Source: Acidobacteriota bacterium
Lineage (GTDB): Bacteria; Acidobacteriota; Terriglobia; Acidiferrales; UBA7541
Direction: 5' to 3'
Assembly: GCA_013286165.1 (NCBI GenBank)
Contig: JABDGF010000015.1
Location: 1 to 41,943 of the forward strand
DNA length: 41,943 nucleotides
The notes under the pieces were generated by a model. The model was not told the origin of the DNA, ran no database searches, and saw only the letters and a list, made by a program, of their open reading frames with translations. This document shows, in pieces, positions 1 to 41,943 of the stretch (within the stretch, counting starts at the first letter, position 1; the number at the start of each line of letters is the position of its first letter). The position numbers and the translations under genes are program-made.

Positions 1-2537
1 ACTGCAGGATTAGACGGGGTCGCAAGCGGCTGCACGTGGCTCGCGGCCGAGGCGAGCGTGATCGTCAGTGTGGTTGAGCCGGTGGTGCCCGCGCCGGTAA
101 GGCTGATCGCGCCGGACGCGCCGCATGTAGCGCCGGATGGAAGCCCGGTGCAAGTGAACGTCGCGACGTTGCCGGTGAAAGCTCCCAGAGCCGACGCGTC
201 AATCGTGACCGTGCCCGTGCTGCTACCGGACGGAATTGTGATCGACGTAGTGCCTGCCGCGAGCGTAAAGCTGGGAGTGCCGATGGCTGCAGCGAGGTTG
301 GCGAAGTTCAAAGTGCCGAGACCCGTTGCGAGGTCGAAGCCCGTTCCTGCCGCATAGCCGCTCAAAACGCCGATCGGATCGCTGTTCGTCGCTCCCGAGC
401 AGTTCAGAGAACCTTGAGCGCACGGCATGGCATTTGTGCCGACCGTGACGTCGTGAAAAATGCAGGAACTCGCGGTCGAGGTCGAGGAGCAACTCGACGC
501 GGATTCTGAATTCGCCAGAGCATAGAGCGTCGGATTGAAATTGCCTAGCCGACCATTGGCTTGAACTAGCAGCGCGACGCCGCCCGCGAATACCTGCGCG
601 GATGCGGAGGTGCCGCCGACGCCTTCGAGGACGACATACTTTTCGCCAGAGCTGCCTTGCACTGTGGTGCTGCATGGCTGCCCGCTTACGCCGACTTCCT
701 CAGACTCGAGGTCGGCCTCGCACTCGGCGTAAAATGTACTCGAGATTTCTCCGTCGGCGGCGAACAAGGAAACGTCTGGAATGTCGCGAACGCCGTCACT
801 CGGAACGCCAGTGCCTGTTTGCCACGTCGGTTTTTTGTAGCCGCCGGTGCAACCTGTCGGTCCGTTTGGGTTGTCGTCGGTCGGCGCGGAGATGCAGTTG
901 CTTGCGCCGCCAGAACTGCCAACGGTACCGACCACGTCGGCATTCTGATATTCGCCGTTATTGCAAGCTGCGACGGCGGTTCCTGGATCGGGCAATCCCG
1001 AGATGAGACCCTGATACAGGACGAAGTTTGTGCAGCTGTCGTTCCAGACCATTTCCGGGATGTAACCGAGCGCGGATAGTGTGGAGGTGGTGCCGCTGGC
1101 GGAGTTGGTGGCAGACCAGTATTGCGACGGATTATTGAAATTCGCGTAGTCGAAATCGGTGCCGCCGACGGCGATGTTGTATGGCGTGGAAGCCGTGCCG
1201 TTGACGGCCAAGCCGTCTTCGGCGGGTTGAACGTCGTCGGAACCCGACTCTTCATAAAAGTCGCAACCGGCGGCGCCGCTATCGCCCGATGCGACGGAAA
1301 CGGTGATGCCTTCGCCGGCAGCTTGTTGCCAGAGGCTGTTGTAGAAAGCGTTTTCGGCGGTGCCGAGGCCATATTCGCACTCGCCGTAGCTATCGCTCAA
1401 GATCGGCGCGGTATTATTGTCCACCACGTACTGGGCGGAATAATCTCCGCCGAAATCGAAGCCGGATTCGCCGGCGACATTGGTGCAGCTGTGGCCGCCG
1501 GTGGGCGAGATAACCAGGTCGATCGTCGCGCCGGGAGCGACGGCGCCGGCCCACTCGACGTCGAGGATGGCTTCCTCTTCATCGGAATTCTCTTCACAAT
1601 TCTGCACGCCCGGATTGGTGTTGGTGGGCAGAACGCGATTCATCGTGAGCGCAGGCAATCCGAAGATCGAGCGAAACTGGGTGTAGTCCGAGGTGACCAC
1701 GTCGCTATCGCTGACGATCGCGATGGTTTGGCCCGTGCCGGTGGTGCCGGCGTTCCACAGCGGCGTCACGTTATAAATTTTCGCGAAGTCGTAGGGACCT
1801 ACCACGTAGCAATTCGTATTGCCTTCGTAGCATTCGTCCACGCCGGCTTCCGTGAATTGGCCTTTCTGTCCAGCGCTGTGAACTTTGTTGCTGTTCATCT
1901 CTTTGAGGTAAGTTCCGCGGTGATGAGACATCGCCTTGGGCCGAAAATTGTTCAGGCGGTTGACGCCGACAATGGCGGACGCGAGCGCGGTGGGGATCTG
2001 CGGGTCGGTTGAGTTCGCCCAATGCATTCTGCCGTTGGGGTAAAGGTATTTGTGGATGCTGGTGTGAAACGCGGCTTGGACCGAGCCGGCGTTGCCGGAA
2101 AAGTCGATCATGGTGCGGCCGTTCGAGACGCCGTTCACGGTGAAGCCCTGTGAAGAAAGCCACGCTTCGATTTTTTGGACGTCGGCTTCGGACGCGCCGT
2201 ACTGAACGCCGTATTGCTCGGGCGTGAGCCACTTGTGATAGTTCGGCGATTTTTTATCCTGCTGCTGCTCGAGCAGAGTGTCTAGCGCCGATTCCTGCGA
2301 GGGGCTGCGCTTGAGCACGAGGAACAGGTGATTCATCACGAGAGAAGAGGGCGCGGCGCCTTGATCGTATTTGGCGAGCGCGAGCGGGTGGGTGTTTCCG
2401 GCGAGGCGCGTAAGGTGCGTGGGATCGACGGGCTGCGTAATCAGGGAGCGTTCCTGTGCCCGCGTGGAGCAGGTAAGCACAAGAATTGCAGCAAGGATGG
2501 CGGTTCCAGCGAAGGAAGGTTGAACGACGCGAATCAT
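1..2537 (-). CDS. Secreted S53 (kumamolisin/sedolisin-type) serine-carboxyl protease, 3' end cut by the window
   Basis: Reading the minus strand from the ATG at 2537 gives one open frame of about 845 codons that runs off the left edge without a stop. Residues 1-27 are a signal peptide ending near TRAQ. A pro-kumamolisin activation region follows (about 45-190), then the catalytic domain. The S53 residues fit the family spacing: Glu322 and Asp326 (EAILD, equivalent to E-x3-D), Asp419 in SGDSG (oxyanion Asp) and Ser644 in GGTSAS. The FHDVTVGTN segment and the GTGFDLATGLG segment match the family's C-terminal calcium site. After about residue 735 a Ser/Thr-rich Ig-like domain begins and continues beyond the window. 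Enzymes of this family act outside the cell at low pH. Many cysteines lie between residues 419 and 680, suggesting disulfides. It lies downstream of the ADOP operon on the same strand, with 249 bp between them, so it probably has its own promoter. Confidence 0.93.
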   Translation of the reverse strand, partial: MIRVVQPSFAGTAILAAILVLTCSTRAQERSLITQPVDPTHLTRLAGNTHPLALAKYDQGAAPSSLVMNHLFLVLKRSPSQESALDTLLEQQQDKKSPNYHKWLTPEQYGVQYGASEADVQKIEAWLSSQGFTVNGVSNGRTMIDFSGNAGSVQAAFHTSIHKYLYPNGRMHWANSTDPQIPTALASAIVGVNRLNNFRPKAMSHHRGTYLKEMNSNKVHSAGQKGQFTEAGVDECYEGNTNCYVVGPYDFAKIYNVTPLWNAGTTGTGQTIAIVSDSDVVTSDYTQFRSIFGLPALTMNRVLPTNTNPGVQNCEENSDEEEAILDVEWAGAVAPGATIDLVISPTGGHSCTNVAGESGFDFGGDYSAQYVVDNNTAPILSDSYGECEYGLGTAENAFYNSLWQQAAGEGITVSVASGDSGAAGCDFYEESGSDDVQPAEDGLAVNGTASTPYNIAVGGTDFDYANFNNPSQYWSATNSASGTTSTLSALGYIPEMVWNDSCTNFVLYQGLISGLPDPGTAVAACNNGEYQNADVVGTVGSSGGASNCISAPTDDNPNGPTGCTGGYKKPTWQTGTGVPSDGVRDIPDVSLFAADGEISSTFYAECEADLESEEVGVSGQPCSTTVQGSSGEKYVVLEGVGGTSASAQVFAGGVALLVQANGRLGNFNPTLYALANSESASSCSSTSTASSCIFHDVTVGTNAMPCAQGSLNCSGATNSDPIGVLSGYAAGTGFDLATGLGTLNFANLAAAIGTPSFTLAAGTTSITIPSGSSTGTVTIDASALGAFTGNVATFTCTGLPSGATCGASGAISLTGAGTTGSTTLTITLASAASHVQPLATPSNPA

Positions 2538-2555
2538 AAAATTAAGGCTCCGGTG

Positions 2556-2585
2556 ATTAGGGTCCGCGGAAACGGTTTTCTGCAA
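2556..2585 (-). promoter_or_regulatory. Possible promoter of the S53 protease gene
   Basis: On the minus strand TTGCAG (2585-2580) is followed after 18 nt by CCTAAT (2561-2556), about 18 nt before the ATG. The match to a sigma-70 promoter is only partial (4/6 in each box). The rest of the gap 2538-2786 shows no gene. Confidence 0.25.
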
Positions 2586-2786
2586 TTTGATTCGCGGCCT
2601 GCGGGCCGAAAGTTCCGTAGAGTTCCGGACGGATTCAAGAGTCTTTGACGCTCTGGCCCGCTGGAAGGGCAGACACGTGCCGCACCACTAAGATGCATGA
2701 GATCGCTGCGGGGTGGCCAGACGAATTCAGATGGCGCGCCGCCGATGGGGCACTGTCCGGTGGTTCATGCGAATGGATTGCGAAAG

Positions 2787-5438
2787 CTACTCGTAGCGCA
2801 GTGCGATGATTGGATCGGTTCGCATAGCGCGGCGAGCGGGGACGTACGCGGCGACGAGAGCGACGACGAGAAGCAGTCCGCCGACCCCGATGTAGGTGAG
2901 TGGATCGTTGGGATGCACGCCGAAAAGAAGACCAGCCATCAAGCGCGAGAGAAGTAGAGCACCGATAAGCCCGATGCCGAGACCGATCCCGGCGAGCGTA
3001 AGGCCTTGGCGTAGGACGAGCAGAAGGACTTGCCAGCGGCTTGCGCCGAGAGACATGCGAACGCCGATCTCGTGGGTGCGGCGCGTGACGGAGTAACTCA
3101 TCACGCCGTAAATGCCGACGGCTGCGAGCGTGAGCGCAACGGCCGCAAAAACAGCGAGCAGCAACATTTCGAAGCGCGGCTGGGCATTTGCTTCGGCGAC
3201 TACGCCGTCCATGGTCACAACCTCAGAGATGGGTAGGTTGTGATCGAAGCTCCACACCGCGGATTTCACCGAGTTCGTGAGCGCTGCCGGATCGCTAGTC
3301 GCGCGGACCACCAGCGTGATGTAGGAAACAGCGGAGTTCTTCTCGCCTAGGAAGTTCGGATCCTGGAGAGCGGCTCGATAGACTTCGGGCTCGATCTGCG
3401 CGGCCCAGTCGGACTGCGCTGCGTTTTTCGAAACGCCAACAACGGTGAGCCAGTCCTGGTTGCCACGATCGGTATCAAAGGTGAGGCGTTTGCCAACTGG
3501 GTCTTCGTTCGGCCACACGTCGTGCGCGAAGCGCTGGTTTACCACCACGACGTGCGGCATGGTCATGGTGTCCGTAGCTTCAATCGCGCGTCCCTCCAAA
3601 ATCGGGAGTCGCATCGTTTCGAAGTAGCCGGGAGCTGCCTCGCGGTAAACGGCCGACGGCATGTCTTGCGGCGCAGGTACGGGACGTCCGCCAACGAGAT
3701 AGCCGACGCCCCACTGGTCGCCGTCGAGCGGAAGGTGATTGATGGCGCCGACGGATTCCACGCCGGGGAGGGCTCGGACGCGTTCGAGAAGATTGCGGTA
3801 GAAAGCTTCGCGCGCGGTTTGCGGCTCTTCCGCTGAGCCGGCGACGGAAACGACCATCGAGAGAACGCTGCGCGGATTGAAGCCAGGATCGACTGAGCGC
3901 AGCGCGGCGAAGCTGCGAGTGAGAAGTCCTGCGCCGACGAGAAGAAGCAGCGCTAGCGCAAATTCAGAAATCACGAGCAGGCTGCGAAGGCGGTTTCTGC
4001 CGATGCCGTCGCTCGTGCCCCGACCGGATTCCTTCAGCGTCTCAGCGAGATTTACCGCAGAGGCTTGTAGCGCGGGAGCCAGCCCAAAGGCGACGCTGCA
4101 AAGAACGGTGATCGCAATCAGAAAAATCACGGCATGGGCGTCAACGGCGATGGAATCCAGGCGGGGAAGTTCCGCGGGGCTTAGCGCGACGAGTGCGCGT
4201 GTGCCCCATACGGCGAGCACGAGGCCAAGTACGCCGCCCGTCGCGGAGAGCAACAAATTTTCAGTGAGGAATTGGCGGACGAGACGGCCTCGACTCGCTC
4301 CAATCGCGGTGCGCACGGCGAGTTCTTTTTGCCGTGCTGCGGACCGCGCTAGCAGCATGTGAGCGACGTTGGCGCAGGCGATCAATAGGACTAGACCGAC
4401 GGCCGCCATCAAAATCAAAAGAGGAGCCTGAACCTTCCCTACTACTTTTTCTTTGAGCGGAGTGATCGTGATTCCGCGGTTCGTGCCGGGAAATTGCGCG
4501 TCGAGATTGCTTGTGATCCCGGCGAATTCCGCGCGAGCTTGCCCGAGCGAAACGCCTCGAGCGAGCCGCCCGAAGACTCGCGCCGAGTTGAAGCCTCGAT
4601 CGGTGACGTGGTGAAGCACGAACGGCATCCAGAGTTCCGATTTCGTGGCCCAGAACGGGGCAAAACGGAAACCCTGCGGCATCACGCCAACGATCGTGAA
4701 CGTCTCGCCATCGAGTGTGAGGGGCTTTCCGACGACTGCCGGATCGCCGCCGAAATGCCGCTGCCAGAAGGCGTAGCTTAGAATCACTTCGTGGTCCGCG
4801 CCTTGCTTGTCTGCGCCGGCGGTAAACCAGCGGCCGAGAAGCGGCGGCACGCCGAGCATGGGCAAAATACTCTGAGAAATTCGCAGTCCTTCGACGCGCT
4901 CGGGCGAGGAAACGTTGGAAAGATTCACCGAACGCATTTCAGCCGCGCCCATCGATTCGAATGACTTCGATTGAGCTTGCCAGTCGATGAAGTTAGCAGG
5001 GGAGACGGGTCCGGTTTCGCTGCGGAGAATGGTTACGAGGCGGTCGGAGTCGTTGTAGGCAAGCGGGCGCAACAGGACGCTATTCACGACGGTGAAAATA
5101 GCGGCGTTGGCACCGATGCCGAGTGCGAGCGCCAGGATGGCGACGATGGTGAAACCCGGCGCGCGCAGCATCGAACGAGCGCCGAAGCGCAAATCCTGGA
5201 GAAATGTTTCGAAGAGGTTGGCGCCTGCGGCGTCGAGGCATTCCTCTTTGGTTTTGTCGAAGCCGCCGAATTCCAGGCGCGCGCGCCGCATCGCATCCTC
5301 GTGTGAGATTCCGCTGCGCATGAGGTCTTCGACGTACGCGTCGATGTGAAAGCGAAGTTCTGCGTCCATGCCGGTGGCGAATTCTTCGCGACGGGCTGAC
5401 GATTGAAACAGCGACCGCAGGTGCTGCCAGAACGTCAT
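2787..5438 (-). CDS. ADOP-family permease A (MacB/FtsX-like, no ATPase)
   Basis: This 883-residue membrane protein is the last of four tandem paralogues. Residues 1-75 are the permease-prefix domain (MDAELRFHIDA followed by [10 protein letters not shown]). Transmembrane helix 1 is at about 97-122, followed by a large periplasmic MacB-type core domain, a three-helix FtsX unit at about 340-460, another helix near 490, a second periplasmic domain, and a second FtsX unit carrying the RRTHEIGVRMSLGAS motif. The C-terminus is DPIIALRYE, shared in form by all four copies. The ATG at 5438 has GGAG a few bases upstream. Architecture and length fit the acidobacterial duplicated orphan permeases, which carry two FtsX modules on one chain and no linked ATPase. 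Substrate is unknown. It starts 42 nt after copy B stops, so it is probably the distal gene of the PadR operon. Confidence 0.9.
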   Translation of the reverse strand: MTFWQHLRSLFQSSARREEFATGMDAELRFHIDAYVEDLMRSGISHEDAMRRARLEFGGFDKTKEECLDAAGANLFETFLQDLRFGARSMLRAPGFTIVAILALALGIGANAAIFTVVNSVLLRPLAYNDSDRLVTILRSETGPVSPANFIDWQAQSKSFESMGAAEMRSVNLSNVSSPERVEGLRISQSILPMLGVPPLLGRWFTAGADKQGADHEVILSYAFWQRHFGGDPAVVGKPLTLDGETFTIVGVMPQGFRFAPFWATKSELWMPFVLHHVTDRGFNSARVFGRLARGVSLGQARAEFAGITSNLDAQFPGTNRGITITPLKEKVVGKVQAPLLILMAAVGLVLLIACANVAHMLLARSAARQKELAVRTAIGASRGRLVRQFLTENLLLSATGGVLGLVLAVWGTRALVALSPAELPRLDSIAVDAHAVIFLIAITVLCSVAFGLAPALQASAVNLAETLKESGRGTSDGIGRNRLRSLLVISEFALALLLLVGAGLLTRSFAALRSVDPGFNPRSVLSMVVSVAGSAEEPQTAREAFYRNLLERVRALPGVESVGAINHLPLDGDQWGVGYLVGGRPVPAPQDMPSAVYREAAPGYFETMRLPILEGRAIEATDTMTMPHVVVVNQRFAHDVWPNEDPVGKRLTFDTDRGNQDWLTVVGVSKNAAQSDWAAQIEPEVYRAALQDPNFLGEKNSAVSYITLVVRATSDPAALTNSVKSAVWSFDHNLPISEVVTMDGVVAEANAQPRFEMLLLAVFAAVALTLAAVGIYGVMSYSVTRRTHEIGVRMSLGASRWQVLLLVLRQGLTLAGIGLGIGLIGALLLSRLMAGLLFGVHPNDPLTYIGVGGLLLVVALVAAYVPARRAMRTDPIIALRYE

Positions 5439-5480
5439 GGTGTCTCCATTTTTACGACGCGACGTGCGCGGATTCGCCGG

Positions 5481-8156
5481 TCATTCGTAGCGCAGCGCCA
5501 CAATTGGATCCACGCGCATGGCTCGGCGCGCGGGAACATACGACGCGAGCATGGCAACCGCAGCGAGCAAAAGTGCGACGGCGGCAAACGTGAGCGGGTC
5601 ATATGAATTCACGTTGAAAAGCATCGCGCTGAGGAATCGCGTGAGCACGAACGCGCCCGCGAGACCGGCGACGACTCCGATGATAACGAGGCGAAATCCC
5701 TGACCGAGCACAAGGTTCATGATGTGTGACCGCTGTGCGCCGAGCGCGACGCGGACGCCGATTTCCTGCGTACGCTGGCTCACCGCGTAAGCGATGACGC
5801 CGTATATGCCGACTGCGGCGATGAGCAGCGCCGTTGCGGCGAAAACGCCGAGCAGGAGCAACGTGAACCGACGGTCGGCGTACCACTTCGAGACTTCGTC
5901 GCTGACCGTAGAGAACTCGGCGGGAAGCGTGGGATCGAGATCGTGGAAGATGCCGCGCGCGGTGGAGATGATTGCCGCGGGAGGCTGCTCGGTGCGGACG
6001 AGCAGGTTGTATGTGTCCGCGCCCTGAGGCCGCTGTCGATAATTTGTATAGATGAGCGGCGATTGCGGCGCGGTCGGACCGTCCATGCGCACATCGCCAA
6101 CGACGCCGACGATAGTCATGATTCGCGTGTCGCCGTCCATGTTGCCAAACTCAATCGTCTGCCCGACGGGATCGGAATCGGGCCATTTCGCGCGAGCGAG
6201 GGCTTCGCTGATGATGGCGACGTGCGGCGCGTCGATGGTGTCTGAATCATGGAAGAGGCGGCCGCGCACCAGTGGAATCTGGAGCGCGCGGAAATAGCCT
6301 TCGCTGACGACGCAATATTCGGCGTCGCCGAGACGCGCCGGATCCTTGGCGAGGTTGCCGAATTCGTCCATCGATTTCGGCGGAGCAATTCCGTTCATCA
6401 GGATGAACGTTCCGTTGGCGGTTTGTCCCGACGGCGGCACGCTGCCGGTGAGGCCGACTTCGGTGACGCCGGGAACGCTGCGCAATTTCGCGAGAGCATT
6501 GTCGAGGAATTGCACTTCGCGCGGTTTGTCGGCGTCTGTTGCAGACGGCGGTGGAGAGAAGCGTGCGGCTACGACGTTCTCAGGGTGAAAGCCGCCTTGC
6601 ACGTCAAGTAACTGGAGAAAACTGCGGCCGAGCAGACCTGCGCCCGCGAGCAGGATCAGAGTGATGGCGACCTGAGCGACGACCAGAACGCGGCGCGTGC
6701 GTTGGCCGGAGGCTGAGGGCGAGCCCGTGCGGCCGCCTTCTGCAAGCGCCGTCTGCGGATTTGCTCCAGACGCGCGCACCGCCGCGACGAGGCCGAGCAC
6801 GACGGCGACGACGATTGCGACGCCGAGAGCGAACGCGAGCACGGCCCAATTCACGCCGATATTTTCTTTCAGCGCGAGCGCCGGCGGCGCGAGACGCGGC
6901 AAAATCGCGGCGCCCCACAGTGCTAGCGGAATTCCAGCGGCGGCGCCGAGAAGCGAGAGCAGAAGAGTCTCAACCAGAAATTGCGAGACGATGCGCGGGC
7001 GTCCGGCGCCGAGTGCGACGCGAACGGCGAGTTCGCGTTTGCGCGCCGCGATTTGCGCGAGCAGGAGGCTTGCGATGTTGGCGCAGCCGACGAGCAACAG
7101 AAACGCCGCACCGCCGGAAATCGCAAGCAGCGCGGGGCGCATTGGGCCGACCATCGAGTCTTGCAGCGTGCGGACGGCCGCGCCCGTCATCCACGTGTCG
7201 TCGCCGTACTGCTTCTTCAATGTTGCGGCGATGGATTGAAGATCAGCCTGCGCTTGCGCAAGCGTGACGCCGTCTCGCAGGCGGCCAAGCCCGTGCCAGT
7301 TGAGTGCAGTGCGGCTGTTGCGCGGCGCTTCGAGCTCGCGCGGAATCCAGACGGCTGCGTCGGTGGGGAAATTGAAACCCGCCGGCATCACTCCGATCAC
7401 GGAGTAGTCGTCGCCTTCGATGTGCAGGCGCATGCGCGAAAAATCAGTACTCGCGCCGAGATAGCGTTGCCAGTAGCCGTAGTTGACGATTGCGGTACGC
7501 GCCGCGCCCACGTGTCGTTCGTCTTGCGCGAAGCTTCGGCCGATGAATGGTTCAGTGCGCATCGTGGAAAAGAAATCTTTGGAGACAACTGCGCCGATCG
7601 CCCGCGTGGGTTCGCTGCCGCCAGACATCGACACTGGGTACGCGGCGTACTCGGCCATCGTTTGTAGCGAGCGATTTTGCTGCTGAAGATCGGTGAAATT
7701 GGGATCGGAGAGGTTGCCTAGGCGGTCTTTGTCGTCGGTCTGCCAGATGCGGACGATACGATCGGGCTGCGGGTAGCCCAGCGGGCGCAGCAAGACGCCG
7801 TCGATGACGCTGAAGATAGCAGTGTTCGCGCCGATACCGGCCGCGAGCGTGATCACGGCGACGGCAGTGAAGCCGGGATTTTTGCGCAAGGTGCGAAATG
7901 CGTAGCGCAGATCCTGCGCGGCGTTTTCGATGAAGCTCACGCCGCGAGCTTCGCGGCATTCTTCTTTGGTTTTATCGACGGCGCCAAATTCAAGACGTGC
8001 GCGGCGCAAGGCTTGTTCTCGCGATGCGCCTTCGCGCACGAAGTCTTCGGCACGCGCTTCGATGTGGTGGCGCAGCTCAGCGTCCATCTCATTTTCGGAG
8101 GCTGAGCGCTGCGTTGTGTTGCGGAACCATGAATTGATCTTGCTCCAGGCAGACAT
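5481..8156 (-). CDS. ADOP-family permease B
   Basis: This copy is 891 residues long from the ATG at 8156, chosen because AAGGAGAT lies directly upstream and because the prefix domain of its paralogues starts there; the frame stays open further upstream but gives unrelated sequence. Order of parts: prefix domain ([21 protein letters not shown]), first transmembrane helix with the [11 protein letters not shown] motif, periplasmic MacB-type domain, FtsX unit with [13 protein letters not shown], second periplasmic domain, and FtsX unit with [15 protein letters not shown], ending DPIVALRYE. It follows copy C after 22 nt. No ATP-binding subunit occurs anywhere near. In the family such proteins are related to MacB-type lipoprotein/efflux permeases, but the job of ADOP proteins is not established. 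Confidence 0.9.
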
Positions 8157-8178
8157 CTCGATCTCCTTCTCGGGAAAG

Positions 8179-10932
8179 CTATTCGTAACGTAGCGCGACC
8201 ATCGGATCGACTTTCGTCGCTCGTTGCGCCGGCAGGTACGACGCGACAAGCGTGACCGCCGCCACAGTCGCGACGGCGCCCGCGAGCGTAAGTGGGTCCG
8301 ACGGTTTCAGACCGAACAGAGTGCTTTCGATCAGGCGCATCGTGACGAGCGTGGCCGGCACGCCGATCGCGATGCCGACGGCGAGCACCACGATCGATTC
8401 GCGCAAAATCAGCCACAGCACGCCGCCCTGTTGCGCGCCCAGCGCCATGCGTACGCCGATTTCATTGGTGCGGCGGACGACACTGTACGTCATCACGCCG
8501 TAGAGGCCGATGCACACGAGGAGCAGCGCCAGGAGCGCGAAGAAAATCGAGAGCTGCGAGATCAGCGTCTCGCGGCTCGTGAATTGGTCCACGTGCTCTT
8601 GAATTGTGTGGATGGAAGGGACGGGCATATTCGGGTCGAGCTGGTTGAGCGCGGCGTGGACGCTGGCCGCGGCGCGCTCTGGATTGCCCGAAGTGCGAAT
8701 CTGCATCCACGAGACGTACGAGTTTTCGCCGGTCATCTGCGCCAGCGAGAGATACACGAGCCGGCGCGCGTTATCGCGGGGGCCGCTGTACAGGACGTCT
8801 TTCACCACGCCTGCAATTTCCCAGTCGCCATCGAGGCCGGGCATGTTCAGAACGAGCGTCTGGCCCACAGCGCCGCCATTCGGGAACAAATCGTGAGCGA
8901 GCTTGTCGTTGATTACCACGATGTGCGGCGCAGACGCGCCGTCGCGTGCTTCGATGACGCGTCCCTGCTCAAGGCCGAGGTGTAGCGTTTCAAAGTAATT
9001 CGGCGTCATGCGGAGAAAAGTGCTCTGGGTATCTTCGTCGGGATTCACGGGCCGACCTTTCACCGACACCGTGGTGGACCAGCTACCCATGGCCATGGGT
9101 GGCACATTGGAGAGGGATGACGCCTCGACGCCCGGGAGAGCGTTCATGCGATCGAGCAGCGTCCGGTGGAATCCGTCGAGTTGTTCCGGTTTGTAACCGG
9201 CGAGCTTCGGTTCAATATTCACGACAAGCAGGTGGGAACGCTCGAATCCGAAGTCGCGATTTTCGAGATTGCGCAGCGTGCGGAGGAAAAGGCCGGCGCC
9301 TACGAGAAGCACGAGTGACAGCGCCACCTGTGCGGCGATTAGAATCTGCGGCACCATCCGCGAACCGCGCGAGCTGCTTCCCACCGCCGAACGCACGCTC
9401 GAATTCAAGCCCGTCTGCATCGCCATCCGCGAAACGCTCAGTGCCGGCCCGATCCCGAACAGCACGCCGGTCAGCAGCGAAACGCCGAGGCTGAACGCGA
9501 GAACATGCCAATCCGGCATGGCCTGAATGGTCGTAAACTTTTCGCCCTTCGCAACAAACGCGATCAGCCCGCTAGTGCCCCAGTAGGCGAATACGAGACC
9601 CAAGGCTCCGCCGCACAACGACAGCGAGAGAGATTCCGTGAGCATCTGCCGCACGATTCGCCAGCGGCCGGCGCCGAGCGCGAGGCGCGTTCCGATTTCG
9701 TGTTCGCGCGCGAGAGTCTTCGCGAGCAGGAAATTCGCGAGATTGGCGCACGCGATCAGTAGCACCACTGCAACCACCGCCATCAGAATTCGAAGTGGTT
9801 GCTCGTAGCGCGAACGCAGTTGCGAAACGCCTTCCGCGCCGGGCAGAAGCTCGACGTAGCTCTTTTCGATTTCCTGTTTGCGCTCCGCGGTCGCGTCGCC
9901 TTCACGCGCGCGCATGTAGTCGCGCAGTTGCATCGTCATCCATTGCTGCGCCTGCGCACGCGAAACGCCCGGCTTCAGGCGGCCCATTATTTGCAGCCAG
10001 TAGTAACCACCGGGCGCGTTGAGCGACTCCGTCATCATGATCTGCGGCTGCATCCCGAGTGGAACCCAGAAGTCCGTCGGCACCGCTTCGCGATGCTCGC
10101 CGTAAAAATCGCGACCTGCCACGCCGACGATGGTGAGCGGCGTGCTGTTGACGGTAATCGTTTGTCCGATTGCATTCGGATCGGCGTTAAGCGAAGAGCG
10201 CCAGTAGCGGTCGCTCACTACGACTACCGGCCGGCTGCTTGCGCCGTTGTCGTCGGCGGGATCGAGCAAACGTCCGGCGGTCGCCGGCACGCCGAGAACG
10301 TCGAAATAATTTCCACTTACGAGAATCGTCTGAGCCGATCCGATGCCGCCCTCGCCACTGCGCCGCACCGTGGTGCGCAAAGCTCCGCCACTTTCGTACG
10401 CAGCGATGCCGCTGAACGCTTCGCCGCTCTGCTGCATACGCTGATAAAGCTCGTATGGGAAAAGATCGATCGAGCCGGAGATGCCGTCCACCACGCCGCC
10501 GTCGGTTTGCTTTCCGATCGAGACGAGGCCTTGCGGGTCTTTGACCGGCAGGGACTTCAATATCAGGTCGTTGATCAGGGTGAAGATGGCGGTGTTGGCG
10601 CCGATGCCGAGGGCGAGCGAGAGGATCGCGATCGCCGTGAAGCCCGGGCTACGGCGCATGGTGCGGAACGCGAAGCGCAAATCCTGCAATAGATTTTCAA
10701 TCATGCTGACTCCCTGCGCCTCGCGGCATTCTTCTTTCATGCGATCGACGGCGCCAAAGTCCAGGCGTGCGCGCCGGAGCGCTTCGTCGTGTGAGAGGCC
10801 GGCATCGTCGCGCTGGAGCGCGTCGGCGTACGCTTCAACGTGAAAGCGCAGCTCGACATCCATGTCGCCTTCGTAGCTGCCGCGATACTTGAGCGCCTTC
10901 AGCCAGGTTTGCAGCTTCGACTTCGCGCTCAT
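8179..10932 (-). CDS. ADOP-family permease C
   Basis: This copy is 917 residues long. The ATG at 10932 is chosen because it overlaps the stop of copy D in an ATGA (10932-10929), a classic sign of translational coupling, and because the protein then starts [10 protein letters not shown] followed by the prefix domain ([21 protein letters not shown]). A longer in-frame version up to 11307 would only read the out-of-frame shadow of copy D. The body has the family plan of two MacB-type periplasmic domains and two FtsX modules, with [14 protein letters not shown] in the first and [15 protein letters not shown] in the second, ending DPMVALRYE. It is the longest of the four, through extra length in the periplasmic parts. 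Confidence 0.9.
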
Positions 10933-13580
10933 TCGTGCCTCAGTGCGATCAGCGGATCGGTTTTCATCGCGCGGCGCGTGGGGATGTAGCAGGCGGCCAT
11001 CGTCACCATGCCCATCACGATCGCGGCGAACGCAAATGTGAGCGGATCGACGGGCGACACGCCATATAGTTCGCTTGCGAGCAGGCGCGTGGCGAGCAGT
11101 GCGAACACGAGACCTACGGAAATGCCGATGAGGGCGTACTTCAGGCCTTCGCGCATCACCATCCACAGCACATCCCGTTTCTGCGCACCGAGCGCCATGC
11201 GAATTCCGATCTCGCGCGTGCGCTTCGCCACTAGAAACGACAGCACGCCGTAGATGCCGATCACTCCCAGCAGCAATGCAACTCCGGCGAACGCGACAAA
11301 GAGCCATGCTGTCGATGCGGGTGTCGCTACGGAATCCGCGACGACTCGGGTCATGGAGCGAACGTCGCTCGCGGGAACTTCGGGATTCAGTTGCGCAACA
11401 GTGGTGCGCAAAATCTCCTGTACTTGGCGGTCGTCGAGGCGCGTATCAATTGTGAGCGTCATGTCTGACGGTATGCCGCCCTGTTCCATCGTCGCTTTCG
11501 TGGTGAAGGGGATGTAAATCACGCCGTCGAAAAGATCGGGGGCGTTTTGCGAGAAGGAGTAGGCGCGCGTATCGGGAACGACGCCGACGACGGTGCGCCA
11601 CTCCTGTTCGCCGCTGAAGCGGAAATGGTGGCCGACGGCGTCTGCGGCGGGCCACAGGCGGTGAGCCGTAGCGGCGCTCATCACTGCTACGGGCGCACTG
11701 GTTTCGTCTTGCGCGCTGAAAGTGCGGCCCGAGCTGATGGGCATCGACATCACGCTGAAATATTCCGGCGTGACGACGTTGAGCCACACCAGCGGCAACG
11801 GAGCGCTGCTGTCTGGGGGATGCCCTTCGATTTCGAGCGAACGCTTCGCGATGCGACCGTCGAGCGGCAGCGTGTTGATGAGCGCCGCGCCATTCACGCC
11901 GGGATGCGATTCGATGCGCTGCACAAGCTCACGATAGAAAGAAATGCATCTCTGAGCGTCGCTGCAGAATTCTTCGTTGGGGGTGATGCGAGCCGTGGCG
12001 GTGGTTGCGACGCGGAAGCCCAGATTCGCGTGCGAGACGGTCCAGAAGCTGCGGATCAGAAGTCCTGCCGCGATCACGAGCAGCACGGCGAGCGCGATTT
12101 CTGTGGTGGCGAGCGCGCCGCGCAGCGCCTGCGAGACGGATTTCGCTGCGCCGCGGCTCGCAGAGCCGAGCGACTCGGCAATCGCGGTTCGCGAAGCGTG
12201 GAGCGCGGGCGCGAGGCCGAACAGAAATCCGGTGACGATGGCGAGCGCGCCGGTGAAGAGCATCACGCGCCAGTCGATGTGCGCTTCAGCGAGGCGCGGC
12301 GTGTCAGGCGGCAGCGCGATTTTCAGAATTTGCAGTCCCTCAGTCGCGAGCAGCACGCCGACTATGCCGCCGATTCCAGCGAGCAGCACGCTTTCGGTGA
12401 GAAGTTGACGCACAAGGCGTGTGCGGCCGGCGCCCATGGCGGTGCGAACCGCGATTTCTTTTTCGCGAGTGGCGGCGCGCGACAACGCCAGATTTGCAAC
12501 GTTAACGCACGCGATGAGCAGAATTAGTCCCACGGCCCCGAGCAACAGCACGAGGCGGCCGCGCACATCGGAGACAAGGCCGGTCGCGAGCGGGACGACG
12601 CTGATGTTTGCATTCCAACTCTGTGGCATCGGCCAGGGGAATAGCTCCCCGACGTGCGCCTGGAACATTCGAATCTCAGTTCGAGCGCGCGGCAGCGTCT
12701 GGCCTTCGCGCAGGCGGCCGAAAATATTCAGAAAATCGCCGGCCCAGTAGGAGTGCGTGTCGCTCGGATCGTTGCGCAGCGGAATCCACACTTCGGTCTT
12801 TGCGGAGGGGAAGCGGAAATCAGCAGGCATCACGCCGACCACGGTGCGATTCACGCCTTCGAGTGAAATCGGATGGCCGATGATCGACGGATCGGAGCCA
12901 AACCGGCGCTGCCACAGCGAATCGCTCAGCACGACGAAGTTGTCTTGCCCCGCGTGGTCTTGCCCGGCTAGAAATGTGCTGCCGAGTGCGGGTTTTGCGC
13001 CAAGCACGGAGAAGAATTCTGCGCTCACCAGCGTTCCGGTCAGACGCTTGGGATCGCTGTGCCCGGTGAGATTGAATTCGTGGCCTTCCGCGTACGCGGC
13101 AGGCTCGATCGAGGTGACGCGTTCGCGCATCGCGACGAACGCGCCTTTCGGATACGTGCCGGTGACATCGACAAGCTTTTCTGTCTGAGGAAAGGGAAGG
13201 GGCCGCAGCAGAATTCCATCCACCAGGCTGAAGATCGCGGTGTTCGCGCCGATGCCGAGCGCGAGCGTCATCACTGCGACGGCCGTGAACCCGGGATTCT
13301 TGCGCAGCACGCGAGCGCCGTACTTCAAATCCTGCACAAAAGATTCGATTGTGCCGACGCCGCGCGATTCGCGGCACTCTTCCTTGGCCTTATCGACTGC
13401 GCCGAATTCGAGTCGCGCTTGCCGTAGAGCTTCGTCGCGCGTCAATCCGGGTCCGCCATGCTCACGCAGCAGGTCCTCGGCGCGCGCCTCGATGTGGAAA
13501 CGCAGCTCCGCATCCATGTCCGATTCGATCGCGGTGCGGCCGGTGAGGCCGCGAGCCCAGGAACGCAGCTGGCTCCACAT
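10929..13580 (-). CDS. ADOP-family permease D (promoter-proximal copy)
   Basis: This copy is 883 residues long and starts at the ATG at 13580, preceded by GGAGGAGGT and only 2 nt after the PadR stop codon. It has the prefix domain ([21 protein letters not shown]), the first helix with [11 protein letters not shown], two MacB-type periplasmic domains and two FtsX modules (KEIAVRTAMGAG and KRTREIGIRMALGAQ), and ends DPLIALRHE. Being adjacent to PadR and sharing ribosome-binding sequence with the end of padR, it is almost certainly co-transcribed with it. Like its neighbours it lacks any partner ATPase in the window, so transport driven by ATP would need a subunit encoded elsewhere. Confidence 0.91.
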   Translation of the reverse strand: MWSQLRSWARGLTGRTAIESDMDAELRFHIEARAEDLLREHGGPGLTRDEALRQARLEFGAVDKAKEECRESRGVGTIESFVQDLKYGARVLRKNPGFTAVAVMTLALGIGANTAIFSLVDGILLRPLPFPQTEKLVDVTGTYPKGAFVAMRERVTSIEPAAYAEGHEFNLTGHSDPKRLTGTLVSAEFFSVLGAKPALGSTFLAGQDHAGQDNFVVLSDSLWQRRFGSDPSIIGHPISLEGVNRTVVGVMPADFRFPSAKTEVWIPLRNDPSDTHSYWAGDFLNIFGRLREGQTLPRARTEIRMFQAHVGELFPWPMPQSWNANISVVPLATGLVSDVRGRLVLLLGAVGLILLIACVNVANLALSRAATREKEIAVRTAMGAGRTRLVRQLLTESVLLAGIGGIVGVLLATEGLQILKIALPPDTPRLAEAHIDWRVMLFTGALAIVTGFLFGLAPALHASRTAIAESLGSASRGAAKSVSQALRGALATTEIALAVLLVIAAGLLIRSFWTVSHANLGFRVATTATARITPNEEFCSDAQRCISFYRELVQRIESHPGVNGAALINTLPLDGRIAKRSLEIEGHPPDSSAPLPLVWLNVVTPEYFSVMSMPISSGRTFSAQDETSAPVAVMSAATAHRLWPAADAVGHHFRFSGEQEWRTVVGVVPDTRAYSFSQNAPDLFDGVIYIPFTTKATMEQGGIPSDMTLTIDTRLDDRQVQEILRTTVAQLNPEVPASDVRSMTRVVADSVATPASTAWLFVAFAGVALLLGVIGIYGVLSFLVAKRTREIGIRMALGAQKRDVLWMVMREGLKYALIGISVGLVFALLATRLLASELYGVSPVDPLTFAFAAIVMGMVTMAACYIPTRRAMKTDPLIALRHE

Positions 13581-13582
13581 TG

Positions 13583-13924
13583 CTAGACCTCCTCCGGCTT
13601 GGTACTCAGAATTCCGGCGATCAGATTCGCCATGCGATTCCACTTTTCCGTTTCCGCGAGCAGGCGGCGCTTTCCGGCGGCGGTGAGCCGGTAATATTTC
13701 GCTTTGCGCTTATTTTCGGATTCGCCCCATTCGCTTGCGATCCATCCCTGATGCTCCAGCCGATAGAGAGCGGGGTAGAGCGAGCCTTGCTGGATCTCCA
13801 GGCGCTCTTTTGAGATTTGCTGGATGCGCAGCAGCACGCCATAACCGTGCAGCGGGCCGAGCGAAACGGCTTTGAGGATCAGCATGTCCAGCGTTCCCTG
13901 CAGCAACTCCATATTCTTGTCCAA
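13583..13924 (-). CDS. PadR-family transcriptional regulator of the ADOP operon
   Basis: This is a 113-residue winged-helix protein. ELLQGTLDMLILKAV, GPLHGYGVL, QQGSLYPALYRLEHQGW and KYYRLTAAGKRRL are the recognisable PadR segments in their normal order. The length is typical of the short PadR subfamily (HTH plus one dimerisation helix). A TTG at 13924 is preferred as start because AGGAG ends 9 nt before it; the ATG at 13912 would give a protein 4 residues shorter but has a poor ribosome-binding distance. PadR proteins of this type usually repress their own operon in response to a small ligand. Here the gene is followed after 2 nt by the first of four ADOP permeases and preceded by a promoter full of inverted repeats. 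Confidence 0.93.
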   Translation of the reverse strand: MDKNMELLQGTLDMLILKAVSLGPLHGYGVLLRIQQISKERLEIQQGSLYPALYRLEHQGWIASEWGESENKRKAKYYRLTAAGKRRLLAETEKWNRMANLIAGILSTKPEEV

Positions 13925-13983
13925 AGGAGGTCTCTCCTAGATGCACTAGGAATGTAAGGCTGAGTCTCCTAGACTGTCAAGGA
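13925..13983 (-). promoter_or_regulatory. PadR operon promoter with two TCCTAG dyads and an SD-hairpin
   Basis: On the minus strand TTGACA (13980-13975) is followed after 17 nt by TTACAT (13957-13952), or by TACATT with an 18-nt gap, giving an expected start near 13944. Two inverted repeats of the same design surround it: TCCTAGATGCACTAGGA at 13935-13951 (perfect 6-bp arms, 5-nt gap) over the start site, and TCCTAGACTGTCAAGGA at 13967-13983 (one mismatch, 5-nt gap) over the -35 box. Their centres are 32 bp apart, three helical turns. The leader then forms AGGAG-AGAC-CTCCT (13938-13925), which would bury the Shine-Dalgarno just before the TTG start. Binding by the PadR product is inferred, not shown. 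Confidence 0.72.
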
Positions 13984-14078
13984 GAGATACGCGGTTGCCT
14001 GGAGAAAAGTTCAGCGGAAATTTATCGGGAGAAAAAGACTCCGCTGGTCCTTATATGGAGCCTTGGAACGGGGGTGGG

Positions 14079-15191
14079 TTATGGCGCGCTCGGGGCGTTA
14101 TCGACGTTGACCACGGCGCAAGCGTTGGCGTCGGACACCGCGTGCTTGCAATTGTCGAGCGCCGCTTTGCGCGCGTCCTCCGCCGTCAGCTTCGCGGTGG
14201 CAAAGCCGTATCCGTGAGCGGACTTCGCGAACGCCTTGTGAGGGCCGAGCAGCAAGTAAGCGTGAAAAGCTTGAGCGCCGCTCTCGCTCAGGCCGTCGGG
14301 CGTCGCCACATCAGGAGCGCGAACTTCCGGATACGGCTCGGTGAGCGGCGATAGCGAGTGCGCGCTGAGCCATTGGGTTACGGTGTCGCTCCATACGTCC
14401 GGATGGCGGAAGAGCGAGTGCCCGTCGTCGCCGATGGCTGGCGCGATCACGAGCTGGCCTTGACCGCCTTGCGAGCGAAACGCGTCGTCAAACTTGTGCG
14501 CGAGTTCGGGCCAGAAATATTTGTCGTTCTCCGCGTACAGCCAGAGCATCGGCACGCGCGACGTCTTACCAAAATCCTTGAACGTGTGAATCAGGTTGCC
14601 GGGATCGCAAACGTCATGGTCGGACTTTGATCCACGGCCGCCGGCGAAGCTGATGGCGGCGATCAACCCGGCTGGCGCTTGCGCCGTGAGGGCGACGGTT
14701 GCGAGGCCCCCAGTTGAAACGCCCACCGCCATCACGCGCGACGTATCAACTTGCGGCAGTTCGCGCGCATACGCGATCGCTTGCGCCAGATCCTCGGCGG
14801 ATTGTTCTGCGACGGTGCGATAGTCGCGCGAATCGCACGGACCGACGCGCCGACCTTCCTGCTCACCGCCGGAATGGCCGTAGCCGCGCCGCACCACGAC
14901 GATCACAAACCAACCGCGCCGCGCGAACCACATCGCCTGCGGGAGCAGCGACCACGGCGTCACGGTGAGATGTTCCTCGGGTTTTCGCGACGAGCCGTGC
15001 GTCATCACGACGAGCGGATGCTTGCCCGGTGCGTCGAAATAAACCTGCAGCGCGTCGAGGCCCGTCGGCGCGGCTTGCACCCAGGGAATCGTTACTTCGC
15101 GCTCGACGTAGCCCTGCGCGTGCGCCACGGGCGCTACAAGCGACGCCAGCGCGCAGCAAAACGCCGCCACAGAATGTTTGCGTAAACGCAT
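14079..15191 (-). CDS. Secreted alpha/beta hydrolase (dienelactone-hydrolase-like) with C-terminal extra domain
   Basis: The protein has 370 residues from the ATG at 15191, which begins a good signal peptide (MRLRKHS, hydrophobic core, cut after AHAQ). A TTG 36 nt further upstream is possible but would spoil the signal peptide. The hydrolase domain (about 27-275) has the oxyanion-side segment VVMTHGSS, the nucleophile elbow GVSTGG with Ser159, and the acid and base candidates Asp223 (AENDKYFW) and His258 (DDGHSLF). Residues about 310-365 form a small separate module (AFHAYLLLGPHKAFA, EDARKAALDNC) resembling the DUF4189-like repeat seen at the end of some bacterial hydrolases. The substrate cannot be told. 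It follows the transglutaminase-like gene after 62 nt on the same strand and may be co-transcribed. Confidence 0.85.
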   Translation of the reverse strand: MRLRKHSVAAFCCALASLVAPVAHAQGYVEREVTIPWVQAAPTGLDALQVYFDAPGKHPLVVMTHGSSRKPEEHLTVTPWSLLPQAMWFARRGWFVIVVVRRGYGHSGGEQEGRRVGPCDSRDYRTVAEQSAEDLAQAIAYARELPQVDTSRVMAVGVSTGGLATVALTAQAPAGLIAAISFAGGRGSKSDHDVCDPGNLIHTFKDFGKTSRVPMLWLYAENDKYFWPELAHKFDDAFRSQGGQGQLVIAPAIGDDGHSLFRHPDVWSDTVTQWLSAHSLSPLTEPYPEVRAPDVATPDGLSESGAQAFHAYLLLGPHKAFAKSAHGYGFATAKLTAEDARKAALDNCKHAVSDANACAVVNVDNAPSAP

Positions 15192-15253
15192 GACGGTGAT
15201 TGTCGTTGCGGGATTGGGCGAATGCAAGCGGAGCGATTCCCAGCGGATACCGG

Positions 15254-16114
15254 TTACGCCGGGCGAGTTGCTGCCTGCGCAACTTCCTCGGTCACCACTA
15301 CAAATTTCTTTAGGTTCGCCATCCCGAACGATGTGGTAATTGCAACGTCCGAGGCATCACGCCCGGCTGCCATCAGCACGCGGCCGATTCGTGGAGTGTT
15401 GTGCCGCGCGTCAAACGTCCACCAGCGATCGTCGAGGTAGGCTTCAAACCAGGCGCTGAAATCCATCGGCTCGGGCGCAGCGGGCACGCCGATGTCACCG
15501 AGATAGCCGGTGACGTAACGCGCAGGAATGTTCAGCGCGCGGCACATCGTCACGGCGAGATGCTGGTAGTCACGGCAGACGCCGAAGCGCTCGGTGTAAA
15601 CATCGAGCGCGCTTTTTGAAGGACGCGCATACCGGTAGCCAAACGTAACCCGCGTGTGAACCCAATCGCAAACCGCCTGCACGCGCTGCCATCCGGGCGG
15701 AACGGTGCCAAACAGTTCGAGCGCGATCATCGAGAAGCGATCCACCTCGCAGTATCGGCTGTTATAGAGGTAGCGCAGCACGTCAGGCGGGAGCTTGTGC
15801 ACCGGTACTTCGCGCGCGGCGGGCGCCACAGGGTCGTGCAGGCCCGAATCGGCGATGAATGTTGAATTCGACAAACGCACCGTGCCTTGTGGCGCCAAGA
15901 ACCGCGTGCAGCGGTTGCCAAAACTATCGAGAAACGTGTCAGACGACGTTTCCGGCTCGATTCGGAGCTCGTCCGGAGCGCGCAGATCTCCTTTGCGCGA
16001 CGGATGGACACTGAGCAGCGTCACGATCGCCGCCGGCGCCGGCAGCTCGAATTCGATTTCGTAGCCTGCACGCAGCAGCATCGGTGAAGGTACGTGCAAT
16101 CCGTGAACGCTCAA
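15254..16114 (-). CDS. Transglutaminase-like cysteine peptidase-fold protein
   Basis: This cytoplasmic-looking protein of 286 residues has a beta-rich N-terminal part (FELPAPAAIVTLLSVHPSR) of the kind found in bacterial transglutaminase-like proteins, and a core with the nucleophile Cys in GVCRDYQHLAVTMCRALN, the conserved ARYVTGYL strand, and WFEAYLDDRWWTFDARHN. The position usually occupied by the catalytic His (HAW) is Ser here (DFSAWFEAY), while Asp in FDARHN is present. The start is uncertain: the TTG at 16114 has a strong AGGAGG but only about 4 nt away; the ATG at 16081 gives the N-terminus more usual for the family but no ribosome-binding site. These proteins are often assumed to be peptidases or amidases; no substrate is known. 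Confidence 0.85.
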   Translation of the reverse strand: MSVHGLHVPSPMLLRAGYEIEFELPAPAAIVTLLSVHPSRKGDLRAPDELRIEPETSSDTFLDSFGNRCTRFLAPQGTVRLSNSTFIADSGLHDPVAPAAREVPVHKLPPDVLRYLYNSRYCEVDRFSMIALELFGTVPPGWQRVQAVCDWVHTRVTFGYRYARPSKSALDVYTERFGVCRDYQHLAVTMCRALNIPARYVTGYLGDIGVPAAPEPMDFSAWFEAYLDDRWWTFDARHNTPRIGRVLMAAGRDASDVAITTSFGMANLKKFVVVTEEVAQAATRPA

Positions 16115-16249
16115 ATCGCCTCCTGTACCGCAAAGAGGCCGTCATTGTGCATCAAGCGAGCGCGTTGGGTGATACAGCGAAGTTCTGATGGCTGCCATCA
16201 GCGTTCACGTATGTATCGCTGCTTGCGCCGCAGCACGGCACGACCGGCC

Positions 16250-16281
16250 AAAAAAAAGGCGCGCACCTTGCGATGCGCGCC
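16250..16281 (-). terminator. Intrinsic terminator of the DUF3300 gene
   Basis: Read on the minus strand, an 8-bp perfect GC stem (GGCGCGCA with TGCGCGCC, 8-nt loop, 16281-16258) is followed immediately by eight T (16257-16250). It lies 25 nt after the stop of the DUF3300 gene. Confidence 0.9.
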
Positions 16282-16305
16282 GCGTGAAAAGACACTCGCT
16301 ACGTT

Positions 16306-17289
16306 TTAGTGGTGGTGATGATCGTCGTGATGTTCCTCATGCACGGCGTGGCCTTCGTGCGCGGCCTGGCGCTCCGCTTGGCTGCGCGCCACAGCCTCGT
16401 GGTGTTCGTCGTAGTGAACGGCGGCGCGATTGTACGGGCCCGGTCCGGGACGGTGGTAAGCCACTCCCGGATACGGATGAACGTAAACACCGCGATTCAC
16501 CCACGTGCGGTGCCACGCGACGTTGTTCACAAACATTTCGTGCGTACCCCAGCCGAACCGCGTGTAGCCCCAGCCCCACGGACGGAAAAATCCGCCGATG
16601 CCGACGCCGAAACCAAATCCAATCGCACCGCCGATGAAAAATCCCGGACGCGGCGCGGCGTACACCACGACGGGGTTATACGCCGGCACGACGATGTAGC
16701 CCGGATCAACGGGCGCGATCGTCACGTATGGACCGGGTGTCACGACGATTTGTTGGTTCGTGCGAAGGTAGCCGTAGCTGTACGCCTTCTGGCGGTCGCG
16801 CTGCACGGCGTCCATCACGGCGTTTTGATCGGCGAGCACGGCGTTGCCGAGATCGGTGGTCCAGCCCATGTCACTCGCCATCGTGTCGAGCACGCTCGGG
16901 AAGGGAATCAGGGCCTGCACGCTGGGATCAAAAGGCAACTGATCCTGCTGAATCGCATTCGCGAGCGCCTGGCCGGTGAGGTAATGATGTTCGTCGGCGT
17001 ATTTTGCGGCGTCTGGAATTTGGTCGCTGTATGTGGACGCAGTGAGCACCTGCGCGAGGAGCGAATCGGGATAGAGTGCGATTCGTCCCGTGATTTGGTC
17101 GAGCTGTGCAGGTGAGAATGATGGCGGCGGCCCTTGCTGTTGCGCATCTTGCGGAGGCGGCCCCTGCATATTCGGATCCTGCTGTTGCTGCTGCGCTTGT
17201 GTAGCGATCGGCGCGGCGATCATGGCAACGCACAGCGTCATCGCGACGGCCGAATAGGTTGCGTCTTTGATGAACCGGGCGAGTTTCAT
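16306..17289 (-). CDS. DUF3300 family secreted protein with His-rich tail
   Basis: The ATG at 17289 with AGGAG upstream gives a 327-residue protein with a signal peptide (MKLARFIKD, hydrophobic core, cut after TQAQ). A Gln/Pro-rich linker follows, then the DUF3300 core: PAQLDQITGRIALYPDSLL, AQVLTASTYSDQI, and DMGWTTDLGNAVLADQ. Next is a Gly/Tyr/Pro-rich region with IAPVDPGYIVVPAYNP and a GFGFGVGIGG stretch. The last 30 residues are very rich in His and Glu and end HHDDHHHH, a plausible metal-binding tail. Family function is unknown; an envelope location is likely. The gene is divergent from the DUF885 gene and closed by a strong terminator, so it is probably monocistronic. Confidence 0.9.
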   Translation of the reverse strand: MKLARFIKDATYSAVAMTLCVAMIAAPIATQAQQQQQDPNMQGPPPQDAQQQGPPPSFSPAQLDQITGRIALYPDSLLAQVLTASTYSDQIPDAAKYADEHHYLTGQALANAIQQDQLPFDPSVQALIPFPSVLDTMASDMGWTTDLGNAVLADQNAVMDAVQRDRQKAYSYGYLRTNQQIVVTPGPYVTIAPVDPGYIVVPAYNPVVVYAAPRPGFFIGGAIGFGFGVGIGGFFRPWGWGYTRFGWGTHEMFVNNVAWHRTWVNRGVYVHPYPGVAYHRPGPGPYNRAAVHYDEHHEAVARSQAERQAAHEGHAVHEEHHDDHHHH

Positions 17290-17360
17290 TGTTTTCTCCT
17301 TCGTAACTAGGTCCACGTCTTTGACGCTCCGCACGCCGTTTTGGGCGCGCGTGGACTTGA

Positions 17361-17389
17361 GCGCTGTGCGCATGTACGATGCGCAGCGC
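17361..17389. promoter_or_regulatory. Hairpin/dyad in the divergent DUF3300-DUF885 intergenic region
   Basis: TGCGCAT (17367-17373) and ATGCGCA (17379-17385) form a perfect 7-bp dyad around GTACG. GCGC on both outer sides extends it after a 2-nt bulge. It lies between two divergent genes (starts at 17289 and 17431), where an operator would be expected. No convincing -35/-10 pair could be placed around it. Confidence 0.4.
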
Positions 17390-17430
17390 CACACTGTATG
17401 AAACACGAACGGGCCTGGAGAGTTTCGCCG

Positions 17431-19215
17431 ATGCGCCTTCGCAATGTGCTGATTTCGAGCGGGATACTGATTTGCGCTGCTGGCGCCTCAAATGGGCTGT
17501 TAATGCGCGCGCACGCTGACCCGTCGCGGGCGACGGCCGCGCAAACTGCGAGTACAGAGTTACCGCCGCAAGAATTACTGAGACTTTCTGACGATTTTTG
17601 GATGTGGCGCGCCGCGACGCAACCGTTTACGACGGACGATATTCCGCGTCTTGATCGGCCGAATGGGCCGCGGGACTGGTCCGCGGCGGGCATCGCGAAG
17701 CAGCGCGCAGCTCTCGCAGAATTCGACAAGCGCTACAAAGCCATCGACGCAAGCCATTGGCCGATAGCGGCACAAGTGGATTACCGGCTCATCGGCTCCG
17801 CGCTCGCACGCGTTCATTGGGAGCTGGATGTGAACCCGCGTTGGCAGCGCGACCCTACCTTTTATGTAGATCAAACCGTTGGCGCGATTACGGACGCGAT
17901 GCTGGCTCCGAGCCCTGCTGGAGAGGCGAACGCAAACGTAATTCGGCTACGAATGGAGGAAGTTCCGGGGTTGCTGCGCGCTGCAAAGGCGAATCTGCAT
18001 CCTGTGAAGCCTTTTGCTGAGCTCGCGATTGCATCTCTCACCGACGTTCGGCGTAACCTCTCGCAGGCTACCAACGCTGTCGCAATATATTCGCCATTCC
18101 GCGGTGGAATCGACAATGCGAGCACTTTCGCGTCGTCAGTCCGAGAGGCCATCGCCGCTCTCGAGGATTACCGCGCGTGGCTGCAAGCGAATCTGGCGTC
18201 GATGCCGGCCGACACTGCGATCGGCCGCGACAAGTACGAATACTTCCTCTACAACGTCGCGTTGATCCCGTACACGCCGGAACAGATGCTCGAGCTGAGC
18301 CGGCAGGAGTGGGCGCGATCGGTGGCGTTTGAAACTTACGAGAAACAGCGCGATCGCAACGTGCCAGAGCTGACCATGGCGGCGACCACCGAGGAAGAAA
18401 TCGCGCGCGGCGAACGCGACGAACTCGCGATCCGCAAATTTCTCACGGACAATCGCATCCTCACCGTACCGCCCGACCTGCCGCACTACGAATTGCGCGC
18501 CATGCCGGCCTATCTCGCGCCGCTCTCAGATTTCACCGAGATGGACGACTTCACGAATCTCGCGCGCATGAACGACCCCGGCATTCGCTGGATCGAGCCG
18601 CCGTCTTCGAACCTCGGCTACTTCTGGCTCGCGGAAACGAAAGACGCGCGGCCAGACATCGTTCACGAAGGCGTGCCGGGCCACTTCTTTCAAATGTCGC
18701 TCTCGCGCCGCAGCCTCGATCCGATCCGCCGACAGTATTACGATTCCGGCGCGAACGAAGGCATTGGCTTCTACTCCGAGGAAATGATGTTGCAAAACGG
18801 GCTTTTCGACGACAGTCCGCACACGCGCGAGATCATTTACAACTTCATGCGCCTTCGCGCGCTGCGAGTGGAAGTGGACGTGAAACTCGCGCTGGGACAA
18901 TTCACGATTGCGCAGGCGGCGGATTATCTCGCCTCGCACGTCCCGATGGACGCGAAGACGGCGCACGGAGAAGCTTCGTTCTTTGCGTCGGTGCCGGGGC
19001 AGGCGATCACGTACCAGGTGGGGAAGAGTCAGATTCTCTCGTTCCTCGCCGACGCGCGCACCGCGCAGGGCGAGAAATTCGATTTGCTCCAGTTCAACGA
19101 CACGCTCTGGCGCAACGGCAACGTGCCGATCGTGCTACAGCGCTGGGAATATTTGGGCGATGACGCCGAACTGCGCACGATCGATTTGCGTCGCGCCGGT
19201 TCACGCCTGAACTAG
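17431..19215 (+). CDS. DUF885 family protein (zinc metallopeptidase-like), secreted
   Basis: The ATG at 17431 is chosen because GGAG lies 10 nt upstream and because it starts a signal peptide (MRLRNVLISSG, core, then AHADPSR); ATGs further upstream have no ribosome-binding site. The 594-residue product is helical and soluble after the signal. HEGVPGHFFQ (His412, Glu413, His417) is the HExxxH-type zinc motif of DUF885 proteins, and the downstream NEGIGFYSEEMM supplies the expected third-ligand Glu segment. QVGKSQILSF near the C-terminus is also a family landmark. DUF885 proteins are distantly related to carboxypeptidase-like gluzincins; the natural substrate is unknown. Its stop lies 15 nt inside the 3' end of the convergent membrane-protein gene. 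Confidence 0.9.
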   Translation: MRLRNVLISSGILICAAGASNGLLMRAHADPSRATAAQTASTELPPQELLRLSDDFWMWRAATQPFTTDDIPRLDRPNGPRDWSAAGIAKQRAALAEFDKRYKAIDASHWPIAAQVDYRLIGSALARVHWELDVNPRWQRDPTFYVDQTVGAITDAMLAPSPAGEANANVIRLRMEEVPGLLRAAKANLHPVKPFAELAIASLTDVRRNLSQATNAVAIYSPFRGGIDNASTFASSVREAIAALEDYRAWLQANLASMPADTAIGRDKYEYFLYNVALIPYTPEQMLELSRQEWARSVAFETYEKQRDRNVPELTMAATTEEEIARGERDELAIRKFLTDNRILTVPPDLPHYELRAMPAYLAPLSDFTEMDDFTNLARMNDPGIRWIEPPSSNLGYFWLAETKDARPDIVHEGVPGHFFQMSLSRRSLDPIRRQYYDSGANEGIGFYSEEMMLQNGLFDDSPHTREIIYNFMRLRALRVEVDVKLALGQFTIAQAADYLASHVPMDAKTAHGEASFFASVPGQAITYQVGKSQILSFLADARTAQGEKFDLLQFNDTLWRNGNVPIVLQRWEYLGDDAELRTIDLRRAGSRLN

Positions 19216-19926
19216 TTCGCCGCTTCCAATCAGCCTGCGGTGCACGAGCGCGCAAAGCAAACATGCGATAACCAGCACGCCGAAATACCAACACGAAAAC
19301 CAAATGCTGTAGCCGGCCAGCGAGCCTCTGGGGCTCAGCAGGTGATCGGCGACTGCCCGATACAGCATTAGCGCGCCGACCTCCAGCGCTGTGAGCGCGA
19401 GCCAAAGCCCTGCCAACGCTGCAACGCTACACCGGCCAGGCGCAGACCACATCGCGCTTCCGACCATGGCGACGATCGAAATCGCTGCGAGCGCTGGCAC
19501 GACCGGCACCCACCAGAACCAACCCATCACACCGCCCAGCACGCCGAAGCCGAGCGACAGTCTCGTGAGACGGTCGCGCGTGCCGAAGCGGATTACCGAA
19601 AATAAAAATATGACGCACGAAAGGGCGCCGACCGTCGTCACGAATCCGACGAACAAGTTTAAGCCGATGCCCCTCGGAATAACGTCCGGACCCGCGGTAA
19701 TTCCGACGGCGAAATACCGCGGCGACCACCAACAGCCCGCAGCCGCGAGTAGAAAGCCGCAGACGGGGCGCCACGCGAACGACGCGAGCACTCCGGCGTA
19801 CGCGCGCCAGAACCATGCGTCGCCTTTCTCGCCAGCGGCTTCCGCCAAATCTCCCACGACGGATGCGGCGCGCGCACGATCCATGAATAGAGCCAGCAGA
19901 CCTTCGGCAAATTTCTGATTACGCAT
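19201..19926 (-). CDS. Membrane protein with permease-prefix-like N-terminus, partner of the adjacent PadR
   Basis: This 241-residue protein has about six predicted transmembrane helices (roughly 55-75, 88-112, 122-140, 142-160, 165-190 and 205-228). The first 50 residues (VVGDLAEAAGEKGDAWFWRAY) resemble the second type of permease-prefix domain that precedes some orphan MacB-like permeases, but the rest has no FtsX or MacB domain. The ATG at 19926 overlaps the PadR stop by 8 nt and has GGAGGAG upstream. Translational coupling to PadR makes it the likely target of that regulator. No function is recognised; it could be a cut-down relative of the PadR-linked permeases or an unrelated sensor. 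Confidence 0.8.
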   Translation of the reverse strand: MRNQKFAEGLLALFMDRARAASVVGDLAEAAGEKGDAWFWRAYAGVLASFAWRPVCGFLLAAAGCWWSPRYFAVGITAGPDVIPRGIGLNLFVGFVTTVGALSCVIFLFSVIRFGTRDRLTRLSLGFGVLGGVMGWFWWVPVVPALAAISIVAMVGSAMWSAPGRCSVAALAGLWLALTALEVGALMLYRAVADHLLSPRGSLAGYSIWFSCWYFGVLVIACLLCALVHRRLIGSGELVQA

Positions 19927-20248
19927 ACGCTCCTCCTCGCAACTTTAGTCCGTGCAGTAATCGTTGATATGCGCGTTGCGCCCGCGCGACGGCCGCTTCA
20001 CCCGAGCGCGTCACTTTGAAATATCGTTTCGCTCGCCCACCGCGCTCCGGCGTTGGATCGCCCATGCGCGAGGTGAGCATTCCCTTGGCTTCCAGTCGGT
20101 CGAGCGTGGTGTACATCGCGCCGGGCGTTGGGCCGCGATCGGTACACTTTTCGATCTCCGCGCGTATGGACGCTCCATACGCCGCGTCGCCGAGCCGCAA
20201 GATGGCCAGCAGCACAATTTGTTCGAACTCCCCAAGCTGGTCAGTCAT
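19919..20248 (-). CDS. PadR-family transcriptional regulator
   Basis: This is a 109-residue winged-helix regulator: GEFEQIVLLAILRLGDAAYG, RAEIEKCTDRGPTPGAMYTTLDRLEAKG and RYFKVTRSGEAAVARAQ are the PadR segments in order. It is clearly different from the PadR at 13583, belonging to the subgroup starting LGEFEQIVLLA that commonly precedes orphan permeases. The ATG at 20248 has no ribosome-binding site and sits only 9 nt after a possible -10 box, so the mRNA may be almost leaderless. A perfect dyad covers the start codon, suggesting self-repression. The overlapping downstream membrane-protein gene is the probable regulated partner. Confidence 0.92.
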   Translation of the reverse strand: MTDQLGEFEQIVLLAILRLGDAAYGASIRAEIEKCTDRGPTPGAMYTTLDRLEAKGMLTSRMGDPTPERGGRAKRYFKVTRSGEAAVARAQRAYQRLLHGLKLRGGAYA

Positions 20249-20286
20249 AATGACTGCAAAGTAGAATAAACAGACAGCGATGTCAA
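20242..20286 (-). promoter_or_regulatory. PadR promoter with start-codon palindrome
   Basis: On the minus strand TTGACA (20286-20281), 17-nt spacer, TACTTT (20263-20258). The perfect dyad CAGTCATAATGACTG (20242-20256, 7-bp arms around one base) covers the ATG at 20248-20246 and the expected transcription start near 20251. A dimeric regulator bound here would block both. Role inferred. Confidence 0.6.
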
Positions 20287-20386
20287 TAGTACGGTCACAG
20301 CGGTATGGCTATCATGCGCGAAGCGTTACTGGCGGGAGCGGCAGGCGGTGACCCGGAGACAGAGAGAGAAAGCTCACGAGAAGATC

Positions 20387-20821
20387 TTACGCGCCGGTAT
20401 CGTCTGCGCCCGTGTGGCCGTGCTCGACCGGCTCAAACTCCGGTTCTTCGAATCCGAGGATAACCCAGACTTCCTTGGCCGAGCGCACCACGTGGAGATT
20501 CGGCCGCGTCTCCTGCCCGAGCAGCTCAAACATACGCGCGAGCCCGAAGATCGAAGGGGAAGGCGCGATGATGAATCGCGGCGCTTCGCGGTCCTGAATC
20601 GCCGGCGGCAGGATTGCGAGCTCGCGTACATCTTGAGGCGAGAGGTCGAACGTGGTGACGCCGCTGAAATCGACGATACCGATCAGCGAGCCGTGCCCGC
20701 GGTCAAGGACGAACGCGGCGGTTTCGCCGAGGAATCCGCGCAGAGTCTCAAACGTGATAGTGCCGTCAAAGCTTGCACGGAAAATGCGCTGCGCGGGCGC
20801 GAATTCGAGCGAATAGGGCAT
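20387..20821 (-). CDS. STAS/SpoIIAA-like small protein
   Basis: A soluble protein of about 144 residues starting MPYSLEFAPAQRIFRASF. Alternating strands and helices (FDGTITFETLRGFLGE, LIGIVDFSGVTTFDL, RFIIAPSPSIFGLARMFEL) resemble the STAS/SpoIIAA-like fold used for sensing or protein interaction; I see no safe signature, so the family is tentative. The C-terminus is acidic (EEPEFEPVEHGHTGADD). The ATG at 20821 is preferred by content; an upstream in-frame ATG at 20881 adds 20 poorly structured residues. Neither has a good ribosome-binding site. It stands alone between the PadR promoter and the glyoxalase-like gene. Confidence 0.6.
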   Translation of the reverse strand: MPYSLEFAPAQRIFRASFDGTITFETLRGFLGETAAFVLDRGHGSLIGIVDFSGVTTFDLSPQDVRELAILPPAIQDREAPRFIIAPSPSIFGLARMFELLGQETRPNLHVVRSAKEVWVILGFEEPEFEPVEHGHTGADDTGA

Positions 20822-21058
20822 GGGCGTGTCGGGGCGCCGGTCGGATGTTCCGATACTGGCACTTGGCTCCGAGAATCGCAACCGTTTCCGGATTCACTGG
20901 GGCACCCGCTTGCCACAGTGTGTCCCAAAGGGCGTAAAGATTGAATAAAGGGCCCGTGACGATTCGTCGCAAGCATAGTTTTAAGCGGCAGTGATAGAGT
21001 ACGGGCGGAATCGGTGCTAGAGTTTCGGCTCCATTTCCTCTCCAGGAGGCTCACGCTC

Positions 21059-21403
21059 ATGGGACGTCCTGTAGTTCACTTCGAAATCGGCTGCCGTGAT
21101 TCCGCTAAAACGCAGAAGTTTTACAGCGACATGTTCGATTGGAGCATCACTCCGGCCGGCCCGGCCGCGCTGATCGCTCCGGAGAAGCTCGGCATTGGCG
21201 GCCACATCAGTTCTCTCGGGCACGAGCCGCACCACTACACGATTTTTTATGTCGATGTGGGAGACGTAGCCGCTGCGCTGAAAAAAGCCGAGAGCCTCGG
21301 CGGGAAGACGCTCGTGCCGCCGGTCGATATTCCCACCGGCACGTTCGCTTGGTTCACGGATCCCGAAGGCAACACTGTTGGGCTTTGGAAGGCGAAGGCC
21401 TAA
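21059..21403 (+). CDS. VOC (glyoxalase/bleomycin-resistance fold) protein
   Basis: A 114-residue protein from the ATG at 21059, which has AGGAGG 9 nt upstream. It shows two beta-alpha-beta-beta-beta modules: VVHFEIGCRDSAKTQKFYSDMF at the front and YTIFYVDVGDVAAALKKAE then TFAWFTDPEGNTVGLWK at the end. The FTDPEGNTVGLW segment is the standard closing motif of the superfamily and contributes a likely metal-ligand region. Members include glyoxalases, dioxygenases and drug-binding proteins; the small size and missing neighbours do not allow a choice. It is monocistronic by position. Confidence 0.88.
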   Translation: MGRPVVHFEIGCRDSAKTQKFYSDMFDWSITPAGPAALIAPEKLGIGGHISSLGHEPHHYTIFYVDVGDVAAALKKAESLGGKTLVPPVDIPTGTFAWFTDPEGNTVGLWKAKA

Positions 21404-21579
21404 CGAAAACGCTTCTAAAAACGATTTCGGTCGGAGTCGGGCGTCACTCGCCACTATCGTGCTCCGCAAAAAAAATAATCGTCGGGCCATGACGGGATGT
21501 GTGTATCATCGCGGCCTCCTGGACCCCGAAAGGGAATTGCTCGCCCCGGCCCTGACGGAATTCAATTTCGGAGTCGCTC

Positions 21580-24500
21580 ATGAATCGTGCCTGCCGGTTT
21601 GCTCACGTCGTTGCTGTCGCCTGCATCGCCGTCGCTTCGCTGGTCGCCTGCTCCGGCCGAGTGACCGTTCCATTCAATTCGGACGTCGCCGGATCCTCGC
21701 ATCAAAAGCTCGCGCGGGCGGCCATGGAACGTCACCGGATGGCGTTGCTCCTGTCGCATCTGGCTGCCGCGAAATCGACAGCCGCCTCTCCTGCCACAAT
21801 CCCCACACTCGCGCCGTTTCAAGGCAACCTCACCGTGGTGCCGACCGTGGCCGCCAATGGCGTCGCCCTCCAGCGCCAGGCGGACTGCTCGCTGCTCTTC
21901 ACCAATTTTGAATACAACTTCACCACAAGCCAGTTGACGGCGACGGTCGATTCCCAAACTCCCGGTTACGAAAAAATCCTGCACGAAGCCGCGGGGCTCA
22001 CCACCACTCCCGACGTATTTGCGAACGGCTGCACGGACTCGACGCTCGGCCTCGCCTCGGATCACACCGCATTTCTTGGAATAGGGAAGAGCGGGCAATA
22101 CATCGGCGCTGCGCTGGATGTGGGAGCTATCTACGTGGCGACCATGACCGGCACCAACTCCTTTACTTTCTCCACGCCGGCCCAGCTCACCCCAGACCTG
22201 CCCGCTGTTTCGATCATGGGCGCCGACCTGAACAAAGACGGAAATCAGGACTTAATCTCAACCAATAACAACGGCGTCGATTCGTCGGTCAGCGTGTTTC
22301 TGGGCAACGGTGACGGGACGTTTAAGCCGGCGACGAACTACGAAATTCCGGGCGTCAACGCCAACTACGGTTTCATCAACGACATGAACGGCGACGGCAA
22401 ACTGGATTTCGTCGTCGCCACCGGTATTCAGAGCACGTTCCAGTTCCTGATCTATTTGGGCGATGGCACTGGGAAATTTGCAGCTCCGGTACCGTTTACG
22501 CCCGCCTCAAGTTCGCTGAGTTTCGATTCGCGATTCGTTTCCGCGGACGTGAACGGCGACAATCACGTGGACATCATTACCTCGGATGGCGAAGTCCTCC
22601 TTGGGCAGGCCAGCGGGACGAATTTCACCGCCGGCGCTCAGGCGTTTCCGCCGATTGCCGGCAGCAACGAACTCGCGCCCGGCATGATCGTCGGCGATTT
22701 CAACAACGACAAGAAAGTCGATCTCGCCACCGACGATGGCACCGTAATTCGCACATATCTCGGTAAGGGCGATGGCACGTTTTCGGCCGGCCCGGCCTAC
22801 TCCACGATATCCAATCGCGGCCTGATTCTCGGCACCGACATCGATGGCGACGGCAATCTCGACATGCTCAGCGGCTTCTTCGGCCCCGCACTCTACGGCG
22901 GCGACGATTACTTGCCCAATCAGGCCTACGCGCTGATGGGCAATGGCGACGGCAGTTTCGTTGGCGCTCCGGTGCTCCCGATCGTATATACCGGAACGAA
23001 TCTGGCGGATTTGAACGGCGATGGTCGTCCGGACCTGGTGGGACTGGTGACCTCGCCCACGCAGACTTCGTTCGTCACGTATTTGACGGGCGCGAACGGT
23101 GTTCCCGTCGCCGGCCCAACCTTGCCGGTGACGCTCAATTCCGGGATCGGCGTGGATTCGTTCGCAGTGGGAGCTTTCAACACAAATACCAACAACGATC
23201 CCGGCCTGATCTACCTCGACAACAATCCGAACGGGCAATCCTTCTACGTCTCAACCGGCTCGGGAAATGGAAGCTTCAGCGGCACCACAATTATTCCCGC
23301 GCCGAGCTTGGTTCCGGCTGGAAATAACGACCTTGGTCAAAATCTCTCCGGCTTGCAACTCGCCGATTTCAACCACGACGGCAAGCTCGACATCGCTTAC
23401 TGGTTTTACGACCAAGCCAGCGCCACGCAGATCTATTACGAAGGATTCGCTGTGCAGCTCGGCAACGGCGATGGCACGTTTGGCGCGCCACACATCACGC
23501 TGACCTACCAGAGCGCAAGCGCCCCGATCCAGTTTCCGGAAAATGAACTCAGCGGCGTGCAGGACGTGAACAACGACAATTTTCCAGACGTCTTCATGGT
23601 TGTGCCAAGCCAAGTCAAGGGCAGCATCCAGCCCCCCACCGTACAGTTGTTCGTTGGCAACGGCGACGGCACATTTCAGGCGCCGAACACGCTCACGGTT
23701 ACTCCCAACATTCTTCCCGTCGTTCCGCTTGGAGTGCAGGGTTCGCCGTTTGCGTTTGCGGATCTGAATGGCGACGGGAAACTCGACCTGGTAACGGTAG
23801 GTTCATCCGCCGATGGCTCGATTCCACAGGCCGCCATCACGCTGGGCAATGGCGACGGCACGTTTCAGTTGCCGGCGATTCTCACGTTTGATGGCTTCGG
23901 TTACCCGGCCAGTGCCGCACTGGGCGATTTTAACGGCGACGGAAAGTTGGATCTCTTTATTCCCGGCGCCGGAGTCAACACCGGCGGCGTGTTTCTCGGC
24001 AACGGAAACGGCACATTCCAGACCACTGCAAACAGTGACGGCACTGTCAGCGCGACGCAGTTGGTTGCTCTTGCAACCAACGGCGCAGCCACCGCCACGG
24101 ATTTGAACGGTGACAAAGTGCCGGACGTCTTGGTCGGCAACGTCGTCTTGATCAACAAATCGAGCGCGGTGGTTACACCGGCTACCACCAGCACGGCGCT
24201 TTCGTCGTCGCTGAATCCATCCACGGTAGGCGCGACCGTCACCTTCACCGCCACCGTGACTTCAGCCACCGCGGGCACGATCACTGGATCGGTCGCATTT
24301 TTTGACGGCGCTACTCAAATCGGAACGGGAACGATTTCAGCTGGCGTGGCGACATTCACCAACTCAACGCTCGCGCAAGGTACGCACTCCATCACCGCGC
24401 AATACGGCGGCGACACCAATTACGCCGAAAGCACTTCGCCTGCGGTCTCGCAGGTCGTCAACGCCGGAGGCACGGCATCCACCGCCACGGCGCTCACTTC

Positions 24501-25968
24501 GTCGCTAAACCCATCGAAGGCGGGGGCGAGTGTGACGTTCATGGCGGCGGTGACTTCCGCCACGCCGGGGACGATCAGCGGTTCCGTCTCGTTCTATGAC
24601 GGCACGAAATTGCTCGACACGCCGATCACGATGACCGGCAACCTCGCGAATCTGACAATCAGTAATCTGGCTCAGGGAACGCACACGATCACCGCGCAGT
24701 ACAACGGCAACGCCAACTACGCGACAAGCACCTCGTCGGCCGTCTCGCAGGTGGTGAACGCAGCGGGTACAGCGGCGACGACAACTTCGCTGACGTCTTC
24801 GCTCAACCCTTCTACAGTTGGCGCGGCCGTTGCGTTTACCGCGACGGTGACTTCCACGACGCCGGGAACGATCAGCGGGTCCGTCTCTTTCTTCGACGGC
24901 GCGAAAATGCTCGACACGCCGATCACGATGACCGGCAACATCGCGACCCTGACGATTTCAAATTTCGCTCAGGGATCGCACACCATCACTGCGCAGTACA
25001 ACGGCAACGCGAATTACGCGACGAGCACATCACCGGCCGTCTCGCAGGTCGTGAATGCGGGTTCGACGACAGCGACCAGCACCACACTCTCCGCTTCGTC
25101 CACGAACGCGCCATCCGGCACGAACATCACGTTCTCGGCGACCGTCGCGGCATCTACTTCATCGTCGGCGCCGGCGACGGCCCGGAGATCGCTGGCGGCG
25201 CAATCTGCGCCTGCGGTAACGGGCACGGTTACGTTCTTTGACGGCGCTACGCAGCTTGGCACCGGCAGCGTTGGCGCCGGCGGCGTCGCCACGTATCAGA
25301 ATTCGACGCTCGCGGTTGGCGCGCATTCGATCACCGCACAATATGACGGCGACACGATTTACTCCGCCTCAACTTCACCAGCGGTGCAGGTCACGATTAC
25401 GGCGGCAGGCGGCTCGTTTACGATTGGCGCGAGTCCGGCAAGCGTTTCCGTTACGAAGTCCACGCCTGCGACGACCAATATTACGGTCACGCCCGCGGGC
25501 GGATTCAATCAGGCCGTGACGTTTTCGTGCGGCACGGTGACGAGCTTCAGTTGCTCGTTCTCGCCCGCAAGCGTCACGCCCAACGGCGGCGTCGCATCCA
25601 GCACGCTGACAATCTCTTACAATCCCGCCGCGGCGCGCGCTACACAGCAAGCGTCGGTCTTCGTTGGTCCGATGGGCATCAACGGCGCAAGTGGATCTGG
25701 AACGGCGCGGCTGACGCGTCGCGTCGCGTTCGCGCTCGGTGGGGAATTGCTCGTCCTCGGGCTCCTGCTCACCACGCGCCGGAAGAAATTCCTCGCGTAC
25801 GGAACAGGGCGCTTCGCCTACGCGCTCGTACTGTGCGCGCTGGCGGTGACTCTCATGGCCGGCTGCGGCAGCAATAATTCTTCGCCGCAATCCACCACCA
25901 TCACCGTAACTGCATCATCAGGCACACAGAGCGCAACTACGATAGTGGACGTCTCCTACAAAAATTAG
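21580..25968 (+). CDS. Giant FG-GAP/VCBS and Ig-repeat surface lipoprotein
   Basis: A 1462-residue protein starting at the ATG at 21580 (GGAG 7 nt upstream). The N-terminus is a lipoprotein signal with lipobox LVAC (Cys24). Residues about 200-860 carry around ten FG-GAP/VCBS units, each with an Asp-rich calcium-type loop (DLNKDGNQD, DMNGDGKLD, DIDGDGNLD, DFNHDGKLD and others) followed by a LGNGDGTF-type strand, suggesting a beta-propeller. Four Ig-like repeats follow (about 867-1270), then a fifth Ig-like domain (GSFTIGASPASVSV). The C-terminus is odd: a helix at 1382-1399, RRKK, then a second hydrophobic stretch ending LMAGC (Cys1429) and a short beta-strand tail. Such proteins are usually adhesins or matrix proteins. 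Isolated, with 176 bp upstream and a convergent neighbour. Confidence 0.92.
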   Translation: MNRACRFAHVVAVACIAVASLVACSGRVTVPFNSDVAGSSHQKLARAAMERHRMALLLSHLAAAKSTAASPATIPTLAPFQGNLTVVPTVAANGVALQRQADCSLLFTNFEYNFTTSQLTATVDSQTPGYEKILHEAAGLTTTPDVFANGCTDSTLGLASDHTAFLGIGKSGQYIGAALDVGAIYVATMTGTNSFTFSTPAQLTPDLPAVSIMGADLNKDGNQDLISTNNNGVDSSVSVFLGNGDGTFKPATNYEIPGVNANYGFINDMNGDGKLDFVVATGIQSTFQFLIYLGDGTGKFAAPVPFTPASSSLSFDSRFVSADVNGDNHVDIITSDGEVLLGQASGTNFTAGAQAFPPIAGSNELAPGMIVGDFNNDKKVDLATDDGTVIRTYLGKGDGTFSAGPAYSTISNRGLILGTDIDGDGNLDMLSGFFGPALYGGDDYLPNQAYALMGNGDGSFVGAPVLPIVYTGTNLADLNGDGRPDLVGLVTSPTQTSFVTYLTGANGVPVAGPTLPVTLNSGIGVDSFAVGAFNTNTNNDPGLIYLDNNPNGQSFYVSTGSGNGSFSGTTIIPAPSLVPAGNNDLGQNLSGLQLADFNHDGKLDIAYWFYDQASATQIYYEGFAVQLGNGDGTFGAPHITLTYQSASAPIQFPENELSGVQDVNNDNFPDVFMVVPSQVKGSIQPPTVQLFVGNGDGTFQAPNTLTVTPNILPVVPLGVQGSPFAFADLNGDGKLDLVTVGSSADGSIPQAAITLGNGDGTFQLPAILTFDGFGYPASAALGDFNGDGKLDLFIPGAGVNTGGVFLGNGNGTFQTTANSDGTVSATQLVALATNGAATATDLNGDKVPDVLVGNVVLINKSSAVVTPATTSTALSSSLNPSTVGATVTFTATVTSATAGTITGSVAFFDGATQIGTGTISAGVATFTNSTLAQGTHSITAQYGGDTNYAESTSPAVSQVVNAGGTASTATALTSSLNPSKAGASVTFMAAVTSATPGTISGSVSFYDGTKLLDTPITMTGNLANLTISNLAQGTHTITAQYNGNANYATSTSSAVSQVVNAAGTAATTTSLTSSLNPSTVGAAVAFTATVTSTTPGTISGSVSFFDGAKMLDTPITMTGNIATLTISNFAQGSHTITAQYNGNANYATSTSPAVSQVVNAGSTTATSTTLSASSTNAPSGTNITFSATVAASTSSSAPATARRSLAAQSAPAVTGTVTFFDGATQLGTGSVGAGGVATYQNSTLAVGAHSITAQYDGDTIYSASTSPAVQVTITAAGGSFTIGASPASVSVTKSTPATTNITVTPAGGFNQAVTFSCGTVTSFSCSFSPASVTPNGGVASSTLTISYNPAAARATQQASVFVGPMGINGASGSGTARLTRRVAFALGGELLVLGLLLTTRRKKFLAYGTGRFAYALVLCALAVTLMAGCGSNNSSPQSTTITVTASSGTQSATTIVDVSYKN
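24181..25395 (+). repeat. Four tandem Ig-like coding repeats
   Basis: Four units of about 280-315 bp begin near 24181, 24481, 24781 and 25069. Units 2 and 3 are the closest: both encode GTISGSVSF then LDTPITMTGN and HTITAQYNGNANYATSTS. Unit 4 carries an insertion of Ser/Ala/Arg-rich sequence near 25150-25210. The DNA similarity of units 2 and 3 implies recent duplication or gene conversion. Confidence 0.85.
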
Positions 25969-26118
25969 CGCGCGCCCGTCCGCCGTCCGACAGCCTCCCA
26001 GGCGGTCGTCCGACGAACGACGACATTCGCGACGAGCACTACCGCCCGGCGGACCGAGCCTCAATTGCTCCGTGCCGCACTGGCACTTGTGCGCGTACGT
26101 GACCGCGCAATTATTGGT

Positions 26119-26703
26119 TCACGCCTTCGCGCCAACCGTGCGAACCATCGCCGCCTTCGAATCGCGCGCAAATCGCTTTTGCAGCGCACGCGCGATCGGC
26201 GCGCCGAGCCGCGCCACATTGCCAGGCCGCGAGAACGCGTAGAGGTCGTACCACACCGCTCCATCCGTGTGCAGCTCCACGCTGAATCGCTCCTCGCCAA
26301 TCTCACCGTGTCCCACGAGCGTCCCGTACGCGAATCCGTAGCGCTCGATTTCGTCGCTCGCCTCGTCGATCGTGTAAACAACGCGGCACGGATTCAGCGA
26401 CCAAAATCCGAAGTGCGAAACGAGCGCCGCCACGTTCGTACCCGCAGTGATCCTCGCGCCAGGCCAGCACAGTTGCACCCACGGCATGTCGAACATTTTC
26501 CAGTCGCGCACAGCTTGCTTCGCGCGTTCGAACGTTGCGCGCCCCTCGCCCAGCTGTACGCGATTGTGGTCCACGTTGTATCCCACAACTGGAGCCGCTC
26601 CATGGCGAGATTGACCGGTTTCCGGATACGAAAAAGTGTTTTCGAACTGCGCTTCGAGAAACGCGTCAACGGCGGCCCGTTTAGGTTTGGTCAGCAGGAA
26701 CAT
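26119..26703 (-). CDS. DUF1990 family protein
   Basis: A 194-residue soluble protein. GYNVDHNRVQLGEG, FDMPWVQLCWPGARITAGTNVA, SLNPCRVVYTID and RYGFAYGTLVGHGEIGEERF are typical of DUF1990, a family of compact beta-rich proteins with unknown activity, in some other bacteria encoded beside regulatory or lipid genes. The ATG at 26703 gives normal family length. It follows the PEP-mutase-like gene after 24 nt and is the last gene of a three-gene unit, with the 1462-residue gene ending convergently 150 nt away. Confidence 0.85.
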   Translation of the reverse strand: MFLLTKPKRAAVDAFLEAQFENTFSYPETGQSRHGAAPVVGYNVDHNRVQLGEGRATFERAKQAVRDWKMFDMPWVQLCWPGARITAGTNVAALVSHFGFWSLNPCRVVYTIDEASDEIERYGFAYGTLVGHGEIGEERFSVELHTDGAVWYDLYAFSRPGNVARLGAPIARALQKRFARDSKAAMVRTVGAKA

Positions 26704-26727
26704 TCAGTTGAATTGGTGGACTCGCCG

Positions 26728-27552
26728 CTACTTGCCGAGTGCCGCGGCCACGTCGCGCAGCGGCGGCGCATCGTCACTATACGCGAAGCTGCCGTGCTCG
26801 CTCATCTCACGGCCCGCGCGCAGCAGCGCTCCGTACGCCGCGCGCGAGAGAAGACTTCCGACGCTCACGCGCTTCACTCCCATCGCGGAAAAATCCGCGA
26901 GTGTAAACGTCATGCCCGGAATCCCGGCTAGCACATTCACAGGTTTGTTCACGGCGTGCACCACCGTCTCGATCTCTTCGCGCGTCCTGAGCCCGGGCGC
27001 GTAAAGCACGTCCGCACCGGCATCTTGAAACGCCTGCAGCCGCGCGATCGTATCTTTGAGATCCGGCCGTCCGACGATGAAGTTCTCCGCGCGCGCCGTC
27101 AGCGTAAACGGGAAGGGAAGCGCGCGCGCCGCAACAACCGCCGCACGAACCCTGTCCGCAGCGTGCGAAATCTCGTACGGTGCTCGCGCGTCACCACGCG
27201 ACGGAACGTCTTCCACCGACCCGCCAACCAACTTCGAAACTCCCGCCCGCCGAATCGTTTCTGTCACCGCCTCAGCCCTGTCGCCAAAGCAGTCGCCGAA
27301 ATCGACGCTCACCGGTAGGCCGGTCGCCGCCGCGAGCTGTTCGGCGTGCGTCAAAGTTTCTTCACGAGTCATTGCTCCGTCGCTCCGGCCCGCACTAAAG
27401 GCAAATCCCGCTGAGGTCGTCGCCAGAGCCTTGAATCCCATGTGCGCCAGCATCCGCGCCGATCCGAGGTCCCACGGATTCGGAATGATGAATGCAGTAT
27501 CTTGCGCGTGCAGCGCGCGGAACGCCGTGCCTTTCTCCTGTATCGTCGTCAT
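26728..27552 (-). CDS. Isocitrate lyase / PEP mutase superfamily protein
   Basis: A 274-residue TIM-barrel enzyme from the ATG at 27552 (GAGGGG just upstream); the longer open frame to 27768 overlaps the NIPSNAP gene and is rejected. IIPNPWDLGSARMLAHMGF and ATTSAGFAFSAGRSDG are the usual opening; LPVSVDFGDCFGD holds the metal-binding Asp; GGSVED and TARAENF follow; and GADVLYAPGL and VNVLAGIPG close the barrel. Family members cleave or rearrange C-C or C-P bonds of 2-oxo or phosphono acids; the segment VDFGDCFGD differs from the more common ADLEnGFGD form, so the exact reaction cannot be given. It sits between NIPSNAP (14 nt upstream) and DUF1990 genes in one likely operon. Confidence 0.9.
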   Translation of the reverse strand: MTTIQEKGTAFRALHAQDTAFIIPNPWDLGSARMLAHMGFKALATTSAGFAFSAGRSDGAMTREETLTHAEQLAAATGLPVSVDFGDCFGDRAEAVTETIRRAGVSKLVGGSVEDVPSRGDARAPYEISHAADRVRAAVVAARALPFPFTLTARAENFIVGRPDLKDTIARLQAFQDAGADVLYAPGLRTREEIETVVHAVNKPVNVLAGIPGMTFTLADFSAMGVKRVSVGSLLSRAAYGALLRAGREMSEHGSFAYSDDAPPLRDVAAALGK

Positions 27553-27566
27553 ATTCCCCTCACTTA

Positions 27567-27920
27567 CTAGCGAATCCCTCCGACGGTCTGTGGCTTGGCC
27601 GGAGGTTCGAATGTCCCGTCCACGATCGCGACGAAATTGCGCTCTTCGCGCAAAATAAACCGCTTCGCCTGCGCCATCTCGAAATTCGCTCGCCCTTCCG
27701 CATCCGATTTGATGCGGGCGCGATAGGCCTCGTACGACGAAAGATTGTCGAACGCGATCAGCCCCCACGCAATGTCGTTCGTTCCTTCATCGGGAAGAAA
27801 ATATCCGATCAGGTGACCGCCGCAGCGGGGAATGATGCGCCCCCAGTTTTTGGCGTACTCCTCAAAGGCGGCCTTCTGAAACGGATCAATCTGGTATCGG
27901 ATCACGCAAACGGTCTTCAT
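27567..27920 (-). CDS. NIPSNAP family protein
   Basis: A 117-residue dimeric alpha/beta-barrel protein. It opens [25 protein letters not shown] style (positions 2-26) with [20 protein letters not shown] after it, and [17 protein letters not shown], all typical of NIPSNAP/DABB-fold proteins. The ATG at 27920 has AGGAGG 8 nt upstream. It is the first gene of the NIPSNAP, PEP-mutase-like, DUF1990 unit, transcribed away from the ArsR-type regulator whose start is 128 nt off. Members bind small ligands or modify them; the ligand is unknown here. Confidence 0.9.
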
Positions 27921-28013
27921 CTGGATCGCCTCCTAATTCGCGACCTGCCGACTCCTTGAATTGGCTTAGCAGGGCAGCGCGGGCATCATTCGTCCGCCGT
28001 AAAAGCATGCCTG

Positions 28014-28049
28014 TTGCATCTCACGCACACTTCGTCCACAATCAAACTA
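28014..28049 (+). promoter_or_regulatory. Promoter of the ArsR-type gene, probably leaderless
   Basis: TTGCAT (28014-28019), 17-nt spacer, CACAAT (28037-28042), then six bases before the ATG at 28049. Transcription would start at or within one base of the ATG, and there is no Shine-Dalgarno. Each box matches 4/6 of the sigma-70 consensus. Confidence 0.5.
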
Positions 28050-28756
28050 TGAATGTAAGAAAGGAAGCCGAGGTGGAAGTCTCCGAAATCGCCGCCGCGA
28101 TCGGTGAGCCCGCTCGCGCGCGCATTCTTTATTGCCTTTCCGACGGCCGCGCTCGCACCAGCACGGAACTCGCAATCGTCGCAGGCGTTTCACCCTCAAC
28201 TGCCAGCGTTCACCTCAATACGTTAAAGTCCCGCCGCTTGGTGAAAGTCTTCGCGCAAGGCAAGCACCGCTACTACAGCCTGGATGGAGAAGACGTCGCC
28301 GCCGCACTCGAATCGCTCAGCGTCCTCGCCGGAGGCTCCCGGGCTGGCTTTGTGCCGAATACGCCGCACGAACTTCGCGCCGCGCGTATGTGCTACGACC
28401 ACATCGCGGGCACGCTCGGCGTCGCGCTGCACGATCGCATGAAGTCGCTCCGCTGGCTCGTGGCCGATGAAGAATCGGGCGATACTGCGTATAGGCTGTC
28501 GCCCTCAGGTGAAAAAGCGCTCGGCGCACTTGGCCTCGACGTTCAATCAGCCTCGAATTCTCGTCGCCGCTTTGCGTACGCGTGCGTGGATTGGAGCGAG
28601 CGCCGTCCGCACCTCGGCGGCGCGATTGGCGCCGCTCTGCTTCATGCGGCACTCAAAAAGCGTTGGGTCGTGCAGAATCCCTACAGCCGCGCCCTCGAAG
28701 TCACGCGCTCCGGCCGCCGCGAATTCAACGCCCGCTTCGGCCTCGCCGCCTACTAA
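28049..28756 (+). CDS. ArsR-family winged-helix regulator with C-terminal extension
   Basis: A 235-residue protein. Residues about 8-80 are a winged helix: VSEIAAAIGEPARARILYCL, TSTELAIVAGVSPSTASVHL (recognition helix) and VFAQGKHRYYSLDGEDVAAAL. The remaining 150 residues are an extension (ARMCYDHIAGTLGVALHDRM, YRLSPSGEKAL, RFAYACVDWSERRPHLGGAI) found in larger ArsR-type proteins that respond to organic ligands rather than metals; no ArsR metal-Cys pair is seen in the DNA-binding part. The ATG at 28049 is chosen over the upstream frame start at 27956 by promoter position. It is divergent from the NIPSNAP operon and probably controls it. Confidence 0.88.
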   Translation: MNVRKEAEVEVSEIAAAIGEPARARILYCLSDGRARTSTELAIVAGVSPSTASVHLNTLKSRRLVKVFAQGKHRYYSLDGEDVAAALESLSVLAGGSRAGFVPNTPHELRAARMCYDHIAGTLGVALHDRMKSLRWLVADEESGDTAYRLSPSGEKALGALGLDVQSASNSRRRFAYACVDWSERRPHLGGAIGAALLHAALKKRWVVQNPYSRALEVTRSGRREFNARFGLAAY

Positions 28757-28790
28757 CGCAGCGCCGCCACCCACACCACCCGCTTCGTTC

Positions 28791-28809
28791 CTTTCAAATT
28801 ATTTGAAAG
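28791..28809. promoter_or_regulatory. 19-bp perfect palindrome, candidate operator
   Basis: CTTTCAAATTATTTGAAAG is two 9-bp arms around a single T. It is strikingly AT-rich for this window, lies 34 bp after the ArsR-type gene and 117 bp before the next start, and has no T-run that would make it a terminator. It suits a homodimeric DNA-binding protein. Confidence 0.65.
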
Positions 28810-28855
28810 ATACAGTCCGTCCAGCCCGCTCCGAAGCTTCATAAACCGAATCATT

Positions 28856-28885
28856 TTGCTTTTCCCCACATGCGCACGCTATACG
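28856..28885 (+). promoter_or_regulatory. Possible promoter of the DUF805-like/SRPBCC gene
   Basis: TTGCTT (28856-28861), 18-nt spacer, TATACG (28880-28885), 41 nt before the ATG at 28927. The -35 match is weak. The palindrome at 28791 lies about 50 bp upstream of it. Confidence 0.35.
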
Positions 28886-28926
28886 TGGAGCTGTGCAAAT
28901 CACCGACCGCCGCTGCGAGGAAATCG

Positions 28927-30318
28927 ATGACAGGAAAAGTTCTCCTCAGCCTCTTTGGGCGCCCCGACCTTCCGCTGAGCCGCGCGCCCTACGCCGCCAT
29001 TGGACTGACGCTCGCGATCGTGAAGTACGCGGGAGATGTCCTATTGATTTGGTATGCAACCGGCGTTCGCTGGACTCCGTTCGACTATCTCGATCCGTTC
29101 AAACTGCCGCTTCTACATCGCGTCGAAAACGCTCAGTTCGGAATTACGCTGATTCTTATGCTTTGGATGGTTCCATTTCTCTGGATCGGCGTCGTGTACA
29201 CCATGAGGCGTGCACTTGATGCCGGCTGGTCTCCTTGGTGGGCGCTGGCATTTTTTGTTCCGTATCTCAACTACGGCCTGATTTTCACGCTTTGCATCTG
29301 GCCCTCGTCCGATAAATACGCTGTCGGCGAGCGCGGTCGGACTCCGGTACACGGAAGCCCTGCGAACAGCGTCGCACTCGGAATCGCGGCCGGCGTCGTG
29401 TTTGCGCTGGCAATGATCGGAGTCGCCGTGGTGCTAAAAGGAGCATATGCGTTCGGACTTTTCCTCGGCACGCCGTTGGGAATGGGCATCCTTGCCGGCT
29501 ACTTCATGTCGCGCGACTACGATCCGTCTAACATGGATTTTTTCTTCGTTTCGCTCGCCGCGAACGGTGTCGCGGCGATGGTCCTTCTCGCCGTCGCGTT
29601 CGAAGGCGCGATCTGCATCGCGATGGCGTTCCCCATCTCACTCCTGATGACGTATGGGGGCGCTTACGTCGGCTGTGAGATCGCCATCGGCGGACGCGCG
29701 ATTCGCAGACCCGCCGCGTCGGCAATGCTGCTGATTCCGCTGCTCACTTTATTTGAGCCCGCGCATATCGGCGCGCGCCAGCTTCACGTGGTGAATTCGT
29801 CGATCGAAATTAATGCTTCGCCCGCCGCGATTTGGCCTCACCTGATCGAGTTTCAACCGATCGCGCCGCCGCAGGAATTCATGTTTCGCATCGGAATTGC
29901 TTATCCGACGCGGTCGCACACCGATGGCGCCGGCATTGGCGCTACGCGCTACTGCGAATTTTCTACTGGCGCCGTGGTCGAACGCGTCACAACGTGGGAT
30001 CCCGGCAAACGCCTCTCGTTCGACGTGGAGAGCCAACCCGCGCCGATGGTCGAACTGACGCCGTACAAGGACGTCGAGCCTCCGCACCTGCACGGATACG
30101 TCCGCTCCAAGCAGGGCGAATTCCGCCTGGTCGCATTGCCCGGCGGCCGCACGCGCCTGGAAGGAACCAGTTCCTATGAGCTCGACATCGAGCCGGAAAC
30201 GTACTGGAGCTTATGGACCAGCGCGTCGGTCCACGCGATTCACATGCGCGTGTTCGAGCACATAAAGCACGAAGTGGAGTTCCATGCCGCGCAGACGAGC
30301 ACAGCGCCCTTACAGTGA
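28927..30318 (+). CDS. DUF805-like membrane domain fused to SRPBCC (START-like) domain
   Basis: A 463-residue protein from the ATG at 28927, with GAGG 6 nt upstream. The first 130 residues have three helices and the DUF805-like segment MRRALDAGWSPWWALAFF then VPYLNYGLI. Further helices lie at about 150-175, 180-195, 205-235 and 240-265. From about 295 a soluble SRPBCC/polyketide-cyclase-like domain begins (HVVNSSIEINASPAAIWPHL, ATRYCEFSTGAVVERVTTWDPG, GEFRLVALPGGRTRLEGTSSYELDI), built to hold a hydrophobic ligand. A membrane anchor joined to a lipid-binding cup suggests lipid or signal handling at the membrane. Probably monocistronic, with 187 bp to the next gene. Confidence 0.8.
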   Translation: MTGKVLLSLFGRPDLPLSRAPYAAIGLTLAIVKYAGDVLLIWYATGVRWTPFDYLDPFKLPLLHRVENAQFGITLILMLWMVPFLWIGVVYTMRRALDAGWSPWWALAFFVPYLNYGLIFTLCIWPSSDKYAVGERGRTPVHGSPANSVALGIAAGVVFALAMIGVAVVLKGAYAFGLFLGTPLGMGILAGYFMSRDYDPSNMDFFFVSLAANGVAAMVLLAVAFEGAICIAMAFPISLLMTYGGAYVGCEIAIGGRAIRRPAASAMLLIPLLTLFEPAHIGARQLHVVNSSIEINASPAAIWPHLIEFQPIAPPQEFMFRIGIAYPTRSHTDGAGIGATRYCEFSTGAVVERVTTWDPGKRLSFDVESQPAPMVELTPYKDVEPPHLHGYVRSKQGEFRLVALPGGRTRLEGTSSYELDIEPETYWSLWTSASVHAIHMRVFEHIKHEVEFHAAQTSTAPLQ

Positions 30319-30505
30319 TACGGACGTTCCGCGAGACGAAAGCCGTTTTGGCGTTCGCGGTGTCTAAGCACCTGTAGCGGCCCCATTTTGAGCCGTCCTA
30401 TTGACGCAATCGTAACACCTGTACTACGTACCGAATCGATTCTGGTCCGAGCTGTGTTCTGATGCGAATTGCGCGGCCGCGCGTTTCGGCGGAGCGCATG
30501 TCCAA

Positions 30506-31369
30506 ATGACTAAAAGCGCCATCCTCGCTTTGCTCGCTGCTTCGGTTGTCGGTCTGGGTGTCTTCCACTACAAGCTGAAGCCTCAGCCCGACATGAAGGA
30601 AATTCAGAATCTGGCCAACTATGCAAATGCGCAAACGTCGTGGCGCGGCCAGATCGCTCCCAATTTCGAAGCGCTCACCACGCGTGGCAACCGCTTCAAA
30701 CTCGCCGACTCGATGGGCAAGAAAGTTGTCGTCATCAATTTCTTCGCCACTTGGTGCGGTCCATGCCGCCAGGAAATGCCGGAGCTCAATCGCTACTACA
30801 ACGAGCACAAAAACGAGAATTTCGAATTCATCGCCATTGATTCGGAAGAGCACCAGGACAAAGTCGAGTCCTACATCGACGACTTGAAGCTCGATTTTCC
30901 CGTGGCCATCGACGAAGGACCCATCCAAAAGCAGTACGGCGTGGTTGCGTTTCCCACCACCGTCCTGATCGGCGTGGATGGCCGCGTTCAGTTTTACGAA
31001 TCCGGCGCCATCGGTAACGCCGACGTGATTTTCGATAGCCTGCTCGCGGCGAATCGCAAATTGCTGAGCAACGGAAAGACCATCGCGCCCTCAGACTACG
31101 CTCGCGAATCCGCCGCGCATCCCCAACTCCCTCAACAGAATTTAAATCAAGAAGCCGCTGAGACATCGGTGCCGCAACTCGACGAGCGTGGAAAACGCAT
31201 CGCCGCGAAAATGGATTGCACGTGCGGCTGCGACAAGAAAGTTGCCGTCTGCACCTGCAACGCTTCGAAGAAAATCAAAGCCGCGCTCGCGAAAGACGAT
31301 TTCAAGGACGCGAAAGACGACGCCATCATCCGTTCTCTCAATCAACAGTTCTGCCCGGGGGAAATGTGA
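30506..31369 (+). CDS. TlpA-type thioredoxin fused to a CcmH-like Cys-rich domain
   Basis: A 287-residue protein with an N-terminal membrane anchor (about 5-20), so the rest should be periplasmic. Residues about 48-185 are a TlpA/ResA thioredoxin fold with WCGPC (Cys84, Cys87), the cis-proline loop VAFPTT (Pro150) and NFFATW before the active site. After a linker, residues 236-287 carry six cysteines (238, 240, 242, 249, 251, 283) in CTCGC...CTC plus helices (KIKAALAK, DDAIIRSLNQQFC), which recall the CxCGC-type CcmH/NrfF modules of cytochrome c maturation. Its stop TGA overlaps the GTG start of the next gene as ATGTGA, so translation is coupled to the ABC ATPase. Likely role: reducing disulfides or handling thiols in the periplasm with the transporter. 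Confidence 0.87.
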   Translation: MTKSAILALLAASVVGLGVFHYKLKPQPDMKEIQNLANYANAQTSWRGQIAPNFEALTTRGNRFKLADSMGKKVVVINFFATWCGPCRQEMPELNRYYNEHKNENFEFIAIDSEEHQDKVESYIDDLKLDFPVAIDEGPIQKQYGVVAFPTTVLIGVDGRVQFYESGAIGNADVIFDSLLAANRKLLSNGKTIAPSDYARESAAHPQLPQQNLNQEAAETSVPQLDERGKRIAAKMDCTCGCDKKVAVCTCNASKKIKAALAKDDFKDAKDDAIIRSLNQQFCPGEM

Positions 31370-32274
31370 TCGTCGCCGAAAATCTTCGCGTTGAATTCCG
31401 ACGGCGCCTGTTCGCCCCAAAGCTTCAGGCTCTGATTGGCCTGAATCTCGACGTTCGCGACGGAGACTTTTTCGCGCTCGTCGGGCAGAACGGCGCCGGC
31501 AAATCCACCGCGATGTACTGCATGCTCGGTCTGCTCGCGCCCACATCCGGCAAGATCGAAGTGATGGGCCGCACGCCCGACCTCGGCGCTCCCGCAAACG
31601 AACAAGTTGCCTATTTGCCCGAAGAGCCGCACTACCACCTGTATCTCACGGTAGAAGAAGCGACGCGCTACTACAGCACGCTCTACGGCCGTCGCGTACC
31701 CGAATCGACGATCAGCGATGTGCTCGACCGGCTTGGCCTCGGCCCGTTCCGTTCGCTGCGGCTTTCGAAGTGTTCAAAAGGCATGAAACAGAAAGTCGGC
31801 ATCGCGCAGTGCCTGATTCACGAAACACGTCTGCTGTTTCTCGATGAGCCTACGCGAGGACTCGACCCGCTGGTTGTCCGCGAGTTCCGCGAAGCGCTCC
31901 GCGAAATTCACAAGCGCGGTACCACCGTCGTGATGAACTCGCACGTACTCTCGGAAATCGAAATGCTCGCCAATCGCGTGGCCATCATCGACGCCGGCCG
32001 CGTCGTGTTACAGGACGATCTGCAAAACCTGCTCACGCTCGACAAGGAATCCTACGGCGTCACGTTCACGCCCGTTGGCGATGTGCCGTCGTTCATCACC
32101 TCCGTCGAGCGCGTCGGCGATCTCGTGCGCGGTTCAGTTCCGAAGGAACGTCTCTACGATTTCATGGAATATTCGCGCACCGCGGGCGCCACCGTGCAGG
32201 AATGCTCGCTGAAAAGATCGTCGCTCGAAGATTCGTTTTTCAAGGTCGTCAACGAGGGGAGGGCCACGGCATGA
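31366..32274 (+). CDS. ABC transporter ATP-binding protein
   Basis: A 302-residue ATPase starting at a GTG (31366) that overlaps the previous stop by 4 nt. Walker A GQNGAGKST (40-48), signature SKCSKGMKQK (134-143, an unusual form of LSGGQ), Walker B LLFLDEP (156-162), D-loop GLD and switch His193 are all present. The Q-loop position reads YLPEEPHYH rather than having Gln. The C-terminal 90 residues (EEYSRTAGATVQ-like end region) are the regulatory tail usual in ABC-2 exporters. With the permease that overlaps its stop by 4 nt it should form a homodimer-based exporter. Being 302 residues, it is longer than CcmA-type ATPases. Confidence 0.93.
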   Translation: MIVAENLRVEFRRRLFAPKLQALIGLNLDVRDGDFFALVGQNGAGKSTAMYCMLGLLAPTSGKIEVMGRTPDLGAPANEQVAYLPEEPHYHLYLTVEEATRYYSTLYGRRVPESTISDVLDRLGLGPFRSLRLSKCSKGMKQKVGIAQCLIHETRLLFLDEPTRGLDPLVVREFREALREIHKRGTTVVMNSHVLSEIEMLANRVAIIDAGRVVLQDDLQNLLTLDKESYGVTFTPVGDVPSFITSVERVGDLVRGSVPKERLYDFMEYSRTAGATVQECSLKRSSLEDSFFKVVNEGRATA

Positions 32275-33158
32275 GCGCCGCTTCTACTGCGCTTCCGAAT
32301 CGCGGATTGATTCCGGTGCAGACGCCGGCCGCCGCAGTCCCGCCCGCTAACGCGTTTTTCGTGATCCTGCGCGCGAATTTCGTTGCGGACGTGAAATTTC
32401 TGCGCCGCAGCCGCCTGATCATGGCCTTCGTTTTGGTTTTTCTGGTAATCACCGTGCTTTCGCTGCTCCCATCCGCCTTTGGCCAATCGGAATTCAAGAG
32501 TTTCGGCACGATGGAGCAAATCTACGGGGAACTCCGGCTGTTCCTCGCAATTCTCGCCGGCGGCATGGGGCTATTCCTCGTTTCGTTTCACCAGCGCGAT
32601 CGCAGCCTCAAAATGGTTTTCACCAAGCCCTGCACGCCTGCAAACTGGCTGCTCGCTGCGATGCTTTCCGCAAGTTTCGTTTCATTCGTCCTGAACGTGG
32701 TGATCTGCGCCGTGATGGTGGGCCTTTCGTACGGTTGGCACCTCGCCGTTCGTCCAGGCCTTATGTTCCTGGCGTGCGAATCAGTGATCGTGGATATCAT
32801 CGTGATTTCCACGATGACGCTGCTCGCCTCGCTGGTTCATCCCGCGGTGGCGGCGACCGTCGCGATCCTATTCAACGGCAATTTGTTTTACAGCTTTCTT
32901 CAGTGGTCGCTGCAGACCATCGCGGAAGGGAACAAGACGCTGAAGATGCGCGCGCTCGAACATTTTTTTCACGCGCTCTACATGATCATTCCGATGTATA
33001 GCCCGTTTGGAAAGCACATCGATTCGGTCGATGGAAGTTACCGCGTCGAGCATGGCCAGTGGAAATATTTGGCGTTCTCGCTCGGATACGCGCTCACGTT
33101 CGCGCTGGTGGCCTATCTGGTCGCGCTGCTCTCGTTGCGCCGCAAGCGTCACATCTAG
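32271..33158 (+). CDS. ABC-2-type transporter permease
   Basis: A 295-residue protein from the ATG at 32271, which overlaps the ATPase stop as ATGA and has GGGGAGGG upstream. After a Pro/Ala-rich N-terminal tail of about 35 residues there are six hydrophobic helices: about 52-74, 98-116, 135-165, 172-195, 200-222 and 265-287. ILRANFVADVKFLRRSRLIMA and SFHQRDRSLKMVFTKPCTPANWLLA fit the ABC-2 permease layout. The exported substrate is unknown. Transcription ends against the convergent Kelch gene only 5 bp away, with no visible terminator. Confidence 0.88.
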   Translation: MSAASTALPNRGLIPVQTPAAAVPPANAFFVILRANFVADVKFLRRSRLIMAFVLVFLVITVLSLLPSAFGQSEFKSFGTMEQIYGELRLFLAILAGGMGLFLVSFHQRDRSLKMVFTKPCTPANWLLAAMLSASFVSFVLNVVICAVMVGLSYGWHLAVRPGLMFLACESVIVDIIVISTMTLLASLVHPAVAATVAILFNGNLFYSFLQWSLQTIAEGNKTLKMRALEHFFHALYMIIPMYSPFGKHIDSVDGSYRVEHGQWKYLAFSLGYALTFALVAYLVALLSLRRKRHI

Positions 33159-33163
33159 AGCGA

Positions 33164-34339
33164 CTACGGTTTGTAAATCCACGCAGCAGCCGTTGCCTGA
33201 TCGTTGTCCGGGTAACCGCCTGTCAGCAGCACCGAACCATCCGCCAGCCGCGTTTCCTCCATGTAGTGCCTCACGTCCGGCAGTTGATCGCTCACCGCAA
33301 GAAATTTGCCGGAGGCGGGATCGTACACGTCGAGCGTCTTGCTTCCGCCGGCAAAAAGCAGCCGTCCACCCGGCAGCGCCGCCGGCTGATACGGAAGCTT
33401 GAATCGCGCGTCGCTCAGTGAGGCAGCGGCTGTGAAGGTTCCCGACTTCGGATCGTAAATCTCCGCACTTGCCAGTTGGTGCGTCCATCCGCCGTCGATC
33501 GAGCCTCCGGCGATCAGCACTCGCCCATCGGGCAGCACGCCGGAACAGTGTTTAATGCGCGCCGTGAGCATTTGTCCGGTTGTGGTGAAAGTTTTGGTGG
33601 ACGGGTCGTAAATTTCAGCGATGCGCACCGCTCCATCCTTCTCGCTCATCCCGCCTGCGATGAGCACCCGGCCGTCGCTCAGCACCGTCATCGTGTGCGC
33701 GATACGACCGAAATGCATCGGCGCGATCGCTTCAAACGTTCCGTTCGCCGCGTGGTAGAGCTCCGCCGTATCCATTCCGCCCGGCCCATCGTGTTCTTGG
33801 CCGCCGGTAATCAGCACATCGCCGTTTGCGAGCAACGCCACTTCGGCGCGCCCTCGCTTCATCGTCATGTGCCCGGCATTTTCGAATTTCCCCGTAGCCG
33901 GATTGTAGAATTCGGCTAGATCGGTCGTATCACCTTTCACCCAACCGCCAAGCACGAGCACTTTGCCGGATTTCAGTAGAACCGCTGCGTTGCCCACCGT
34001 CGCCACGGCCATCGATCCTGTTGATGCAAATTCTCCGGTCGCTGGATCGTACAATTCCGCCGTGTTGTAGAAGTCCTGATTGCGGCGCATCCCGCCGGCG
34101 ATCAGCACTTTGCCGTTGGGCAGCAGCGTTGCGCTGTGACCCGAGCGCGGTTCGAGCATTGGCAAAGTCGCCCGCAGCGTTCCGAGCGCCGTCGGCGGTC
34201 CCGCCACGCCGCTGCCGACCGACGGCGAATTCACGCCGCTCTCGGCGTGCGCCGCCGTCACAAGATGTCTGTTGTAGGAATCGATTGCGATGAAGAACAA
34301 AGCAGGAGCAACCAGCACCACACCAGCGCGTCGGAGCAT
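33164..34339 (-). CDS. Secreted Kelch-repeat beta-propeller protein
   Basis: A 391-residue protein from the ATG at 34339 (AAGGAG 7 nt upstream; an ATG 18 nt earlier is less favoured). The N-terminus is a signal peptide or anchor (hydrophobic core about 5-20). About six Kelch-type repeats follow, each with a G-KVLIAGG-like strand and a later AELYDPATG or EIYDPSTKTF strand, for example HSATLLPNGKVLIAGG, TVLSDGRVLIAGG and SGVLPDGRVLIAGG. The blades should close into a propeller, probably for protein or sugar binding outside the cell. There is no catalytic motif of the galactose-oxidase type visible. Separately transcribed from the ABC operon, convergent to it. Confidence 0.88.
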   Translation of the reverse strand: MLRRAGVVLVAPALFFIAIDSYNRHLVTAAHAESGVNSPSVGSGVAGPPTALGTLRATLPMLEPRSGHSATLLPNGKVLIAGGMRRNQDFYNTAELYDPATGEFASTGSMAVATVGNAAVLLKSGKVLVLGGWVKGDTTDLAEFYNPATGKFENAGHMTMKRGRAEVALLANGDVLITGGQEHDGPGGMDTAELYHAANGTFEAIAPMHFGRIAHTMTVLSDGRVLIAGGMSEKDGAVRIAEIYDPSTKTFTTTGQMLTARIKHCSGVLPDGRVLIAGGSIDGGWTHQLASAEIYDPKSGTFTAAASLSDARFKLPYQPAALPGGRLLFAGGSKTLDVYDPASGKFLAVSDQLPDVRHYMEETRLADGSVLLTGGYPDNDQATAAAWIYKP

Positions 34340-34544
34340 GAGAGTTCTCCTTGCCAAGTGAGACTCGGCAGCCGCCCCGAAGTTAGCAGCGCCTCACGCT
34401 TTCACTCGTAGATTTTCGCTGAACAGGCTTTCACCGAACTCGCGCCGGTTAGCCGGCATATGTAAATTCGGCCCGCACGTGCCTCTTCGAAAGTTTTGAC
34501 ATCGCGCTCGGGCAACCGAGGCGCATCATAGTGGTTAAAGAGCA

Positions 34545-35660
34545 ATGACGCGCGCAAAGTCAGCGGACGTCTTCATTGTTGGCGGAGGGCCCGCGGGGCT
34601 CGCGGCGGCGATCGCCGCACGCGCGCGCGGATTCGTTGTGATCGTTGCTGATGGCAACGCGCCGCCGATCGAAAAGCCGTGCGGCGAAGGCATGTCGCCC
34701 GAAACTGTCGCCGCGCTCGCCGAACTCGGCGTACGCACCGCGAACGCTGGCGGTGTCCCGTTGAAGGGAATCGCATTCGTTCAGCGCTTAGCGCGCGTCG
34801 AAGGCGCGTTTCCGCAGGGGCCGGGGCTTGGCCTGCGGCGCACCGCGCTCCACGCGCAACTCGTCTCGCGCGCGAAAGAGTGTGGCGTCGAGATGCTCTG
34901 GCGCACTCCTGTCAATACAATTGCGCGCGACGGTGTTCAGCTTATAAGCGGCGACGCGATCCGCGCCAAATGGATTGTCGGCGCCGACGGCCCAAACTCG
35001 CGCGTCCGCCAATGGCTGAAAATTCCCACGCGCGCATTCCGCCAACGCTTCGCCACGCGCCGCCACTTCCAAATCGCGCCGTGGTCCGGCTACGTGGAAG
35101 TGCACTGGGGCAGTCGCGCGCAAGCCTACGTCACGCCCGTTTCCTCCAGTGAAACCAGCGTCGTGATCCTAGCCGCTCGCCGTGAAGACGCTGCGTTTGA
35201 TAGCGCCATAGCAGAATTCCCTGACATCGCATCGCGGATCGCCGGTGCACAACTCGCCAGCCGCGAACGTGGTGCTGTCACGGCTCAGCGCCAACTCGCC
35301 GCAGTCGCCCGCGGCAATGTCGCACTCGTTGGCGACGCTTCCGGCACCGTTGACGCGATTACCGGCGACGGCATCCGCCTCGCGCTACGACACGCGCAAG
35401 CGTTCGCAGACGCCATCGCCAAGAGCGACCTCGCGCTTTACGAGCGCGCTCATCGCAAACTCGCCGCCGGTCCCACGCGCGCCGGTGCGACGCTTCTCCT
35501 GCTCGACCGGCACCCGCGGCTCCGCGAACGCGTGATCAGCGCGCTCGCCGCAAATCCTGAATTGTTTGAAAGTTTTCTCGCCGCTCACGTCGGCCACGGC
35601 AACCACTGCGACCTCTTCGCCACCGGCGCCGAACTGAGCTGGCGTTTGCTCGCCACATAA
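34545..35660 (+). CDS. FAD-dependent oxidoreductase, geranylgeranyl-reductase-like
   Basis: A 371-residue flavoprotein with the dinucleotide-binding GGGPAG (13-18) at the start, KPCGEGMSPETV in the early part, the GADGPNSRVRQ segment and the second FAD motif ALVGDASGTVDAITGDGIRLAL. This is the layout of the geranylgeranyl-reductase/monooxygenase group, which reduces or hydroxylates lipids, quinones or polyketides. No type III polyketide synthase, methyltransferase or isoprenoid gene adjoins it, so its substrate cannot be guessed from the neighbours. It lies divergent from the Kelch gene, and its end faces the histidine kinase gene 59 bp away. Confidence 0.87.
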   Translation: MTRAKSADVFIVGGGPAGLAAAIAARARGFVVIVADGNAPPIEKPCGEGMSPETVAALAELGVRTANAGGVPLKGIAFVQRLARVEGAFPQGPGLGLRRTALHAQLVSRAKECGVEMLWRTPVNTIARDGVQLISGDAIRAKWIVGADGPNSRVRQWLKIPTRAFRQRFATRRHFQIAPWSGYVEVHWGSRAQAYVTPVSSSETSVVILAARREDAAFDSAIAEFPDIASRIAGAQLASRERGAVTAQRQLAAVARGNVALVGDASGTVDAITGDGIRLALRHAQAFADAIAKSDLALYERAHRKLAAGPTRAGATLLLLDRHPRLRERVISALAANPELFESFLAAHVGHGNHCDLFATGAELSWRLLAT

Positions 35661-35719
35661 AGGCAGGAACTCGTGCCACTCGCGCCGATCGCACGACGCG
35701 CCACGAAATCACAACTCCG

Positions 35720-37279
35720 CTACAACACCCCCGAGGCAAGCGCGTCCGCTTCCGGCTCGCCCTCCGGCACCGGAAACGTAAACTTCACTGTCGTTCCCTC
35801 AGCGGTCGATAGCACGTTCATCTCGCCGTTGAATGGCCGGATTCTTTCGCGCATCCCCTGCATCCCAACGCCCGAGCCCTCGCGCTGTATCTCGCGCAAT
35901 TTTTGCGGCGCAATCCCTCGCCCGTCATCGGCCACATCCAGATGAATTCGCCCGTCGCGCACGTCGATCCGGATCGTCGCCGTTCGGCTCGACGAGTGCC
36001 GGTATACATTCGTCAGACATTCTTGAATCAGGCGAAACAGCACCAGATCGAGCCCGCGCGCGAACCGTCCCAAATTGTCCGGCATCGCGAGCGACACGGT
36101 CAGCCCCCCGCGCTCGTTCAGCCCGCTCACGTACCACTGCAGCGCCGCCGAAAGACCAATCTCATCCAACATCGGTGGATGCAGCAAATACGACATCGTC
36201 CGTATGTCGCGAGAAAGTTGCTGCAGCAGCGTGTCGCAAGCCTCCACGCCACTTGAAACTTTTGGCGGCAGCCCGTCGTGCTGGCGCATCGTCTGCAAAC
36301 TCAACGTGAGCGCCGTGACGATCTGCCCCGCGCTGTCATGCAGTTCGCGCGCCACGCGCCGACGCTCTTCGTCCTGCGCCATCAGCAGCCGCTGCGAAAG
36401 CGATCGCAGCATCGCCGCCTGCTCGATCACCTCACTGTTGCGAACTTCGAGTTCCTGCGTGCGCTCGCGCACCTGTAGTTCGAGAGCTTCAGCCAGGCGA
36501 CGATAACTGTCCTCGATCCGCTTCAGCTCCGTCACGTCCGACCCCGTCGCGTGAATCAGAAACACGCTTCCGTGATCGTCCAGAATCGGATGCACCGACA
36601 GGTCCGCGATGTGCTCGCTTCCATCTGCCCACCAATAAGGCGTGATCCGCCGGAACGATCGTCCACTCGACGCCCGGTCGCACGCGTCGCGGATGGCCTT
36701 CCTCGTATCATCAGCAATGCCCCAGAGCGGCGTTTGCCAAAAAAGTTTGCCTGCCACGTCTTCCGTTTTATAGCCGCACAGTTCCAGGTTCAGCCGGTTC
36801 ACTTCCTGCACGGTGCCATCCAGCGCCAAAATTCCCGCGAACACGGTCGACTGGTTGAACACCGCCTTGAATTTCGATGTCGCCTCGCTTTTTTCCGCCG
36901 CCAGCGCTCGCTCATTCAGTTCGCGCGTCCTCGCCAGCGCGCCCATCGCGATGATGATCGACGACATCACCAGAAACGCCGCGAGGCCCACTCCGGTGTT
37001 CGTCACGGCCGACCCGTCGATGAAAAGCGGCACCGTCGGCACGATCCACAGCCACACGCCGGCTGCCCCCATCACCATCGAGACCAGCCCCGGTCCCGGC
37101 CCGCAATACCACGCTGAAAACGCGATCGCCGGCCACAACATCAAATACGGCGCGTTGTGGTGCAGCACGGGACCAAGCCCGCGGCGGATCGTTAACGCGA
37201 TCGCTGTCGCCAGCACGGCCAGCCCATATCGATGCAGCGCAGAATTCTCCCGAGCGTTTTTGTAAGCCGCAGAACCCAA
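35720..37279 (-). CDS. PAS-containing sensor histidine kinase (NarL-type), orphan
   Basis: A 519-residue kinase from a TTG at 37279, with GGAG 5 nt upstream and no in-frame ATG earlier. The N-terminal membrane domain (about 17-118) has the DUF4118-like APYLMLWPAIAFSAWYCGPGPG. A PAS domain is at about 133-255 (VFAGILALDGTVQEVNRLNLEL, then DLSVHPILDDHGSVFLIHATGSDVTEL), then a coiled coil at about 256-300, then the HisKA_3 region with phospho-acceptor His314 in ERRRVARELHDSAGQ. The ATPase has the N-box Glu420/Asn424 and DDGRGI (451-456), and GVGMQGMRERI. Family kinases pass phosphate to LuxR-type regulators, none of which is in the window. The signal is unknown. Confidence 0.92.
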   Translation of the reverse strand: MGSAAYKNARENSALHRYGLAVLATAIALTIRRGLGPVLHHNAPYLMLWPAIAFSAWYCGPGPGLVSMVMGAAGVWLWIVPTVPLFIDGSAVTNTGVGLAAFLVMSSIIIAMGALARTRELNERALAAEKSEATSKFKAVFNQSTVFAGILALDGTVQEVNRLNLELCGYKTEDVAGKLFWQTPLWGIADDTRKAIRDACDRASSGRSFRRITPYWWADGSEHIADLSVHPILDDHGSVFLIHATGSDVTELKRIEDSYRRLAEALELQVRERTQELEVRNSEVIEQAAMLRSLSQRLLMAQDEERRRVARELHDSAGQIVTALTLSLQTMRQHDGLPPKVSSGVEACDTLLQQLSRDIRTMSYLLHPPMLDEIGLSAALQWYVSGLNERGGLTVSLAMPDNLGRFARGLDLVLFRLIQECLTNVYRHSSSRTATIRIDVRDGRIHLDVADDGRGIAPQKLREIQREGSGVGMQGMRERIRPFNGEMNVLSTAEGTTVKFTFPVPEGEPEADALASGVL

Positions 37280-37437
37280 TTAAGCTCCATCGCGCAAATC
37301 GCCACACGCACTTCACCCGGAGCGCGCGTAATCGAGAGCAGGGTTTTCAAATCGAAACTTATTCGCCGCGTTCAGTCCGGTTGCAATGCGGGGCCCGCGA
37401 GTCGTGCCCGTTATAAATCCTTGATACGGCAGAAGCA

Positions 37438-37480
37438 ATGAAAAACGCGCCGCAGCGAGAACTCTCGTCGCTACGGCGCG
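37438..37480 (-). terminator. Intrinsic terminator of the DUF4142 gene
   Basis: On the minus strand a 13-bp stem (CGCGCCG and AGCGA arms, one G-U wobble, about 9-nt loop, 37480-37446) is followed by five T (37445-37441), 14 nt after the stop codon at 37495. Confidence 0.85.
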
Positions 37481-37494
37481 CAGGTTAAATGACG

Positions 37495-38223
37495 TTACTG
37501 CTGTGGTGAAGGTTGCGGCGCCGGTGCTGCGTCGCCGCTCGCGCCCGGTGCTGGTCGTCGATTTCCGTTGCGCGGCTGCAGGCCCACCGCCTGCTCCATC
37601 GCTCGCGCGTCGCGCAGATGCTCTTGCAGGGTTGGCAGCGTCGCCGTCGCGAATTGCTTGATGTTCGGATCGGTGCCGTTCGCCGACTCTTGCCGGAACG
37701 CCGCGATGTCTTGAACGTGATCGCGCGTCATACTCCGCGCGTACGCCTGATCAAACGCGGATCCGTTCAGCTTCGAGAGCCGGTCGTACGTCGCCTGATC
37801 TTTCGGCGAAAGTCCGGCAGGCAAATCGATGTTTGATTTCGTTGCCGCCGCCTTCAGGCTTTCGCCGGCTTTGATGTGGTCGTCCATCATCTTTTTGCCA
37901 AAATTCTTCACCGCATCGCTCTGGCCGTTTTGCATGGCGAGTTGGCCGAGCTTCACTTCCGCCTCACCGCCTTGCGAAGCTTCCCTCGCGAAGTCAGCGT
38001 CGCTCTTCGGCTCCGTCGCGCGCGCGTTCCGCCGCATCGGCTGATTCGCGGTCGTCTCCGGCGCCTGGTTCGGCGGCATCGAATCTGACGCGGTATTAGG
38101 CGCCGAATTGGGCGCGGGTGGCGGAGGCGCTCCGTCTTGTGCGGCTGCCGTGCCCGCACCGATTGAAATCGCAAATGCCGCGGTCAGCGCGGCGCACGTC
38201 CCGAATTGATTCAGTTTTCGCAT
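37495..38223 (-). CDS. DUF4142 family secreted protein
   Basis: A 242-residue protein from the ATG at 38223, with GGAGGT 6 nt upstream (an in-frame ATG 15 nt earlier is less well placed). Signal peptide with cut after TAAAQ, then a Pro/Asn/Ala-rich low-complexity linker (about 32-70). The helical DUF4142 core follows: DADFAREASQGGEAEVKLGQLA, VKNFGKKMMDDHIKAGESLK, DQATYDRLSKLNGSAFDQAYA and RSMTRDHVQDIAAFRQES. DUF4142 has a ferritin-like four-helix layout and is often linked to stress response, but its function is not settled. The C-terminus is again Pro/Gln-rich. Monocistronic, with its own terminator. Confidence 0.92.
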   Translation of the reverse strand: MRKLNQFGTCAALTAAFAISIGAGTAAAQDGAPPPPAPNSAPNTASDSMPPNQAPETTANQPMRRNARATEPKSDADFAREASQGGEAEVKLGQLAMQNGQSDAVKNFGKKMMDDHIKAGESLKAAATKSNIDLPAGLSPKDQATYDRLSKLNGSAFDQAYARSMTRDHVQDIAAFRQESANGTDPNIKQFATATLPTLQEHLRDARAMEQAVGLQPRNGNRRPAPGASGDAAPAPQPSPQQ

Positions 38224-38431
38224 GGCGATACCTCCCACTACTTACGGACATAGTTTTGCCCAGCAGGAAGACTGAGCCCATCGGGCGGTGTCTGTAACGA
38301 ACTCAGGAAGTTTTGGTAGGTAAAACTCTGTACGCCGCGGCGCCCGCCAGGTCAGTCAGTCGCCGCACCTTCGCCCACACTTCCGACTTGTATTAAACTC
38401 ACTCGCTGGCCCATTCAGCCACGGAGCGCGC

Positions 38432-39094
38432 TTGCCCTCGACCGCAACCCCAAAATTAAAAATTGTCCGCGAACCGCGCTGGCCCGCATTCGTCGCGATG
38501 ATCGCCGCGGGATGCATGTACTGGGCGATGCCCGAGCCGTTTTCGGTCGGTCCCGGCTGGGCGCTGCTCGCCGTGGTAATCCTGTTGCTGATTCCGCTCA
38601 GTGCGTCGTACAAGCTCGGCCGTTTCGACATTTCGCGAAACCTCACCTTCTTTGTAAACGGCGTGCTCACTGCCGCGATGATCTTCTCGCTCGGCATCCT
38701 GATCTGGGGTATCGCGCAGCACAAATATCAGCCCACCTCGTTACTGCGATGCTCGGTCGCACTCTGGGTCACGAACGTTCTAGTCTTCGCGCTTTGGTAT
38801 TGGAAGCTTGACGCAGGCGGGCCGCTCGGCCGTGAAACCGCGCAGAAACGCAGGATCGACAGCTCGTTCTTATTTCCGCAGATGATGCAGCAGGCTGAGG
38901 ACTGCGCGCCGGAAGATCGCTGGCGCCCGCACTTCATGGACTATCTATTTCTCGCGTTCAATACGAGCACTGCGTTTTCGCCCACAGACACCGCGGTGCT
39001 GTCGCGATGGGCCAAAGCCGGAATGATGCTGCAGGCGCTGATTTCGCTCACCATCGTTGCGCTGATCGCCGCCCGCGCCGTTAACATTCTTTAG
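38432..39094 (+). CDS. Membrane protein with channel-like C-terminal pore region
   Basis: A 220-residue protein from a TTG at 38432, with GGAG 6-7 nt upstream. Four helices at about 18-33, 43-58, 72-93 and 107-123 are followed by a cytosolic segment (about 125-168) and a last hydrophobic pair. The segment FMDYLFLAFNTSTAFSPTDT (168-187) then SRWAKAGMMLQALISLTIVALI copies the spacing of the pore helix, selectivity filter and inner helix of two-helix potassium channels and of DUF1345 proteins, but with STAFSPTD where channels have the TxGYGD filter. It may be an ion channel-like or purely structural membrane protein. Ends 7 bp before the convergent glycosyltransferase gene. Confidence 0.7.
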   Translation: MPSTATPKLKIVREPRWPAFVAMIAAGCMYWAMPEPFSVGPGWALLAVVILLLIPLSASYKLGRFDISRNLTFFVNGVLTAAMIFSLGILIWGIAQHKYQPTSLLRCSVALWVTNVLVFALWYWKLDAGGPLGRETAQKRRIDSSFLFPQMMQQAEDCAPEDRWRPHFMDYLFLAFNTSTAFSPTDTAVLSRWAKAGMMLQALISLTIVALIAARAVNIL

Positions 39095-39101
39095 TCGCGC
39101 G

Positions 39102-41177
39102 TCATTTCTTCGCGAGCGTCGCAAGTTTTGTCCGCGCCGCGCCCGCCCAATCTTTAGAAAAATCAGGCTGCACCGTTTCCGCGATGTGTTGCGCTTTCTG
39201 GTAGTAGGGAATTGCCTCATCGGCGCGGCCTGCGGCTTCGAGCGCGTAACCCATCGTTAGGTTTTCGTACGCGGCATTCGGCGCCAGCTCCACAGCCTCG
39301 CGCGCCTTCGCCAGCGCTTCATCGAATCTCTTTTGCCGCATCAATCGCGACGCCTCGTATGCGCGCTCATGTGCTGCCGCGAGGGGAATATCGAATTTCC
39401 CCTCGTACACATTCACGCCATATCCGATCACGTCTTTGGGCTTGATGTAGTTGAACTGCTCGTACGGATTCAGCGGCGGCGGACCAAATTCAAAGCCCGC
39501 CACGTCGCTCGTGCTCACCAGCACGGTACCTTCGACGGTCTTTGGTGTGTCCACCGGAATATCTAGCCACCACATGGTCTCGATAATCGGCAATGGCTTG
39601 CACGGAATTCCGTAGGACGCAGGATCGATAGCGCCTTGGGCGAAAAACACGAACCAGCAATCCTTGATTCCGCGCTGGTCCAGATACGACTTCACTTCGA
39701 TCAGCTGCTGCGCCCAGTCCGTATTCGAGTCGCTCAAATATTTGTGCGTCGCAGCCGGTCCGCCCCACGCTTCGTTTGCGTAGGCCATGTAATCCGGATA
39801 GACGCGCAATGATCCGACCGCCTGCCAAGCGAGCAGCACGCAGATCACGCCCGCCCACACGCGGCTCGACCGCCACAGCATCGCTGCGCCGCCCGAAATC
39901 AGCACGTAGAGGAACGCGTACATCGGCAAAATGTGACGCACTCCAATATTCATGTGCGACGCCATCGCGATTAGCAGGTAAAACAGCGGCGGGATCGTCA
40001 TAAATACAATTTCGCGTCGCCCGCCGAGTTTTCCGCGAGCCACTAGCACTAGCGCGCATGCGAGCAGAATCAAAAAGGGCAGCGTCGATTTGATCAGGAG
40101 CACCCAGATGAAATACCAGTGCGAACCGTGCGGATAGACTTTTCCGAAAAGATACGCGGTGTAGAAATCGTTCACACCGGAAATATCCGCGATGCCGTAG
40201 AGATACGATTCAGGCAGCAATCGGAGCTTTGAAACCGTCAGTAGCGTTTCGGCGAGCGCGTGATTTGACACATGTGCCGCCGTCTCCTCAAACGGCGGAT
40301 CGATCGCAAGGCCCGCCGGACGCGCGCTGTATCGGAATCCGTAGAACGACCACAAAATGATCACCGCCGCCACGGTGACAATTCCGAGCGCAAGCGCCAG
40401 CTTGCCGAATCCGATTCGCTTGGCCGGGTCGCGTTCCGCTTCACTCGCCGTCTGCTCAATGTTCCGCGTGGGCCAAGCCAACTCGCACAATCCCAAAATT
40501 CCGATCATGAAGAGCGCGAGCAGTCCCGTGTGCTTCGATCCCAGTGCAAGCCCCGCCGCCACGCACACCGCTGCGAGCCGCCAGCCGGTTGGCCGCTTCA
40601 CCCACCTGTAGAACGCATATACTGTGGCAAAAATAAAACACGACACGCCCGTATCCGTGGTGACCAGCGCCCCGTGCGCCAGAAAGCTCGGATCGAAGAC
40701 GTACAGCACGAGCGCGATGAAACCAGCCGCGGTTCCAAACATCTCGCGCGCCGCGAGAAAAATAAGCAGGCCCAGCAGCATCGGAAAAATCGATACTGCC
40801 GTCCGCATCCGTCCCAAAATATCCTTCGAAATATTCCGCGCGTTGAACTCCGCGCCGTCTAGCGCCGTTGAGACTTTGAACGAGCGCCCCTCCAGCGCCG
40901 GAATGTCGGTCGCATTGCCGCCCGGCTGCGGAACGTAAAGGTCCATCCCCAAAATCGGAAGCGTCGCCACAGCTTTCACGAGAGGTGGGTGCTCCGGATT
41001 CCATCCGAAGTCGTGGTGCTTCCACCCCATGTAACCCGCCCAGGTGTGGTCCGGCTCGTCCCAGCTGATCGACTCGCGCCGCACTGACCACATCAGCTGT
41101 AGCCACATCACCAGCAGCAGCGCGAATACTCCGAGCACGACGAGCCCGCGATTTCGCGGCGTGGATAGTTCAGTCAT
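39102..41177 (-). CDS. GT39/PMT-type membrane glycosyltransferase with TPR tail
   Basis: A 691-residue protein with about 11 transmembrane helices. The first loop holds Asp40-Glu41 in SISWDEPDHTWAGY, the acidic catalytic pair of PMT/ArnT-type transferases, which use lipid-linked sugars at the outer membrane face. A second conserved part is ALGSKHTGLLALF, and NIGVRHILPMYAFLYVL follows later. A soluble C-terminal part ends with a short TPR array (about 590-675: ERAYEASRLMRQKRFDEALAKA, ENLTMGYALEAAGRADEAIPYY). The start ATG overlaps the upstream CPBP stop (TAATG), so the two genes are coupled. Likely role: glycosylating an exported protein or lipid; acceptor unknown. Confidence 0.9.
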   Translation of the reverse strand: MTELSTPRNRGLVVLGVFALLLVMWLQLMWSVRRESISWDEPDHTWAGYMGWKHHDFGWNPEHPPLVKAVATLPILGMDLYVPQPGGNATDIPALEGRSFKVSTALDGAEFNARNISKDILGRMRTAVSIFPMLLGLLIFLAAREMFGTAAGFIALVLYVFDPSFLAHGALVTTDTGVSCFIFATVYAFYRWVKRPTGWRLAAVCVAAGLALGSKHTGLLALFMIGILGLCELAWPTRNIEQTASEAERDPAKRIGFGKLALALGIVTVAAVIILWSFYGFRYSARPAGLAIDPPFEETAAHVSNHALAETLLTVSKLRLLPESYLYGIADISGVNDFYTAYLFGKVYPHGSHWYFIWVLLIKSTLPFLILLACALVLVARGKLGGRREIVFMTIPPLFYLLIAMASHMNIGVRHILPMYAFLYVLISGGAAMLWRSSRVWAGVICVLLAWQAVGSLRVYPDYMAYANEAWGGPAATHKYLSDSNTDWAQQLIEVKSYLDQRGIKDCWFVFFAQGAIDPASYGIPCKPLPIIETMWWLDIPVDTPKTVEGTVLVSTSDVAGFEFGPPPLNPYEQFNYIKPKDVIGYGVNVYEGKFDIPLAAAHERAYEASRLMRQKRFDEALAKAREAVELAPNAAYENLTMGYALEAAGRADEAIPYYQKAQHIAETVQPDFSKDWAGAARTKLATLAKK

Positions 41178-41943
41178 TAGCGGGAAGGCTCCGGACGAAG
41201 GGAAGTGGAAACGCGCTCTGAAACATTTTCATACGAAGGAAACTGCACGCGCGGAAATCGGAACTGAATGTATAGCGCCGAGAGTCCCAGCACCAGGAGG
41301 GAAAGCACGCTGCCTTCCGGACCGCTCGTCCCACCCGCGAGCCAGCTCGGCCCATGCGCCGACGAATTCAAATAGTGTCCGACCGCGATTAGGCCACTGT
41401 CCGGCGTCCCATAAAAATAAGACTGCGCCCAGTCCCACGCCGCATGATATCCAATCGCAAACCACAAACTGCCCGTGCGTCGCAGCACCAGGCAACATAA
41501 CAACCCGAACACAATCACCTGTGTGATGCCGAGCGCGTTCTCTCCGTCATTCCCTAAGTGCGCTGCGCCAAAACCGAGTGACATCAGCACCGCCGCCGTC
41601 CAAAAGCCCAGTCGAGTCGAAAGCCGGTAGAGCAAGAATCCGCGAAAGAGAAACTCCTCAAACATGCCTAGCACAATGAACGTCACGCCCCAACCGACCG
41701 CGTAATACACCGCCGTTGATCCAGCGAGCGCGACCGATTCGATCCGGAAATATTTCAGCGCGATCAACGCTCCCACCACTCCTGAGAGCGCCGCGAATCC
41801 CCAAATCGCGCCTTCCCAAAATTTCGCGCCAAACGCGCCGCGCCCCGGCAATCCATATTCGCCGAGTCCCGCGCCTTCGCGCCGGGCCACGACCCATGAA
41901 CCGAATAGCAATCCCGCGAGCTGAATCGATTCCCGCGGCAGCC
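41177..41943 (-). CDS. CPBP family intramembrane metalloprotease, 5' end outside the window
   Basis: At least 255 residues; the frame stays open to the right edge (LPRESIQLAG precedes a TTG at 41911), so the true start is probably outside. The protein is hydrophobic, with the CPBP motifs in order: EEFLFRG (the two Glu and the Arg), FGAAH, and YHAAWDW. These residues build the metal-free or metal-assisted active site of CAAX/bacteriocin-processing-type membrane proteases. The gene ends in a TAATG overlap with the glycosyltransferase start, implying one mRNA and possibly joint processing or modification of an envelope protein. Confidence 0.88.
   Translation of the reverse strand, partial: LPRESIQLAGLLFGSWVVARREGAGLGEYGLPGRGAFGAKFWEGAIWGFAALSGVVGALIALKYFRIESVALAGSTAVYYAVGWGVTFIVLGMFEEFLFRGFLLYRLSTRLGFWTAAVLMSLGFGAAHLGNDGENALGITQVIVFGLLCCLVLRRTGSLWFAIGYHAAWDWAQSYFYGTPDSGLIAVGHYLNSSAHGPSWLAGGTSGPEGSVLSLLVLGLSALYIQFRFPRVQFPSYENVSERVSTSLRPEPSR

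Follow-up and report, generated by a model that had tools for sequence, protein, structure and literature searches.

The trio locus

The window, by which we mean the whole stretch of 41,943 nucleotides analysed, belongs to an Acidobacteriota MAG (G000) that is 55% complete. Careful reading of the window revealed three consecutive genes on the plus strand, hereafter the trio. The first (30506..31369, 287 aa) encodes a TlpA/ResA-like thioredoxin with an N-terminal membrane helix and a C-terminal CcmH-like cysteine tail, referred to below as the fusion. It is followed by an ABC ATPase (31366..32274, 302 aa, GTG start) and an ABC-2 type permease (32271..33158, 295 aa, ATG start). The stop of the fusion gene and the start of the ATPase gene overlap by 4 nt in GTGA, which lies inside ATGTGA (31366..31369), and the stop of the ATPase gene overlaps the start of the permease gene by 4 nt in ATGA (32271..32274). 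The mechanically made list of open reading frames extends the ATPase and permease frames to longer upstream starts; the starts within the two overlaps are likely the true ones. An earlier note on this DNA had described three genes joined by 4-nt overlaps, and the open reading frames and both junctions are as it described. In other members of the trio family the same junctions are overlaps of 4- to 35-nt or gaps of 1–4 nt. No promoter-like match and no excess of terminators were found in the trio region.

Directly upstream of the trio, at 28870-30318, lies a gene encoding a DUF805 membrane domain fused to an SRPBCC-like (Polyketide_cyc2) domain. Further away in the window, four large tandem open reading frames on the minus strand (2787-13643) resemble, judged by eye, permeases of the MacB/FtsX type.

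The fusion protein

The fusion starts with a putative anchor helix, placed by the structure model at residues 3–24 (30512..30577, plus strand), and continues with a thioredoxin-fold domain at residues 48–188 (30647..31069, plus strand). Pfam assigns residues 48–163 to AhpC-TSA (2.4e-25), and the domain matches ResA and CcmG folds with Z scores of 17–20. The active-site motif WCGPC occupies residues 83–87 (30752..30766, plus strand). This motif, an FPTT sequence holding the conserved proline, a fold match to ResA at a Z of about 20 and the predicted anchor helix are all features of the TlpA/ResA/CcmG thioredoxins; the NCBIfam equivalog cut-offs were missed for both ResA (108.6 vs 170) and DsbE (50 vs 123.15). 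WCxPC is present in seven of the eight trio members. A CcdA/DsbD-type protein, possibly the electron source for the fusion, is encoded in 11 of the 11 genomes that have the trio or its permease.

The CcmH-like tail comprises residues 223–287 (31172..31366, plus strand), with three helices predicted by the structure model at 227–235, 252–262 and 271–282 and with six cysteines, C238, C240, C242, C249, C251 and C283. The first three make up a CTCGC motif (residues 238–242; 31217..31231, plus strand) and the following two a CTC motif (residues 249–251; 31250..31258, plus strand). Five of the six (C238, C242, C249, C251 and C283) are invariant among seven tails, and C240 is shared by five of them. 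The position of WCGPC and the cysteine count thus bear out the earlier description of a WCGPC thioredoxin fused to a six-cysteine tail.

When the tails were searched alone, six out of seven matched the Pfam family CcmH (PF03918), three homologous tails scoring above its curated cut-off of 25 (30.0, 26.1 and 25.2 bits) and three below. The tail from the window gave no direct match to PF03918, and is 41–43% identical to tails that do match. A profile of the tails searched against PDB sequences had two CcmH structures as its best two matches (E 0.03-0.04, not significant alone). A fold search with the whole fusion was filled by thioredoxins and is uninformative on the tail. In the alignment with CcmH the first tail cysteine falls opposite the first cysteine of CcmH, whose second cysteine is matched by an invariant glycine, so the CXXC of CcmH is not kept and CxCGC is found instead. 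By these sequence matches the tail appears CcmH-related, in keeping with the TlpA-CcmH-like fusion proposed earlier, and the refuting case then named, a tail belonging to an unrelated zinc-binding family, did not hold since the tail aligns with CcmH.

A TlpA-like protein encoded elsewhere in the same genome (L002:1330-2331) likewise has a thioredoxin followed by a tail bearing CTCGC. It differs from the fusion in that its tail has no Pfam match, and no ABC gene is found among the listed open reading frames of its 3 kb locus.

The ABC pair

The ATPase matches ABC_tran in Pfam (5e-26) and has recognizable Walker A (GQNGAGKST), signature (CSKGMKQK) and Walker B (LLFLDEPT) motifs. Its kin in NCBIfam are DrrA, GldA and the lantibiotic-protection ATPases, below every curated cut-off shown. 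Among bacterial ATPases of known structure NosF is one of the closest, and the protein also resembles Rv1218c.

The permease, which carries a KPC motif between its second and third long helices, has no match in Pfam or NCBIfam, CcmB included, and a permease profile gave chance matches only against PDB sequences. The nearest fold to its structure model (pLDDT 74) is that of NosY (Z 16.4, rmsd 4.3, 236 aligned, 14% identity), followed by PmtD (Z 15.6), tied with NosY within the stated margin, and CcmB (Z 14.3). All of the best folds are of the ABC-2/ABCG/ABCA type. Because NosY, PmtD and other ABC-2 exporters lie so close in Z, the permease fold singles out no one function.

Taken as a pair, the ATPase and permease belong to the ABC-2 type of transporter. 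An identity as CcmAB was rejected, as the ATPase reaches 91.2 bits against a CcmA cut-off of 131.6 and the permease has no CcmB match. The earlier note had anticipated both points; the CcmA score, the permease without a profile match and the ABC-2-type folds agree with it.

Distribution and inheritance of the trio

The trio is found in the same order in eight genomes, including that of the window, from at least three phyla; the other seven belong to Nitrospirota and to the small phylum of genome G490. Identity across phyla is 22–54% per protein. A genome scan identified a full-length fusion gene in a Nitrospirota MAG (L008) and in a MAG of the G490 phylum (L009); in both, the genes for the same ATPase and permease come next. 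Using a permease profile, trio-grade matches were obtained in 7 of the 295 Nitrospirota genomes scanned and in 3 of the 35 from the G490 phylum, those of L008 and L009 among them. The trios at L008, L009, L124, L125, L129 and L130 are complete, and at L126 the contig stops within the permease. Contig ends truncate two further loci, L127 and L128, on their upstream side, and the permease of L128 is split over two frames. In genome G574 a permease of the trio family (L123:2618-3460) has no ATPase or fusion gene detected upstream; the contig contains N gaps, and a misassembly or a split operon is possible. Chance, or an oddity private to one MAG, was rejected on the recurrence in other phyla.

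Within the genus and phylum of the window the trio is very rare: in the phylum, none of 100 relatives had a permease match, and none of 395 further genomes sampled had a trio-grade one. A Desulfobacterota-type sample, likewise of 395 genomes, contained no trio-grade permease, and the plasmids searched had no permease match. Conservation across genomes, which the earlier note had put forward as a test, is thus found in other phyla and lacking in near relatives. A truncated relative of the permease occurs in another member of the Acidobacteriota (G160, L090:9675-10172), where no ATPase or fusion gene was detected; it looks like a remnant.

Acidobacteriota, Nitrospirota and the G490 phylum also contain weaker permease matches (E 1e-4 to 1e-10). 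These were rejected as trios, since in the loci read they adjoin an ABC ATPase and no TlpA gene. For this reason, and because of their long branches, they were used as outgroups. The trees of fusion, ATPase and permease agree at supported nodes, and the genes flanking the eight loci have nothing in common save one weak distant match. It follows that the trio is the unit, and that it has been inherited as a module with a patchy spread. A transfer into the lineage of the window is likely, although not proved.

That the contig itself fits the genus is indicated by a small DUF gene and a divergent ArsR-type regulator (window 27567-28756), which lie side by side in two genomes of the same genus at 65–77% identity; the possibility of a foreign contig in the bin is thereby partly tested. 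The trio and its immediate flanks were not found in those two stretches.

In the trio of genome G805 the thioredoxin gene (L130:2819-3460) has NFFSARSAAC at the position of NFFATWCGPC. The thioredoxin fold is kept, the first active-site cysteine and the whole CcmH-like tail are lost, and the ATPase and permease are retained. Either the ABC core can function there in the absence of redox chemistry, or the G805 copy is in decay.

Possible function

A self-contained three-gene envelope machine, in which an ATP-driven ABC core works with a dedicated redox partner on a thiol- or metal-bearing substrate, is the reading we prefer, and we give it an even chance of being correct. Two ATPases and two permeases would form the core in the inner membrane, and the N-terminal helix of the fusion would keep that protein next to the core. 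A comparable arrangement is known for CcmE, which is docked on CcmB through one helix (PMC10457321), and by analogy we infer that the fusion serves the ABC core as its redox partner in the periplasm. CcdA/DsbD would pass electrons to WCGPC, which in turn would keep the tail cysteines reduced, and the tail might then bind or hand over a thiol- or metal-ligated substrate. ATP hydrolysis would drive this substrate across the membrane or release it outside. The logic would resemble that of NosDFY-NosL, where NosL and NosDFY cooperate in maturation (PMC7660919), or of CcmABCD-CcmE, each an ABC core with a periplasmic chaperone; here the partner would be a reductase, and not one serving cytochrome c.

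This envelope-machine reading is supported by the gene order kept in eight genomes, the agreeing trees, the unshared flanks and the tails that match CcmH. The ResA/CcmG-like thioredoxin, the NosY, PmtD and CcmB folds, the NosF-like ATPase, the CcdA/DsbD proteins of 11 genomes and the lack of PF01578 matches in G490, G786 and G805 were also counted in its favour. Counted against it were the G805 variant, the lone permease of G574, the non-specific permease fold, its pLDDT of 74 and the 55% completeness of the MAG.

A role close to cytochrome c maturation has to be considered, as System I comprises TlpA/CcmG and CcmH domains, the job of CcmH in heme attachment being still unclear (PMC3601427). 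Like the trio, System I (CcmAB, CcmG and CcmH) combines an ABC pair with a TlpA-like reductase and a CcmH domain, and the CcmB fold is among those near the permease (Z 14.3). The trio could accordingly be an accessory of that pathway, with the fusion reducing apocytochrome CXXCH and the ABC pair replacing CcmAB. The PF03918 matches of the tails speak for such a role, as does the fact that each of the seven Nitrospirota genomes carrying the trio or its permease has PF01578 (CcmC/CcmF/CcsA) proteins. We nevertheless regard it as improbable. The trio ATPase and permease fail the CcmA and CcmB tests, no flanking gene is common to the eight loci, and the trio differs from System I in that the reductase and CcmH parts are fused and CxCGC...CxC stands where CcmH has CXXC. 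Furthermore, PF01578 has no match in the trio genomes of the G490 phylum (G490, G786 and G805), nor in the 55% complete G000, and its proteins occur in only 2 of the 35 genomes of that phylum. The absence of a CcmC/CcmF/CcsA gene from three trio genomes, whose completeness is not given, argues against cytochrome c maturation strongly but not finally, and is in line with the separate system suggested in the earlier note.

The resemblance of the ATPase to DrrA, GldA, lantibiotic-protection ATPases and Rv1218c, and the tie of PmtD with NosY (Z 15.6 vs 16.4), would suit an ordinary ABC-2 exporter of peptides, lipids or drugs, with the extracytoplasmic thioredoxin of the operon folding the substrate or the transporter. 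G805, which retains the ABC pair without the redox motif, fits this as well. In seven of eight loci, however, the ABC pair is accompanied by the redox protein with the invariant cysteines of its tail, and recurring precursor or biosynthetic genes are missing from the flanks. An ordinary exporter seems to us unlikely.

We think it similarly doubtful, though less remote than a cytochrome c accessory, that the trio handles copper or iron in particular, which would be a special case of the envelope machine, the tail carrying the metal and TlpA acting as the reductant, in a logic similar to that of NosDFYL or the Fet cluster. The invariant cysteines of CxCGC, CxC and the further position look metal-binding in sequence, and TlpA is known to reduce copper sites before metal loading (PMC7558416). 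NosDFY-NosL, a nitrous oxide reductase maturation system in which NosDFY works in copper-sulfur centre assembly, shares with the trio a small ABC core and a periplasmic partner, NosY is the closest solved permease fold (Z 16.4, 14% identity) and NosF a close ATPase; the partner of the trio, in contrast, is a thioredoxin-CcmH fusion. In Campylobacter jejuni fetMP-fetABCDEF, ABC transporter genes adjoin those of membrane-associated thioredoxins; when iron is limiting, two thioredoxins are paired with the transporter in fetBCD-fetEF (PMC10783030). The TlpA domain matches FetE in fold (Z 15.9). That cluster differs from the trio in having two permease genes, more genes in total and no CcmH tail described, and its role is tied to iron limitation (PMC10783030). 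Against metal trafficking, a Pfam scan of the genes beside the window's trio recognized no metal enzyme or metal transporter and no NosD, NosL or NosZ, and the flanks of the eight loci have no recurring gene.

In the library searched, the literature yielded no paper on the trio combination. The parts are known, and the combination is new among redox-partnered ABC machines. More tentatively than for the envelope machine as such, we suggest a new class of ABC machine coupled to redox chemistry. In it, a five-cysteine domain derived from CcmH would have left cytochrome c maturation, become fused to its reductase and gained a NosFY-like core that would load a thiol- or metal-bearing cofactor or move it across the envelope. 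That a CcmH-type domain stays together with a reductase and an ABC pair in genomes that showed no gene for cytochrome c assembly suggests a broader role in thiol or metal handling, and the trio offers a compact system for testing this wider role. The envelope biology of uncultured bacteria would also gain a recurring ABC machine.

Two cysteines of the ATPase, Cys136 inside the signature CSKGMKQK and Cys280, do not vary among the eight aligned trio members, and redox sensing by the ATPase through this pair is possible.
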